This document shows, piece after piece, positions 1 to 64,000 of a stretch of DNA of 64,000 nt (positions within the stretch are counted from its first letter, which is position 1; each line of letters begins with the position of its first letter). The notes beneath the pieces were generated by a model. That model did no database searches. It was given only the letters and a program-made list of their open reading frames with translations, and was not told where the DNA came from. The stretch is taken from positions 124,001 through 188,000 of the forward strand of contig NZ_PDNU01000008.1 of NCBI RefSeq assembly GCF_002631185.1, in the 5' to 3' direction. The position numbers and the translations under genes are program-made. The DNA is from Teichococcus rhizosphaerae. GTDB taxonomy: Bacteria > Pseudomonadota > Alphaproteobacteria > Acetobacterales > Acetobacteraceae.

Positions 1-2030
1 ACCAGGTCGAAGTTCTCCGCCACCAGCTCCTGCGGCGAGAGCGCCACATTGGCGATGAGCGAGAGCGAGCCCTCGTCCAGCCAGCCCGGCATGGCGAAGC
101 CGGCCAGCTCGGCCAGCAGGCGCGGCGCGCCGGGGTGGCGCAGGGTGAGCGCGCCGGAATAGCGCGGCAGGGCGAGGTCCAGCGTGCCGTTCAGCTCGGC
201 CCGCAGATCCCCCAGCTCCAGCCCGCCGCGCAGCGCCAGCGCCCCGGTGGGGCCGCTGCCGGACAGCCGCAGCGAGAGCGGCGCCCCCGCGATCGGCTCC
301 TGGTCCGGCCAGGCGCCGGGCAGCAGCGCCAGCAGCGGCGCCGCGGAGGGCGCGCTCACCTCCAGCGCCAGGTCGGTCAGCCGCGGCGTCGGGCCGAGCT
401 GCGCCACGCCGGACAGGGCCAGCTCGCTTTCCGCCACCCGCGCGGCGAGGCGGCGCGCGGTGAGCCGCCCGTTCTCCAGCGCCGCATCCGCCGACAGGCC
501 CTGGAAAGTCAGGCCGCGCCACGCCGCCTGCTCGGCGGACAGGCGCAGATTGGCGTCGATGCCCGCCAGCCGGGCCTGGATGGCGGGCCAGCCGAGGGCG
601 GGCGGCAGCCAGCCATCCAGCGCCAGCCGCTCGAAGTTCAGGCCGAGGCCCAGCGCCGGCCGCGCGCCGAAGCGCAGCACCCCGGCGCCGGACACACGGC
701 TGCCATCCAGTGTCGCGGCGAATTCGGAAATGGCGGCCTGGGCCTCGTCCAGCGTCAGGCGCAGCCGGCCCTCGCCGCTCCGCAGGCGGGAAGGGTCGGT
801 GCCTTCCAGCGGCAGGCCGAGGGCGGCCAGGGTGGCGCGCAGCGCCTCGCCCCGGAAGCGCAGCGCCGCCTCCAGCCGCCCGGTGCCGCCGCGCCCCGTG
901 GTGGCGCCGTCCAGCTCGACCTCGGTGTCGCCCGGCAGCAGGGCGCCGACATTGGCCAGCGTCAGCCGGTCGCCTTCCACGGACAGCGCGCCGCGCAGCC
1001 GCCGCAGGGTGATGCCGCGCAGCGTCGCGGCCTCCGCCGTCAGGTCCAGGCCGAATGGCAGGGCTGCGGCGCCGGCGCCGCGCAGCGCCGCCATCCAGGG
1101 ATCCAGCTCCACCCGGCCGGTCTGCAAGGCGAGGTCGAGGCGCGGCGCGGGGCTGACGCGCAGCGTGGCCGCGCCGCGCGCCGGGCTGCCGGCGATGTCG
1201 AGGCTCAGCTCCTCCGCCGCCAGCAACTCGGCCGTGACGCTGAGCCGGCCGCGCAGGCGGAAGCTGCCCGGAGGCGCCGGCAGCAGCGCCGCGAGATCGC
1301 TGCCGCCCCCTTGCAGGTTGCCCTCGAAGCCGCCCTCGGGCAGCAGCACGCCGCTGGTGGAGACCGAGGCGCGCGCGCCGCTCAGCGTCAGCGCCAGCGG
1401 CGCGATGCCGTCCCAGCCCGGGCGGCCGAGCGTGGTCTCGAAGGCCACCTCGGTCTGCCGCCAGCGGAAACGGCCCTCGATCCGCAGCGCATCGGCCGGG
1501 CCGCCGGCGGCGAGGCCCGCCTCCACCCGCTCCAGCGCCACCTGGCCGATGATGATGCGGGAATCCTGCACGCGCCCCTGCAGGCCGGTGAGCCATGGCG
1601 GCGGGCGGAAGGGCTGGCCGGGCGCCGGCGGCCAGGGCAGCCGGATCTCGGCGCCGACCAGCGCCACCTCGCGCGGCTCCAGCTCCAGCCGCAGCAGCGC
1701 CGGCCAGTCCAGCCGCAGCCGCAGCGCCCGCGCCTCGATGGAGATCTCCCCGTCCGGCCCGCCGATGGTGACGCCGCCCGCCTCCAGCATGGGCTGCGGC
1801 AGCAGCGCCAGCTTCACGGGGCCTGCCAGCGTCACCGGCTGGCCGAGCCGGCCGGCGGCCAGGATGGCCAGCCGGTCGCGGTGCTCGTTCCAGTCGGTCA
1901 GGCGGGGGCCGAACCAGAGGGCGGCCAGCACCAGCAAGGGCAGCAGCAGCAGCGCGCCGATGCCGAGCCGGCCGAGCCAGGGCCGGCGCGGCCGCGCGCC
2001 GCCCGGCGTGGGAGGTGGCAGGGGCGGCAT
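1..2030 (-). CDS. AsmA family protein (N-terminal part; runs off the window)
   Basis: Reading the minus strand gives one open frame of about 676 codons that continues past the window edge, so only the N-terminal part is visible. It starts with a proline-rich cytoplasmic stretch, one membrane segment at about residues 15-36 (LLLLPLLVLAALWF), and then DWNEHRD, the entry typical of AsmA proteins. The rest is repetitive beta-rich sequence of the type L-x-G-x-L. Such proteins sit in the inner membrane, span the periplasm and are linked to phospholipid movement toward the outer membrane; that role is family knowledge. The ATG overlaps the TGA of the upstream hydantoinase gene (TGATG), so the two are probably translationally coupled, although no functional link is evident. 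Confidence 0.85.
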   Translation of the reverse strand, partial: MPPLPPPTPGGARPRRPWLGRLGIGALLLLPLLVLAALWFGPRLTDWNEHRDRLAILAAGRLGQPVTLAGPVKLALLPQPMLEAGGVTIGGPDGEISIEARALRLRLDWPALLRLELEPREVALVGAEIRLPWPPAPGQPFRPPPWLTGLQGRVQDSRIIIGQVALERVEAGLAAGGPADALRIEGRFRWRQTEVAFETTLGRPGWDGIAPLALTLSGARASVSTSGVLLPEGGFEGNLQGGGSDLAALLPAPPGSFRLRGRLSVTAELLAAEELSLDIAGSPARGAATLRVSPAPRLDLALQTGRVELDPWMAALRGAGAAALPFGLDLTAEAATLRGITLRRLRGALSVEGDRLTLANVGALLPGDTEVELDGATTGRGGTGRLEAALRFRGEALRATLAALGLPLEGTDPSRLRSGEGRLRLTLDEAQAAISEFAATLDGSRVSGAGVLRFGARPALGLGLNFERLALDGWLPPALGWPAIQARLAGIDANLRLSAEQAAWRGLTFQGLSADAALENGRLTARRLAARVAESELALSGVAQLGPTPRLTDLALEVSAPSAAPLLALLPGAWPDQEPIAGAPLSLRLSGSGPTGALALRGGLELGDLRAELNGTLDLALPRYSGALTLRHPGAPRLLAELAGFAMPGWLDEGSLSLIANVALSPQELVAENFDL

Positions 2031-5000
2031 CAGCCCGCCACGGGTTCCCACCCGCCGCCACCCGGCGTTTCCAGCCCTAGCACCTCGCCGGCCTGGAGAT
2101 CGGCGCGGTCACGGCCGCCGAGCGGCTCTATGGTGCCGTCAAGCCGCTCCACCCATTGCCGGCCGGGGGCGCCATCGGCGCCGCCATGCAGCCCGTGCGG
2201 CGGCACCTCGCGCCGGCTGGCGACGATGATGGCCTGCATCGGCCGCAGGAAGCGGATGCGCCGCCGCGCGCCGTCGCCGCCGCGCCAGCGCCCCGGCCCG
2301 CCCGAGCCGCGCCGGATGCCGAACTCCTCCAGCCGCACCGGGTAGCGCAGCTCCAGGATCTCGGGGTCGGTCATGCGGGTGTTGGTCATGTGGGTCTGCA
2401 CGGCGGAGGCGCCGTCGAACCCCTCGCCCGCGCCGGTGCCGCCGCACACCGTCTCGTAGTACTGGTAGCGGTCGTCGCCGAAGAGCAGGTTGTTCATGGT
2501 GGCCTGGGCGCAGGCGCAGGCATCCAGCGCGGCCAGCAGAGCGTTGGCGGTGTTCTGGGATACCTCCGTGTTGCCGGCCACCACCGCGGCACCCGGCTCG
2601 GGCGACAGGAAGGAGCCGCGCGGCACCACGATCTCCAGCGGCACCAGGCAGCCATCGTTGAGCGGGATGTCCTCCCCCACCAGGCAGCGGAAGCAGTAGA
2701 GCACCACGGCGCGCGTCACCGCCTCGGGCGCGTTGAAGTTGCCGGGGCGCTGCGGCGCGGTGCCGGTGAAGTCGATGGTGGCGCGGCGCGCGGCGCGGTC
2801 CACCCGCACGGCCACGCGGAGCGGCGCGCCATCGTCCATGGTGTAGGCGAACGCGCCGTCCCGCAGCCGGTCCAGCACCCGCCGCACCGCCTCCTCGGCG
2901 TTGTCCATCACGTGGCGCATATAGGCGCGCACGGTGGGCAGGCCGAACTGCGCCACGGCGCGGCGGAGCTCCTGCACGCCCGTCTCGTTGGCGGCGACCT
3001 GGGCCTTGATGTCGGCCACGTTCACGTCCGGGCTGCGGGCGGGGTAGCGCGCCCCGGCCAGCAGGGCGCGGAAGCCCTCCTCCTGGAACTTCCCCGCATC
3101 GACCAGCAGGAAGTCGTCGATCACCACGCCTTCCTCCTCCAGCGTGCGGGAATCGGGCGGGGTGGAGCCGGGGGTGAGGCCGCCGATGTCGGCGTGGTGG
3201 CCGCGGCTGCCGACGAAGAACAGGATTTCCGTTCCTTCCTCGTCGAACACCGGGGTGATGACGGTGATGTCCGGCAGGTGGGTGCCGCCATTGTAGGGGT
3301 TGTTCAGCGCCACCACGTCGCCGGGCCTGAGCGTCGCGCCGCGGCTGTCGATCACGGTGCGCACGCTCTGCCCCATGGCGCCGAGATGCACCGGCACATG
3401 CGGCGCGTTGGCGACCAGCCGCCCCTCGGCGTCGAAGATGGCGCAGGAGAAGTCCAGCCGTTCCTTGATGTTCACCGAGAGCGAGGTGTTCTGCAGCACC
3501 GTGCCGGTCTGCTCGGCGATGCTCATGAACAGGTTGTTGAACAGCTCCAGCAGCACCGGGTCGGGCCGCGCGGCGGCGCCCTCCCCCGCCGCCGCCGTCT
3601 CGGCCTTCGGGCGCGGCGCGGTGCGGCGCAAGATCATATGGTCGAGCGGCGTCACCTCGGCGGTCCAGCCCGGCTCGACCACGGTGGTCGCGGTGCGCTC
3701 GCGGATCAGGGCGGGGCCGGCGATGCGGTCGCCGGCGCGCAGGCTCTCGCGGTCCAGCACGGGGGCCGCGTGCTCCGCGCCGCCGGTGAAGAGGGGAACG
3801 GTGTCCACAGCCGCGGGCGCCTCGCCTCCGGCGCGGGGCGGCAGGCGCGGCTCCTCCACCGCCTCGCCGGGGGCGATCACCTCGACCACGCAGGCCTCGA
3901 CCAGAACGGGGCGCTCGGGCGTCGCGAAGCCGAAGCGGCGGCGATGCGCCTCGGTGAAGGCCGCCAGCACCGTGGCGTGGTCGCCGAAGGGCACGGGCAG
4001 GAAGCTGTCCGTGCCGGCGTAACGCAGGTGCAGGCGCGGCTCGGCGCGCAGCCGGGCGGCCCCGGCGCCCTGGGCCACGAGGGCGGCGCGCCCCTCCGCC
4101 TCCAGCGCGGCGATGCGGGCGGCGAGCGCCTCCATCCCCTCGGGCGCGAGCGGCGCCTCGATGGCGGCCTCGCCGATCACGCTCTGGTCCGCCAGCCCCA
4201 TGCCATAGGCGGACAGCACGCCGGCGAAGGGGTGGATGAACACCGTCTCCATGCCCAGCTCGTCCGCCACCAGGCAGGCATGCTGGCCGCCCGCGCCGCC
4301 GAAGCATTGCAGCGCGTGGCCCGCCGGGTCGTGCCCCTTCTGGATGGAGACCTGCTTGATGGCGCGCGCCATGTTGGCCACCGCGATGCGCAGGAAGCCC
4401 TCCGCCACGGCGCGCGGGTCCTGCGCCGGTTGGCCGGTGGCGGCGGCGATCTCGGCCGCCATGGCCGCGAACTTCTCCCGCACCACACCGGCATCGAGGG
4501 GCTGGTCGCCATTCGGCCCGAAGATGGAGGGGAAGTGGGCGGGCTGGATCTTGCCCGCCATGACATTGGCGTCCGTCACCGTCAGCGGCCCGCCGCGGCG
4601 GTAGCAGGCGGGGCCGGGCACGGCGCCGGCGCTTTCCGGCCCCACGCGGAAGCGGGCGCCGTCGAAGGACAGGATGGAGCCGCCGCCCGCCGCCACGGTG
4701 TTGATGGCCATCATCGGCGCGCGCATCCGCACGCCCGCCACCACCGTCTCGAAGGCGCGCTCGAACTGGCCGGCATAGAGCGCCACATCCGTGGAGGTGC
4801 CGCCCATGTCGAAGCCGATGATCTTCTCGAACCCCGCCATGGCGGCGGTGCGCGCGGCGCCGACGATGCCGCCGGCGGGGCCGGACAGGATGGCGTCCTT
4901 GCCCTGGAAGCTTTCCGCCAGCGTCAGCCCGCCGGAGGACTGCATGAAGTAGAGCGGCACGCCGGGGAGCTGCTCCGCCACCTGTTGCACGTAGCGGCGC

Positions 5001-5659
5001 AGGATGGGAGAGAGGTAGGCATCGACCACCGTGGTGTCGCCGCGCGGCACGATGCGCGGCAGCGGGCTCGCCTCGTGGCTGAGGCTGACCTGGGTGTAGC
5101 CCACCTCCCGCGCGATGACGCCGAGGCGCCGCTCATGGCCGGGCGCCAGCCAGGCATGCATCAGCACGATGGCGACGGCGCGGATGCCGGCCGCGAAGCC
5201 TTCCTCCAGCGCGGCGCGGGCGGCGGCCTCGTCGAGCGGCTCGATCTCGGCGCCGTCGGCGGCGATGCGGCCGCCAATCTCCACCGCGCGCTCATGCAGC
5301 AGCTCGGGCAGGCGGATGTCGAGGTCGAACAGGCGCGGCCGGGCCTGGTTGCCGATCCGGAGCGCATCGGCGAAGCCGCGGTTGACCAGCAGCAGCACCC
5401 GCTCGCCCTTGCGCTCGAGCAGGGCGTTGGTGGCCACGGTGGTGCCCATCTTCACCGCCTCGATGGTGCCGGGCGGGATCGGCGCGCCCTCCCCCAGGCC
5501 AAGGCAGGCGCGGATGCCCGCCACCGCCGCGTCGCGGTAGCGCCCCGGATTCTCGGACAGCAGCTTGCGGGTGGAGAGCGTCCCCTCGGGGCTGCGCGCC
5601 ACGATGTCAGTGAAGGTGCCGCCCCGATCGACCCAGAACTGCCAGCCCGCTGCGGTCAT
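2030..5659 (-). CDS. Hydantoinase / 5-oxoprolinase family protein, fused HyuA-HyuB
   Basis: This is a protein of about 1209 residues, the size of complete ATP-dependent 5-oxoprolinases. The N-terminal HyuA half (to about residue 690) opens with [15 protein letters not shown], a phosphate-binding motif, and carries a second one, [13 protein letters not shown], near residue 285. The HyuB half begins near residue 695 ([12 protein letters not shown]) and contains the conserved [13 protein letters not shown] and GFRGHHAD-like stretch. The enzyme would open a lactam or hydantoin ring using ATP; the substrate (5-oxoproline, hydantoin or N-methylhydantoin) cannot be told from sequence. I chose the ATG preceded by GGAGAG at 8 nt, which makes the first motif N-terminal as in the family; the longer frame upstream is an artefact. 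It is coupled to the AsmA gene downstream. Confidence 0.92.
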
Positions 5660-5804
5660 CCCATCTCTCCGATCCTCGCCGCTTCCGTGTGGCGCCCGGC
5701 GGCGTGCCATGCAAGGCCCGAGACGCCACCGGAGGCAATGGCAGGCCGCCCCCGGGCATGGTAGGGAGGTTGCGGACAGCGCAAAGGCGGGAGGCTGGCG
5801 GGCC

Positions 5805-6563
5805 TTGAGTTTGTGGGGGAAGATCCTCGGCGGCGTGACGGGCTTCGCCATGGGCGGGCCCTTCGGCGCGGTGGTCGGGGCGGCGCTCGGCCATGCCGCC
5901 GACGAGGGGGCGACGCGCCTGCCGGAGCTGGATGCCAGGCCCGAGGCCCTCGCCCGCATCACCAATCGCGACCAGCTCTTCTCGATCGGCGTCATCGTGC
6001 TCTCGGCCAAGCTGGCCAAGGTGGACGGCGCCGTGAAGCGGGAGGAGATCGATGCCTTCAAGCGCGCCTTCCGCATCCCGCCCGAGAGCCAGCGCGAGGT
6101 GGGGCTGCTGTTCGACAAGGCGCGCGAGGAGCCGGGCGGCTACGAGGCCTTCGCCAACCGCATGGGCGAGGCCTTCGCCGACAACAAGCTGATGCTGGAG
6201 GAGGTGCTGACCGCGCTGCACCACATCGCCCGTGCCGACGGGCCGATGACGCGCAGCGAGGCGGTGTTCCTGGCCAAGGTGCGCCAGGGCTTCCGGCTGG
6301 ACGATGCGAGCGGCGCCCGCGCCCAGGCCGGGCAGTCCGCGCTGGTGCGGCCGCAGGGGCCGGACCCCTACGCGGTGCTGGGCGTGCCGCCCAACGCCAC
6401 GGACGAGCAGGTGCGCCTGGCCTGGCGCCGGCTGATGCGGGAATACCACCCGGACAGCCTGGCGGCGCGCGGCGTGCCGCCCGACCAGCTGCGCCGCGCC
6501 TCGGACAAGGTGGCCGAGATCAACGCGGCCTGGGACCGCGTGAAGCGGGAGCGCAGCCTTTGA
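5805..6563 (+). CDS. djlA: DjlA-type co-chaperone (TerB-like domain plus C-terminal J domain)
   Basis: The protein is about 252 residues. It begins S-L-W-G-K-I-L-G-G followed by a Gly/Ala-rich hydrophobic segment ending in GH, the N-terminal membrane anchor pattern of DjlA. A TerB-like helical domain follows (about residues 50-170), then a J domain at the C-terminus ([16 protein letters not shown]) with the essential HPD in YHPDS. It would recruit and stimulate DnaK at the inner membrane. The TTG start is chosen because it matches the DjlA N-terminus exactly and has GGAGG 10 nt upstream; no ATG is available nearby in frame. The stop overlaps the TTG start of ampD. Confidence 0.85.
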
Positions 6564-7321
6564 GCGGCGCGGCGGAGGGGCAGGCCTTCGCGGAAGCCTC
6601 CCTGCCCTGCCGCGACCGGGCCAGCCCCAACCACGATTCGCGCCCCGCGGGCGTGCCGATCGACACGCTGGTGCTGCACTACACCGGCATGACCAGCGCC
6701 GCCGCCGCCCTGGACCGGCTCTGCGACCCCGCCCCGCCGCCGCCGCTGCCGCGCGTCTCCTGCCACTACCTGGTGGAGGAGGACGGGCTGGTCTGGCGGA
6801 TGGTGCCGGAGGAGCGGCGCGCCTGGCATGCCGGCATCTCCTTCTGGCGCGGGAACGAGACGCTCAACGGCCGCAGCATCGGCATCGAGATCGCCAATCC
6901 CGGGCATGAATGGGGCTACCGGCCCTTTCCGGCCCTGCAGATGGCCGCGGTGGCCGAGCTCTGCCTCGGCATCCTCGCCCGCCACGCCATCCCGCCCTGC
7001 AACGTGGTCGGCCATAGCGACATCGCGCCCGACCGCAAGCAGGACCCGGGCGAGCTGTTCGACTGGGAAGGGCTGGCGGCCAACGGGATCGGCCTGTGGC
7101 CGCGGGGCATCAGCGGCGGGGAAACGACGGCCGCGCCGGATGGCGTGGCGCGGGCGCTGCCGCTGCTGGCGCGCATCGGCTACCGGGCCGATCCGGCGCG
7201 GCCCGAGCTGGCGCTCGCCGCTTTCCAGCGCCGCTGGCGGCAGGAGGCCGTGAACGGCCGGGCCGATGCCGGCACGCTGGCGCGGCTGGAGGCCGTGGCC
7301 GCGCTCCACCCCACCCCCTGA
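6560..7321 (+). CDS. ampD: 1,6-anhydro-N-acetylmuramyl-L-alanine amidase (AmpD)
   Basis: This 253-residue cytoplasmic zinc amidase of the Amidase_2 family removes the peptide from anhydro-muropeptides during cell wall recycling. Expected zinc ligands and catalytic residues are visible: the His in LHYTGM, the Glu in IGIEIANPG, and His and Asp in VGHSDIAPDRKQDPG. After the catalytic domain (to about residue 175) comes a C-terminal extension resembling a peptidoglycan-binding helical domain (LALAAFQRRWRQ). The start is TTG, in frame, sharing bases with the TGA of djlA (TTGA) and preceded by GGGAG, so the two genes form a coupled pair. It lies beside the dcw cluster but ahead of rnpB, so it is transcribed separately from it. 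Confidence 0.93.
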   Translation: MSGAAEGQAFAEASLPCRDRASPNHDSRPAGVPIDTLVLHYTGMTSAAAALDRLCDPAPPPPLPRVSCHYLVEEDGLVWRMVPEERRAWHAGISFWRGNETLNGRSIGIEIANPGHEWGYRPFPALQMAAVAELCLGILARHAIPPCNVVGHSDIAPDRKQDPGELFDWEGLAANGIGLWPRGISGGETTAAPDGVARALPLLARIGYRADPARPELALAAFQRRWRQEAVNGRADAGTLARLEAVAALHPTP

Positions 7322-7406
7322 CGCCGCGCCTCCCGGCCGGCCAGCGCGCGCATCGCCGCAACGGGCGCATTGACTTCCCCGCCCCGGCGGCGCACAGGAG
7401 CCGCCG

Positions 7407-7819
7407 CGTCAGATGGCCGGGCGGCCGCTGGCTCCGGGCAGGTTCCGGGGCTGGAGGAAAGTCCGGGCTCCACGGGAATACGGTGCCGGTCAACGGCCGG
7501 CGAGGGCGACCTCAGGGAAAGTGCCACAGAAATCAGACCGCCAGCCCGGCTCGCCGCGCTGGCAAGGGTGAAACGGTGCGGTAAGAGCGCACCGCGCCCC
7601 TGGCAACAGGGGCGGCACGGTAAACCCCACCGGGAGCAAGGCCGAATAGGGGTGGCCGGCGGGAGTTCCGCGAGGGACTCGGCCGCAGGGGCGTTCCCGC
7701 CCCGCCACCCGGGTTGGCCGCGAGAGGCATGCCGCGAGGCATGTCCCAGAGGAATGGTCGCCCCGGGCGCGCGGCTTGCCGCGTGCCCGGACAGAACCCG
7801 GCTTACAGGCCATCTGACG
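7407..7819 (+). ncRNA. rnpB: RNase P RNA (class A)
   Basis: The ribozyme subunit of RNase P, which matures tRNA 5' ends. The P4/conserved core GAGGAAAGTCCGGGCTCC (7454-7471) and the 3' core ACAGAACCCGGCTTACAG (7791-7808) are intact. The 5' end GTCAGATGGCC (7408-7418) pairs perfectly with GGCCATCTGAC (7808-7818), forming helix P1 and fixing the limits. The length of about 410 nt is normal for class A. rnpB directly ahead of mraZ is an arrangement seen in other alphaproteobacteria (from memory). Confidence 0.94.
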
Positions 7820-7949
7820 CGCACACCCCATCCCGACTCACAATCCGAACAGTCGTAATACAGCGCCGAAGGTGCGCTGGATAAGGCGATGTTTTCCCAG
7901 TGTTCGGGAAGGCCTTTAACAGGGGTTTTACCCTTGCTGCCCAAACTGA

Positions 7950-7974
7950 ACCCATGATATCCCAACTTATCCCA
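7950..7974. promoter_or_regulatory. Triple MraZ box upstream of mraZ
   Basis: Read on the minus strand, three direct TGGGN repeats are spaced by exactly 5 nt: on the plus strand ACCCA at 7950-7954, TCCCA at 7960-7964 and TCCCA at 7970-7974. A fourth CCCA at 7940-7943 is one base out of phase. This matches the known MraZ operator (TGGGN repeats with a 10-bp period), so MraZ probably controls its own gene and the whole dcw cluster from here. The sites end 133 nt before the mraZ start. The rest of the 7820-8107 interval holds no gene I can support. Confidence 0.75.
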
Positions 7975-8107
7975 TGAACGATCCGTAGCTCGGGGGGGCG
8001 AGGGAGTCGTGAAGGGGATGGTCGGGTGAGCCGGCGGGGTCGGGGGGCCTCGCCGGCCGCTTTCCGGCTGGGACTTTATCACCGCCGCAGGGGGACATGG
8101 CGGCCAG

Positions 8108-8569
8108 ATGACCCGGTTCATGGGCACGCACACCAATCGATTGGACCGCAAGGGACGGGTTTCCGTCCCCGCGCCCTTTCGCGCGGAGCTGACCCGGCTG
8201 GGCTCGGACGAGCTGGTGCTGCGTCCCTCCCACAAGTGGCCCTGCCTGGAAGCCTGGCCGATGCCCGCCTTCGAGGCCGAGACGAGCAAGCTGGAACAGC
8301 TGGAAGTGTTTTCCGAGGAGCATGACGACCTCGCCGCCACCCTGTTCGCGGACGCCTATCCGATGCGTCCCGACGGGGAAGGCCGCATCATGCTGCCCGA
8401 GGAGCTGATCGCCCATGCCGGGCTGAGCGACTCCATCGCCTTCATCGGCAACGGGCGCATCTTCCAGATGTGGGAGCCCGCCGCCGGGCGGCAGCGCAGC
8501 CTGGAGGCCCGCCAGAGCGCCCTCCAGAAGCGCATGACCTTGCCCGCCACGCCGCGGGGCGCGGCATGA
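8108..8569 (+). CDS. mraZ: Transcriptional regulator / division protein MraZ
   Basis: A 153-residue protein with the duplicated MraZ fold of the AbrB type. The two DxxxR signatures are present: DRKGR at 13-17 and DGEGR at 89-93, each followed by a V/I-x-V/L-P strand. The N-terminal [20 protein letters not shown] is textbook MraZ. MraZ forms ring oligomers and binds TGGGN repeats ahead of its own operon; the repeats are present here. An alternative start at residue 5 (FMGTHTN) is possible since many homologs begin MFLGTHTN. It is the first gene of the dcw cluster and overlaps rsmH by ATGA. Confidence 0.96.
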
Positions 8570-9495
8570 GCGGCCACCTCCCCGTCATGCTGGCCGAGGT
8601 GCTGGCGGCGCTCGCCCCGCGCGCGGGCGGCACCTATGTCGATGGCACCTTCGGCGGCGGCGGCTATGCCCGCGCCATCCTGGAGGCCGCCCCCTGCACC
8701 CTGCACGCGATCGACCGCGACCCGGACGCCATCGCCCGCGGCGCCGCGCTGCAGGCGGTCTTTGCCGGCCGGCTGCACCTGCACGAAGGCCGATTCGGCG
8801 ACATGGACGCGCTGCTGGAGGGCGTGCCGCCGGTGGATGGGGTGGTGCTCGACCTCGGCGTCTCCTCCTTCCAGCTCGACCAGGCCGAGCGCGGCTTCTC
8901 CTTCCGCTTCGACGGCCCGCTCGACATGCGCATGGAGAAGGCCGGCCCCTCGGCCGCCGAGCTGGTCAACCGCCTGCCGGAGGGCGAGCTGGCCAACGTG
9001 CTGTGGGAGCTGGGCGAGGAGCGGCATTCCCGCCGCATCGCCCGCGCCATCGCGGCCGCCCGCCGGGAAGCGCCGATCGAGACCACGGGGCGGCTCGTGC
9101 AGATCATCCATTCGGTGATGCCGCGCGATCCCTCCGGCATCGACAGCGCCACCCGCTCCTTCCAGGCGCTGCGCCTGAAGGTGAATGACGAGCTGGGCGA
9201 GGTGGAGCGCGGCCTCGCGGCCGCCGCCCGGCTGCTCGCCCCTGGCGGGCGGCTGGTGGTGGTGGCCTTCCACTCGCTGGAGGACCGGCTGGTGAAGCGC
9301 TTCATGCAGGCCGCCGCCGGCCGCGCGCCCGGCGCCTCGCGCCACATGCCGGCCGCCATGCAGGCGCCCGCCGCCCGCGCGGCGTTCCGCCTTGTCGTCA
9401 ACAACGCCCAGCGCCCGGGAGAGGCCGAGACATCGGCCAACCCGCGCGCCCGATCCGCCCGCCTGCGGGCCCTTGAGAAGCTGGAGGAGGCCTGA
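8566..9495 (+). CDS. rsmH: 16S rRNA (cytosine(1402)-N(4))-methyltransferase RsmH
   Basis: A 309-residue S-adenosylmethionine methyltransferase (formerly MraW) that modifies C1402 of 16S rRNA in the ribosomal P site. The N-terminal [10 protein letters not shown], the SAM-binding [10 protein letters not shown] at 25-34, [10 protein letters not shown], and [14 protein letters not shown] are all diagnostic. The C-terminal [12 protein letters not shown] and [13 protein letters not shown] complete the family pattern. The start overlaps the mraZ stop (ATGA) and the stop overlaps the ftsL start (TGATG), so expression is coupled on both sides. Confidence 0.98.
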
Positions 9496-10397
9496 TGTTC
9501 CGCCCCCTGACCGTGGTCGCCATCGCTGCCTTCAGCCTGGTGGGCTGGCACGTCTACCGTGCCGAGGAGGCCGCCACCCAGCTCGACCGCGAGCTGCGCG
9601 ACCTCAACCGCCGCATCGAGCAGGCGCGGGAGCGGACCCAGGTGCTGCGCGCCGAATGGGCGATGCTGAACGAGCCGGAGCGGCTGCGGCAGGTGGCGCA
9701 GCGGCACCTGACGCTGGAGACGATGCTGCCCGACCAGTTCGTGCGCATCGCCGAGCTGGAGCGCCGGCTGCCGCAGGCGGTGGCCTTTGCCGGGCCGGTC
9801 AGCCTGTTCGGCTCGGCGCCGGAGATCGCGGTGGCCGCGGCCGAGCCGGCGGCACCGCAGCCGGCGGCCGCCTCTTCCGCCGCCACGCCTTCCGCCGCCT
9901 CCCCCGCCCCGCGTCCGGCCGCTGGCACGGCCGTGCTGGCGGCGGCCGCGATTGGCGCCGTGTCCAGCGCCGCCGCCGCGCCGCGCGCCGCCAGCGAGGC
10001 GCCTTCCCGCCCCGCACCCGCCGCCGCCGCGCGGGCGGCCGAGCCGGCGCGCCCGGCAGGCCGCGCCACCAACCCGCCCGCCTCCAGCGTCGCCCTCGCC
10101 GCCAGCCGGGCGGAGGCGCCGCGCCGCGCCGCCCCCGCGATGGCGGCACCCGTGGCCCGGGCGCCGGCCCCCGCTCCCGCCCCGGTGCTGCGCGCGGCCG
10201 CGCCCATGGCCACCCAGGCGGCCCGCGCCACCCCGCCACAGGCGCCGCTGCTGCGCGCCGCATCGCATGTGCCGGCCCCGCGCCCGCTGGCGCCGCCCAT
10301 GGGCTCCGCCCTCGGCATGGCCGGCGGCCGCGGCCTCGCGCCGCCCGTGCCGCTGGCCGCTCCCGTTCCCGCCGCGTCTGGTGCCTGGAGGCAGTAA
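9495..10397 (+). CDS. ftsL: Cell division protein FtsL with an unusual Ala/Pro-rich C-terminal extension
   Basis: Position between rsmH and ftsI and the architecture identify FtsL: a short N-terminus, one membrane segment at about residues 3-20, then a leucine-zipper-like coiled coil (about 25-60, LDRELRDLNRRIEQARERTQ) and the end motif LNEPERLRQVAQRHL. FtsL joins FtsB and FtsQ at the septum and activates FtsWI. FtsL is normally about 100-130 residues; here the recognisable part ends near residue 115 and some 185 residues of low-complexity Ala/Pro/Arg sequence follow. The codon use of the tail matches the surrounding genes and the frame is open, so it is probably real protein. Confidence 0.86.
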   Translation: MFRPLTVVAIAAFSLVGWHVYRAEEAATQLDRELRDLNRRIEQARERTQVLRAEWAMLNEPERLRQVAQRHLTLETMLPDQFVRIAELERRLPQAVAFAGPVSLFGSAPEIAVAAAEPAAPQPAAASSAATPSAASPAPRPAAGTAVLAAAAIGAVSSAAAAPRAASEAPSRPAPAAAARAAEPARPAGRATNPPASSVALAASRAEAPRRAAPAMAAPVARAPAPAPAPVLRAAAPMATQAARATPPQAPLLRAASHVPAPRPLAPPMGSALGMAGGRGLAPPVPLAAPVPAASGAWRQ

Positions 10398-10403
10398 CCG
10401 GCC

Positions 10404-12491
10404 ATGCCGCACGTCACGCCCCCCTCGCCGGACTCCCCGCCCCTGCGCCATCCGCGCCAGGCCGCGCCGGAGCATGAGGATCCCGCCGCGCCGGCGCCGG
10501 GCGTGGTCGTGCGCGTCACCCAGCCGGACCTGGCGCGCCGCGCCCAGCTGGAGCGCAGCCGCGGCCGGCTGGTGATCGCGGCGCTGGGCTTCGGCGTGCT
10601 GTTCCTGGCCGTGGCGGCGAAGGCCACTTGGTCCACGGTTGTCATGCCGGCCGAGCCGAAGCGGCTGAACGCCGCCGTGCGCGCCCTGCAGCCGCCCGTG
10701 CAGCACGCCGCCAGCCGCGCGCCGATCACCGACCGCAACGGCGAGATGCTGGCCATCTCCCTGCCGGTGACCGCGCTGGTCGCCAATCCGCGCGTGATCG
10801 ACAACAAGGAGCTGGTCGCCGACCGCATCCGCACGGTGCTGCCGCAGCTCGAGCGGGACAAGCTGATCGAGCGCCTCTCGGGCGACCGCGGCTTCGTCTA
10901 TGTGGCGCGCGCGCTGACCCCGCGCGAGCAGCAGGGCATCATCAACCTCGGCATCGCCGGGCTGGACTTCGAGGAGGCGGAGCGCCGCTACTATCCGCAG
11001 GGCCGCGCCGCCGTGCATGTGCTCGGCAATGTGGACGTGGACGGCAACGGCCTGTCCGGCATCGAGCGTCGCTACGACGAGCGGCTGCGCACCGAGCGCG
11101 ACACGCCGCTGAAGCTGTCCATCGACGTGCGCGTGCAGCTCGCGCTGCGCGACGCGGTGAGCCAGGCGATCCACGACTTCAACGGCATCGGCGGCGCGGG
11201 CGTGGTGCTCGACGTCAACACCGCCGAGGTGGTGGCGATGGTCAGCCTGCCCGACTACGACGCGGGCGACATCGGCGGCGCCACGCCCGACCAGCGCTTC
11301 AACCGCGTGACCGTCGGCGTCTACGAGCCGGGCTCCACCTTCAAGCTGTTCACCGCCGCGGCGGCGCTGGAATACGGCACCGCCAACGTCAACACGTCGA
11401 GCTTCGACGCGTCCCGCCCGATCCGCTACGGCCGCTTCACGATCAGCGACTACAAGGGCAAGAACCGCTGGCTCAGCTTCCCGGAGATGCTGGCCTACTC
11501 CTCGAACCTCGCCGCCGCGCACATGGCCGCCACCTACGGCCCGGCGCGGCAGCGCGAGTTCCTGAAGCGCGCGGGCATGCTGGCGCGCCCGCCGATCGAG
11601 CTGCCCGAGGCGGCGGCGCCGCTGGTGCCGCCCGCCAATGCGTGGCGCGACATCAACATGTACACCGTCTCCTTCGGCCACGGCATCAGCGTCACCCCGC
11701 TGCACGTGGTCTCGGGCGTGTCCGCCATCGCCAATGGCGGCATCCTGCGGCCGCCCACCCTGCTGGCCCAGCCGCCCGGCGCCGCGCGCGAGGGCACCCG
11801 GCTGATCAGCGAGCAGAACAGCGAGACGATGCGCCGGCTGATGCGCCTCGTCGTCACCGACGGCTCGGGCAAGAACGCCGAGGTGCCGGGCTACTTCGTC
11901 GGCGGCAAGACCGGCACGGCGCAGAAGACCGGCCCGCGCGGCGGCTACATCATGAACAAGCGCATCGCGGCCTTTGTCGGCGCCTTCCCGATGCAGGCGC
12001 CGCGCTACGCGCTCTACGTGATGGTCGACGAGCCGAAGCCGAACGCCAAGAGCCATGGCTACGCCACCGCCGGCTGGGTGGCGGCGCCGGCGGCGCACAC
12101 CGTCATCTCGCGCATCGCCCCCATCCTGGGGCTGGTGCCGGAGGACCCGGCCAACCCGGCCATCGTCGCCGCCACGCAGATCCCGCTGCAACCGGGCCGG
12201 GCGCGCCCGGCCACGGCCAGCGCCCGGCCGGCGGCGCCCGCCGTCTCGCCCGCCGCCGCACGGCCGGCCGAGCCGCCGCGCAGCCCCGCCCCGCGCGCCG
12301 CCGCCGCGCCAGAGGCCCCGGCGCTGCGCGCGCCGCAGCCCGCGCAGCCCCACCCCCTGCCCCGCGCGGTGCCGATGCCCAACATGCCGGCCACGCCCGG
12401 CAGCCTGCCCGCCCCCGTGCCGCTGCGCATGACCTCGGCCGACGCCGCCGCGCCGGCGCCCCGGCGGGAGGCGAGCCTTGCGGCTCGGTGA
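10404..12491 (+). CDS. ftsI: Peptidoglycan D,D-transpeptidase FtsI (PBP3)
   Basis: A 695-residue class B penicillin-binding protein that cross-links septal peptidoglycan together with FtsW. A cytoplasmic N-terminal tail is followed by one membrane segment (about 52-72), a pedestal domain and the transpeptidase domain. Catalytic motifs are complete: STFK with Ser311 and Lys314, SSN at 366-368, and KTGTA starting at Lys502. After the catalytic domain comes a tail of about 110 residues rich in Ala, Pro and Arg (from about residue 585), longer than in usual FtsI. The start lies 6 nt after the ftsL stop. The 3' end overlaps murE by 14 nt. Confidence 0.97.
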   Translation: MPHVTPPSPDSPPLRHPRQAAPEHEDPAAPAPGVVVRVTQPDLARRAQLERSRGRLVIAALGFGVLFLAVAAKATWSTVVMPAEPKRLNAAVRALQPPVQHAASRAPITDRNGEMLAISLPVTALVANPRVIDNKELVADRIRTVLPQLERDKLIERLSGDRGFVYVARALTPREQQGIINLGIAGLDFEEAERRYYPQGRAAVHVLGNVDVDGNGLSGIERRYDERLRTERDTPLKLSIDVRVQLALRDAVSQAIHDFNGIGGAGVVLDVNTAEVVAMVSLPDYDAGDIGGATPDQRFNRVTVGVYEPGSTFKLFTAAAALEYGTANVNTSSFDASRPIRYGRFTISDYKGKNRWLSFPEMLAYSSNLAAAHMAATYGPARQREFLKRAGMLARPPIELPEAAAPLVPPANAWRDINMYTVSFGHGISVTPLHVVSGVSAIANGGILRPPTLLAQPPGAAREGTRLISEQNSETMRRLMRLVVTDGSGKNAEVPGYFVGGKTGTAQKTGPRGGYIMNKRIAAFVGAFPMQAPRYALYVMVDEPKPNAKSHGYATAGWVAAPAAHTVISRIAPILGLVPEDPANPAIVAATQIPLQPGRARPATASARPAAPAVSPAAARPAEPPRSPAPRAAAAPEAPALRAPQPAQPHPLPRAVPMPNMPATPGSLPAPVPLRMTSADAAAPAPRREASLAAR

Positions 12492-13965
12492 GCTGATGCA
12501 GCAGGCCCTCGGACCGCAGCGCGGCGCCGGCGCCATGTCCTTCGCGGGCCTGGCCATCACCGGGCTGACGGCCGACAGCCGGGCGGTGGCGCCCGGCTAC
12601 CTGTTCGCGGCGCTGCCCGGCGCGCGGCAGGACGGGCGCGCCTATATCGCGGAGGCCGTGGCGCGCGGCGCCGGCGCCGTGCTGGCGCCCGACGGCACCG
12701 AATGGCCCGCCGGCGTGCCGCCCCGCCCGCTGCTGACCGAAGCCGACCCGCGCCGGGCGCTGGCCCGCATGGCCGCCGCCTTTCACGGCGCGCAGCCGGC
12801 GCGGCTCGTCGCCGTCACCGGCACCAACGGCAAGACCAGCACGGTGGACTTCCTGCGCCAGATCTGGGCGCTGGCGGGGCTGAAGGCGGGCTCGCTCGGC
12901 ACGCTCGGCCTGCGCGCGCCGGGCTTCCCCGAGACCCCCTCCCTCACCACGCCGGACCCGGTGGCGCTGCACGCCACCCTGGCGCAGCTCGCCCGCTCCG
13001 GCGTGCAGAGCGTGGCGCTGGAAGCCTCCTCGCACGGGCTGGAGCAGCGGCGGCTCGACGGGCTGATGCTCACCGCCGCCGGCTTCAGCAACCTGACGCG
13101 CGACCACCTGGACTACCACGGCGACATGGCGGCCTATGCGGGCGCCAAGCTGCGCCTGTTCGACACGCTGCTCGACCAGGGCGACGCCGCCGTGGCCAAT
13201 GCCGACATGGCGCCCGAGGTGCTGGACGCGCTGCGCGGCATCGCGCGCCGCCGCCACCTGAGGCTCCACACGGTGGGCGAGGCGGGCGAGGCGATCCGCC
13301 TGCTGCGCCAGGCGCCCCGCCCCGACGGGCAGGAGCTGCTGCTGGAAGCCTTCGGCCGCCGCGCCGAGGTGGTCCTCGCCCTGCCCGGCCGCTTCCAAGC
13401 GGACAACGTGCTGCTGGCGGCGGGCCTCGCCATCGCCACCGGCCTCGCGGCCGACAGGGTGCTGGGGCTGCTGCCGCATCTTGCCGGCGTGCGCGGCCGC
13501 ATGGAGCTGGCCGCGCGCCTGCCGGGCGGCGCCGCCGCCTATGTGGACTACGCCCACACGCCGGACGCGCTGGAGCGGCTGCTCACCGCGCTGCGCCCGC
13601 ACACCCGCGGGCGGCTGCATGTGGTGTTCGGCGCCGGCGGCGACCGCGACGGCGGCAAGCGCCCGCTGATGGGCGGGATCTGCGCCCGCCTGGCCGACCA
13701 CGCCATCCTCACCGACGACAATCCGCGCGGCGAGGACCCGGCCGCCATCCGCGCCGCCGTGCGCGCCGGCATGACGGGCACGGCCGAGATCACCGAGATC
13801 GGCGACCGCGAGGCGGCGATCGCCGCGGGGCTGGCGGCGCTGGCGCCGGGCGACGTGCTGGTGGTGGCCGGCAAGGGGCACGAGCCGGGCCAGACCATCG
13901 CCGGCGTGACGCATCCCTTCGACGATGTGGAGGTGGTGCGCCGCCTCGCCGGGGTGGCGTCATGA
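12478..13965 (+). CDS. murE: UDP-N-acetylmuramoyl-L-alanyl-D-glutamate-2,6-diaminopimelate ligase
   Basis: This 495-residue ATP-dependent cytoplasmic ligase adds the third amino acid to the UDP-MurNAc peptide. It has the three-domain Mur ligase pattern: an N-terminal UDP-binding domain (LTADSRAVAPGYLFAALPG), the ATP loop GTNGKTST with Lys119, and the C-terminal domain. TDDNPRGEDP at 412-421 includes DNPR, the motif that selects meso-diaminopimelate over lysine. The start is TTG inside the 3' end of ftsI, preceded by GGGAGG at about 6 nt; an ATG at residue 7 is the alternative. It overlaps murF by ATGA. Confidence 0.97.
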   Translation: MRLGELMQQALGPQRGAGAMSFAGLAITGLTADSRAVAPGYLFAALPGARQDGRAYIAEAVARGAGAVLAPDGTEWPAGVPPRPLLTEADPRRALARMAAAFHGAQPARLVAVTGTNGKTSTVDFLRQIWALAGLKAGSLGTLGLRAPGFPETPSLTTPDPVALHATLAQLARSGVQSVALEASSHGLEQRRLDGLMLTAAGFSNLTRDHLDYHGDMAAYAGAKLRLFDTLLDQGDAAVANADMAPEVLDALRGIARRRHLRLHTVGEAGEAIRLLRQAPRPDGQELLLEAFGRRAEVVLALPGRFQADNVLLAAGLAIATGLAADRVLGLLPHLAGVRGRMELAARLPGGAAAYVDYAHTPDALERLLTALRPHTRGRLHVVFGAGGDRDGGKRPLMGGICARLADHAILTDDNPRGEDPAAIRAAVRAGMTGTAEITEIGDREAAIAAGLAALAPGDVLVVAGKGHEPGQTIAGVTHPFDDVEVVRRLAGVAS

Positions 13966-15386
13966 GCACCCCGCTCTGGACCCCGGCCGAGCTGCGCGAC
14001 GCCACCGGCGGCACCTGCCCGGACGGGCTGGAGATCCGCGCCATCGGCATCGACAGCCGCGCCACCGGCCCCGGCGAGCTGTTCGTGGCGCTGCGCGACG
14101 CGCGGGACGGGCATGACTTCGTGGCCGATGCCCTGGCGCGCGGCGCCGCCGCCGCCATGGTGGACCGCGACCCGCCCGGCGTGCCGTCCGGCGCGCCGCT
14201 GCTGCGGGTGGCCGGCACGCTGGAAGGGCTCCAGGCGCTGGGCGCCGCCGGGCGGGCGCGCAGCACGGCGCGCATCGCCGCCATCACCGGCAGCGTCGGC
14301 AAGACCACCACCAAGGAGATGCTGCGCCACGGCCTGTCGGCGCTCGGCCGCACCCATGCGGCGGTGGCCAGCTACAACAACCACTGGGGCCTGCCGCTCA
14401 CCCTCGCCCGCATGCCGCGCGAGGCGGAATACGGCGTGCTCGAGATCGGCATGAACCATCGCGGCGAGATCGCGCCGCTGGCCCGCCTCGCGCGCCCGCA
14501 TGTGGCGGCGATCACCACGGTGGAGGCGGCGCATATCGGCCATCTCGGCTCCATCGAGGAGATCGCCGAGGAGAAGGCGGACATCATGGCGGGCCTCGTC
14601 CCCGGCGCGCCGGTGGTGCTGCCGCGCGATGCCGCCATGTTCCCCCGCCTCGCCGCCCGTGCCGAGGCGGCCGGGCTGCGCGTCATCTCCTTCGGCGCGC
14701 ATGAGGCGGCGGAATACCGGCTGCTCGGCTATGAGGGCGCGGCCGAGGGCGGGGTGGCCCGCCTTTCCCTGCGCGGCGCCGGCCACACCCTGCGGCTCGC
14801 GGCCCCGGGCCGGCACCTGGCGCTGAACGCGCTGGCCGCCATCGCGGTCGCCGAGGCGCTGGGCGCCGAGCGCGCCGGCTTCCTGGCGGCGCTGGAAGGG
14901 TTCCGCCCCGGCGCCGGGCGCGGGGGGCGGGTGACGCTGGACCTGCCCGGCGGCAGCGCCCTGCTGATCGACGACAGCTACAACGGCCAGCCGCCGGCGA
15001 TGCGCGCCGGGCTCGGCGTGCTGGGGGCGCAGCGCCCTGGCCCGGGGGGGCGCCGGATCGCCGTGCTGGGCGACATGCGGGAGCTTGGCGGGCACGGCCC
15101 CGCTCTGCACGCATCCCTGCTCCCCGATGTTCTGGCCGGGGCGGATGTGGTATTTTGCTGCGGTGCACTGATGCGCGGCCTGTTTGACGCCCTGCCGGAG
15201 AACCGGCGCGGCGCGCATCGGGACAACAGCGATGAACTGGCCCCGCTGGTGCGGCAGGCCGTGCGTCCGGGCGATGTCATTCTGGTGAAGGGGTCGCTGG
15301 GCAGCCGCATGGCGGTGGTGGTCCGGGCCCTGACATCGGCATCCCAGGACATGCGGACTGGGATGCGCGAAGGGGCGCATTCATGA
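13962..15386 (+). CDS. murF: UDP-N-acetylmuramoyl-tripeptide-D-alanyl-D-alanine ligase
   Basis: A 474-residue Mur ligase that attaches the D-Ala-D-Ala dipeptide made by Ddl, the last cytoplasmic step of the peptide stem. Visible are the N-terminal [24 protein letters not shown], the ATP loop [10 protein letters not shown] with Lys114, the MurF-typical [10 protein letters not shown] and [10 protein letters not shown], and DDSYNGQP in the C-terminal domain. Near the C-terminus VLGDMRELG and VKGSLGSRM are the usual MurF signatures. Overlaps of 4 nt (ATGA) join it to murE and mraY. Confidence 0.97.
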
Positions 15387-16471
15387 TCTACAACCTCCTG
15401 TCCTCGCAAGCGGACGGGTTCATCCTGTTCAACCTGTTCCGCTACGTCACCTTCCGGGCCGGCGCCGCCTGCATGACGGCGCTGTTCGTCACGCTGTTCT
15501 TCGGCCCCGCCGTGATCCGCTGGCTGCGCAGCTTCCAGAATGGCGGCCAGCCGATCCGCACGGACGGGCCGGAAGGGCACCTGCTGACCAAGAAGGGCAC
15601 GCCCACCATGGGCGGCGTGCTGATCCTGCTCGGGATGGTGCCGGCGACGCTGCTGTGGGCGGACCTGCGCAACGGCCTCGTCTGGGCCGTGCTGCTGGTG
15701 ACGCTGGGCTATGGCGCGCTGGGCTTCTGGGACGACTGGCTGAAGGTCACCAAGCGCAACACCAAGGGCGTCTCCGGCAAGGCGAAGCTGGTGGTGCAGG
15801 CGGGCGTCGGCCTCGCCGCCGCCATCTGGATCACCCAGCTCATGCCGGCGGAGCTTTCCTCGCAGCTGGCCATGCCCTTCCTGAAGGAGGCCATGATCAA
15901 TTTCGGCATCCTGTTCCCGCTGGTGGGGATGCTGGTGATGATGGGCGCCTCCAACGCCGTGAACCTGACGGACGGGCTGGACGGCCTCGCCACCGTTCCG
16001 GTGATGCTGGCGGCCGGCGTGTTCGGGCTGATCTCCTACCTCGTCGGCAACCGCCTCTTCGCCGACTACCTGCAGCTCAACGGCGTGCCCGGCACCTCGG
16101 AGCTGGCGGTGTTCCTGTCGGCGCTGATCGGCGCGGGGCTCGGCTTCCTCTGGTACAACGCGCCGCCCGCCAAGGTGTTCATGGGCGACACGGGCAGCCT
16201 CTCGCTCGGCGGCGCGCTGGGTGCCGTGGCGGTGGCCACCAAGCACGAGGTGGTGCTGGCCATCGTCGGCGGGCTGTTCGTGGTGGAGACGGTGTCCGTC
16301 ATCATCCAGGTGTTCTGGTTCAAGCGCACCGGCCGCCGCGTCTTCCTGATGGCGCCGCTGCACCACCATTTCGAGAAGAAGGGCTGGGCCGAGCCCACCA
16401 TCGTCATCCGCTTCTGGATCATCGCCATGATCCTGGCCCTTGTCGGCCTCGGCACGCTGAAGATCCGCTGA
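15383..16471 (+). CDS. mraY: Phospho-N-acetylmuramoyl-pentapeptide-transferase (MraY)
   Basis: This 362-residue integral membrane enzyme transfers phospho-MurNAc-pentapeptide to undecaprenyl phosphate, producing lipid I. About ten hydrophobic segments are visible. Catalytic features include the Asp pair in DDWLK near residue 117, [10 protein letters not shown] at 194-203, [12 protein letters not shown], and the triple histidine HHHFEKKGW from His327. KKGTPTMGG on the first cytoplasmic loop is also typical. It overlaps murF by ATGA, and murD starts 1 nt after its stop. Confidence 0.98.
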
Positions 16472-16472
16472 G

Positions 16473-17879
16473 ATGAGCGCCGCCGCCCCCTTTCCTCTTG
16501 CCGCCTTCGCGCCCTTCGCCGGGCAGCGCATCGCCGTGGTCGGGCTTGGCCGCGCCGGGCTGCCCGCGGCGCGGCGGCTGGTGGATTGGGGCGCGGAGAT
16601 CCTGTGCTGGGACGATGGCGAAGCCGCGCGCGATGCCGCCCTCGCCGCCGGCCTGCCGGTGGGCGATCCCTGCGCGAAAGCCGGCTTCCGCTTCGACGCG
16701 CTGCTGCTTTCCCCCGGCATCCCGCACACCCTGCCGGCGCCGCACCCGGCCGCCGCGCGCGCGCGCGAGGCCGGCGTGCCGGTGCTGTGCGACGCCGAGC
16801 TGCTGTTCCGCGCCGTGCGCGCCCAGAAACAGGAACAGGGCGGCAGCCGCGCGCGCTTCATCGGCATCACCGGCACCAACGGCAAGTCCACCACCACGGC
16901 GCTGCTGCACCACCTGCTCGTGCAGGCGGGGCGCGTGGCGGAGGTGGGCGGCAACCTCGGCCCCGCCGCGCTCGGCCTGCCGCTGCTCGGCGACGAGGGC
17001 TGCTATGTGCTGGAGATGTCGAGCTACATGCTGGAGCGCACCGCCGCGCTGCGCTTCGACGCCGCCGTGCTGCTCAACCTTTCGCCCGACCATCTCGACC
17101 GCCATGGCGGCATGGCGGGCTATGCCGCCGCCAAGGCGCATGTGTTCGACCACCAGGACGCGCGCGACCTCGCCGTGATCGGCATGGACGACGCGGACAC
17201 GGCCGCCTTCGCGCAAGGGCACGCGGCGCGGGTGGTGCCCATCTCCGGCCTCGCACCGCAGCCGGGCGGCGTCTGGGCCGAGGGCCGCCTCCTGCGCGAC
17301 GAGGCGGGCGTCATCGCCGATCTCGACGCGGCGCCCGCCCTGCCCGGCAGCCACAACGCGCAGAACGCCGCCGCGGCGGCGGCCGTGGCGCTGTTCATGG
17401 GCCTTTCCCACGCCGAGATCGCCGCCGGCCTCGCCAGCTTCCCCGGCCTGCCGCACCGGCAGGAGCGGGTCGGCGCGCGTGGCGGCATCGCCTTCGTCAA
17501 CGACAGCAAGGCCACCAACGCCGACAGCACCGCGCGCGCTCTCTCGAGCTACGACCGCGTTGTCTGGATCGGTGGCGGCGTGCCCAAGGCGGGCGGCATC
17601 GACAGCCTGGCGCCGCTCTTTCCGCGTATCGCCGAGGCGGTGCTGATCGGCCAGAGCGCGCAGGATTTCGCCGCCACCCTCGCCGCCCACCGCGTGCCCG
17701 TGCGGGTCGCCGGCACGCTGGCGGCGGCGGTGCCGGCGGCGCGGGACGCGGCGCGGCGGCACGGGGTGGGCACGGTGCTGCTCTCCCCCGCCTGCGCCAG
17801 CTTCGACCAGTTCACCGGCTTCGACGCGCGCGGCGATGCGTTCCGCGCCCTCGTCGCCGCCCTGCCCGAGGACGTGTGA
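16473..17879 (+). CDS. murD: UDP-N-acetylmuramoyl-L-alanine-D-glutamate ligase
   Basis: This 468-residue Mur ligase adds D-glutamate to UDP-MurNAc-L-Ala in the cytoplasm. It has the N-terminal Rossmann-like IAVVGLGRAGLPAAR, LLLSPGIP, the ATP loop GTNGKSTTT with Lys138, the substrate loop EMSSYMLE and LSPDHLDRHG, and the late motifs HRQERVG and NDSKATNADST. SPACASFDQFTGFDARGDAF at the C-terminus is diagnostic for MurD. The stop shares its last base with the ftsW start (TGATG). Confidence 0.98.
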   Translation: MSAAAPFPLAAFAPFAGQRIAVVGLGRAGLPAARRLVDWGAEILCWDDGEAARDAALAAGLPVGDPCAKAGFRFDALLLSPGIPHTLPAPHPAAARAREAGVPVLCDAELLFRAVRAQKQEQGGSRARFIGITGTNGKSTTTALLHHLLVQAGRVAEVGGNLGPAALGLPLLGDEGCYVLEMSSYMLERTAALRFDAAVLLNLSPDHLDRHGGMAGYAAAKAHVFDHQDARDLAVIGMDDADTAAFAQGHAARVVPISGLAPQPGGVWAEGRLLRDEAGVIADLDAAPALPGSHNAQNAAAAAAVALFMGLSHAEIAAGLASFPGLPHRQERVGARGGIAFVNDSKATNADSTARALSSYDRVVWIGGGVPKAGGIDSLAPLFPRIAEAVLIGQSAQDFAATLAAHRVPVRVAGTLAAAVPAARDAARRHGVGTVLLSPACASFDQFTGFDARGDAFRALVAALPEDV

Positions 17880-19000
17880 TGGCCCTCTCCCGCGCTGATA
17901 CCTCCGTCCTTGGCCGCTGGTGGTGGACGGTCGACCGCTGGACGCTGGCGGCGCTGCTGGCGCTGGTCGGCCTCGGCTACGTCATGCTGCTGGCCGCCAG
18001 CCCCGGCGTCGCCGAGCGCATCGGCGCCAGCTCGCGCGACCTGTTCATCCTCAAGCAGGTGTTCTTCCTGGCGCTGGCCACGGGCGTGATGGTGTTCATC
18101 TCGCTGCTGCCGGTGAAGCAGGTGCGGCGCCTGGCGTTGCTCGGCTTCTTCGGCGCGCTGCTGATGACGGCGGCGACGCTGTCCATGGGCGTCGAGATCA
18201 AGGGCGCGCGGCGCTGGCTGCACCTGCCGGGCATGACCATCCAGCCTTCCGAGTTCCTCAAGCCCTGCTTCGCCGTGGTCGCGGCCTGGCTGCTGTCCGA
18301 GGCGCGCAACCTGGGCTGGCGCGCCACGGCGGCGGCCTGCGCGCTGTTCGTGGTGGTGGCGGCGGTGCTGGTGAAGCAGCCGGACATGGGCATGCTCATC
18401 GTCATCGGCTCGGTGTTCTGCGCGCAGCTCTTCGTCGCCGGCATCAGCCTGGTGCTGGTGGCGGGCGCTGGCGTCGCCGGCGTGCTGGGCGGCATCGGCG
18501 CCTATTTCGTGCTGCCGCACTTCCAGTCGCGCATCGACCGCTTCCTCGACCCGCAATCGGGCGACACCTACCAGGTGCAGATCGCCATGGAGGCGTTCGG
18601 CCATGGCGGGCTGCTCGGCGTCGGCCCCGGCGAGGGCCGGCTGAAGGGCATGCTGCCCGACGCCCATGCCGACTTCGTCTATGCCGTCGCCGGCGAGGAG
18701 TTCGGCCTGGCCATCTGCCTGCTGATCCTGGCGCTGTTCGGCTTCGTGGTGCTGCGCGGTCTGCTGCGGCTGCTCGGCGAGAAGGACATGTTCATCATCC
18801 TCGGCGCCACCGGCCTGCTGACGCAGTTCGGCCTGCAGGCCTTCATCAACATGGGCTCGGCGCTGCACCTGATCCCGACCAAGGGCATGACGCTGCCCTT
18901 CGTCTCCTATGGCGGCTCCTCCGTCGTCGCGGTGGCGCTCGGCATGGGCATGCTGCTGGCCATGACGCGGCGGCGGCTCGCCCGGACGGAGGAGGCATGA
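17879..19000 (+). CDS. ftsW: Septal peptidoglycan glycosyltransferase FtsW
   Basis: A 373-residue SEDS polytopic membrane protein that polymerises lipid II at the septum with FtsI. About ten membrane segments can be traced. Conserved SEDS stretches include KGARRWLHLPGMTIQPSEF, KQPDMGMLIVIG (with the catalytic-type Asp), GGLLGVGPGEGRLKGMLPDAHADF and LPFVSYGGSS near the C-terminus. The ATG overlaps the murD stop by one base, and a GGAGG just before the end serves murG. The length is normal for FtsW, and the dcw position separates it from RodA. Confidence 0.97.
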   Translation: MALSRADTSVLGRWWWTVDRWTLAALLALVGLGYVMLLAASPGVAERIGASSRDLFILKQVFFLALATGVMVFISLLPVKQVRRLALLGFFGALLMTAATLSMGVEIKGARRWLHLPGMTIQPSEFLKPCFAVVAAWLLSEARNLGWRATAAACALFVVVAAVLVKQPDMGMLIVIGSVFCAQLFVAGISLVLVAGAGVAGVLGGIGAYFVLPHFQSRIDRFLDPQSGDTYQVQIAMEAFGHGGLLGVGPGEGRLKGMLPDAHADFVYAVAGEEFGLAICLLILALFGFVVLRGLLRLLGEKDMFIILGATGLLTQFGLQAFINMGSALHLIPTKGMTLPFVSYGGSSVVAVALGMGMLLAMTRRRLARTEEA

Positions 19001-20118
19001 GCGGCGCGCCCATCGTCATCGCCGCCGGCGGCACCGGCGGCCATTTCTTTCCCGCCGAGGCGCTGGCGGCGGAGTTGCTGCGCCGCGGCCACCGCATCGC
19101 GCTGATGACGGATTCGCGCAGCGCCGACTACAGCAGCCCCGCCTTCGCCCATGCCGAGCGCTTCGTGCTGAAGGGCGCGGGCCTGGCCGGGCACGGGCTG
19201 CAACGCGCCGCGATGGGCGCGATGGCGCTGGCCGCCGGCACGGTGCAGGCGCGCAGGCTGCTGCTCTCGCTGGCGCCGGCGGCGGTGGTGGGCTTCGGCG
19301 GCTATCCCTGCGTGCCGCCGCTGCTGGCCGCGCGCACCCTGCCCGCCGCGCGCCGCCCGGCCACCATCCTGCACGAGCAGAACGCGGTGCTCGGCCGCGC
19401 CAACCGCCTGCTGGCGCGCGGCGCCGACACGCTCGCCCTGTCCTTCGCCGACACGGCGCGCGTGCCGGCCGGCACCACCACCGCGGTGGTGGGCAACCCG
19501 GTGCGCCCCGCGCTCGCCGCCCTGGCGGGCCAAGGCTTCACCCCGCCACAGGGTCCGGTGCGGCTCTTCGTCATCGGTGGCAGCCTCGGCGCGCGCGTCT
19601 TCTCCGACGTGGTGCCCGAGGCGGTGGGCCTGCTGCCCGCGCCGCTGCGCGGGCGCCTTTCCCTGGTGCAGCAATGCCGGGTGGAGGACCTCCCCCGCGT
19701 GCGCGCCGCCTATGAGGCGCTCGGCGTGCCGGCGGAGCTCGCCCCCTTCTTCGGCGACGTGGCGGGGCTCTACGGCACGGCGCATCTCGTGGTGGCGCGG
19801 GCCGGCGCCTCCACCGTGGCGGAGCTGGCCTGCGCCGGGCGCGGCGCCATCCTCGTGCCCCTGCCGCACGCCATCGACGACCACCAGACGGCGAACGCGA
19901 AGGCGCTCGCCGCCAGCGGCGCGGCGGTGGTGATGCCGCAGCCCGCCTGCACGCCGCCGGCCCTGGCGGCGCAGCTCGCCGCCCTGCTCGACTCGCCGGA
20001 GGCGCTGGCCCGTGCCGCCGCCGCCGCCGCCAGCCTCGCCGCGCCGGATGCCGCCGCGCGCCTGGCCGATCTCGTTCTCGCGCGCGCCGCCGCGCGCCGC
20101 TCTCAGGAAGTCTCGTAG
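18997..20118 (+). CDS. murG: UDP-N-acetylglucosamine-undecaprenyl-pyrophosphoryl-MurNAc-pentapeptide transferase (MurG)
   Basis: A 373-residue GT-B glycosyltransferase at the inner face of the membrane that converts lipid I to lipid II. The N-terminal [10 protein letters not shown] loop at 11-20, [21 protein letters not shown], the second-domain GGSLGARVF and [12 protein letters not shown] are all MurG signatures. [14 protein letters not shown] forms the UDP-GlcNAc site. GGAGG lies 2 nt before the ATG inside ftsW and the overlap is ATGA. The stop is TAG, followed one base later by the murC start. Confidence 0.97.
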
Positions 20119-20119
20119 A

Positions 20120-21556
20120 ATGCGCGCCCTGCCGCTGAACATCGGTCCCATCCACTTCGTCGGCATCGGCGGCATCGGCATGTCGGGCATCGCCGAGGTG
20201 CTGCACAATCTCGGCTACACGGTGCAGGGCAGCGACATCGCCGAGGGCTACAACGTGGAGCGCCTGCGCGAGGCGGGCATCAGCGTCACGGTGGGCCATG
20301 ACGCGGCCAATCTCGGCACCGCGCAGGTGGTGGTCACCTCCACCGCCGTGAAGCGCGACAACCCGGAGGTCGTGGCCGCGCGCCAGCGCCTGATCCCCGT
20401 GGTGCGCCGCGCCGAGATGCTGGCCGAGCTGATGCGCCTGAAGTGGGGCATCGCCATCGGCGGCACGCACGGCAAGACGACGACCACCTCGCTCGTCGCC
20501 ACCGTGCTGGAGGCGGCCAAGCTCGATCCCACCGTGATCAACGGCGGCATCATCAACGCCTATGGCACCAACACCCGGCTCGGCGAGGGCGACTGGATGG
20601 TGGTGGAGGCGGATGAGAGCGACGGCTCCTTCCTGCGCCTGCCCGCCGTCGCCGCCGTGGTGACCAACATGGACGCGGAGCACCTGGACCACTGGGGCAC
20701 CGAGGAGGCGATGAAGCAGGGCTATGCCCAGTTCGTCGGCAACATCCCCTTCTACGGCTTCGCGGTGCTGTGCGCCGACCATCCCAACGTGCAGGCGATG
20801 ATCCCGCACATCGACCGGCGCCTGATCACCTACGGCTTCTCGCCCCAGGCCGATGTGCGCGCCGAGCGCCTGATCACCGACCGTATGGGCGCCACCTTCG
20901 AGGTGATCGTGCAGGACCGCGCCACGGGCCGCAGCCGCAGCCTGAAGCCGATGCGCCTGCCGATGCTCGGCCAGCACAACGTGCAGAACGCGCTGGCCGC
21001 CATCGCCGTCGGCATCGAGATGGACATCGACGAGGGCACGATCCGCTCGGCGCTGGCCGGCTTCAAGGGCGTCAAGCGCCGCTTCACCCGTGTCGGCGAG
21101 ACCAACGGCATCCAGGTGATCGACGACTACGGCCACCATCCGGTGGAGATCGCCGCCGTGCTGAAGGCGGCGCGCCAGGCCGGGGCGCGGGATGTCATCG
21201 CGGTGGTGCAGCCGCACCGCTATTCGCGCCTGAAGCAGCTCTTCGAGGAGTTCTGCCAGTGCATGAACGACGCGGGCACGGTGATCGTGGCCGATGTCTA
21301 TGCCGCCGGCGAGCAGCCCATCCCCGGCGCCGACCGCGACAGCCTGGTCGATGGGCTGCGCGCGCATGGCCACCGCTCCGTGGTGCCCCTGCCCGGCCCC
21401 GACAGCCTGCCGGAGATGATCAACGCCATCGCCAAGCCGGGCGACTACGTGGTCTGCCTCGGCGCCGGCAACATCACGGCCTGGGCGCACGCGCTGCCGG
21501 AGAAGCTGGCCGCGCTGCAACCGCGCGGGCCACGCCTGGCCGGGGGGGGGCGGTGA
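20120..21556 (+). CDS. murC: UDP-N-acetylmuramate-L-alanine ligase
   Basis: A 478-residue Mur ligase that adds L-alanine to UDP-MurNAc, the first peptide step. The N-terminal [22 protein letters not shown] is diagnostic; the ATP loop GTHGKTTTT has Lys119. [31 protein letters not shown] and QPHRYSRL follow in the usual order. I start at the ATG that directly precedes this motif and has AGGAAG 9 nt upstream; longer frames are shadows of murG. The last codons contain a run of nine G (21542-21550) which abuts the murB start. Confidence 0.97.
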
Positions 21557-22467
21557 GCCGCGCCATGCCGGACAGCGCCACCCTTGCCCTGCCGCCGCTG
21601 CGCGGCCGCGTCCAGGCGGAGGCGCCGCTCGCGCCCTTCACCTGGTTCCGCGTGGGCGGGCCGGCGCAGTATCTCGTGCGGCCGGCCGACGTGGATGACC
21701 TGCTGCTGCTGCTGCGCGACCGGCCCGCGCACCTGCCGCTCACGGTGATCGGCGCCGCCTCCAACCTGCTGGTGCGCGACGGGGGCTTGCGCGGCATCAC
21801 CGTCAAGCTCGCGCGCGGCTTCTCCGACATCGCGGTGGAGGCGGACGGCATCATCGCCGGCGCCGCCGCGCTCGACATGACGGTGGCCGAGCACGCCGCC
21901 GCCGCCGGGCTCGGCGGGCTGGAGTTCCTCAGCGGCATCCCCGGCGCCATTGGGGGGGCGGTCGCGATGAACGCGGGTGCCTATGGCTCGGAAGTGAAGG
22001 ACGTGCTGGACTGGGCCGAGGTGGCGACGCCCGCCGGCCTGCTGCGCCTGGACAATGCCGCGCTGGGCTTCGCCTATCGCCGCTCCGCGCTTCCCGCTGG
22101 CGGCGTCGTGGTGCGCGCCCGCTTCCGCGCCGTGCCGGGTGCCGCCGCGGAGATCGCCGCGCGCATGAACGTCATCCGAAGCGCGCGCGAGGAAAGCCAG
22201 CCCGTGCGCGCCCGCACCGGCGGCTCCACCTTCAAGAACCCCGAAGGCCACAAGGCCTGGGCGCTGATCGACGCCGCCGGCTGCCGCGGCCTGCGCCAGG
22301 GCGACGCGCAGGTGTCGGAGAAGCACTGCAACTTCCTCCTCAACCTCGGCGCCGCCACGGCGGCCGATCTGGAAGGGCTGGGCGAGACGGTGCGCGCGCG
22401 CGTCGCCGCGCAATCCGGCATCGCGCTGGAGTGGGAAATCAAGCGCCTCGGGGAGCCCGCCGCATGA
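21553..22467 (+). CDS. murB: UDP-N-acetylenolpyruvoylglucosamine reductase
   Basis: A 304-residue FAD flavoprotein that reduces UDP-GlcNAc-enolpyruvate to UDP-MurNAc with NADPH. FAD-binding signatures are [12 protein letters not shown] and [18 protein letters not shown]; the catalytic region has AYRRS and GSTFKNP, with the Ser proton donor. The final NFLLN and the [14 protein letters not shown] end fit the family. The GTG start overlaps the murC TGA (GTGA) and follows a G-rich stretch acting as ribosome site; an ATG at residue 5 is the alternative. Confidence 0.96.
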
Positions 22468-23375
22468 GTCATGTCGCTGTCCTGTTCGGTGGCATCTCCA
22501 CCGAGCGCGAGGTCTCCCTCTCCACGGGGCGGCAGGTCATCGCCGCGCTGCGCGAGGCGGGGCACCGCGTCACGCCGGTCGAGGTGACGGAGGACCTCTC
22601 CGCCCTGGTCGCCGCGCTGCGGCAGGCGAAGCCGGATGCGGTGTTCAACGCGCTGCATGGCCGCTTCGGCGAGGATGGCTGCGTGCAGGGCGTGCTGGAC
22701 TGGCTCGGCATTCCCTACACCCATTCCGGCGTGCGCGCCTCCTCGGTGGCGATGGACAAGTCGGCCGCCAAGGCGGTGTTCGCGGCCCACGGCCTGCCGC
22801 TGGCCGAGCACCGCGTGGTCTCGCCGGAGGAGCTGGAGGCGGAGGACCCGATCAACCGCCCCTATGTGGTGAAGCCGGTGAACGAGGGCTCCTCGGTCGG
22901 TGTCGAGATCCTGAAGGAAGGCGACAACCGCCGCGCCGAGATCGCCCGCAACTGGCGCTTCGGCCGGCAGATCATGACCGAGGAGTTCATCGCCGGGCGC
23001 GAGCTGACGGTGGCCGTGATGGGCGACCGCCCGCTCGCCGTCACCGAGATCGGCACCGGCCACGCCTTCTACGACTACGACGCGAAGTACGCCGATGGCG
23101 GCAGCCGCCACACCATCCCCGCCGCCATCCCCGATTCGGTGACGCGGGCGGCGATGGAGGCGGCGCTGCGCGCGCACCAGGCGCTGGGCTGCCGCGGCGT
23201 CAGCCGCTCCGACTTCCGCTACGACGACGCGACGGACCGCCTCGTCCTGCTGGAGGTGAACACCCAGCCGGGCATGACGCCGACCAGCCTCGTTCCCGAG
23301 CAGGCGGCCTATTGCGGCATCAGCTTCCCCGAGCTCTGCACCTGGCTGGTGCAGGAGGCACGCCATGGCCCGTAG
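22464..23375 (+). CDS. ddl: D-alanine-D-alanine ligase
   Basis: A 303-residue ATP-grasp ligase that makes the D-Ala-D-Ala dipeptide used by MurF; it is the target of D-cycloserine in other bacteria. The N-terminal [19 protein letters not shown], the lid [23 protein letters not shown] and the metal-binding [17 protein letters not shown] are all present. Its start overlaps the murB stop (ATGA) and its last 11 bases overlap ftsQ. Confidence 0.97.
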
Positions 23376-24279
23376 TCCCGCCCGCCTTCGCGCGGAGGAC
23401 CGCATCCGTCTCGCCAGCGATGGCGGGCGACCCAGCCTCGCCGCGCCGCAGCGGCCGAGCGGCCTGCGCCTCTGGCTGCGCCGGCGGCGCGGGCTGCTGC
23501 GCCCGGCCTTCTACGCGCTGCTCGGCATTGGCGCGCTCGGTGCCGGCACCGTGATGGTGGTGGCGCTCGAGCCGGCGGGCCGCTTCTCCTGGCTGTCCGA
23601 GAACATCGCGGAGGTCGCCGGTGCCGCGGGCATGACGGTGAACGAGATCGTCGTGCGCGGGCAGCAGAACACGCCGCGCGAGCTGATCCGCGCCGCCATC
23701 GGCGTCGGGCGCGGCGACCCGCTGCTCGCCTTCTCCCCCACCCAGGCCAAGGCGCGGCTGGAAAGAATCGCCTGGATCGAGAGCGCCGAGGTGCAGCGCC
23801 ACCTTTCCGGCAACATCCTGATCGAGATCCACGAGCGCAAGCCCTTCGCCATCTGGCAGCGCCAGGGCGAGTTCGCGGTGGTGGACCGCGACGGCCGCGT
23901 CGTCTCCGCCGACACGCTCGATGCCTTCGGCCCGCTGCCGCTGCTGGTGGGCGATGGCGCGCACAAGCTCGGCGCCACGCTGTACGACGCGCTCTCGCGC
24001 GAGCCCGAGGTGCGCCGCCGGGTGCAGGCCCTGGTGCTGGTCAGCGAGCGGCGCTGGAACCTGCGGCTGCACAACGGCACGGATGTGATGCTGCCCGAGG
24101 CGCATGAGGAGGCGGCGGTGAAACGCCTGGGCGAGTTGCAGCGCAGCAGCGCGCTGCTCGACCGGCCGCTGGTGGCGATCGACATGCGCCTGCCGGACCG
24201 GCTGGTGGTGCGGCACAACCCGGCGCCCGAGCCGATCCCCGAGCCGCCGAAGCGGCGTGGCGGGAGCAGCCGCGGATGA
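23365..24279 (+). CDS. ftsQ: Cell division protein FtsQ
   Basis: A 304-residue bitopic membrane protein of the FtsQBL complex. A basic cytoplasmic N-terminus (about 50 residues) precedes one membrane segment at about 52-72, then a POTRA domain ([22 protein letters not shown] to [12 protein letters not shown], about 92-170) and the FtsQ beta domain ending in [12 protein letters not shown] short Pro/Arg-rich tail follows. AGGAGG lies 6 nt before the ATG, within ddl. It overlaps ftsA by ATGA. Confidence 0.96.
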
Positions 24280-25574
24280 GGACCCCGCCCCGCCTCGCCG
24301 TCGAGCCGCCGCCCGTCCCCCTCGTCACGCCGCGCCGCCGGCGCGCGCGCAGCGGCCCCTTCGGCGTGCTGGACATCGGCACCACCAAGATCGTCTGCCT
24401 GATCGCGCGCATGGAGAATGACGGCCAGCCGCGCATCCTGGGCTGCGGCTGGCAGCGCGCGCGCGGCATCAAGGGCGGCAACATCGTCGACCTGCACGAG
24501 GCCGAGCAGTGCATCCGCGCCGCCGTGGCGCAGGCGGAGGACGCCGCGGAGGTCAAGCTGGCGGGCGCCATCGTCAACCTCTCCTGCGGCCAGCCCGGCT
24601 CGCGGCTGATGAACATCCAGTGGCCGATCGGCGGCCGCGCCGTGACCGAGGCCGACCTGCGCGCCGTGCTGGGCGAGGGCCGCCGCCGCGCCACCGATGA
24701 CGGGCGCGAGACGGTGCATGCCGCGACGCTCGGCTTCACCATCGACGCGACGCCCGGCGTCGAGGACCCGCGCGACATGGTGTGCGAATCGCTGGTGGCG
24801 CAGATGCACCTCGTCGATGCGGCATCCGCCTCGCTGCGCAATCTCGGCGTGTGCCTGCATGGCTGCGACCTGGAGGTGGAGGAGCTGGTCTCGGCGCCCT
24901 ACGCCTCGGCCCTTTCCGTGCTGGTGGAGGATGAAAGGCAGCTCGGCGCCACGGTGGTGGACATGGGCGGCGGCACCACCAGCATCGCGGTGTATGGCGA
25001 GGGCCATCTCCTGCACACGGCGCAGATCCCCGTCGGCGGCTGGCAGGTGACGAACGACCTGGCGCGCGGCCTCGCCACCCCCATCGCGCATGCCGAGCGG
25101 ATCAAGATTCTCGAGGGCAGCGCGCTGAACGGCGGCGACGACGCCCGGACCATGGTGAACGTTCCGCAGGTGGGCGAGGATGACGACCACCTCGTCAGCA
25201 TCCCGCGCGCGAGCATCGTGAACATCATCCGCCCGCGAATCGAGGAGACGCTGGAGCTGGTCCGCGGCCGGTTGAACGCCGCGGCGCTGGGCCGCGACGC
25301 GGGCTCGCGCGTCGTGCTCACCGGCGGCGCGAGTCAGCTCGTGGGACTCCGCGAGCTCGCCGCACAAATTCTCGACCGTCCCGTGCGCCTCGGACGCCCC
25401 GCCACGCTGCGCGGCTTACCAGAAACCGCGCAGGGTCCCGATTTTGCGACAACGCTGGGGCTTGTCGCATGGGGCATGGGCGAAGGCCGCCCGCTGCTCG
25501 ATATTGATCCTGGCCCGGAGCGCGGAAACGGTCGATTTGCGCGCTTCGTCAACTGGCTTCGCGACCGCGTCTGA
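24276..25574 (+). CDS. ftsA: Cell division protein FtsA
   Basis: A 432-residue actin-like ATPase that tethers FtsZ to the membrane and recruits later division proteins. The phosphate loop [17 protein letters not shown], the 1C subdomain, the second phosphate motif [14 protein letters not shown] and the adenosine motif [13 protein letters not shown] are visible. The C-terminal [15 protein letters not shown] is amphipathic, as expected for the membrane-targeting helix. GC content drops slightly near the 3' end. A 58-nt gap separates it from ftsZ, the largest in the cluster after the mraZ leader. Confidence 0.97.
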
Positions 25575-25632
25575 TGCAATCTGCAACCCGTCCGCCACGC
25601 CCAACGCCCGCTACCCGAGGAGACACGCTGCA

Positions 25633-27240
25633 ATGACGCTGAACCTGACGATCCCGCGCCAGCAGCACACCGATTTCAGCCCGCGAATCACCGTCGTCGG
25701 AGTCGGCGGCGCGGGCTGCAACGCGGTGAACAACATGATCGCCATGGGTCTCGACGGGGTCGAGTTCCTGGTGGCCAACACCGACGCGCAGGCGCTGGTG
25801 CACAGCCGCGCGGAGCGCCGCGTGCAGCTCGGCCCTCACCTGACGCAGGGCCTGGGCGCGGGCGCCAAGCCCGAGATCGGCCGCGCCGCCGCCGAGGAGG
25901 CGACGGAGGAGCTGGCCCGCCATCTCGAAGGCATGCACATGGTCTTCATCACCGCCGGCATGGGCGGCGGCACGGGCACGGGCGCGGCTCCGGTGATCGC
26001 GCGCATGGCGCGCGAGCGTGGCATCCTGACGGTCGGCGTCGTCACCCGCCCGTTCGACTTCGAGGGGCCGAAGCGCCGGCGGGCGGCGGAGGCGGGGCTT
26101 GAGGATCTGCAGTCCTATGTGGACACGCTGATCGTCATTCCGAACCAGAATCTGTTCCGTAAGGCGAATGAGCGCACCACCTTCGCCGAAGCCTTCAAGA
26201 TGGCGGACGACGTGCTGCACATGGGCGTGCGCGGCGTCACCGACCTGATGGTCAATCCCGGCCTGGTGAATCTCGACTTCGCCGACATCCGCACCGTCAT
26301 GGCCGAGATGGGCAAGGCGATGATGGGCACGGGCGAGGCCGAGGGCGAGGACCGCGCGGTGAAGGCCGCCGAGGCCGCGATCAACAACCCGCTGCTCGAG
26401 GACACCTCGATGCTCGGCGCCAAGGGTGTGCTGATCAACATCACCGGCGGCTACGACATGACGCTGTTCGAGGTGGACGAGGCCGCGAACCGCATCCGCC
26501 GCGAGGTGGACGAGGAAGCCAACATCATCTTCGGCTCCTCGGTGGACGAGGACATGAATGGCCGGCTGCGCGTCTCGGTGGTCGCCACCGGCATCGACGC
26601 CATCCAGGAACACAATGCCGAGCGGCCGAAGCTGGTCGCGGTCGGCGGCGTGGCGCCGACGCAGGCGGTCGCCAGCGCGCCCGTGCCGCCCGCCATTCCG
26701 CGCGGCGTGCCCGGCGCCCCCACCATGCAGCGCGCGGTGATGCCGCAGCCCGCCTCGCCCGTGCGCGTGGGCCCGGCCGGCCCCGCCGGCGCGCCCCGCC
26801 GCCCGGCGGGCATGGCGCCCGCCACCGCCGCCGCCACGGCGCAGCAGATGGCCCCGGTGATGCAGCCGGTGGCCTATGAGGCGCCGCAGCCCGCGCCGGA
26901 GGCGCCCTCGCCCGAGGACATACCGGCGCCGCTCGCGCAGCATCCGGACCTGGCGGCGCGCCCGCCCGCCCCGGCCCGCCCGATGGCGCCGCCCCCCGTT
27001 TCCGCGCCGCCGGCCGGCGGTGGCGGCTTCAACCTGTTCCGCCGCGCCACTGGTCTGATGCGCCGCAACCTCTCGGCCGAGGGCGATGCCGCGCCGGCGC
27101 CCGTGGCGCGCCCCGTGGCCGCCGCGCCCGTGCCGCCCGCCGCGCCCCGGCCGGCCGCCGCCCCGGCGCCGCAGCCCGCGCCGCAGGCCGAGGAAATGGG
27201 CCTTGACATCCCCACCTTCCTGCGCCGCCAGAACAACTGA
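25633..27240 (+). CDS. ftsZ: Cell division GTPase FtsZ
   Basis: This 535-residue tubulin homolog forms the cytokinetic ring. The GTPase domain (about 1-320) shows [22 protein letters not shown], the tubulin signature GGGTGTG near 111-117, and [16 protein letters not shown]. From about residue 330 to 520 there is a long Pro/Ala-rich linker, typical of alphaproteobacterial FtsZ but at the long end. It finishes with the conserved C-terminal peptide [12 protein letters not shown] that binds FtsA and other partners. The start has GAGGAG about 10 nt upstream. A strong terminator follows, so ftsZ closes the dcw transcript. Confidence 0.98.
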
Positions 27241-27266
27241 CCGGCCACGCCGCCAGTGACGGAGCA

Positions 27267-27295
27267 GCCCCGCAATGCAAGTTGCGGGGCTTTTT
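27267..27295 (+). terminator. Rho-independent terminator after ftsZ
   Basis: A perfect 9-bp stem, GCCCCGCAA (27267-27275) with TTGCGGGGC (27282-27290), encloses a 6-nt loop and is followed directly by TTTTT. It lies 27 nt after the ftsZ stop and separates the dcw cluster from lpxC. Confidence 0.95.
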
Positions 27296-27461
27296 GCATC
27301 GCAGCAACCATCCAATTTCAATGGCTTATATTGTTGAGCTAAACTGAAATAAACGGAAACAAGCGTTGACTCGCAGTGTGCCGCCGCCAATGTCATGTAA
27401 CGCTCAGCCGAAACGGCCGAGGGATTTCCCTCCGCCGATGCAGCAATGGCCAGGGGCAGTG

Positions 27462-28424
27462 ATGGACGGTTTCCTCGCAGGGGGCATGGAACGACGCAGG
27501 ACGCTGAAGGCGCCCATCGGGTGCGTCGGCATCGGCCTGCACTCGGGCCGCCGCGCCGCGCTGACGCTGCGCCCCGCCCCGGTCAATGCCGGCATCGTCT
27601 TCCGCCGCACCGATCTCGGGCTGGACATCCCGGCCCGCCACGATCTGGTGTTCGACACCCGCCTCTGCACGGCCATCGCCCTTCCCGGCCAGCCGCAGGC
27701 GCGGCTCGGCACCATCGAGCATGTCATGGCCGCGCTGGCCGCCTGTGGCATCGACGACGTGGTGGTCGAGGTCGATGGCCCCGAGGTGCCGATCCTGGAT
27801 GGCTCCGCCGCTCCCTTCATCTTCCTGATCGATTGCGCGGGCATTGCCACCAGCGCCATGCCGCGCAGCACCATCGAGGTGCTCAAGACGGTGCGCGTGC
27901 AGGATGGCGAGGGGCCGGACGCTCCCTGGGTGGCGCTGCATCCCACCGCCACGCCGGGCTTCGAGGCCGCGCTGGAGATCGACTTCCCCTCCACCGCCAT
28001 CGGCCGCCAGTCGCTGTCGCTGCGCGTGACGGAAGCCTCCTTCCGCGGCATGCTGGCCGATGCCCGCACCTTCACCATGGCCGAGGACGTGGCGCGGCTG
28101 CGCGCCGCCGGCCTGGCGCAGGGCGGCAGCCTGGCCAATGCGGTGGTGGTGGATGGCCCGCTGGTGCTCAACCCGGGCGGGCTGCGCCATCCGGACGAGT
28201 GCGTGCGCCACAAGCTGCTGGATGTTGTGGGCGACCTCGCCCTGGCCGGCGCCCCGCTCTCGGCGCGGTTCAGCGGCAGCCGCTCCGGCCACGCGCTGAA
28301 CAACCGGCTGCTGCGCGCGCTGTTCGCCGACAGCAACGCCTGGCGCTGGAAGGACGCGCCGCTGCTGCCCGCCTCCGAGCCCCTCTCCACCCGCGCCCTG
28401 GACGCCGAGCCGGTGGCCGCCTGA
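27462..28424 (+). CDS. lpxC: UDP-3-O-acyl-N-acetylglucosamine deacetylase
   Basis: A 320-residue zinc deacetylase that catalyses the committed step of lipid A synthesis. The zinc ligands are visible: His87 in TIEHVMAAL, His250 and Asp254 in the CVRHKLLDVVGD stretch, and the catalytic His277 in SGHALNN. GIGLHSGRRAAL near the N-terminus is diagnostic. I prefer the ATG with AGGGG 6 nt upstream, which gives a normal LpxC length; the frame is open to 27366 and an ATG at 27438 is possible. The preceding 160 nt are AT-rich for this genome and probably hold its own promoter, but no clear -35/-10 pair stands out. Confidence 0.95.
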   Translation: MDGFLAGGMERRRTLKAPIGCVGIGLHSGRRAALTLRPAPVNAGIVFRRTDLGLDIPARHDLVFDTRLCTAIALPGQPQARLGTIEHVMAALAACGIDDVVVEVDGPEVPILDGSAAPFIFLIDCAGIATSAMPRSTIEVLKTVRVQDGEGPDAPWVALHPTATPGFEAALEIDFPSTAIGRQSLSLRVTEASFRGMLADARTFTMAEDVARLRAAGLAQGGSLANAVVVDGPLVLNPGGLRHPDECVRHKLLDVVGDLALAGAPLSARFSGSRSGHALNNRLLRALFADSNAWRWKDAPLLPASEPLSTRALDAEPVAA

Positions 28425-28526
28425 ACGGGCGGCCGGCCACGCGCCAAGCCAGCCTTCGCCTGGCCGCGCGCCAGGCCGGATGGCCCTCTTCGTCTTGGCG
28501 GGGGAGCATGATATAGAGCGGACGCC

Positions 28527-29372
28527 ATGCGCACCCGTCTGAACCGGACTCTCCGCCTTTCCCTGATCCTGGCCGCTCCGCTGCTGGCGGGCGCCTGCTC
28601 GCAATGGGACGGCAGGGACGACTCGCTGCGTCCTCGCGCTCCGCTGGCCGAGCAGACGCCGGAATCCCTTTATGCCGCCGGCATCGAATCGCTGCGCCAG
28701 GAACGCTACGTCCAGGCCATCGAGTATTTCGACACGGTGGAGCGGGAGCATCCCTATTCCACCTGGGCCACCAGCGCCAAGCTGATGTCCGCCTATTCGG
28801 ACTACATGCGCAACCGCTACACCGAGGCCATCGGCGCGCTGGACCGCTTCATCCAGCTCCACCCGGCGCATCGCGACATCGCCTATGCCTATTACCTGCG
28901 CGCGCTCTGCTACTACGAGCAGATCGTCGATGCCGAGCGCGACCAGCGCGGCACCGAGATCGCCCTGGCGCAGCTGCAGGAAGTGATCAACCGCTTCCCC
29001 GAAAGCTCCTATGCCCGCGATGCGCGGCTGAAGATCGACCTCGCCCGCGACCACCTGGCGGGGCGCGAGATGAACATCGGCCGCTTCTACCAGTCGCGCG
29101 GGCTGCAATCGGCCGCCATCGGCCGCTTTAAGCGGGTGGTGGAGGAGTTCCAGACCACCAACCACGTGCCCGAGGCGCTGCACCGGCTGACCGAGATCTA
29201 CCTCGCCCTTGGCCTCACCGAGGAGGCGCGGCGCACCGCGAGCGTGCTGGGCCACAACTATCCCGGCAGCGCTTGGTACCAGGATTCCTATGCCCTGCTG
29301 GTGGAAGGCGCGCAGCCCGCCCCGCAGGACCGGCCGGGCTTCCTCCGCCGCGCCTGGAATTCGGTGTTCTGA
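28527..29372 (+). CDS. bamD: Outer membrane assembly lipoprotein BamD
   Basis: A 281-residue lipoprotein of the BAM complex, which inserts beta-barrel proteins in the outer membrane. The signal peptide ends at a lipobox-like LLAGAC with the lipidated Cys at 24. Five TPR-like repeats follow (ESLYAAGIESLRQERYVQAIEYF, then PYSTWATSAKLMSAYSDY), as in the YfiO/ComL family, with the typical YARDARLKIDL and EMNIGRFYQSRG. It follows lpxC, separated by about 100 nt, and is followed by recN, the usual alphaproteobacterial order. Confidence 0.95.
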   Translation: MRTRLNRTLRLSLILAAPLLAGACSQWDGRDDSLRPRAPLAEQTPESLYAAGIESLRQERYVQAIEYFDTVEREHPYSTWATSAKLMSAYSDYMRNRYTEAIGALDRFIQLHPAHRDIAYAYYLRALCYYEQIVDAERDQRGTEIALAQLQEVINRFPESSYARDARLKIDLARDHLAGREMNIGRFYQSRGLQSAAIGRFKRVVEEFQTTNHVPEALHRLTEIYLALGLTEEARRTASVLGHNYPGSAWYQDSYALLVEGAQPAPQDRPGFLRRAWNSVF

Positions 29373-29421
29373 GCCGCCAGGCCCCTGACCCCAGAGGCAA
29401 GACCAAGGCCGCGGCCCCGCC

Positions 29422-33322
<3,901 letters not shown>

Positions 33323-33323
<1 letters not shown>

Positions 33324-33354
33324 CCAGGGGGCGCGCCCTTTCCCTTCCCCTGGC
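33323..33354. terminator. Hairpin between the convergent ligA and aminopeptidase genes
   Basis: GCCAGGGG (33323-33330) pairs with CCCCTGGC (33347-33354) across a 16-nt loop. It sits between two convergent stops and could end transcription both ways, but has no T run. Confidence 0.4.
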
Positions 33355-33363
33355 GTCGGGCGG

Positions 33364-35145
33364 TCAGAGCGGCGCGCAGGCCCGGCGCAGCCATTCCGCC
33401 CCGTCATCCTCCAGCCCGGGGCCGACCTCCGCCAGCACGCGGGCATGGTAGGCATCCACCCAGCCGCGCTCGCCGGGGGTGAGAAGGGCCAGGTCGATCA
33501 GCCGGCGCTCATAGGGCACCAGGGTCAGGGTCTCGAACTCCAGGAAGGGGCGCGTCTGGCCGGGGCGGCTTTCGGCCTGCCGGGTCAGCAGCAGGTTCTC
33601 GATGCGGATGCCATAGGCGCCCGGCTGGTAGAAGCCCGGCTCGTCGGACAGGATCATGCCCGGGCGCAGCGGCACGGCCCGCGCGGCGCGGCTGATGCTC
33701 GCCGGCCCCTCATGCACCGACAGGAAGCTGCCGATGCCATGGCCGGTGCCGTGGTCGTAGTCGAGCCCGGCCTGCCACAGCGGCGCCCGCGCCACCGCGT
33801 CGATGTGCGGGCCGGCGACACCCTGCGGGAAGCGCAGCGTGGCCAGCGCGATATGGCCGCGCAGCACCCGCGTGTAGCGCTCCACGAGATCCGCCGGCGG
33901 GGTGCCGGGGCCGGTCCAGAGCGTGCGGGTGATGTCCGTGGTGCCGTCCGTGTACTGCGCGCCGCTGTCGATCAGGTAGCACTCGTCGGGGCGGATCGGC
34001 CGGTCCGTTTCCGGCGTGGCGCGGTAATGGACGATGGCGCCGTGCTCGCCCGCCCCCGAGATGGCGGGAAAGCTCTCGGCGCGGAACAGCGGCTGCGCCC
34101 GGCGCAAGGCCAGCAGACGCTCGGCGGCGCCGATCTCGGTCTCGGTGCCGCGCGGCGCCTGGGCGGCGAACCAGGCCAGGAAGCGCGCCATGGCCTGCGC
34201 GTCGCGCCGGTGCGCACGCCGGGCGCCTTCCTGCTCCACCGGGTTCTTGCAGGCGCGCGGCAGGCGGCAGGGGTCCTCGCCGGCATGCAGCGTGGCGCCG
34301 GCCTCGCGCAGCGTGGCGGCGAACCAGACGGGGGTGGCGTCGGGGTCGAGCCGCACCGCCTGGCCGCCCAGCCCCGCCAGCACCTCGGCCATCGCCGCCG
34401 GCGGATGCACCGACACCGCATTGCCCAGATGCGCCCACGTGGCCTCGGGCAGCTTGGCGGGGTCCATGAACAGCTCCACCCGCTCATCCGCCCGCAGCAG
34501 GGCGAAGCCCAGCGCCAGGGGCGTGTGCTCCAGGTCGCCGCCGCGCAGGTTCAGCAGCCAGGCCAGGGAATGCGGGTCCGCCAGCACGGCGGCGGCCTCG
34601 CCGGCGGCGCGCAGCCCGGCTGCGGCCTCGGCCCGCTTCTCCGCCGAGTCGCGGCCGGCATATTCCAGCGGATGCGGCACGGCGGCGGCGCGCGGCGGTG
34701 CCGGGCGGTCCCGCCACACGGCATCGACCGGGTTGGCGGCCAGCGGCACCAGGACGGCGCCGGAGGGCATCAGCCGGTCCAGCGCCGATTGCGGGTGCAG
34801 CCAGGGGTCGTAGCCGATGCGCAGGCCCGCCGCGTGCCGCGCCAGCCAGTCCTGCGGCGGCTGCTCGGTCAGGTGGCAATGCTCCCACAGCGCCGGGTCG
34901 GCCTGCTGGAGCGCCTGGGTGGTGTAGCGGCCATCGACGAAGAGCGCGGCGCGCGTGGCCAGGACGACCGCCATGCCGGCGCTGCCGGTGAACCCCGTCA
35001 GCCAGGCGAGGCGCTCGCCGCTGGGCGGCACGTATTCGCCCAGATACTCGTCGCTGCGCGGGACCAGCAGGCCATCCACCCCGCTCCGGTCGAGTTCGGC
35101 CCGGAGGGCGGCGAGGCGTTCGGCGTGTGTCACGTTGGTTAGCAT
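33364..35145 (-). CDS. Aminopeptidase P family protein (Xaa-Pro aminopeptidase, M24B)
   Basis: A 593-residue metallopeptidase that cleaves the first residue from peptides with proline in second position. As in three-domain aminopeptidase P proteins, two creatinase-like N-terminal domains (VDGLLVPRSDEYLGEYVPPS and FTGSAGMAVV) precede the pita-bread catalytic domain. Metal ligands are visible: Asp in DSGAQYTDGTTDITRT (two Asp), His in YDHGTGHGIG, Glu in LSDEPGFY and Glu in IRIEN. No signal peptide is seen, so it is cytoplasmic. The listed ATG has a weak ribosome site; a GTG four codons in (VTHAERLA) is an equally good start. Confidence 0.94.
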   Translation of the reverse strand: MLTNVTHAERLAALRAELDRSGVDGLLVPRSDEYLGEYVPPSGERLAWLTGFTGSAGMAVVLATRAALFVDGRYTTQALQQADPALWEHCHLTEQPPQDWLARHAAGLRIGYDPWLHPQSALDRLMPSGAVLVPLAANPVDAVWRDRPAPPRAAAVPHPLEYAGRDSAEKRAEAAAGLRAAGEAAAVLADPHSLAWLLNLRGGDLEHTPLALGFALLRADERVELFMDPAKLPEATWAHLGNAVSVHPPAAMAEVLAGLGGQAVRLDPDATPVWFAATLREAGATLHAGEDPCRLPRACKNPVEQEGARRAHRRDAQAMARFLAWFAAQAPRGTETEIGAAERLLALRRAQPLFRAESFPAISGAGEHGAIVHYRATPETDRPIRPDECYLIDSGAQYTDGTTDITRTLWTGPGTPPADLVERYTRVLRGHIALATLRFPQGVAGPHIDAVARAPLWQAGLDYDHGTGHGIGSFLSVHEGPASISRAARAVPLRPGMILSDEPGFYQPGAYGIRIENLLLTRQAESRPGQTRPFLEFETLTLVPYERRLIDLALLTPGERGWVDAYHARVLAEVGPGLEDDGAEWLRRACAPL

Positions 35146-35324
35146 CCCGTTAAGAACATGTTTCCACAGGTTTCAATGCGCCGAGCGCATGGCTAAGCTT
35201 CGTTTGTCGCGCTCGTCTTTGCACGCGCTCAAGCCTACATCCGGCGCATCGCGCAAGGGGCGGGCGGTCGACGGCACGAGCCAGTCCTGCGGACCACCCC
35301 GGCGCGCAATTGGAACGCTAGACA

Positions 35325-35660
35325 ATGGACGCCCGCATCACCAAGCCGGAGTTTCACTCCGCCACCCCGAGCGCTGCCTTCGCCATGGACGAGGCGCGCT
35401 CCGTCGCGCTCGCCGCGATCCGCGCGCGGGATGAGGCGATCGGCCAGTGGATCCGCAAGGCGATCGTCAAGGCCTATCGCGCCGTGGTGGAATACCCGCA
35501 GCGCCGCCGCGTGAAGGACGAGCTGTCGCTGATGACCGACCGCGAGCTGTCCGACATCGGCCTGAGCCGCGGCGACATCAGCCGCGTGTTCGAGGGCGAT
35601 TTCGAGGCCCAGGCCAGCCGCGCGGCGAACGCCCCAGCCGGCAGCCGCAGCGCCGCCTGA
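35325..35660 (+). CDS. DUF1127 domain-containing small protein
   Basis: A 111-residue basic protein. The C-terminal half carries the DUF1127 (YjiS-like) signature: a helix with RRRVKDELSLMTDRELSDIGLSRGDI at about residues 61-86. Such Arg-rich proteins in alphaproteobacteria are linked to RNA binding and to phosphate or stress responses; the role here is unknown. The N-terminal 35 residues have no recognisable feature. It stands alone, divergent from the aminopeptidase across 179 nt in which I see no clear promoter. Confidence 0.85.
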   Translation: MDARITKPEFHSATPSAAFAMDEARSVALAAIRARDEAIGQWIRKAIVKAYRAVVEYPQRRRVKDELSLMTDRELSDIGLSRGDISRVFEGDFEAQASRAANAPAGSRSAA

Positions 35661-35784
35661 CACGAAGCGGCCCGAAAAGAATCGGCTGGCGCGCGGCAAC
35701 TCCGGCCGCGCGTCCTGGTTTGTAGCACCAGAGACCAGGAAGCGGCGCTTCCTCCCCCCCTCCCCCCGGTGCCGCTTCCAGCCA

Positions 35785-35820
35785 GAACCGCCCCGCATCC
35801 CCCCAGATGCGGGGCGGTTC
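35785..35820. terminator. Long perfect hairpin between DUF1127 gene and prmA
   Basis: GAACCGCCCCGCATC (35785-35799) and GATGCGGGGCGGTTC (35806-35820) form a perfect 15-bp stem with a 6-nt loop. It lies in a 207-nt gap between convergent genes, so a bidirectional terminator is likely, though neither side has a T run. The remainder of the gap has no other recognisable content. Confidence 0.7.
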
Positions 35821-35867
35821 CATATCCGGCCCCCGGCGGGCTCGATCCCGCCCGGCCCCGATGCGGC

Positions 35868-36755
35868 TCAGCGCTTGCGCAGCACCAGGGCGGACCAGGC
35901 GCCCTGGTCGATGCGCCGCTCCAGAACCATGCCGGCGCGGCGGTGCGCGGCCAGCACCATCCGCACCTGGGTGCCGAGCAGGCCGGCCAGGATGGCGGTG
36001 CCGCCCGGCGCCAGGTGTTCGGACAGGCTCTTGGCCATGGCGCAGAGCGGGCGGGCGAGGATGTTGGCGAACACCAGGTCATAGGTGCCGGCGCGCACGC
36101 CGCGGTGGCGCCAGCCATCGGCCAGCCGCGCCCGGATCAGGTTGCGTAGCCCGTTGGCGCTGGCGTTCTCGGCGGCGATGCGCACGCTCCAGGGCTCGAT
36201 GTCGGTGGCCAGCACGCGGCGGCGCAGCCGCTTGGCCGCCGCCATGGCCAGGATGCCGGAGCCGGTGCCGAGGTCAAGGATGCGGCGCGGCCGGCGGTGC
36301 GCCATGCCCTCGAAGCCGATCAGGCAGCCGCGCGTCGAGCCGTGCTCGCCCGAGCCGAAGGCGAGCCCCGCATCCAGCCGCAGCACGGTGCGGCCATAGG
36401 TGACGGGATTGGGCAGGTGGCTCGGGCGGATCAGCACCCGCGCGCCGATCTCCTGCTCGGGAAAGGCCTGCACGGTGCGGGCGAGCCACCCTTCCGCCTC
36501 GACGGGCGCGCGCTTCAGCTCCGGCATCTCGATGCCGGACAGCGCCGCGGCCAGGACCAGGGCGGGCAGCAGCTCCTCGTCGCCCACGCCGGTCTCGCGC
36601 ACCGCCTCCAGGCCCCAGCTGTCGGTCGGGTCGTCCTTGAAGTAGCCCACGCTGGGGCAGACGGTCTGCAGCGCCGCCTCGAAATGCGGCACCGCCTCTT
36701 CCGGCAGGCCGTCGATGGTCAGGGTTTCCAGGGTCTGGGGATGGCGGCGGTTCAT
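35868..36755 (-). CDS. prmA: Ribosomal protein L11 methyltransferase
   Basis: A 295-residue SAM methyltransferase that trimethylates ribosomal protein L11. The N-terminal half is the substrate-recognition domain. The catalytic half has LAFGSGEHGSTRGCL, the SAM loop ILDLGTGSGILAMAAAKRL, ATDIEPWSVRIAAENA, and the PrmA-typical NILARPL. The ATG overlaps the stop of uvrD (TGATG), so its translation is coupled to the helicase. Confidence 0.94.
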   Translation of the reverse strand: MNRRHPQTLETLTIDGLPEEAVPHFEAALQTVCPSVGYFKDDPTDSWGLEAVRETGVGDEELLPALVLAAALSGIEMPELKRAPVEAEGWLARTVQAFPEQEIGARVLIRPSHLPNPVTYGRTVLRLDAGLAFGSGEHGSTRGCLIGFEGMAHRRPRRILDLGTGSGILAMAAAKRLRRRVLATDIEPWSVRIAAENASANGLRNLIRARLADGWRHRGVRAGTYDLVFANILARPLCAMAKSLSEHLAPGGTAILAGLLGTQVRMVLAAHRRAGMVLERRIDQGAWSALVLRKR

Positions 36756-38980
36756 CAGGCCTTTTCCACGAAACTGTCGAGCACGCGCTTCCGCCCCGCC
36801 TTGTCGAATTCGACGTCCAGCTTGTTGTCTTCGGCGCTCACGACACGCCCATAGCCGAATTTCGTGTGAAACACCCGGCTGCCCGGCGGAATGGCGGCAT
36901 TCTTCGCCGGGCGCTCCGCCACTTCCCAGGCGCCGGCCTCAATGATGCGCGGCTTGCGCGCCACCAGCGGGAACTGGCCGGAGAACACCGAGGGCGCCGA
37001 AACCATGCGCGCCCGCTCGGCGCGCGCCCCGCCCTCCTGCTCGACATGCTCGGGCGGCAGCTCGTCGAGGAAGCGGGAAGGAATGGCGCTGCTCCAGTTG
37101 GCGTAGAGCCGCCGGTTGGCCGCGTGGCTGATGACGCAGCACTTCCGCGCCCGGGTGATGCCGACATAGGCGAGGCGCCGCTCCTCCTCGAGCCCCTTGT
37201 CGCCCGACTCGTCGAGCGAGCGCTGGTGCGGGAACAGCCCCTCCTCCCAGCCGGGCAGGAACACCGTGTCGAACTCCAGCCCCTTGGCGGCGTGCAGCGT
37301 CATCAGGCTGACGCGCTCGGCCTCCGGCGCCTGGTCGCTCTCCATCACCAGCGAGACATGCTCCAGGAAGCCGGCCAGCGTCTCGAACTCGCCCAGCGCG
37401 CGGATCAGCTCCTTCAGGTTCTCGAGCCGCCCCGGCGCCTCGGGCGACTTGTCCTGCCGCCACATCTCCGTGTAGCCGGATTCGTCGAGCAGGGTGGCGG
37501 CCACCACCACATGCCCCTCCCGCTCCAGCCCCTCGCGCCAGCGGGCGAAGCCCTCCAGCAGCTCCCGCAGCGCCTGGCGCGGCTTGGGCCGCAGCGCGCC
37601 GAGCGCCGTCATCCGGTCCGCCGCCACCAGCAGGGGCACGCCCTCGGCGCGGGCGAGCTGGTGCATGGCGCGCAGCGCCGTGTCGCCCAGGCCACGCTTG
37701 GGGGTGTTGACGATGCGCTCGAAGGCCAGGTCGTCGGCCGGCTGGTTCAGCACCCGCAGATAGGCCATGGCATCGCGGATCTCGGCCCGCTCGTAGAACT
37801 TCAGCCCGCCCACCACGCGGTAGGGGATGCCCAGCGTGATCAGCCGCTCCTCGAAGGCGCGGGTCTGCGAGCCGGTGCGGACCAGAATGGCGATCTCGGC
37901 GAGGTTGTGCCCGTCCCGCCGCGCGGCCTCGATGCGGCCGCCCACCATGCGGGCCTCCTCCTCCGAGTCCCAGAGCGAGACGACGCGCACCTTCTCGCCG
38001 CGCGCATCCTCGCGGCCGGGGCGGAGCGTCTTGCCCAGCCGCCCGCTGTTCCGGGCGATCAGGCCCGAGGCGGCGCCCAGGATCGGCGTGGTGGAGCGGT
38101 AGTTGGATTCGAGGCGCACGATGGTGGCGCCGGGGAAGTCCTTCTCGAAGCGGAGGATGTTCTCGATCTCGGCGCCGCGCCAGGAATAGATCGACTGGTC
38201 GTCGTCGCCCACGCAGCAGATGTTGCGGCTTGCCGGGTCCTCGCGCTGGGCCAGCAGGCGCAGCCAGAGATACTGGACGAGGTTGGTGTCCTGGTACTCG
38301 TCCACCAGGATGTAGCGGAAGCGGCGGTGGTAGTCGGCCAGCACGTCCGGATGCTCGCGCAGGATCTCCACCACATGCAGCATCAGGTCGCCGAAATCGG
38401 TGGCGTTCACCTGTTTCAGCCGCTCCTGGTAGGCGGCGTAGAGGCTGCGGGCGCGGTTGTTGGCGAAGTCCGAGTCCTCGGCCGGCGTGATCCGCGCGGG
38501 CGTGCAGCCGCGGTCCTTCCAGCGCTGGATGACGGTCATCAGACCCTGCGGTGGCCAGCGCTTCTGGTCGATGCCGGCGGCCTCCATCACCTGCTTGAGC
38601 AGGCGCATCTGGTCGTCCGTGTCGAGGATGGTGAAGTTGCTGGAAAGCCCCACCAGCTCGGCGTGGCGGCGCAGCATGCGGGCGCAGAGGGCATGGAAGG
38701 TGCCGAGCCACAGCCCCTCCGCCGGCTGGCCCAGGATGGCCGAGACGCGCTCGCGCATCTCGCGCGCCGCCTTGTTGGTGAAGGTGACGGCCAGCACCTG
38801 GCTGGGGAAGGCCCGCCGCGTCATCAGGATGTGGGCGAAGCGGGTGGTCAGCACCCGCGTCTTGCCGGTGCCGGCGCCGGCCAGCACCAGCAGCGGCCCG
38901 TCCACCGTCTCCACGGCGGCGCGCTGCTCGGGGTTCAGCCGGGCCAGGTAGTCGGTGGCGGAGGCGGGCATGGTCGTCAT
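36755..38980 (-). CDS. uvrD: ATP-dependent DNA helicase UvrD/PcrA
   Basis: A 741-residue SF1A 3'-5' helicase for nucleotide excision and mismatch repair. It starts LNPEQRAAVETVDGPLLVLAGAGTGKTRVLT (Walker A AGAGTGKT), followed by TFTNKAAREMRERV, ILVDEYQDTN (Walker B), CVGDDDQSIYSWRGA, and LMTLHAAKGLEFDTVFLPG with YVGITRA. The C-terminal 40 residues form the Tudor-like PcrA tail (HTKFGYGRVVSAEDNKLDVEF). I start at the ATG right before LNPEQ; the longer open frame is spurious. The start overlaps the stop of the pentapeptide gene (ATGA). Confidence 0.96.
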   Translation of the reverse strand: MTTMPASATDYLARLNPEQRAAVETVDGPLLVLAGAGTGKTRVLTTRFAHILMTRRAFPSQVLAVTFTNKAAREMRERVSAILGQPAEGLWLGTFHALCARMLRRHAELVGLSSNFTILDTDDQMRLLKQVMEAAGIDQKRWPPQGLMTVIQRWKDRGCTPARITPAEDSDFANNRARSLYAAYQERLKQVNATDFGDLMLHVVEILREHPDVLADYHRRFRYILVDEYQDTNLVQYLWLRLLAQREDPASRNICCVGDDDQSIYSWRGAEIENILRFEKDFPGATIVRLESNYRSTTPILGAASGLIARNSGRLGKTLRPGREDARGEKVRVVSLWDSEEEARMVGGRIEAARRDGHNLAEIAILVRTGSQTRAFEERLITLGIPYRVVGGLKFYERAEIRDAMAYLRVLNQPADDLAFERIVNTPKRGLGDTALRAMHQLARAEGVPLLVAADRMTALGALRPKPRQALRELLEGFARWREGLEREGHVVVAATLLDESGYTEMWRQDKSPEAPGRLENLKELIRALGEFETLAGFLEHVSLVMESDQAPEAERVSLMTLHAAKGLEFDTVFLPGWEEGLFPHQRSLDESGDKGLEEERRLAYVGITRARKCCVISHAANRRLYANWSSAIPSRFLDELPPEHVEQEGGARAERARMVSAPSVFSGQFPLVARKPRIIEAGAWEVAERPAKNAAIPPGSRVFHTKFGYGRVVSAEDNKLDVEFDKAGRKRVLDSFVEKA

Positions 38981-39480
38981 TGGCAGAACCCCACGGAGCC
39001 GGCGGCGCAGCGGCGGGCGCCATCGACCCACAGCGCGCCATCCAGCGTGGCGGTGCCCAGGTCGGCGCCCGACAGGTTGGCCCCGGTCAGGTCGGCATCG
39101 GTCAGGTCGGCGCGGAAGAAGCGGGCGCCCCGCAGGTCGGCCCCGGCGAAGCGGGCGCCGACCAGCCGGGCGCGGGTGAACTCGGCGCCGCGCAGCACGG
39201 CGCCCGAGAAATCGGCGCCTGACGCATCGGCCGAGGTGAAGCGGGCGGCGGGGGCGTCCGCCTCGGCCAGCTTCGCCTGGCCCAGCCTGGCGCGGGCGAA
39301 GCTCGCATCGCGCAGCACGGCGCCGGTCAGGTCCACGCCGCGGAAATCCTGCCCGTCCTGCAGGCAGCGCCGCCAGTCCACCCCGGGCGCGGGGGCGTCC
39401 GTGCAGGCGGCGGCGGCCGGGGCGATGCCCAGCAGCAGCAGCAGGGGAAGGGCAAGAAGGGGCAGGATTGGCGGGGACAC
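38977..39480 (-). CDS. Secreted pentapeptide repeat protein
   Basis: A 167-residue protein with a clear signal peptide (residues 1-24, hydrophobic PLLALPLLLLLG, cleavage after APAAAA). From about residue 43 to 150 it has about 20 tandem A(D/N)LxG-type pentapeptides, for example ADLRGARFFRADLTDADLTG, which fold as a right-handed quadrilateral beta helix. Two cysteines near the C-terminus (RRCAAG, GFCQ) and one after the signal could form disulfides, consistent with the periplasm. Start is GTG; no strong ribosome site is visible. Function unknown. It overlaps uvrD by ATGA. Confidence 0.82.
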   Translation of the reverse strand: MSPPILPLLALPLLLLLGIAPAAAACTDAPAPGVDWRRCLQDGQDFRGVDLTGAVLRDASFARARLGQAKLAEADAPAARFTSADASGADFSGAVLRGAEFTRARLVGARFAGADLRGARFFRADLTDADLTGANLSGADLGTATLDGALWVDGARRCAAGSVGFCQ

Positions 39481-40490
39481 GGGCTGGATATAGAACGGGC
39501 CACGAACGCGGCCAACCTCCGGCCGGCCGCCGGGAGGGAGTCGCCGCCATTCTCAGCCTGCCGATCCGCGCCCTCGAATGGTCCGCCCGGCAGGGCGGCA
39601 TGCTTCTGGCGGCGAGCATCTTCGCCGGCCTGTTCATCCCGCCCCTGGCTGGCGCCCTGCGCGAGGCGGTGACGCCGATCGTGGCGCTGCTGATGACGCT
39701 GGTGCTGCTGCGGGTCGATCCGGTGCAGGTGCTGGCCTATCTGCGGCGGCCGCTGCTGGTGGTGGCGATGCTGGCCTGGCTGCTGCTGGGATGCCCGCTG
39801 CTGGCCTATGCCGCGACCCGGGCGGTGGGGCTGGACGGGCCGATGGGCGCGGGGCTGGTGATCGTGGCCACCGGCTGCGCCGCCACCTCCTCCCCCGCCT
39901 TCGCCCGGCTGGTCGGGCTGGATGGCGAGATCGCGCTGGTGGTGTCGCTGCTCTCCACCCTGCTGGTGCCCTTCACCGCGCCGCCCCTGGCGCTGGGGCT
40001 GCTGGGGATCGACCTGTCCATCACCGTGGGCGGGCTGATGGCGCGGCTGGCGCTGGTGGTGGGGCTGCCGCTGGCGGTCTCGCTGGCGATCCGCCAGATG
40101 GCCGGGCCGGCGCGGCTGGCCCGCTGGGGCGGCGCCGTGGATGGCGCGGTGGTGCTGCTGGTGGTGCTCTACGGCTTCGGCGTGATGGACGGCGTGCTGG
40201 CCCGCCTGCTGGCCGAGCCCGGGCTGGTGCTGGGCGGCATCCTGCTGGCCTTCGCCGGCTGCCTGGGGCTGAACGTGGCCACGGCGCTGGCCTTCCGCCC
40301 GGCGGGGCACCGCCTGTCGCTTTCCGCGGGGCTGCTCTCGGGCAACCGCAACATGGCGCTCTACCTGGCGGTGATGCCGGCCAGCACGGAGCCGCGCATC
40401 CTGCTGTTCTTCGTGCTCTGCCAGTTTCCGCTCTTCCTCAGCCCCTTCCTGCTGAAGCCGGTCTATGCCCGGCTGGCGCGGCGGGGCTGA
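39468..40490 (+). CDS. Bile acid:sodium symporter family transporter
   Basis: A polytopic inner membrane protein with nine or ten hydrophobic segments across about 300 residues. The G-C-A-A-T-S-S-P-A-F stretch and the LSGNRNMALYLAVMPAS stretch, with internal symmetry between halves, fit the BART/SBF (Na+-organic anion) superfamily. The substrate is unknown. The start is uncertain: the frame opens at TTG 39468, overlapping the divergent pentapeptide gene; the next ATG (39600) would cut into the first hydrophobic segment, and GGGAGG at 39532-39537 points to an atypical start near 39549. Confidence 0.75.
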   Translation: MAGTRAGYRTGHERGQPPAGRREGVAAILSLPIRALEWSARQGGMLLAASIFAGLFIPPLAGALREAVTPIVALLMTLVLLRVDPVQVLAYLRRPLLVVAMLAWLLLGCPLLAYAATRAVGLDGPMGAGLVIVATGCAATSSPAFARLVGLDGEIALVVSLLSTLLVPFTAPPLALGLLGIDLSITVGGLMARLALVVGLPLAVSLAIRQMAGPARLARWGGAVDGAVVLLVVLYGFGVMDGVLARLLAEPGLVLGGILLAFAGCLGLNVATALAFRPAGHRLSLSAGLLSGNRNMALYLAVMPASTEPRILLFFVLCQFPLFLSPFLLKPVYARLARRG

Positions 40491-40510
40491 GGGAGGGGGC
40501 CGCCCCTCCC
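40491..40510. terminator. Hairpin between convergent transporter and metF genes
   Basis: GGGAGGGG (40491-40498) and CCCCTCCC (40503-40510) form an 8-bp stem with a GCCG loop directly after the transporter stop and 8 nt from the metF stop. There is no T run. Confidence 0.5.
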
Positions 40511-40517
40511 CGCCTCT

Positions 40518-41483
40518 TCAGGCGGCCGGCGCCGCCTTCGGCCGGGCGCCCAGGATGTGGGAGATGGCATAGGTCAGGTCGGCGCGGTTGAGGGTGTAGA
40601 AGTGGAACTCGTCCACCCCGTTGGCCTGCAGCAGGCGCACCTGCTCGGCGGCGAGGGCGGCGGCCACCATGCGGCGGGTTTCCGGGTCGTCGTCCAGCCC
40701 CTCGAAGAGGCGGCCCATCCAGTCCGGCACGCTGGCGCCGCACATGGCGGAGAACTTGCGCACCTGGTTGAAGTTGGAGACCGGCAGGATGCCCGGCACG
40801 ATCGGCACGGTGATGCCGGCGGCGTGGCAGCGGTCCAGGAAGCGCAGGAACACCTCGGTGTCGAAGAAGTACTGGGTGATGGCGCGGGTGGCGCCGGCGT
40901 CGATCTTGCGCTTGAGGTTGTCCAGGTCGTGCTGGGCGGAGCTGGCGGTGGGGTGTGTCTCGGGATAGGCGGCCACCGAGATCTCGAAATCGGCCACGCG
41001 CTTCAGCCCGGCCACCAGGTCGGCGGCATAGGCGTAGCCCTGCGGGTGCGGCACATAGCCCTCCTCGCCGGCCGGGGCGTCGCCGCGCAGCGCCACGATG
41101 TGGCGCACGCCATCGGCCCAGTAGCGGCGGGCGACGTCGTCCACCTCGCCCTGGCTGGCGCCAACGCAGGTGAGATGCGCGGCCGGCGTCAGGCTGGTTT
41201 CCCGCACCAGGCGGGAGAGCGTGGCATGGGTGCGCTCCTGCGTGGTGCCGCCCGCACCATAGGTGACCGAGACGAAGCGCGGCGCCAGCGGCTCCAGCCG
41301 CCGCACGCAGCTCCAGAGCTGCTGCTCCAGCGCCTCCGTGCGGGGCGGGAAGAACTCGAAGGAAAGGGCGGGGGGCGGCAGCTCGGTCGGCACGGGCAGG
41401 CCGGCCACGCGCGGGCCGGTCAGCCAGCGCTGCAGGGTGCCCGGGGTGCCGGCGGAGGCTGCGTGGTCGGCGAGGTGGTTCAT
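40518..41483 (-). CDS. metF: 5,10-methylenetetrahydrofolate reductase
   Basis: A 321-residue FAD enzyme reducing methylene-THF to methyl-THF, the methyl donor for methionine synthase. SFEFFPPRTEALEQQLW at the N-terminus, the VTYGAGGTTQERTH loop, HLTCVGAS, ALRGDAP with the folate-binding Asp, and ITQYFFDTEVFLRFLDRC are all MetF signatures. PGILPVSNF follows in order. The 166 nt ahead of it, shared with mlaA, show no riboswitch I can recognise. Confidence 0.95.
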   Translation of the reverse strand: MNHLADHAASAGTPGTLQRWLTGPRVAGLPVPTELPPPALSFEFFPPRTEALEQQLWSCVRRLEPLAPRFVSVTYGAGGTTQERTHATLSRLVRETSLTPAAHLTCVGASQGEVDDVARRYWADGVRHIVALRGDAPAGEEGYVPHPQGYAYAADLVAGLKRVADFEISVAAYPETHPTASSAQHDLDNLKRKIDAGATRAITQYFFDTEVFLRFLDRCHAAGITVPIVPGILPVSNFNQVRKFSAMCGASVPDWMGRLFEGLDDDPETRRMVAAALAAEQVRLLQANGVDEFHFYTLNRADLTYAISHILGARPKAAPAA

Positions 41484-41649
41484 GCCCCTCCCTTACTGCA
41501 CCCGGCGGCGGAAATGAATGCGGCACCGCACGGGGTTGTTTGCAGCAGCTTGACCTTTAAATGTTCCTGGCATTCATCCCTGGATGTATGTAGCCCGCTG
41601 ATTGCCCTTCCCGCCGCTTCCTCCCGGCCTTGCAGGAAATGCTCCGCCC

Positions 41650-42465
41650 ATGCATCCCTATCGCCGCCCGCTCCTTATGCTGCTCGGCATGCTGGCCCTC
41701 TCGGCCTGCGCCACGCGCCCGCCAGCGAGCGAGCCCGAGGCGCTGGCGGAATACGAGCAGACCAACGACCCGCTGGAGCCCCTCAACCGCGGCCTGTATG
41801 CCGTCCACAACGGCATCGACACGGTGGTGCTGCGCCCGGCGGCGGAGGTCTACCGCTTCGTGCTGCCGCAGCCGGTGCGCACCGGGGTGCGCAACGTGCT
41901 GGCCAACCTGAGGAGCCCCGTGATCCTGCTGAACGATGGGCTGCAGGGCGAGACGCAGCGCTTCGGCAACACCGTCGGCCGCTTCCTGCTGAACTCCACC
42001 CTGGGCGTGGGCGGCATCTTCGACGTGGCCACGGGCTTCGGCCTGCCGGCGCACACGGAGGATTTCGGCCAGACCCTGGCGACCTGGGGCGTGGGCGAAG
42101 GGCCCTTCCTGTTCATTCCCGTGCTGGGCCCGAGCAACCCACGCGACCTGGTGGGGTTTGGAGTTGGCATCGCCAGCAACCCGATGACCTGGGTGACCGC
42201 CAATGGCGACAACACATTGGAGAACATCGGCTACGGCCTCACCGGCCTGACCGTGCTCGACACCCGCGAGGGGCTGATCGAGACGATCGACTCGGTAAAG
42301 GAAACCAGCCTCGACCCCTACGCCACCTTCCGCAGCGCCTACCGCCAGCGTCGCCAGCAGGAGATCCGCAACGGCGGCGCCAACCCGGCGCCCGCCAATG
42401 CCTGGGGCACGGGGCTCGGCACCGCCGGAAGCCCGCCCTCTGGAACCCAGCCCGGCCGCAACTGA
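41650..42465 (+). CDS. mlaA: MlaA family lipoprotein (VacJ)
   Basis: A 271-residue outer membrane lipoprotein that removes phospholipids from the outer leaflet with the Mla system. The signal peptide ends in the lipobox LSAC with Cys20. The mature part has the family hallmarks NDPLEPLNRGLYAVHNGID, RTGVRNVLANLRSPV, NTVGRFLLNSTLGVGGIFDVA and GPFLFIPVLGPSNPRDL. A Pro/Gly-rich tail ends the protein. I start at the ATG giving a proper signal peptide; a longer in-frame start at 41602 is less likely. mlaC follows after 17 nt. Confidence 0.93.
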   Translation: MHPYRRPLLMLLGMLALSACATRPPASEPEALAEYEQTNDPLEPLNRGLYAVHNGIDTVVLRPAAEVYRFVLPQPVRTGVRNVLANLRSPVILLNDGLQGETQRFGNTVGRFLLNSTLGVGGIFDVATGFGLPAHTEDFGQTLATWGVGEGPFLFIPVLGPSNPRDLVGFGVGIASNPMTWVTANGDNTLENIGYGLTGLTVLDTREGLIETIDSVKETSLDPYATFRSAYRQRRQQEIRNGGANPAPANAWGTGLGTAGSPPSGTQPGRN

Positions 42466-42482
42466 GCCGGCCCGGACACGAG

Positions 42483-43130
42483 ATGAGACCGAACAGGATG
42501 AACCGCCGTTTCTTGCTGGCCGCCGCCTGGGCCGCCCCCTTCTCCCTCGCCGCGCTGGGCACCGCCCCCGCGCGGGCGGAGATGGACATCAACCGCGCCG
42601 CCGGCTTCATCGAGAGCACCGGCCAGGAGCTGGTCGGCGCCCTCAACTCCCGCGCCCCGGTGGCCGAGCGCCGCCAGCGCGTGGCGGCCATCCTGCGCCG
42701 CGCCGTGGATGTGGAGGGCGTCGGCCGCTTCATCCTCGGCCGCTGGTGGCGCACCGCCTCCCCGGCGGAGCAGCAGGAATACCTGAAGCTGTTCGAGGAG
42801 ACGCTGATCCGCAACCTTTCCGCCCGCTTCGGCGAGTATGAGGGGGTGCGCTTCAGCCTGGGCCGCAGCCAGCAGCGCACCGAGGACGATGCGCTGGTGA
42901 ACACCATCATCGAGCGCCCCAACACCGCCCCCTTCAGCCTGGACTGGCGGGTGGGCGAGGTCGAGGGCCAGCCGCGCGTGGTGGACGTGATCGCCGAGGG
43001 CACCTCGCTCCGCCTGACGCAACGCAGCGAGTATTCCGCCGTGATCAGCCGCAATGGCGGCCAGGTCTCGGCGCTGCTGGACGCCATGCGGCGCCAGGTC
43101 GCCACCCTGGCGGCGCGCGAGGGCCGCTGA
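42483..43130 (+). CDS. mlaC: MlaC / Ttg2D-type periplasmic phospholipid-binding protein
   Basis: A protein of 215 residues with a signal peptide (RRFLLAAAWAAPFSLAALG, cleaved after ARA). The mature domain resembles MlaC of the toluene-tolerance Ttg2 family: RRAVDVEGVGRFILGRWWRTASPAEQQEY, then FEETLIRNLSARFGEY, and DVIAEGTSLRLTQRSEYSAVI. MlaC ferries phospholipids between MlaA and the inner membrane MlaFEDB complex; adjacency to mlaA supports this. The other Mla genes are not in the window. An ATG five codons later (MNRRF) is an alternative start. Confidence 0.88.
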   Translation: MRPNRMNRRFLLAAAWAAPFSLAALGTAPARAEMDINRAAGFIESTGQELVGALNSRAPVAERRQRVAAILRRAVDVEGVGRFILGRWWRTASPAEQQEYLKLFEETLIRNLSARFGEYEGVRFSLGRSQQRTEDDALVNTIIERPNTAPFSLDWRVGEVEGQPRVVDVIAEGTSLRLTQRSEYSAVISRNGGQVSALLDAMRRQVATLAAREGR

Positions 43131-43158
43131 CGAGGCCGCGGCGGCGGGCCGGGAAAGG

Positions 43159-44145
43159 CTAGCGCCGCCGCTCCACCATGGCATAGAGCCGCTGGCCGCC
43201 AGGGCCGCCGCCGCTGCCATGGAACACCCGCGGCCGCCACGCCTCCGTTTCGGGCGCGGCGGCCAGCAGGGTGCTCATCTCCTCCGCGGTGCGCCAGCAG
43301 GGCCGCAGCCCCAGAAAGACCTCCATCCAGGCCGCCTCGGGCGGAGCGGGGCCGGCGCTGCCCAGCAGCAGCAGCCCGCCCGGCTTGAGCGCGGCGAAGG
43401 CGGAGTCCACCAGTTCCCGCAGCCAGGGCGCGGCGCCGCAGCCCGGCAGGTCCGGCAGCAGGATCAGGTCGAAGCAGCCACGCAGATAGGGCTTGCGGAC
43501 GAAGTAGGAGAGGTTGCAGCGCAGGCTGCGCAGCGGGATGCCGGGCGGCAGCCCCTTGCGCAGGGTGGCGATCACCCCGTTATCCGCCTCCTGCGCCACC
43601 CAGCGGCCCAGCTTGCCGGGCTCCGCCAGGAGCGCGGCCTCCCGCAGATGCCCGGCGCCGAGGCTCAGGATCTCGGCGCCCGGGTGCCGCTCCAGCACGG
43701 CATCGATCACACGCGCCAGAAAGGCGGTCTGGCCGCGCAGCGCGGAGAAGTGGCCCAGTGCCGTGGTGGCCTCGAACAGGTCGCGCCCCGCCCGCGAGGC
43801 CTGGCCGATCCGGTCCCGCACCGCCTCGTGCCGCAACAGCAGATCCTGCAGCAGGGGAAGCAGGCCGGGGCGGCCGGCCATTTCCTGCGCGGCCCGGATA
43901 AGGGGATCTTCCTGCATCAGCCGGTGCAGCGGGTGGCCCAGCATCTCCGCGCGGGCGAGTTGCCAGGCCGCCGGCGGCAGGCTCTGCTTCAGCGTGCCGC
44001 AGAGCTGCACCAGCCTGGCCAGGGCCGCGGGGCCCCAGCCGGGCTCCCACGCCATGTCCACCAGCTCGTCGAGCACCGGCACGAGCTCTCCGGCATCCGG
44101 CAGGCTCACGCTCAGATTATGGCCCGGTGGCGTCGCGTCAGGCAT
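43159..44145 (-). CDS. Class I SAM-dependent methyltransferase-like protein
   Basis: A 328-residue soluble protein. The C-terminal half has a Rossmann-type methyltransferase pattern: ILSLGAGHLREAALL near residue 157 corresponds to motif I, followed by an acidic position and the late FDLILLPDLPG and AALKPGGLLLLGSA. The upstream helical part with HPLHRLMQEDPLIRAAQEM resembles proteins annotated as 3-hydroxypalmitate methyl ester (extracellular factor) biosynthesis enzymes; this is from memory and uncertain. The equivalent of the glycine loop is GAGHLRE rather than GxGxG. It is alone, divergent from the ABC operon. Confidence 0.7.
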   Translation of the reverse strand: MPDATPPGHNLSVSLPDAGELVPVLDELVDMAWEPGWGPAALARLVQLCGTLKQSLPPAAWQLARAEMLGHPLHRLMQEDPLIRAAQEMAGRPGLLPLLQDLLLRHEAVRDRIGQASRAGRDLFEATTALGHFSALRGQTAFLARVIDAVLERHPGAEILSLGAGHLREAALLAEPGKLGRWVAQEADNGVIATLRKGLPPGIPLRSLRCNLSYFVRKPYLRGCFDLILLPDLPGCGAAPWLRELVDSAFAALKPGGLLLLGSAGPAPPEAAWMEVFLGLRPCWRTAEEMSTLLAAAPETEAWRPRVFHGSGGGPGGQRLYAMVERRR

Positions 44146-44363
44146 GGCTCGCTCTCCTGGAGCCTATTCGACATGCCCGCGGAGCCGCGCGCATCATCAA
44201 GATGATGGATGACATTGTGCCGTGATTTCAATGGCGCAAAGGCTGACTGCCCAAAAGGCAGGAATACCCTTTTCGCTTATTTTTTGGGCGATTTTCTTCT
44301 TTTTGCCGCGCCCACAGGCTTTCCCTGCACGGAAAGTTGTGAGTCAGCATTCATCCCTGGGAG

Positions 44364-44379
44364 TGGCGCGCCTCTTGCA
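44364..44379 (+). promoter_or_regulatory. Candidate sigma-54 (RpoN) promoter of the ABC transporter operon
   Basis: TGGCGCGCCTCTTGCA differs from the RpoN consensus TGGCACGrNNNTTGCW only at the fifth base and at the purine position. The invariant GG (44365-44366) and GC (44377-44378) are exactly 10 nt apart. Transcription would start near 44390, some 30 nt before the first gene. Upstream, GCCCAAAA (44249-44256) and TTTTGGGC (44282-44289) form an inverted repeat at a distance fitting an enhancer-binding site. Confidence 0.55.
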
Positions 44380-44418
44380 TGGAACCTGCCCGACAGTAAA
44401 CGGGACAGGACCGGGCGC

Positions 44419-45408
44419 TTGCGGCCAGATGTGGAACTGATCGGCGTCACCAAGAGATACGGCCACGGCCCGGCGGCGGTGGACGGCATATCCCTCGCCA
44501 TTCCGGCCGGCAGCTATTGCTGCCTGCTCGGGCCCTCCGGCTGCGGCAAGACCAGCACGCTGCGGATGATCGCCGGGCATGAGACGGTCAGCGAGGGGGA
44601 CATCCTGCTGTCGGGGCGCAACGTGACGCTGCTGCCACCGGCCGCGCGCGGCACGGCGATGATGTTCCAGTCCTACGCCCTGTTCCCGCACCTGACGGCG
44701 CTGGAGAACATCGCCTTCGGCCTGCGCATGCGCGGGGTGGGCAAGGCGGAGCGGCTGGCCCGGGCGGCCGAGTTCCTGCGGCTGGTGCAGCTCGGGGCGA
44801 TGGCGGACCGGCTGCCGGCGCAGCTCTCGGGCGGGCAGCAGCAGCGCGTGGCGCTGGCCCGCGCGCTGATCACCCGCCCCAAGGTACTGCTGCTGGACGA
44901 GCCGCTTTCCGCCCTCGACCCCTTCCTGCGCACCCAGATGCGCGAGGAGCTGAAGCGCCTCCAGCGGGAGCTCGGCATCACCTTCATCCATGTCACCCAC
45001 GGCCAGGAGGAGGCGATGGCGCTGTCCGACATGGCCGTGGTGATGGACCAGGGGCGGATCGCCCAGGCGGCGCCCCCGCGCGAGATCTTCGAGAAGCCGG
45101 CCAGCGCCTTCGTGGCCCGCTTCATCGGCGGCCACAACGTGCTGGAGCTGCCGGGCGGGCGCTTCGCCGTGCGGACCGACCGCACCCGCCTCGCCCCCCC
45201 TCCCGGCGGCGCCAGCCTCGCCGGGCAGGTGGCCGCCGTCGAGTACCAGGGCGCCGCGGTGCGCGTGGTGGTGCGGGCCCCCGATGGCCAGACCGCCGAG
45301 GCGCTGCTGCCGGACGGCCTGTTCCACGCCGCGCCCGTGGCACCGGGCGAGGCCGCCACGCTGGGATGGGACGCGCAGGACGCCCACCCCCTCAGCCCCA
45401 ACGCCTGA
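44419..45408 (+). CDS. ABC transporter ATP-binding protein, polyamine type (PotA-like)
   Basis: A 329-residue ATPase of the spermidine/putrescine-iron-thiamine importer class. Walker A GPSGCGKTS has Lys44; the Q loop is in MMFQSYALFPHLT, the signature is LSGGQQQRVALARAL, Walker B LLLDEPLSALD, and the switch His is in VTHGQEEAM. A C-terminal TOBE-like domain begins near residue 240. I choose the TTG start with AGGA about 8 nt upstream because it places VELIGVTKRYG at the N-terminus; the frame is open further upstream but that part is AT-rich leader. It begins the four-gene operon. Confidence 0.92.
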   Translation: MRPDVELIGVTKRYGHGPAAVDGISLAIPAGSYCCLLGPSGCGKTSTLRMIAGHETVSEGDILLSGRNVTLLPPAARGTAMMFQSYALFPHLTALENIAFGLRMRGVGKAERLARAAEFLRLVQLGAMADRLPAQLSGGQQQRVALARALITRPKVLLLDEPLSALDPFLRTQMREELKRLQRELGITFIHVTHGQEEAMALSDMAVVMDQGRIAQAAPPREIFEKPASAFVARFIGGHNVLELPGGRFAVRTDRTRLAPPPGGASLAGQVAAVEYQGAAVRVVVRAPDGQTAEALLPDGLFHAAPVAPGEAATLGWDAQDAHPLSPNA

Positions 45409-45425
45409 CCAGGAGAGCGTAAGAG

Positions 45426-46706
45426 ATGACCGAGCAGACGAAGCCCGCCGCCCTCACCCGCCGTGGCGCGCTCGCCCTGGCGGGCGCCACCATGGGCAGC
45501 GGCGCGATCACCGGCTTCCCCACGCTGTGGGCGCAGAACATCCGCAACGTGACGCTGCGCCAGATCGGCACCGGCGTGTCGGGCCTGAACCCGATCGCCG
45601 AGCAGGTGAAGAAGGATCTCGGCTTCACCCTGCAGCTGACGGTGACCGACACGGACGCCGTGGCGCAGCGCGCCGCCACCCAGGCGCGCAGCTTCGACAT
45701 CGCCGACATCGAGTATTTCAGCATCAAGAAGGTGTACCCGACCGGCGCGCTGCAGCCGATCGACACCAGCCGCATCAAGCTGGCCGACAAGATCGTGCCG
45801 ATCTTCACCACCGGCCGGCTGACGCCGGACAGCGCGGCCGGCCAGGGCACCAGCCCCTTCTCGGTGGGCTTCGTCGAGAGCCGCGACGCGAAGGCCTTCG
45901 CCGGCAAGCGCACCGAGCTGATGACGCTGATGCCCACCGTCTACAACGCCGACACGCTGGGCATCCGCCCCGACTTGGTGGGCCGCCCCATCACCCACTG
46001 GAAGGACCTGCTGGACCCCGCCTTCAAGGGCCGCGCGAGCATCCTGAACATCCCCGGCATCGGCATCATGGACGCCGCCATGGTGGCGGAAAGCGCCGGC
46101 ATCCTGAAGTATGGCGACAAGGGCAACATGACCCGCGCCGAGATCGACAAGACCATCGCCTTCCTGATCGAGGCCAAGCGCGCCGGGCAGTTCCGCGCCT
46201 TCTGGAAGACCTTCGACGAGAGCGTGAACCTGATGGCCTCGGGCGAGGTCGTCATCCAGTCCATGTGGTCGCCGGCCGTCACCGCCGTGCGCTCGCGCGG
46301 CATTCCCTGCGTGTACCAGCCGCTGGCCGAGGGCTACCGCGCCTGGGGCTCGGGCCTCGGGCTGATGCGCCACCTCTCGGGCCTCGAGCTGGATGCGGCC
46401 TATGAATACATGAACTGGTATCTCTCCGGCTGGTGCGGCGCCTTCCTCAACCGGCAGGGCTATTATTCGGCGGTGCTGGAAACGGCCAAGGCCAACATGA
46501 GCGAGAACGAGTGGGGCTACTGGATGGAGGGCAAGCCCGCCACCGCCGACATCCTCGCCCCCGATGGCAAGGTGATGGAGAAGGCCGGCGCGGTGCGCGA
46601 CGGCGGCTCCTTCCAGGAGCGCATGGGCAAGGTCGTGTGCTGGAACTCGGTGATGAACGAGGACCGCTACATGATCCAGAAGTGGAACGAGTTCATCGCC
46701 GCCTGA
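45426..46706 (+). CDS. Extracellular solute-binding protein (PotD-like), Tat-type signal
   Basis: A 426-residue periplasmic binding protein of the spermidine/putrescine class. The N-terminus TRRGALALAGATMGSG has the twin-arginine pattern, suggesting export in folded form. The mature part shows the family layout: ADIEYFSIKKVYPTGALQPID, MPTVYNADTLGIRP, the HWKDLLDPAFKGRASI stretch and VNLMASGEVVIQSMW, typical of PotD/PotF-like proteins. The ligand is unknown. It starts 17 nt after the ATPase stop with GGAGAG upstream. A hairpin follows before the permease genes. Confidence 0.93.
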   Translation: MTEQTKPAALTRRGALALAGATMGSGAITGFPTLWAQNIRNVTLRQIGTGVSGLNPIAEQVKKDLGFTLQLTVTDTDAVAQRAATQARSFDIADIEYFSIKKVYPTGALQPIDTSRIKLADKIVPIFTTGRLTPDSAAGQGTSPFSVGFVESRDAKAFAGKRTELMTLMPTVYNADTLGIRPDLVGRPITHWKDLLDPAFKGRASILNIPGIGIMDAAMVAESAGILKYGDKGNMTRAEIDKTIAFLIEAKRAGQFRAFWKTFDESVNLMASGEVVIQSMWSPAVTAVRSRGIPCVYQPLAEGYRAWGSGLGLMRHLSGLELDAAYEYMNWYLSGWCGAFLNRQGYYSAVLETAKANMSENEWGYWMEGKPATADILAPDGKVMEKAGAVRDGGSFQERMGKVVCWNSVMNEDRYMIQKWNEFIAA

Positions 46707-46764
46707 GCCATGGTTCGCCTGCGCGGCGCGCCCCCGCGGCGGCCGCGCGCTGATGGCGGGGGTT

Positions 46765-46783
46765 CAGGGGGCGGCGCCCCCTG
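46765..46783 (+). terminator. Intercistronic hairpin after the binding-protein gene
   Basis: CAGGGGGC (46765-46772) and GCCCCCTG (46776-46783) form a tight 8-bp stem in the 102-nt gap between binding protein and permease. No T run follows, so it more likely stabilises the upstream mRNA or attenuates, which would give excess binding protein over permease, as known for other ABC operons. Confidence 0.5.
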
Positions 46784-46808
46784 CCCCGGCCTCTCGTTCG
46801 GAGCGCCC

Positions 46809-47654
46809 ATGTCCCGATGGTTCCCCTGGCTTCAGGCCGCGCCCCTGGCGCTGGTCCTGGCCTGCTTCCTTCTCGTGCCGATCGGCCTGATCGTCGTCGT
46901 CAGCTTCTACGACTATGACAGCTTCAGCCTGATCCCAGACTTCGTGCTGACCAACTACAGGGAGGTCTTCGCCTCCCCGGTGACGTGGCAGACCTACCTC
47001 AAGACGGTCTGGTTCGCCGGCCTCACCTGGCTTGTCACCTTGGCGCTGGGCTTCTGGCTGGCCTACTACCTGGCCTTCGTGGTGCAGGACGCCACCTGGC
47101 GGATGGTGCTGTTCGTGCTCTGCACCGTGCCGTTCTGGACCAGCAACCTGATCCGCATGATCGCCTGGGTGCCCTTCCTCGGCCGCAACGGCATCCTGAA
47201 CAACGCGCTGGTGGGCGCGGGCGTCATCGAGCAGCCGCTGGAATTCCTGCTGTTCTCGGACTTCGCGGTGATCCTGGCCTTCGTCCACCTCTACACGCTG
47301 TTCATGGTGGTGCCGATCTTCAACACCATGATGCGCATCGACCGCCGCCTGCTGGAAGCGGCGCGCGACGCGGGCGCCGGCTTCTGGCAGACCCTGTGGT
47401 GCGTCATCCTGCCGCTGTGCAAGCCGGGCATCGGCATCGGCTCCATCTTCGTGGTCGTGCTGGTGATGGGGGACTTCGCCACGGTGCGGCTGATGAGCGG
47501 CGGGCAGAGCGCCTCGGTCGGGCTGATGATCTCGAACCAGATCGGGCTGATGCAATACCCGGCGGCGGCGGCCAACGCGGTGGTGCTGCTGGCCATGGTG
47601 CTGCTGCTGGTGGCCGCGATGCTGCGCGTCATCGACATCCGCAAGGAGCTCTGA
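46809..47654 (+). CDS. ABC transporter permease (PotB-like)
   Basis: A 281-residue inner membrane permease with six hydrophobic segments (first at about residues 8-32). The EAA loop contacting the ATPase is visible as LLEAARDAGAGFWQTLWCVILPLCKPGI. VPFWTSNLIRMIAWVPFLGRNGILN is typical of PotB. The ATG is chosen because it gives a normal N-terminal membrane segment. The partner permease starts 3 nt downstream. Confidence 0.93.
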   Translation: MSRWFPWLQAAPLALVLACFLLVPIGLIVVVSFYDYDSFSLIPDFVLTNYREVFASPVTWQTYLKTVWFAGLTWLVTLALGFWLAYYLAFVVQDATWRMVLFVLCTVPFWTSNLIRMIAWVPFLGRNGILNNALVGAGVIEQPLEFLLFSDFAVILAFVHLYTLFMVVPIFNTMMRIDRRLLEAARDAGAGFWQTLWCVILPLCKPGIGIGSIFVVVLVMGDFATVRLMSGGQSASVGLMISNQIGLMQYPAAAANAVVLLAMVLLLVAAMLRVIDIRKEL

Positions 47655-47657
47655 ACC

Positions 47658-48464
47658 ATGCCCGGACGCGCGGCCCGCCTCCTGCTCGGCACGCTGTTCG
47701 TGCTGTTCCTGCTGTTCCTCTACGGCCCGACGCTGACCATCACCATCCTGTCCTTCCAGGGGCCGGACGGGGGCCTGACCTTTCCGATGAACGGCGTCTC
47801 GCTGCACTGGTTCGGGCGGCTGTTCCAGACCCAGGCGGTGGGCGACCTCGGCGCCTCGATGACGCGCACCCTGCTGCTGGCGGCGATGGTGACGGCCAGC
47901 ACGGTGGTCATCTCGCTCGCCGCCGGCATGGCCTTCCGCCGGCGCTTTCCCGGCAGCGGCGCGCTGTTCTACCTGACGCTGGCCAGCCTGATCGTCCCCT
48001 CCATCCTGGTCAGCCTCGGCGTGGGGCTGCTGTTCAACCGGATGGAATGGGAGCCCGCCTGGTATTCCTCCGCCTTCGGCGCGCAGCTCACCTGGACGCT
48101 GCCTTTCGGCCTGCTGATCATGTTCGCCGTGTTCAACCGCTTCGACCGCGCCTGGGAGGAGGCGGCGCGCGACATGGGCGCCACCCCCTGGCAGAGCTTC
48201 TGGCACGTGGTGCTGCCGATCATCGCGCCCAGCGTGGTGGGTATCGCCCTGTTCGGCTTCACCCTGTCCTTCGACGAGTTCGCCCGCACCCTGCTCACCG
48301 CCGGCAGCGGCAACACCCTGCCGCTGGAGATCCTCGGCATGACGACGACGGTGACGACGCCGGTGCTCTACGCGCTCGGCACCGTCTCCACCGCCCTGTC
48401 CTTCCTGGTGATCGGCGGCGCGATCCTCGGCATGCGGCTGCTGCGCCGGCGGCGCGGGGTCTGA
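47658..48464 (+). CDS. ABC transporter permease (PotC-like)
   Basis: A 268-residue permease with six membrane segments. It begins with LFVLFLLFLYGPTLTITILSFQGPDGG, the typical PotC N-terminus, and has the EAA loop WEEAARDMGATPWQSFWHVVLPIIAPSVVG followed by FTLSFDEFARTLLTAG. It pairs with the PotB-like permease 3 nt upstream and ends the operon, converging on a DUF1330 gene with only 4 nt between the stops. Confidence 0.94.
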   Translation: MPGRAARLLLGTLFVLFLLFLYGPTLTITILSFQGPDGGLTFPMNGVSLHWFGRLFQTQAVGDLGASMTRTLLLAAMVTASTVVISLAAGMAFRRRFPGSGALFYLTLASLIVPSILVSLGVGLLFNRMEWEPAWYSSAFGAQLTWTLPFGLLIMFAVFNRFDRAWEEAARDMGATPWQSFWHVVLPIIAPSVVGIALFGFTLSFDEFARTLLTAGSGNTLPLEILGMTTTVTTPVLYALGTVSTALSFLVIGGAILGMRLLRRRRGV

Positions 48465-48468
48465 GGCA

Positions 48469-48795
48469 TCAGGCGCCGCGCAGGATGTCGGTGGCGCGGT
48501 GCCCCTCCCCCATCCCCTCGATCAGGAAGACCTCGCCCCGCGCGTGGCGCAGCCGGTGGGGCAGGATGGCCCGGTAGCCCGGCGATCCATACCACGCGCG
48601 GGCCGCCGCCCGGTCGGGGAAGGCGATGACGATCAGGTCGCGGTCGCACGCGCCCTCCAGCGCCTCCTGCGGGCCGCCATGGATGACGAAGCGGCCGCCA
48701 TAGGGTGCCAGGGTGGCGTCGATCCCCTCCAGATAGGCGACGATCCCCGGTCCCATCTGCACGGCGTGCAGCAGGCCCACGGCGTAGCAGGTCAT
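48469..48795 (-). CDS. DUF1330 domain-containing protein
   Basis: A 108-residue protein with the DUF1330 pattern, a ferredoxin-like dimeric alpha/beta barrel: GRFVIHGG after the second helix, then DLIVIAFPDRAAARAWYGSPGYRAILPHRL, the family's most conserved stretch. No catalytic function is established for the family. I start at the ATG before TCYAVGLLHAV; the longer frame upstream is spurious. It lies 25 nt downstream of the small membrane protein gene and may be cotranscribed with it. Confidence 0.85.
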   Translation of the reverse strand: MTCYAVGLLHAVQMGPGIVAYLEGIDATLAPYGGRFVIHGGPQEALEGACDRDLIVIAFPDRAAARAWYGSPGYRAILPHRLRHARGEVFLIEGMGEGHRATDILRGA

Positions 48796-48820
48796 GGCGC
48801 GATCCTCCTCCCGGCCCGGC

Positions 48821-49105
48821 TCACGCGGCCGCCGCCGCGGCGCGGCCGGCCCCGGCCTCCAGCCAGGCCAGCAGGCCGACGAACCCCGCCTGCCCCACCA
48901 GGAAGGCCCAGCCCAGCGCGTTGGGCGAGACCATCCCCAGCAGCGGCGGCAGCAGGCTCGCCACCACCCACAGGACATTGCCCGCCACCACCAGCCTCAG
49001 CCCCTGGCGCGGCACGGCAGGGCCATGCGCCAGCCAGGCCATGAAGGCGGCCACGGGCAGCAGCGCCAGCCCCGCCCCGCCCAGCAGCGCGGGCGGCGGC
49101 GGCAC
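48821..49105 (-). CDS. Small membrane protein, unknown function
   Basis: A 94-residue protein with three hydrophobic segments: ALLGGAGLALLPVAAFMAWLA (about 6-26), RLVVAGNVLWVVASLLPPLL (about 37-56) and ALGWAFLVGQAGFVGLLAWL (about 63-82), then a poly-Ala tail. It starts at GTG; an in-frame TAG only two codons upstream blocks any longer version. Proteins of this kind that I recall have another membrane segment at the N-terminus, so this may be a shortened copy. It starts 17 nt from the divergent XRE regulator. Confidence 0.55.
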   Translation of the reverse strand: MPPPPALLGGAGLALLPVAAFMAWLAHGPAVPRQGLRLVVAGNVLWVVASLLPPLLGMVSPNALGWAFLVGQAGFVGLLAWLEAGAGRAAAAAA

Positions 49106-49121
49106 TCGCTAGGCTTGCCCC

Positions 49122-49928
49122 ATGATGACAACGGAGCGCCCGACCGCCGGGGCCCTGCTGCGCCACTGGCGGCAGCGGCGGCGGCTGAGCCAGATGGCCC
49201 TCGCCCTGGAGGCCGAGGTCTCGCAGCGGCATCTCAGCTGCCTGGAGGCGGGGCGCGCCATGCCGAGCCGCGCCATGGTGCTGCACCTGGCCGAGCGGCT
49301 CGGCGTGCCGCTGCGCGAGCGCAACGCCCTGCTCGTGGCGGCGGGCTTCGCGCCGGCCTATGGGGAGCGGCCCTTGCAGGCGCCCGCGCTGGCGGCGGCC
49401 CGCCAGGCCATGGAGCGCATCCTGCACGGGCACATGCCCCATCCCGCCCTGGCGGTGGACCGGCACTGGAACCTGCTTTCCGCCAACGCCGCCATTGGCG
49501 TGCTGATCGGGGAGGTGGCGGAGGCGCTGATGCGGCCGCCGGTCAACGTGCTGCGCCTCAGCCTGCACCCCGGGGGGCTTGCCGGGCGCATCCTGAACTT
49601 CCCGGAATGGCGCGCCCATCTCCTGGCGCGGCTGGGGCATGAGGTGCGCGCCTCGTCCGACCCCGCGCTGCTCGGCCTGCTGGAGGAGTTGAAGGCCCTC
49701 CCGCTCCCGCCGCAGGCCCGGGGCGTGCGGGCCGCGCCTGCGGAAGAGAGCGGCATCGCGGTGCCGCTGCGGCTGGCGAGCGAGGCGGGGCCGCTCGGCT
49801 TCATCAGCACCACCACGGTGTTCGGCACGGCGGTGGACGTGACCTTGTCGGAGGTGACGATCGAGGCCTTCTTCCCGGCCGACGATGCCACCGCCTCGGC
49901 CATGGCGCGCCTGACCGCCAGCGCCTGA
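49122..49928 (+). CDS. XRE family transcriptional regulator with MmyB-like ligand-binding domain
   Basis: A 268-residue regulator. The N-terminal helix-turn-helix (about 10-65) reads LLRHWRQRRRLSQMALALEAEVSQRHLSCLEAGRAMPSR in sequence. The remaining 190 residues resemble the MmyB-like domain: ALAVDRHWNLLSANAA, PPVNVLRLSLHPGGLA and a C-terminal FISTTTVFGTAVDVTLSEVTIEAFFPAD. The family is a PAS-like sensor thought to bind fatty acids or similar ligands. ATG is doubled (ATGATG), so the start may be one codon later. It probably regulates itself and the divergent small membrane protein. Confidence 0.9.
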   Translation: MMTTERPTAGALLRHWRQRRRLSQMALALEAEVSQRHLSCLEAGRAMPSRAMVLHLAERLGVPLRERNALLVAAGFAPAYGERPLQAPALAAARQAMERILHGHMPHPALAVDRHWNLLSANAAIGVLIGEVAEALMRPPVNVLRLSLHPGGLAGRILNFPEWRAHLLARLGHEVRASSDPALLGLLEELKALPLPPQARGVRAAPAEESGIAVPLRLASEAGPLGFISTTTVFGTAVDVTLSEVTIEAFFPADDATASAMARLTASA

Positions 49929-49978
49929 CTGCGGGTGCCTGACCGCCCGCGCTTGGGGCGCCGGCCTGGAAGGCAGGT

Positions 49979-50371
49979 TCAGAACACCAGGCGCAGCCGG
50001 GCGAGGCCCAGCACGGCGCGGCTCTCATCCGGCGCCGGATTGGCGGCGGCTGCGATCTGCCCGTCGAGCGAGAGCCGGGCCGCGCCGATCCGGCCCAGCC
50101 CCAGCCCGCCCCCCAGCACGTAGAGGGGGCGCGGCTCGAAGACCGGCCGGGCCAGGGCGGCGAGCGACAGGCTGCTGGCGACGGAGATCTTGCCGCCCTT
50201 CGCGCCGCCGAGGGAGGCGACCAGAAAGGAATCCTTCCGCGCGAAGGGCACGCCGCCGCCGATGGCGACACCCAGGGTGAAGTCCTTCGCATCCCGCGCC
50301 TTCGCGGCGGGCGACATGAGGCCGATGATCAGCACGGCGATCAGTGCGGCGAGAAACCGAGTTGTTGGCAT
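49979..50371 (-). CDS. Secreted hypothetical protein
   Basis: A 130-residue protein with a signal peptide (FLAALIAVLIIGLMS, cleavage after AKA). The mature part is Gly/Ala-rich with alternating hydrophobic residues (YVLGGGLGLGRIGAARLSLDG) and ends in LRLVF, a terminal aromatic as in outer membrane beta-barrel proteins, but it is too short for a full barrel. No family is recognised. It converges with the XRE gene, 50 nt between the stops. Confidence 0.6.
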   Translation of the reverse strand: MPTTRFLAALIAVLIIGLMSPAAKARDAKDFTLGVAIGGGVPFARKDSFLVASLGGAKGGKISVASSLSLAALARPVFEPRPLYVLGGGLGLGRIGAARLSLDGQIAAAANPAPDESRAVLGLARLRLVF

Positions 50372-50444
50372 TGAGCGAGACCCTCAAGTCTGCGCTTCCT
50401 TCCCTGCGGGGGGATTAGCCCGCAACTGCCATATTTCAAACACA

Positions 50445-50552
50445 ATGCTGGGACCACCGACTTCTCTCGAAGTCGGCGAGGCGCTCTATAAGTCACGCCT
50501 TTTCAGATACTTATGGGATTTCGGCTGTTTAAAGGAGATCACGGGCGGGTGA
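50445..50552 (+). CDS. Possible 35-residue peptide in an AT-richer patch
   Basis: An ATG opens a short frame reading MLGPPTSLEVGEALYKSRL and ending KEITGG. Its TGA overlaps a GTG (GTGA) at 50549 that has AAAGGAG 11 nt upstream, as expected for a second, coupled gene. That second frame soon runs antisense into the acetyltransferase gene and looks unlike a protein. Either a small peptide gene or the remnant of a lost gene pair; weakly supported. Confidence 0.22.
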   Translation: MLGPPTSLEVGEALYKSRLFRYLWDFGCLKEITGG

Positions 50553-50558
50553 GCATTG

Positions 50559-50594
50559 CCGCCATATTGTGGCAGGCCTGCCACAATATGGCGG
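50559..50594. repeat. 36-bp perfect palindrome
   Basis: CCGCCATATTGTGGCAGG (50559-50576) is followed directly by its exact reverse complement (50577-50594) with no spacer. It lies 27 nt beyond the stop of the minus-strand acetyltransferase gene, in a patch richer in A and T than its surroundings. Another hairpin, CCGACTTC-TCTC-GAAGTCGG, lies at 50457-50476. It could be an operator, a transcription end or an integration scar. The 50372-50621 interval holds nothing else clear. Confidence 0.85.
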
Positions 50595-50621
50595 TGCGCT
50601 TCCCTCCCCCGGCCGGCCGGT

Positions 50622-51179
50622 TCAGCCGCCGTCCCGGGAGGCCGGCGACGCTGGCGGCCGCAGGCTCTCATAGACCAGCATGCGGTGCCCATCGCGCGGG
50701 AACTCGCTGGCGCGGCGCAGGCCGAGATCCTCCAGCACCCCGCGCGAGGCCAGGTTGTCCTCCCGCGCCACGGCGACGATGCGGGCGAGGCCGGCCCTCT
50801 GGTGGCCGAATTCCAGCGCGGCGCGGGCGGCCTCCCGCGCATAGCCCTTGCCGCGGGTGTGCGGCCAGAGCGCGAAGCGCAGCGCGACGCCACGGCCATC
50901 CGGCCGCTCGGCCAGCGCGACGATGCCGAGGAAGGCGCCGGTCGCGGACAGGTGCACCGCCCAGGTGCCGTAGCCATGGACGGCCCAGCAGGCGATGTCC
51001 TGCTCGAGATCCTGCCGCGCCTGGGCCGGGCTGCGGGTGCCATGGAGCATCAGGCCGAAGGCCGCCTCGTCACCCTTCAGCGCGACGAGGTCGGCCAGAT
51101 GCTCAGGCCCGACGGGGCGCAGCGTCAGCCGCGACGTGCGCACCGCATGCGGGGATTCCACCCGCGCCAGGCCATCCAC
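50622..51179 (-). CDS. GNAT family N-acetyltransferase (RimJ/RimL-like)
   Basis: A 185-residue acetyltransferase. RTSRLTLRPVGPEHLADLVAL at the N-terminus is typical of the RimJ/RimL type, with GIVALAERPDGRGVALRFAL, the acetyl-CoA loop RGKGYAREAARAALEF (about 114-129) and REDNLASRGVLEDLGL. The target, possibly a protein N-terminus or a small molecule, is unknown. It starts 4 nt after the ettA stop, with GGTGG as ribosome site, so it is in the ettA transcript. Confidence 0.9.
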   Translation of the reverse strand: MDGLARVESPHAVRTSRLTLRPVGPEHLADLVALKGDEAAFGLMLHGTRSPAQARQDLEQDIACWAVHGYGTWAVHLSATGAFLGIVALAERPDGRGVALRFALWPHTRGKGYAREAARAALEFGHQRAGLARIVAVAREDNLASRGVLEDLGLRRASEFPRDGHRMLVYESLRPPASPASRDGG

Positions 51180-51183
51180 CGGT

Positions 51184-52860
<1,677 letters not shown>

Positions 52861-53014
52861 GGTCACACTATTCCGGGCAGAGGTTCAGGCGTGGTTCTAG
52901 CCAGCCCGGGCCGCCCCGCCAAGCGTGAGGGTTAACGCCCGCTCCCGGGCCACCCTTCCGGAGCGGCCCGCCGGCCCGGCGCGGCGGGCCTGGCGCCGCG
53001 CTGTCTTCCCCCCT

Positions 53015-53087
53015 TGCGCCCGGCAGGACTTGAACCCGCAACCAAGCCGTTATGAGCGGCCCGCTCTGACCATTGAGCTACGGGCGC
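53015..53087 (-). tRNA. tRNA-Ile2 (anticodon CAU)
   Basis: On the minus strand a full 73-nt cloverleaf forms: acceptor GCGCCCG/CGGGCGC, D stem GCTC/GAGC, anticodon stem GGCCG/CGGCT with loop CTCATAA (anticodon CAT), T stem GCGGG/CCTGC with loop TTCAAGT, discriminator A. CCA is not encoded. The TTGGTT variable loop and TTCAAGT T loop match tRNA-Ile2 rather than elongator tRNA-Met, so the C34 should be modified to lysidine by TilS and read AUA. It is a stand-alone gene. Confidence 0.9.
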
Positions 53088-53140
53088 GAAGGGAAGGCCC
53101 GGCGATTCGCCATGCTTCCCCCCTGCTAGACCGAGCCGCG

Positions 53141-54391
53141 CTAGCGGGCAAGGAAGTCGCGGATCGCCTCTCCTGCCTGGGCGATGGCGACGACGCCTTC
53201 CAGATGGCCCTGCGGCCCCTCCAGCACCGCCTGCGCCACCGGCCTGCCGGCCCGGCGCAGCGCCGCCACCAGTTCGTCGCTGTATTCGGCCGGGAAGACC
53301 CGGTCCCCCCGGCTGGGCAGCACCAGCCAGCGCCCGCCGGCTTTCGCCAGGGCGGCATCCAGCCCCTCATGCTCGCCCAGGAAGAGCTGGTTGGCCCGCA
53401 CCAGGTAGAGAAAGGAATTGGCGTCCGACAGCCTGGCACGCGCCATCGCCGCGGCATCCAGCGCGGCCTCGATGGCGAAGCGGTCCTGCATGCGGCGGGC
53501 GGGGTCCTGCCCCTCGGCCGGGCGGCGGCCGAACTGCCTGGCCCAGCCACGGTCGCGCGAATGCAGGGTGACGAGCTTCAGCGCCTCCGCCAGCCCGCGC
53601 AGCGGCGCCTCGCGGCCCTGGCCGTAATAGTCGCCGTTGCGCCAGGCGAGGTCGGTGCGGATGGGCGAGGCCCAGAGGTCGAGCCAGCCCAGCATCCAGG
53701 CATCCATCTCGCCCGTGCCGATCACCGGCATGACGCGCTCGACCATTTCCGGATAGGCCACCGCCCATTCGATGGCCTGGAGCGAGCCCATGCTGGGCCC
53801 GGCCACCAGCGCCAGCTTCCGCACCTTCAGGTGGTCCAGCAGCCGCTTCTGCACCTCGACGAAGTCGCGGATGGAGACGACGGGAAAGCTCATCCCCCAG
53901 GGGCGGCCGGTGGAGGGGTTCACCGAGGCCGGGCCGGTGGTGATGGTGTGCCGGTCCGGCGCGTTGAGGTTCACCATCGTGTCGGAGGCGATGACGAAGT
54001 AGCGGTCCGTGTCGATCGGGCGGCCGGGGCCGATGATGGCATCCCACCACCCCGCCGGCCCATCCGGCTGCAGCCGGCCGAAGGCATGGCCGTTGCCGCT
54101 GAAGAAATGCGTCACCAGCACGGCGTTGTCGCCGGCGGCGTTCAGCGTGCCCAGGGTCTGGTAGCCGGTGCGGATGGCCGGGATGGCGGCCCCGCCCCGC
54201 GTCGTGTAGCCCTGGAAGCTGAATTCGCGCCGCTCCACCAGGGGCGCGGGGGCCGGTTGCGCCAGCGCCGGTTGCGCCAGGGCGGGCCGGGCAAGGGCGG
54301 GCCGGGCGAGGGTTCCGGGCAGCAGGCCCGGCGCGGCGGCGGCCAGCGGCGCCGCCCAGGCAGCCACCAGCAGGGAACGACGGGTGGTCAT
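53141..54391 (-). CDS. Secreted alpha/beta fold hydrolase, MetX-like
   Basis: A 416-residue protein with an N-terminal signal (TTRRSLLVAAWAAPLAAAA) and a repetitive LARPALAQPALAQP spacer at about 27-46. The catalytic domain resembles homoserine O-acetyltransferase-type hydrolases: a nucleophile elbow GPSMGSLQAIEWA with Ser200, Asp363 in PSRGDRVFP and His396 in GHLEG make a complete triad. A true MetX is cytoplasmic, so export argues for another hydrolase or acyltransferase role. The two arginines resemble a Tat signal. The gene stands alone, divergent from ppa. Confidence 0.88.
   Translation of the reverse strand: MTTRRSLLVAAWAAPLAAAAPGLLPGTLARPALARPALAQPALAQPAPAPLVERREFSFQGYTTRGGAAIPAIRTGYQTLGTLNAAGDNAVLVTHFFSGNGHAFGRLQPDGPAGWWDAIIGPGRPIDTDRYFVIASDTMVNLNAPDRHTITTGPASVNPSTGRPWGMSFPVVSIRDFVEVQKRLLDHLKVRKLALVAGPSMGSLQAIEWAVAYPEMVERVMPVIGTGEMDAWMLGWLDLWASPIRTDLAWRNGDYYGQGREAPLRGLAEALKLVTLHSRDRGWARQFGRRPAEGQDPARRMQDRFAIEAALDAAAMARARLSDANSFLYLVRANQLFLGEHEGLDAALAKAGGRWLVLPSRGDRVFPAEYSDELVAALRRAGRPVAQAVLEGPQGHLEGVVAIAQAGEAIRDFLAR
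54252..54311. repeat. Four 15-bp tandem repeats in the hydrolase gene
   Basis: Four units: GCCGGTTGCGCCAGC, GCCGGTTGCGCCAGG, GCGGGCCGGGCAAGG and GCGGGCCGGGCGAGG. They code for the repeated five-residue (P-A-L-A-Q/R) spacer right after the signal peptide. The unit is a multiple of three, so copy-number changes would keep the frame. Confidence 0.85.
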
Positions 54392-54567
54392 GGTGCTGTT
54401 TTCCCTCCCTCAGGCCCGGGCCGGGCGGGCGGTTGGCGCGGCACGGCCGGAGCGGCCATGGTGCCCGCGCCGCGAGGCCGCCCGCAAGCCCGCAGCGTGG
54501 CCGAATTGCCGCCGCCGCCGCCCCCTGCTAACCAGCCCCCGCACTGCCACGAAACGGATGGCCCCCC

Positions 54568-55089
54568 ATGGATGTGACCAAGCTCCCCACCGGCAAGAAC
54601 CCGCCGCACGACATCAACGTCGTCATCGAGATCCCCCAGGGCAGTTCGGTGAAGTACGAGGTGGACAAGGACAGCGGCGCCGTGGTGGTGGACCGCTTCC
54701 TGTTCACGCCGATGGCCTATCCGGCCGCCTATGGCTTCGTCCCCGGCACCCTGGCCGACGATGGCGACCCGTCCGACGCGCTGGTGCTGGTGCCGGCTCC
54801 CGTGGTGCCCGGCGCCACGATCCGCGCCCGGCCGATCGGCGTGCTGTTCATGGAGGATGAAAGCGGCCAGGACGAGAAGCTCGTCTGCGTGCCGCACGAC
54901 AAGATCTCCCTCGCCTACACGGACGTGAAGGAGATGGAGGATCTGCCCAGGATCACCCGCGACCAGATCGAGCACTTCTTCACCCGCTACAAGGACCTGG
55001 AGCCGGGCAAGTGGGTGAAGGTGAAGGGCTGGGGCAACGCCGCCCAGGCCGCCGAGATCCTGGAGCGGCAGATCGCCGCCGCCAAGTGA
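54568..55089 (+). CDS. ppa: Inorganic pyrophosphatase (family I)
   Basis: A 173-residue soluble Mg-dependent enzyme that hydrolyses pyrophosphate and drives biosynthesis. VIEIPQGSSVKYEVDKDSG, YGFVPGTLADDGDPSDALVL with the family signature DGDPSD, and PHDKI followed by a C-terminal FFTRYKDLEPGKWVKVKGW are all diagnostic. The length is normal for bacterial enzymes. A strong terminator follows. Confidence 0.97.
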   Translation: MDVTKLPTGKNPPHDINVVIEIPQGSSVKYEVDKDSGAVVVDRFLFTPMAYPAAYGFVPGTLADDGDPSDALVLVPAPVVPGATIRARPIGVLFMEDESGQDEKLVCVPHDKISLAYTDVKEMEDLPRITRDQIEHFFTRYKDLEPGKWVKVKGWGNAAQAAEILERQIAAAK

Positions 55090-55118
55090 TGTTCGCGGGG
55101 AAACCCGCGGAGCAAGGC

Positions 55119-55159
55119 GAGGGCCCGGGAAAGCTTCCTTCCCGGGCCCTTCGTTTTTT
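55119..55159 (+). terminator. Rho-independent terminator after ppa
   Basis: GAGGGCCCGGGAA (55119-55131) pairs with TTCCCGGGCCCTTC (55139-55152), followed by TTTTTT (55154-55159). A smaller stem, CGCGGG-GAAA-CCCGCG, lies just before it at 55094-55109. It separates ppa from the convergent acetyltransferase gene. Confidence 0.93.
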
Positions 55160-55179
55160 CAGGAAGGGCGGCCGCCGCC

Positions 55180-55770
55180 TCAGGCCAGCAGGTGCGCCGG
55201 CACGTTGAGGCCGAGCCGCACCGGCACGGGCCAGATCTCGCGCACCGTGCGCAGCCGGGTGAAGCCGGCGGCGAGGTAGTTGGGCAGGGCGCGGGGATGG
55301 TCGGCGGTGCAGGTGTTCACCGTCAGCAACCCGCAGCCCTCGGCCCAGGCGGTGTCGATGGCGTGGCGCAGGAAGGCCTGCCCCACGCCTGTGCCGACCG
55401 CGTGCGGCAGCAGCCCGAAATAGGCGATGTTGACGCTGCCCGCGCCGGTGAGCCCGGTGGCCGCCCGCCGCTCCAGCTCGAAGAAGCCCGCGGGCGCGCC
55501 GCCCTGGTAGAGCACATGGATGGACACGGCCGGGTCGGCCAGGATGGTGGCGATCTCGGCATCGCCCGCGGCGCGGCGCAGCCACCAGACATAGTCCTGG
55601 CCCACCGTGTTGTAGAGGTAGCGGTAGAAGGGCACCGAGCAGCGGGCCACCCGCTCCACCCGGCTGCCCTCCGGCAGGGCCGGCGCCGGCCCGTCCGGCG
55701 GTGCCGCCATGCGGAGGAAGGTGACGTCCACCGCCACCCGCAGGGCCGGCTCCACCAGGGAGAGCGCCAT
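55180..55770 (-). CDS. GNAT family N-acetyltransferase
   Basis: A 196-residue protein with the GNAT fold: [18 protein letters not shown], then [29 protein letters not shown], which contains the acetyl-CoA-binding V/I-G-x-G-x-G-x-A type loop, and [10 protein letters not shown] near the end. The N-terminal 60 residues are less conserved. The substrate is unknown. It begins 2 nt after the rpoD stop and must be part of that transcript, an arrangement seen (from memory) in related genomes. Confidence 0.87.
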
Positions 55771-55772
55771 GC

Positions 55773-57692
<1,920 letters not shown>

Positions 57693-57829
57693 GCCGATCC
57701 GCTCCGTCTGACGCTGCCCGGCCCGCAGTCTAGGCCAGGAAGCCTCGCTTTGGTCCTAACGGCCCCGCCCCAAAAAGACAGGAGAAGGAGGGCCACACGC
57801 CGCGCCCGGATGAACGCCACGAAACGGGG

Positions 57830-57858
57830 CCATAACGCCCCCCCACCGGGCAACACAA
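57830..57858 (-). promoter_or_regulatory. Possible rpoD promoter
   Basis: On the minus strand TTGTGT (57858-57853) and TTATGG (57835-57830) are separated by exactly 17 nt, a fair sigma-70-type pair in the 202-nt gap between dnaG and rpoD. Nothing else is seen in the gap. Confidence 0.3.
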
Positions 57859-57894
57859 GAGCGGGACGCGGAATGATGCGGGGCGGCGGCCTTC

Positions 57895-59742
57895 CTAACC
57901 GCCCCAGCCCTCCTCCTCCATCTCGCCCCGCCGCTGGGCGGCGAGCAGTTCATTGAGCCGGATCAGGCGGGTCTGCGCCGCCTCGCTGCCGGTGGCCGCG
58001 AAGTCCCGGGCCGCCGCCTCGCGCTCCGCCAGCAGGGCCTCCTCGCCGCGGAAGCGGCCGAAGAAGTACCACCATTGCTGCGTCACCAGCTGCGGCAGCG
58101 CCGCCTCCCGCGCCGCCGCGGGCAGCATGCGGGGCGAATGGCGCAGCCAGGCCAGGCCCTCGGGGTCGGTTTTTTCGAGGTGGTCGGCCAGCGCCGCGGC
58201 TTCAAGGCGCTCCGCCCCGCCATGCCAGGCCAGCATCGCCCGCTGCAACCCGCGCGCCATGCCCCCGGGCAGCTCCAGGCTGGCCAGCGCCTCCTCCACC
58301 TCGCCCAGCAGCCAGGGATGGGCCAGGGTGATGGCCAGCAGGCAGCGGGCCTGCTCCTGCCGGACATGGCCCGGGTCGATGCCGGGGCGCGGCAGGTTCA
58401 GGGCCGGCGCCGCCGGGCGGCCGCCGCGCCCGGCGCCGGCGCCGCCACGCGGCGCCCAGGGCTGGCGGGCCGCCGGGGCGGGCCGGCGGCCGCTGGCGAA
58501 GAAGGTGTCGAGCAAGGTCCGCCGGTACTCGCCGGCCAGAAACTTGTCGGGAATGGTGCCCGCCGCCGCCTCCAGCGCGTGGCGCAGCGCGGCGCGCGCC
58601 TCGGGCGTGGTGCCGGGGTGCTTCTCGGCCAGCATGCCGTAGAGCACCGCCGAGAGCGGCCGCGCCGCCTCCAGCAGGGCCCGGAAGGCGGCGGGGCCGC
58701 CCCTGGCCACCAGCGTGTCCGGGTCCTCCCCCGGCGGCAGGGTGACGAAGCCCAGGCTGCGCTCGGGCGAGAGCAGCGGCAGGGCCAGCTCGGCGGCGCG
58801 GGCGGCGGCGCGGGCACCCGCCTTGTCGCCGTCGAAGCACAGGAGGGGCTGGGGCGAGAGCCGCCACAGCTCGGCCAGCTGCTCCTCGGTCAGCGCCGTG
58901 CCGAGCGGGGCCACGGCACCGCCGAACCCCGCCTGGTGCAGGGCGATGACGTCCATGTAGCCTTCCACCACCAGCACGGGCGCGCCCCTGAAGGCGGCCT
59001 CCCGCGCCAGGTCGGCCGCGTAGAGGTTGCGGCGCTTGGAGAACAGCTCGGTTTCCGGGCCGTTGACGTATTTCGGCTGGGCATCCCCCAGCACCCGCCC
59101 GCCGAAGGAGATGATGCGGCCGCGCCGGTCGCGGATCGGGAACATCACGCGGTTGAAGAACAGGTCGGCCGGCGGGCTGTCCCCTTCCCCCGGCCGCATC
59201 AGCCCGGCCTCCACCAGCTGCGGCACCTCGATGTCGAGCGGCTTCAGGTCCGCCGCCAGCGTGCCCCGCCCGGCGCCGGACCAGCCGAGGCCGAACCTGC
59301 GGATGGTCTCCTCCGAAAGGCCCCGGCGCAGCAGGTAGTCGAGCCCCGCGCGGCCCTCGGGCAGGCGCAGGCGGCGCTGGAAGGCCTCGGCGGCGGCCTG
59401 CATGACGCCGTGCAGGTCGCGCTGCCGGGCTTCCCGCCTCGCCTGCTGCGGCGTGGCCTTCGGCACCTCCAGCCCGGCCTCGGCGGCCAGCCGCTCCACC
59501 GCCTCGGGGAATGTGGCGCCCTGGCTCTGCATGACATAGGCGATGGCATCGCCATGCGCGCCGCAGCCGAAGCAATGGTAGTGGTCGTCATAGACGTAGA
59601 AGGAGGGCGACTTCTCGCCGTGGAAGGGGCAGCAGCCGCGCCACTGCCGCCCCGCGCGCGCCAGCTTCACGCCGCGGCCGATCAGCGGCGCCAGCGGCGT
59701 GCGGAGGCGCAGCTCCTCCAGGAAGTTCGGCGGCAGGGACAT
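57895..59742 (-). CDS. dnaG: DNA primase DnaG
   Basis: A 615-residue primase that makes RNA primers at the replication fork. The N-terminal CHC2 zinc finger is complete (CCPFHGEKSPSF, then YHCFGCGAHGDAI, about 38-63). The catalytic core has the TOPRIM motifs VVEGYMDVIAL and FDGDKAG at about 260-315. From residue 425 there is a Gly/Arg/Ala-rich linker, then the C-terminal helicase-binding domain (VTQQWWYFFGRFR). The usual order yqeY-dnaG-rpoD is kept. Confidence 0.97.
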   Translation of the reverse strand: MSLPPNFLEELRLRTPLAPLIGRGVKLARAGRQWRGCCPFHGEKSPSFYVYDDHYHCFGCGAHGDAIAYVMQSQGATFPEAVERLAAEAGLEVPKATPQQARREARQRDLHGVMQAAAEAFQRRLRLPEGRAGLDYLLRRGLSEETIRRFGLGWSGAGRGTLAADLKPLDIEVPQLVEAGLMRPGEGDSPPADLFFNRVMFPIRDRRGRIISFGGRVLGDAQPKYVNGPETELFSKRRNLYAADLAREAAFRGAPVLVVEGYMDVIALHQAGFGGAVAPLGTALTEEQLAELWRLSPQPLLCFDGDKAGARAAARAAELALPLLSPERSLGFVTLPPGEDPDTLVARGGPAAFRALLEAARPLSAVLYGMLAEKHPGTTPEARAALRHALEAAAGTIPDKFLAGEYRRTLLDTFFASGRRPAPAARQPWAPRGGAGAGRGGRPAAPALNLPRPGIDPGHVRQEQARCLLAITLAHPWLLGEVEEALASLELPGGMARGLQRAMLAWHGGAERLEAAALADHLEKTDPEGLAWLRHSPRMLPAAAREAALPQLVTQQWWYFFGRFRGEEALLAEREAAARDFAATGSEAAQTRLIRLNELLAAQRRGEMEEEGWGG

Positions 59743-59792
59743 GCCGCCCTACCTAAGCCATGCCGCCCCGCCGCGCCACGGCGGGATCGGCC

Positions 59793-60251
59793 TCAGCCGC
59801 CAAGCGCGGCCTTCACCATCGGCCCCGCCTTGGCCATGTCCAGCGTCGCGGCGTGCTTCGCCTTCAGCGCGGCCATGACCTTGCCCATGTCCTTGATGGA
59901 GCTGGCGCCGCTCTCGGCCACCGCCTCGGCCACCGCGGCCTGCATGGCGGCATCGTCCATCTGCCGCGGCAGGAAGGACTCGATCACGGCGATCTCGGCC
60001 GCCTCCTTCTCCGCCAGCTCCGGGCGGTTGCCCTGGGTGTACATCTCGACGCTCTCGCGGCGCGACTTCACCATGGAGCGCAGCATGGCGACGATCTGCT
60101 CCTCCGGCACCTGCTCCACGCCGCTGGGGCGGGCGGCGATGTCGGTGTCCTTCAGCTTGGCCATGACCATGCGGATGGTGGAGGTGCGGGCCGCATCCTT
60201 CGCCACCATGGCGGCCTTCAGTTCCTGGGTGAAGCGTTCGCGCAGGCTCAT
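59793..60251 (-). CDS. GatB/YqeY domain-containing protein
   Basis: A 152-residue helical protein: LRERFTQELKAAMVAKDAARTSTIRMVMAKLKD, then SYTQGNRPELAEKEAAEIAVIESFLPRQM-like helices and GKVMAALKAKHAATLDMAKAGPMVKAALGG, the YqeY fold that also ends the GatB amidotransferase subunit. A role in tRNA-dependent amidation is supposed but not shown. GGAGAG lies 6 nt ahead of the ATG. It is upstream of dnaG with a 50-nt gap, so likely the first gene of this operon. Confidence 0.93.
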   Translation of the reverse strand: MSLRERFTQELKAAMVAKDAARTSTIRMVMAKLKDTDIAARPSGVEQVPEEQIVAMLRSMVKSRRESVEMYTQGNRPELAEKEAAEIAVIESFLPRQMDDAAMQAAVAEAVAESGASSIKDMGKVMAALKAKHAATLDMAKAGPMVKAALGG

Positions 60252-60324
60252 CGGTCACTCTCCATCGGGATCGGGGCGGGGTATAAAGCCGCTCGGGGCG
60301 GCGGGGGCCAGGGGTCCATGCGCC

Positions 60325-60385
60325 TGGGAATTTTTTTCCCAATTCCGGCCCTCTGGTTGCGCCGGGAAATTTTTTCCCACATAAC
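60325..60385 (+). promoter_or_regulatory. Twin 17-bp palindromes and candidate promoter of carA
   Basis: TGGGAATTTTTTTCCCA (60325-60341) and CGGGAAATTTTTTCCCA (60363-60379) are near-identical palindromes 38 bp apart in an otherwise GC-rich region. TTGCGC (60357-60362) and CATAAC (60380-60385) form a -35/-10 pair whose 17-bp spacer is exactly the second palindrome. Binding there would block polymerase. The predicted start, near 60391, falls on the carA ATG. The divergent yqeY starts at 60251. Confidence 0.6.
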
Positions 60386-60391
60386 GTGCCC

Positions 60392-61798
60392 ATGCGGTCC
60401 GTGGATGACATCATCGCCCTGATGGGCGGCAGCGAAGCCGTGGCCGAGCGCTGCGGCGTCGGCACCGAGGCGGTGCGCAAGTGGCGCCAGTCGCGCGCCA
60501 TTCCCGCCAAGCACTGGCCGGCGATCCTCGCCGCCACCGGCCTTTCCCTGGCGGAGCTGGCCGCCGCCCCCACCCCGCAGACCGAACCGAGCCCGGAGAC
60601 GCGCATGCCCGCTTCCGCCACCCCGACCGATGGCCAGACCAAGGACCAGCCCCCCGCCGGCGCCACCGCCGCGCTGGTGCTGGCCGATGGCACGGTGTTC
60701 TGGGGCGTGGGCTTCGGCGCCCACACCACCAATGTGGGCGAGATCTGCTTCAACACCGGCATGACGGGCTACCAGGAAACCCTGACGGACCCCTCCTATG
60801 CCGGGCAGATCATCACCTTCACCTTCCCGCATATCGGCAATGTGGGCGCCAACGCGGAGGATGTGGAGAGCATCACCCCCGCCGCGCGCGGCCTGGTGGT
60901 GAAGCTGGACCTGACGGAGCCGGCCAATTACCGCGCCACCCGCCATCTCGACGACTGGCTGAAGAGCCACGGCATCCCCGGCATCGCCGGCATCGACACC
61001 CGCGCGCTCACCGCCCGCATCCGCGACGGCGGGGCGCCGAACGGCGTGCTGGCCCACCCGCAGGACGGCCGTTTCGACATCCCCGCGCTGCGCGCCCAGG
61101 CCGCCGGCTGGCCGGGGCTGGAGGGCATGGATCTCGCCCGGGACGTCTCCTGCCGCCAGTCCTATGCCTGGACGGAAGGGCTGTGGTCCTGGGGTGAGGG
61201 CTACAACGTGGCGCCCGCGCGCCGGCACAAGGTCGTGGCGGTCGATTACGGCGCCAAGCGCAACATCCTGCGCTGCCTGGCCGATGCGGGCTGCGAGGTG
61301 ACGGTGCTGCCCGCCACCGCCACCGCCGAGGACATCCTCTCGCACAAGCCGGACGGCGTGTTCCTGTCCAATGGCCCCGGCGACCCGGCGGCGACGGGCG
61401 AATACGCCGTGCCGGCCATCCGCGGCGTGCTGGACAGCGGCACCCCCGTCTTCGGCATCTGCCTCGGCCACCAGCTCCTGGCGCTGGCGCTGGGCGGCCG
61501 CACCTTCAAGCTGGACCGCGGCCACCGCGGCGCCAACCAGCCGGTGAAGGACCTGGCCACCGGCCGCGTCGAGATCACCAGCCAGAACCACGGCTTCGCG
61601 GTGGACGAGAAGTCCCTGCCCGAGACCGTGAAGGTGACGCATGTGTCGCTGTTCGACGGCTCCAACGAGGGCATCGCCGCCACCGACCGGCCGGCCTTCT
61701 CGGTGCAGTACCACCCCGAGGCCAGCCCCGGCCCCTCCGACAGCCACTATCTCTTCCACCGCTTTGTCGAGATGATCGAGAAGCACAAGGCGGCCTGA
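60392..61798 (+). CDS. carA: Carbamoyl-phosphate synthase small subunit with an N-terminal helix-turn-helix
   Basis: A 468-residue product: about 70 residues longer than usual CarA. Residues 1-60 form a Cro/YdaS-like helix-turn-helix (SEAVAERCGVGTEAVRKWR at 14-32, then IPAKHWPAILAATGLSLAELA). A Pro/Thr-rich linker follows, then CarA from about 92, with the glutaminase: Cys357 in GICLGHQ and His441/Glu443 in QYHPEAS. It provides ammonia from glutamine for carbamoyl phosphate (arginine and pyrimidines). The frame has no stop between the parts, but an ATG at 60605 with GGAG 8 nt upstream could give a normal 397-residue CarA. The first ATG has no ribosome site and may be leaderless. Confidence 0.93.
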   Translation: MRSVDDIIALMGGSEAVAERCGVGTEAVRKWRQSRAIPAKHWPAILAATGLSLAELAAAPTPQTEPSPETRMPASATPTDGQTKDQPPAGATAALVLADGTVFWGVGFGAHTTNVGEICFNTGMTGYQETLTDPSYAGQIITFTFPHIGNVGANAEDVESITPAARGLVVKLDLTEPANYRATRHLDDWLKSHGIPGIAGIDTRALTARIRDGGAPNGVLAHPQDGRFDIPALRAQAAGWPGLEGMDLARDVSCRQSYAWTEGLWSWGEGYNVAPARRHKVVAVDYGAKRNILRCLADAGCEVTVLPATATAEDILSHKPDGVFLSNGPGDPAATGEYAVPAIRGVLDSGTPVFGICLGHQLLALALGGRTFKLDRGHRGANQPVKDLATGRVEITSQNHGFAVDEKSLPETVKVTHVSLFDGSNEGIAATDRPAFSVQYHPEASPGPSDSHYLFHRFVEMIEKHKAA

Positions 61799-61825
61799 GC
61801 CGCCTGGCGGGAGGAGGAACGGGGC

Positions 61826-62584
61826 ATGGCTGGGATGTTCGACCTGACGGGGCGCGTGGCGCTGGTCACCGGCGGCAATGGCGGCATCGGCTTCGGCATG
61901 GCGCGCGGCCTCGCCGCCTGCGGCGCGCGCGTGGTCATCGCCGGCCGCAACGCGGAGAAGAACCAGGCCGCCGCGTCCGCGCTGGGCGGCGGCACCCTCG
62001 CCCTGCGGGCCGAGCTGACCGACCCCGCCGTCCCGGCGAGGCTGGTGGAGGACGTGCTGGCCCAGGCCGGCCGGCTCGACATCCTGGTCAACAATGCCGG
62101 CACCAACATCCGCAAGGCTCCGCACGAGGTGACGGACGAGGAGTGGATGACGGTGCTGGACACCAACCTGACCAGCGTGATGCGCCTGACCCGCGCCGCC
62201 TACCCGGCGCTGAAGGCCAGCGGGCATGGGCGGGTGATCAACATCGGCTCCATGCTGTCGATCTTCGGCGTGTACTTCTCTCCCGCCTACGGCGCCAGCA
62301 AGGGCGCGGTGGTGCAGTACACCAAGTCCCTCGCCGCCGCCTGGAGCGCCGATGGCATCACCGCCAACGCCATCCTGCCCGGCTGGATCGACACCGACCT
62401 GACCCGCAAGGCGCGGCAGGACGTGCCGACCCTGAACGACGCCGTCATCGCCCGCAGCCCCTGCCGGCGCTGGGGCGACCCCAAGGATTTCGGCGGCATC
62501 GCCGCCTTCCTCGCCAGCGACGAGGCCGCCTTCATCACCGGCACGGCCATCCCGGTGGATGGCGGCTTCTCGATCCAGGGCTGA
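61826..62584 (+). CDS. SDR family oxidoreductase (KduD/FabG-like)
   Basis: A 252-residue short-chain dehydrogenase. The NAD(P)-binding TGGNGGIGFGMARGL is at about 16-30, NNAG near 91, and the catalytic set is Ser in NIGSMLSIF with Tyr and Lys in YGASKGAVVQYTKSLA. NAILPGWIDTDLT and ITGTAIPVDGGFSIQG are typical. The substrate is unknown; the pattern resembles gluconate or 2-deoxygluconate dehydrogenases. GGAGGAGG lies upstream. It starts 27 nt after carA, so it sits inside the carA-carB interval and may be cotranscribed. Confidence 0.93.
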   Translation: MAGMFDLTGRVALVTGGNGGIGFGMARGLAACGARVVIAGRNAEKNQAAASALGGGTLALRAELTDPAVPARLVEDVLAQAGRLDILVNNAGTNIRKAPHEVTDEEWMTVLDTNLTSVMRLTRAAYPALKASGHGRVINIGSMLSIFGVYFSPAYGASKGAVVQYTKSLAAAWSADGITANAILPGWIDTDLTRKARQDVPTLNDAVIARSPCRRWGDPKDFGGIAAFLASDEAAFITGTAIPVDGGFSIQG

Positions 62585-62602
62585 CGCCATGGGCGCGGTC
62601 TG

Positions 62603-63235
62603 ATGCCCTCGCTCGCGGCACTCCTGGCCTTCGCCGCCCTTTCCGTGGGCCTCGCGGTCACGCCGGGCCCGAACATGCTCTATCTCGCCTCCCGCACCCT
62701 GGCGCAGGGGCGGCGGGCGGGGCTGGTCTCCCTGGCCGGCTGCCAGACGGGCATGGCGCTGATCATGCTGGCGGCCGCCGCCGGGGTCACCGCGGCGCTG
62801 CTGGCCGTGCCTTACGCCTATGACGCGCTGCGCCTGGGCGGCGCCGCCTATCTCGGCTGGATGGCCTGGCAGACGCTGCGGCCGGGCGGCGCCTCGGTGT
62901 TCGAGCCGCGCGCCCTGCCGCCGGAGCCGCCCGCGCGGCTGTTCACCGTGGGCGCCGCCACGGCGCTGCTGAACCCGAAGGTGGCGCTGTTCTACGTGGC
63001 GGTGCTGCCGCCCTTCATCGACCCCGCCCGCGGCAGCGTGCTGGCGCAGGGCATCATCCTGGGCAGCGTGCAGGTGCTGATCGGCGCGCTGTTCGACATC
63101 CTCCTGGTGCTGGGCGCCGGGGGCATCTCCACCTTCCTGGCCAGGCGGCCCCTCTGGCTGGCCGCGCAGCGCTATGTGCTGGGCGGCGCGCTGGGGCTGA
63201 TCGCCGTCAAGCTCGCCACCGATTCCCGCCGATAA
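62603..63235 (+). CDS. LysE family translocator
   Basis: A 210-residue inner membrane exporter with six hydrophobic segments. The LysE/RhtB pattern is clear: [38 protein letters not shown], then [17 protein letters not shown], and [21 protein letters not shown]. It exports amino acids or similar compounds; the substrate is not predictable. It starts 18 nt after the SDR gene and ends 11 nt before carB, so all four genes are probably one transcript. Confidence 0.93.
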
Positions 63236-63246
63236 GGTCCTCCCCG

Positions 63247-64000
<754 letters not shown>

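Follow-up and report, generated by a model that had tools for sequence, protein, structure and literature searches.

A phage-type repressor domain fused to CarA across the Acetobacteraceae, with paired palindromes on the carA promoter and a probable second start

The carAB operon of Escherichia coli is controlled by ArgR, PurR, RutR, IHF and PepA (PMC6245113). PepA is a trigger enzyme that represses the carAB P1 promoter (PMC6245113). The likeness to the locus presented here is that an enzyme would have a second role at a promoter for biosynthetic genes. PepA differs in being a separate aminopeptidase, whereas in the protein described here, HTH-CarA, the regulated enzyme itself carries the domain and the putative sites lie on its own promoter. 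PutA, BirA and NadR combine an enzyme and a DNA-binding domain in one chain and act on genes of their pathways; they differ from HTH-CarA in their domains, enzymes and sites, HTH-CarA having a Cro-type domain and an internal start that could yield the domain-free enzyme. Phage Cro and YdaS-like repressors have the same type of domain as the front of HTH-CarA, but they are short free proteins, whereas here the domain forms the front of a metabolic enzyme.

NCBI already lists the domain as the "carph-isopro domain" (NCBIfam NF046037). NF046037 is a model of the domain only, and since both CarA and LeuA fusions, the domain of the window among them, score over its cut-off, the name suggests that its curators had noticed the domain on carbamoyl-phosphate and isopropylmalate synthases. 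A search of the full-text literature for "carph-isopro" found no mention, and among the full-text matches listed, which cover few subscription papers, there was no report of HTH-CarA, its operators, autoregulation or two starts. New here is the presence of paired conserved palindromes on the promoter of the HTH-CarA gene. It is also unusual that the enzyme bears a repressor domain of phage type, that it very probably controls its own promoter, and that a second start inside the gene can, to judge from its sequence, make the plain enzyme.

The window, a stretch of 64,000 nucleotides from Teichococcus rhizosphaerae, contains a reading frame on the plus strand that is open throughout from an ATG at 60392 to the stop codon at 61796-61798. 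Its product of 468 residues consists of a Cro-type helix-turn-helix, a linker rich in Pro and Ala, and a full-length CarA. The helix-turn-helix, of Cro/YdaS type, comprises residues 1-56 (60392..60559, plus strand), as assigned from profile matches, an alignment and a structure profile. NF046037 ("carphisopro") matches residues 4-56 with 65.8 bits (E 3e-18) in the whole protein and 70.3 bits (E 1.1e-19) for the domain on its own, passing the curated cut-off of 38. The Pfam model YdaS_toxin (PF15943, gathering score 30) gave 32.7 bits for the domain alone and 29 for the whole protein, and P22_Cro (PF14549) did not reach its cut-off of 30.2, with 24.4 and 20.4 bits, respectively. A domain profile of 31 relatives matched solved structures including Cro 3bd1, XPH1 5w8y, 2hin and Cro 1rzs, and the phages behind the Cro structures are presumably Xfaso 1, N15 and P22. 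It is these matches that argue for a kinship with Cro, the P22_Cro model staying below its cut-off. Conserved within the domain is [TS]EA[VI]RKWRQ (residues 25-33), part of the turn and recognition-helix region GVGTEAVRKWRQ (residues 22-33, 60455..60490, plus strand), and E26, A27, R29, K30, W31 and R32 are unchanged in all 31 aligned rows.

The linker, delimited by translation and comparison of linkers, spans residues 57-91 (60560..60664, plus strand) and is followed by the CarA core (60665..61798, plus strand), which was assigned from the TIGR01368 match, alignments and a genome search. TIGR01368 matches residues 93-464 over model positions 1-361 of 361 (463.8 bits, E 3.5e-139, cut-off 307.35), and the solved CarA chain 1t36_B aligns over 374 residues. 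C357, H441 and E443, which we take to be the glutaminase Cys, His and Glu, are unchanged in 41 of 41 aligned rows. The fused CarA is the only CarA in its genome. A second, plain carA was ruled out, as the three further matches were partial, 32-33% identical and confined to the amidotransferase half. Since the CarA sequence is intact and the genome has no other CarA, HTH-CarA is likely to be active as an enzyme. The frame is followed by two open reading frames within 61826-63235, presumably SDR-like and LysE-like, and by what we take to be the start of carB (63247..64000, plus strand), cut by the window end; the divergent gene on the other side (59793..60251, minus strand) is presumably YqeY-like.

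The fusion of the domain to CarA is a trait of the whole family and not of this genome alone. Of 200 genomes sampled from the family, 189 had the domain, representing 97 of 102 genera, and in 130 of 132 inspected loci (L001, L009-L037, L113, L114 and L116-L215) it shares one open frame with the CarA motif. The two exceptions are L036, which runs off its contig, and L037, which has a frame break; in L130 the domain is joined to CarA, but the frame ends early. Twelve family genomes were checked for a missing domain, 11 without a match and G167 with a weak one. Six of these had no CarA match at 1e-40, four had partial CarA matches, with two of them starting right at a contig's first bases, and only G029 and G116, both of genus g29, combine a full CarA with absence of the domain. 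Among named genomes 345 relatives were found, and in 78 of the best 80 the CarA core follows in frame, the other two running off the contig. The nearest of these 80 is Pseudoroseomonas aestuarii (97%); they include Roseomonas, Pseudoroseomonas, Neoroseomonas, Belnapia and further genera, which we take to be Acetobacteraceae, as well as MAGs labelled Acetobacteraceae, Rhodospirillales or alphaproteobacterial. When 385 genomes were drawn from the whole class, 91 had the domain at E 1e-5 and 73 had it over the family cut-off. CarA stood beside it (tblastn) in only two of 69 class loci, L113 and L114, both from the family of the window; the 69 are 29 new loci from this draw and 40 added to them, about 30 further matches of the draw being left out.

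The initial annotation had proposed a Cro-like helix-turn-helix in front of CarA, and the NF046037 match as well as the Cro structures in the profile search bear this out. It had also proposed that the two parts form one polypeptide, and had suggested looking in relatives for stop codons between them. The single open frame of the 130 loci agrees with the fusion. The annotation needs amending in two respects: the fusion extends through the family and is not confined to this genome, and NCBI had catalogued the domain before.

Two palindromes of the form [T/C]GGGAA-N5-TTCCCA, 38 bases apart, are located upstream of carA. Putative operator 1 is TGGGAATTTTTTTCCCA (60325-60341) and putative operator 2 is CGGGAAATTTTTTCCCA (60363-60379), both without assigned strand, found by palindrome search and compared with the relatives, in which the motif was counted; in shuffled sequence of 64 kb, 0.01 palindrome matches at 3 mismatches are expected. 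Operator 2 fills the 17-bp spacer of a putative promoter. The putative -35 hexamer TTGCGC (60357..60362, plus strand) has its T, T and G at 88, 81 and 85% in 121 aligned upstream regions, and the putative -10 hexamer CATAAC (60380..60385, plus strand) is proposed from the sequence and the column pattern of these regions, which around operator 2 shows TTG, a stretch of 17 bases and a less marked -10 of [T/C]A[T]A type.

Nine of the 132 loci were left out of the operator parse, having a variant helix outside the search pattern, and the counts are on the remaining 123. At least one GGGAA-N5-TTCCC site of at least 8/10 was found within 150 bases upstream in 122 of them; 111 have two sites and 11 only one. 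The mean number of sites per upstream region is 1.95 versus 0.148 after dinucleotide shuffling, and a perfect site is found in 108 loci, with a shuffled mean of 0.0016 per upstream region. Across the relatives the arms are fixed and the centre is free. The start-to-start spacing of the pair is 36-41 bases in 97 of 110 loci with two sites, and in 99 of 122 loci the start codon follows the first arm base of operator 2 at a distance of 27-30 bases. Six of the nine loci left out have two sites of at least 8/10, L192 and L201 have one, and in L203 the start was mis-set; L183 has no site reaching 8/10. Among the best 80 of 345 relatives, a set partly overlapping with the wide one, 79 have two sites and one has a single site. 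These paired palindromes are the strongest evidence for function, and they were not among the observations of the initial annotation. The operators share their intergenic region with the divergent YqeY-like gene (59793-60251); co-regulation of this gene is possible.

The position of the promoter puts the probable start of transcription at or beside the ATG at 60392. The first start is probably leaderless, so that HTH-CarA would be made from a leaderless mRNA, defined as a transcript beginning within 3 nt of the start codon (PMC5756330). The promoter hexamers predict this, and the Shine-Dalgarno counts agree: such a sequence precedes the first start in 15 of 97 loci with operator 2 abutting the start and in 17 of 23 with operator 2 displaced (3 of 123 loci were left out). 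An in-frame GTG at 60386, two codons before the ATG, gives a reading of 470 residues; the ATG is favoured because of its conservation in the family and the leaderless layout.

A probable second start is located in the linker, where an internal ATG (60605..60607, plus strand) would give a 397-residue CarA without the domain. It has a Shine-Dalgarno sequence, GGAG (60595..60598, plus strand), 6 bases before it, and both elements were assigned from the sequence and a comparison of linker ATGs. The linker sequence with an ATG and a Shine-Dalgarno sequence, scored as at least 4 bases of anti-Shine-Dalgarno complement 3-12 bases away, is kept in 71 of 78 near relatives (from the best 80 of 345, 2 left out). 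In the wide set it was found in 63 of 109 loci and was absent in 46 (14 of 123 left out). Loci whose first start seems leaderless have the internal start more often (62 of 97 versus 8 of 23 loci, p 0.017, uncorrected for kinship).

It might be that the fused form is the only product and that the internal ATG with its Shine-Dalgarno sequence is a remnant of an old carA start or due to chance. The 46 loci of the wide set that lack this start speak for such a reading, as does the observation that few of 18 other HTH-enzyme fusions show a good Shine-Dalgarno sequence and ATG near the enzyme core. However, methionine makes up 3.2% of linker residues versus 0.78% of the core, and a Shine-Dalgarno sequence precedes 64 of 80 linker ATGs, compared to 343 of 2272 other linker codons and 64 of 387 core ATGs (15-17% of the controls); together with the retention in near relatives, this makes a fused form alone doubtful. 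It is very probable that HTH-CarA and plain CarA are both produced in the window's clade, and some other clades may make the long form only. The opposite case, in which only free CarA is made and the upstream 71 codons are untranslated or separately translated, has in its favour that leaderless mRNAs are a minority in Gluconobacter oxydans, with 62 of 1344 start sites assigned to genes (PMC5756330). We consider it very improbable: the protein sequence of the domain is conserved, and 130 of 132 loci have it in a single open frame with CarA, with linkers whose length varies between 9 and 66 codons in 111 measured loci (12 of 123 left out). An error of sequencing or assembly, by which a stop codon was lost and the frame opened, can be dismissed almost completely. 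Nothing was found in its favour, and it is refuted by the domain in 189 of 200 genomes and by the relatives, 78 of 80 being in frame and the other two off the contig, and the 130 loci with one open frame rule out a lost stop as well.

The palindromes could also be operators of another regulator, with the fused domain placing CarA at other DNA or helping its assembly. Separate regulators are standard for car genes, as in the case of E. coli carAB described above (PMC6245113). Nevertheless we regard this explanation as unlikely. In both g29 genomes, which represent one clade, no operator site above 7/10 was found and the domain is absent too, thus domain and sites are missing together. Residue 33, which directly follows the RKWR core, is usually Q. 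Both outer G:C letters are present at 291 of 341 sites with Q33, compared to 1 of 12 with T, H, A or S at this position (Fisher 1.9e-8, uncorrected for kinship; 3 loci and duplicates left out). Such a site is missing in 8 of 121 Q33 loci, and one is present in 1 of 7 non-Q33 loci. On a tree of CarA cores (4 of 132 loci left out), residue 33 changes 5 times, and no more than 2 independent pairs are supported; averaged over the draws, the operator follows the expected direction in 1.6 of these 2 and the opposite one in 0.0, and the sign test is not significant, since two pairs are too few to reach significance. The covariation of residue 33 with the outer base pair of the operator is therefore suggestive, and not significant once kinship is allowed for. 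In L183, L192, L201, L207 and L174, which have A, S or H at residue 33, CGGA...TCCG-type sites replace GGGAA...TTCCC. A further argument against another regulator is that the genome of the window has no second close pair of sites, and palindromes different from those of carA precede some other enzymes that carry a domain of this type.

Within two mismatches of TGGGAANNTTTTTCCCA, nothing besides the two carA sites was found in the own genome. The exact GGGAA-N5-TTCCC pattern occurs in 13 places versus 6 for a reversed control, and only the two at carA stand close together; a wide regulon of the domain was rejected on this ground. A looser operator pattern gave 26 rows versus 7 for the control, each palindrome being counted on both strands. 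Since the exact and looser matches both exceed their controls, the domain may have further genomic targets.

The same domain type precedes HisZ, PyrB, ArgB, CoaBC, GlmU and pyruvate dehydrogenase E1 alpha in other alphaproteobacterial families (L087, L092, L098, L089, L109, L093, L101, L095 and L110; L052 and L056 were left out of this survey). Several of these domains remain below the NF046037 cut-off of 38, for example those of HisZ L092 (35), ArgB L093 (34.8) and pyruvate dehydrogenase L095 (31.9). A fusion to LeuA (2-isopropylmalate synthase), L356, was found in one genome outside the class, scoring 69.8 against NF046037; its internal ATG, preceded by GGAG, is the clearest such start among the 18 other HTH-enzyme fusions. 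In a phylum-wide draw, 11 of 13 matching genomes outside the class have the domain in frames of at most 156 codons, that is, as short free proteins. Among the class loci a Mic60/mitofilin-like protein carries the domain most often, as judged by eye (L047-L075 and others; L060 was tested in Pfam). Further fusions join a YdaS-type domain to a protein of nitrate reductase delta type (L099) and to one that is TorD-like (L106, below the TorD cut-off), and in L239, L240 and L243 the helix-turn-helix stands, by eye, before a crotonyl-CoA carboxylase/reductase-like protein, with upstream repeats that are not significant.

Palindromes just before the start were found at several of these fusions: TTCATA...TATGAA at HisZ (one family), TTGCG...CGCAA at PyrB, TTAC...GTAA at ArgB and TTCAC...GTGAA at CoaBC. 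HTH-PyrB is present in 3 of 11 genomes of its family, and all three have the TTGCG/CGCAA palindrome before the start, two of them single-copy by eye. We scored pairs of palindromes in the last 100 bases before the start, a locus passing if its score was matched by at most 3 of 60 shuffles. Six of 17 non-CarA enzyme fusions passed (L222, L223, L224, L225, L226 and L231) and 11 stayed below the threshold (L227, L228, L229, L232, L233, L234, L235, L236, L237, L241 and L247), and the extension to other enzymes is therefore only partial. None of three Mic60-like and none of three tentative Ccr fusions stood out; of three CarA loci, the window's own and L251 passed and L238 did not. Own palindromes at other HTH-enzyme fusions are thus a lead, and the match between the type of recognition helix and the type of half-site across the enzymes, judged by eye, is suggestive.

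Taken together, it is quite probable that HTH-CarA represses its own promoter and that an internal start supplies free CarA. Transcription would start at or next to the ATG at 60392, and the leaderless first start would yield the 468-residue HTH-CarA. Paired domains of this protein would bind GGGAA-N5-TTCCC at operators 1 and 2, and the presence of two sites suggests that binding is cooperative. Since operator 2 fills the promoter spacer, its occupancy should repress and not activate, by covering the spacer and blocking RNA polymerase. Expression of carA would be turned down when HTH-CarA is plentiful, or when it is in the right state of assembly or ligand binding with CarB; surplus CarA, binding of CarB, UMP or ornithine are candidate settings. 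Ribosomes entering at the internal Shine-Dalgarno sequence and the ATG at 60605 would make the 397-residue CarA without the domain, so that enzyme output could exceed repressor output. CarA works as a complex with CarB. E. coli CPSase can form an (alpha-beta)4 complex with four CarA subunits, and we speculate by analogy that such a holoenzyme would present four domains, the number needed by two palindromes. Two starts, with products of 468 and 397 residues, and control of the own promoter had both been put forward in the initial annotation; the former gains support from the linker ATG and Shine-Dalgarno sequence kept in near relatives, and the latter from the conserved paired operators and the joint absence of domain and operators in g29, as far as sequence comparison can tell.

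A broader reading is conceivable, and we put it forward tentatively, as somewhat less probable than its negation. Phage-type repressor domains would have been captured repeatedly in front of biosynthetic enzymes, including LeuA, PyrB, ArgB, HisZ, GlmU and CoaBC, and each fused enzyme, with palindromes on its own promoter, would measure and set its own amount. For CarA, the leaderless start for the repressor-enzyme and the internal Shine-Dalgarno start for the plain enzyme would fix the ratio of the two forms, and the state of the CarA-CarB holoenzyme (CarB, UMP, ornithine) would decide the grip on both operators.

If self-repression by HTH-CarA is correct, control of carbamoyl-phosphate synthesis for pyrimidines and arginine would need no separate regulator in this family, the CarA enzyme itself being both sensor and repressor. 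The locus would be a simple case of how fusion lets a metabolic enzyme take charge of its own gene, a second start within that gene separating the jobs of enzyme and repressor, and the same self-control would be predicted for other enzymes that carry this type of domain.
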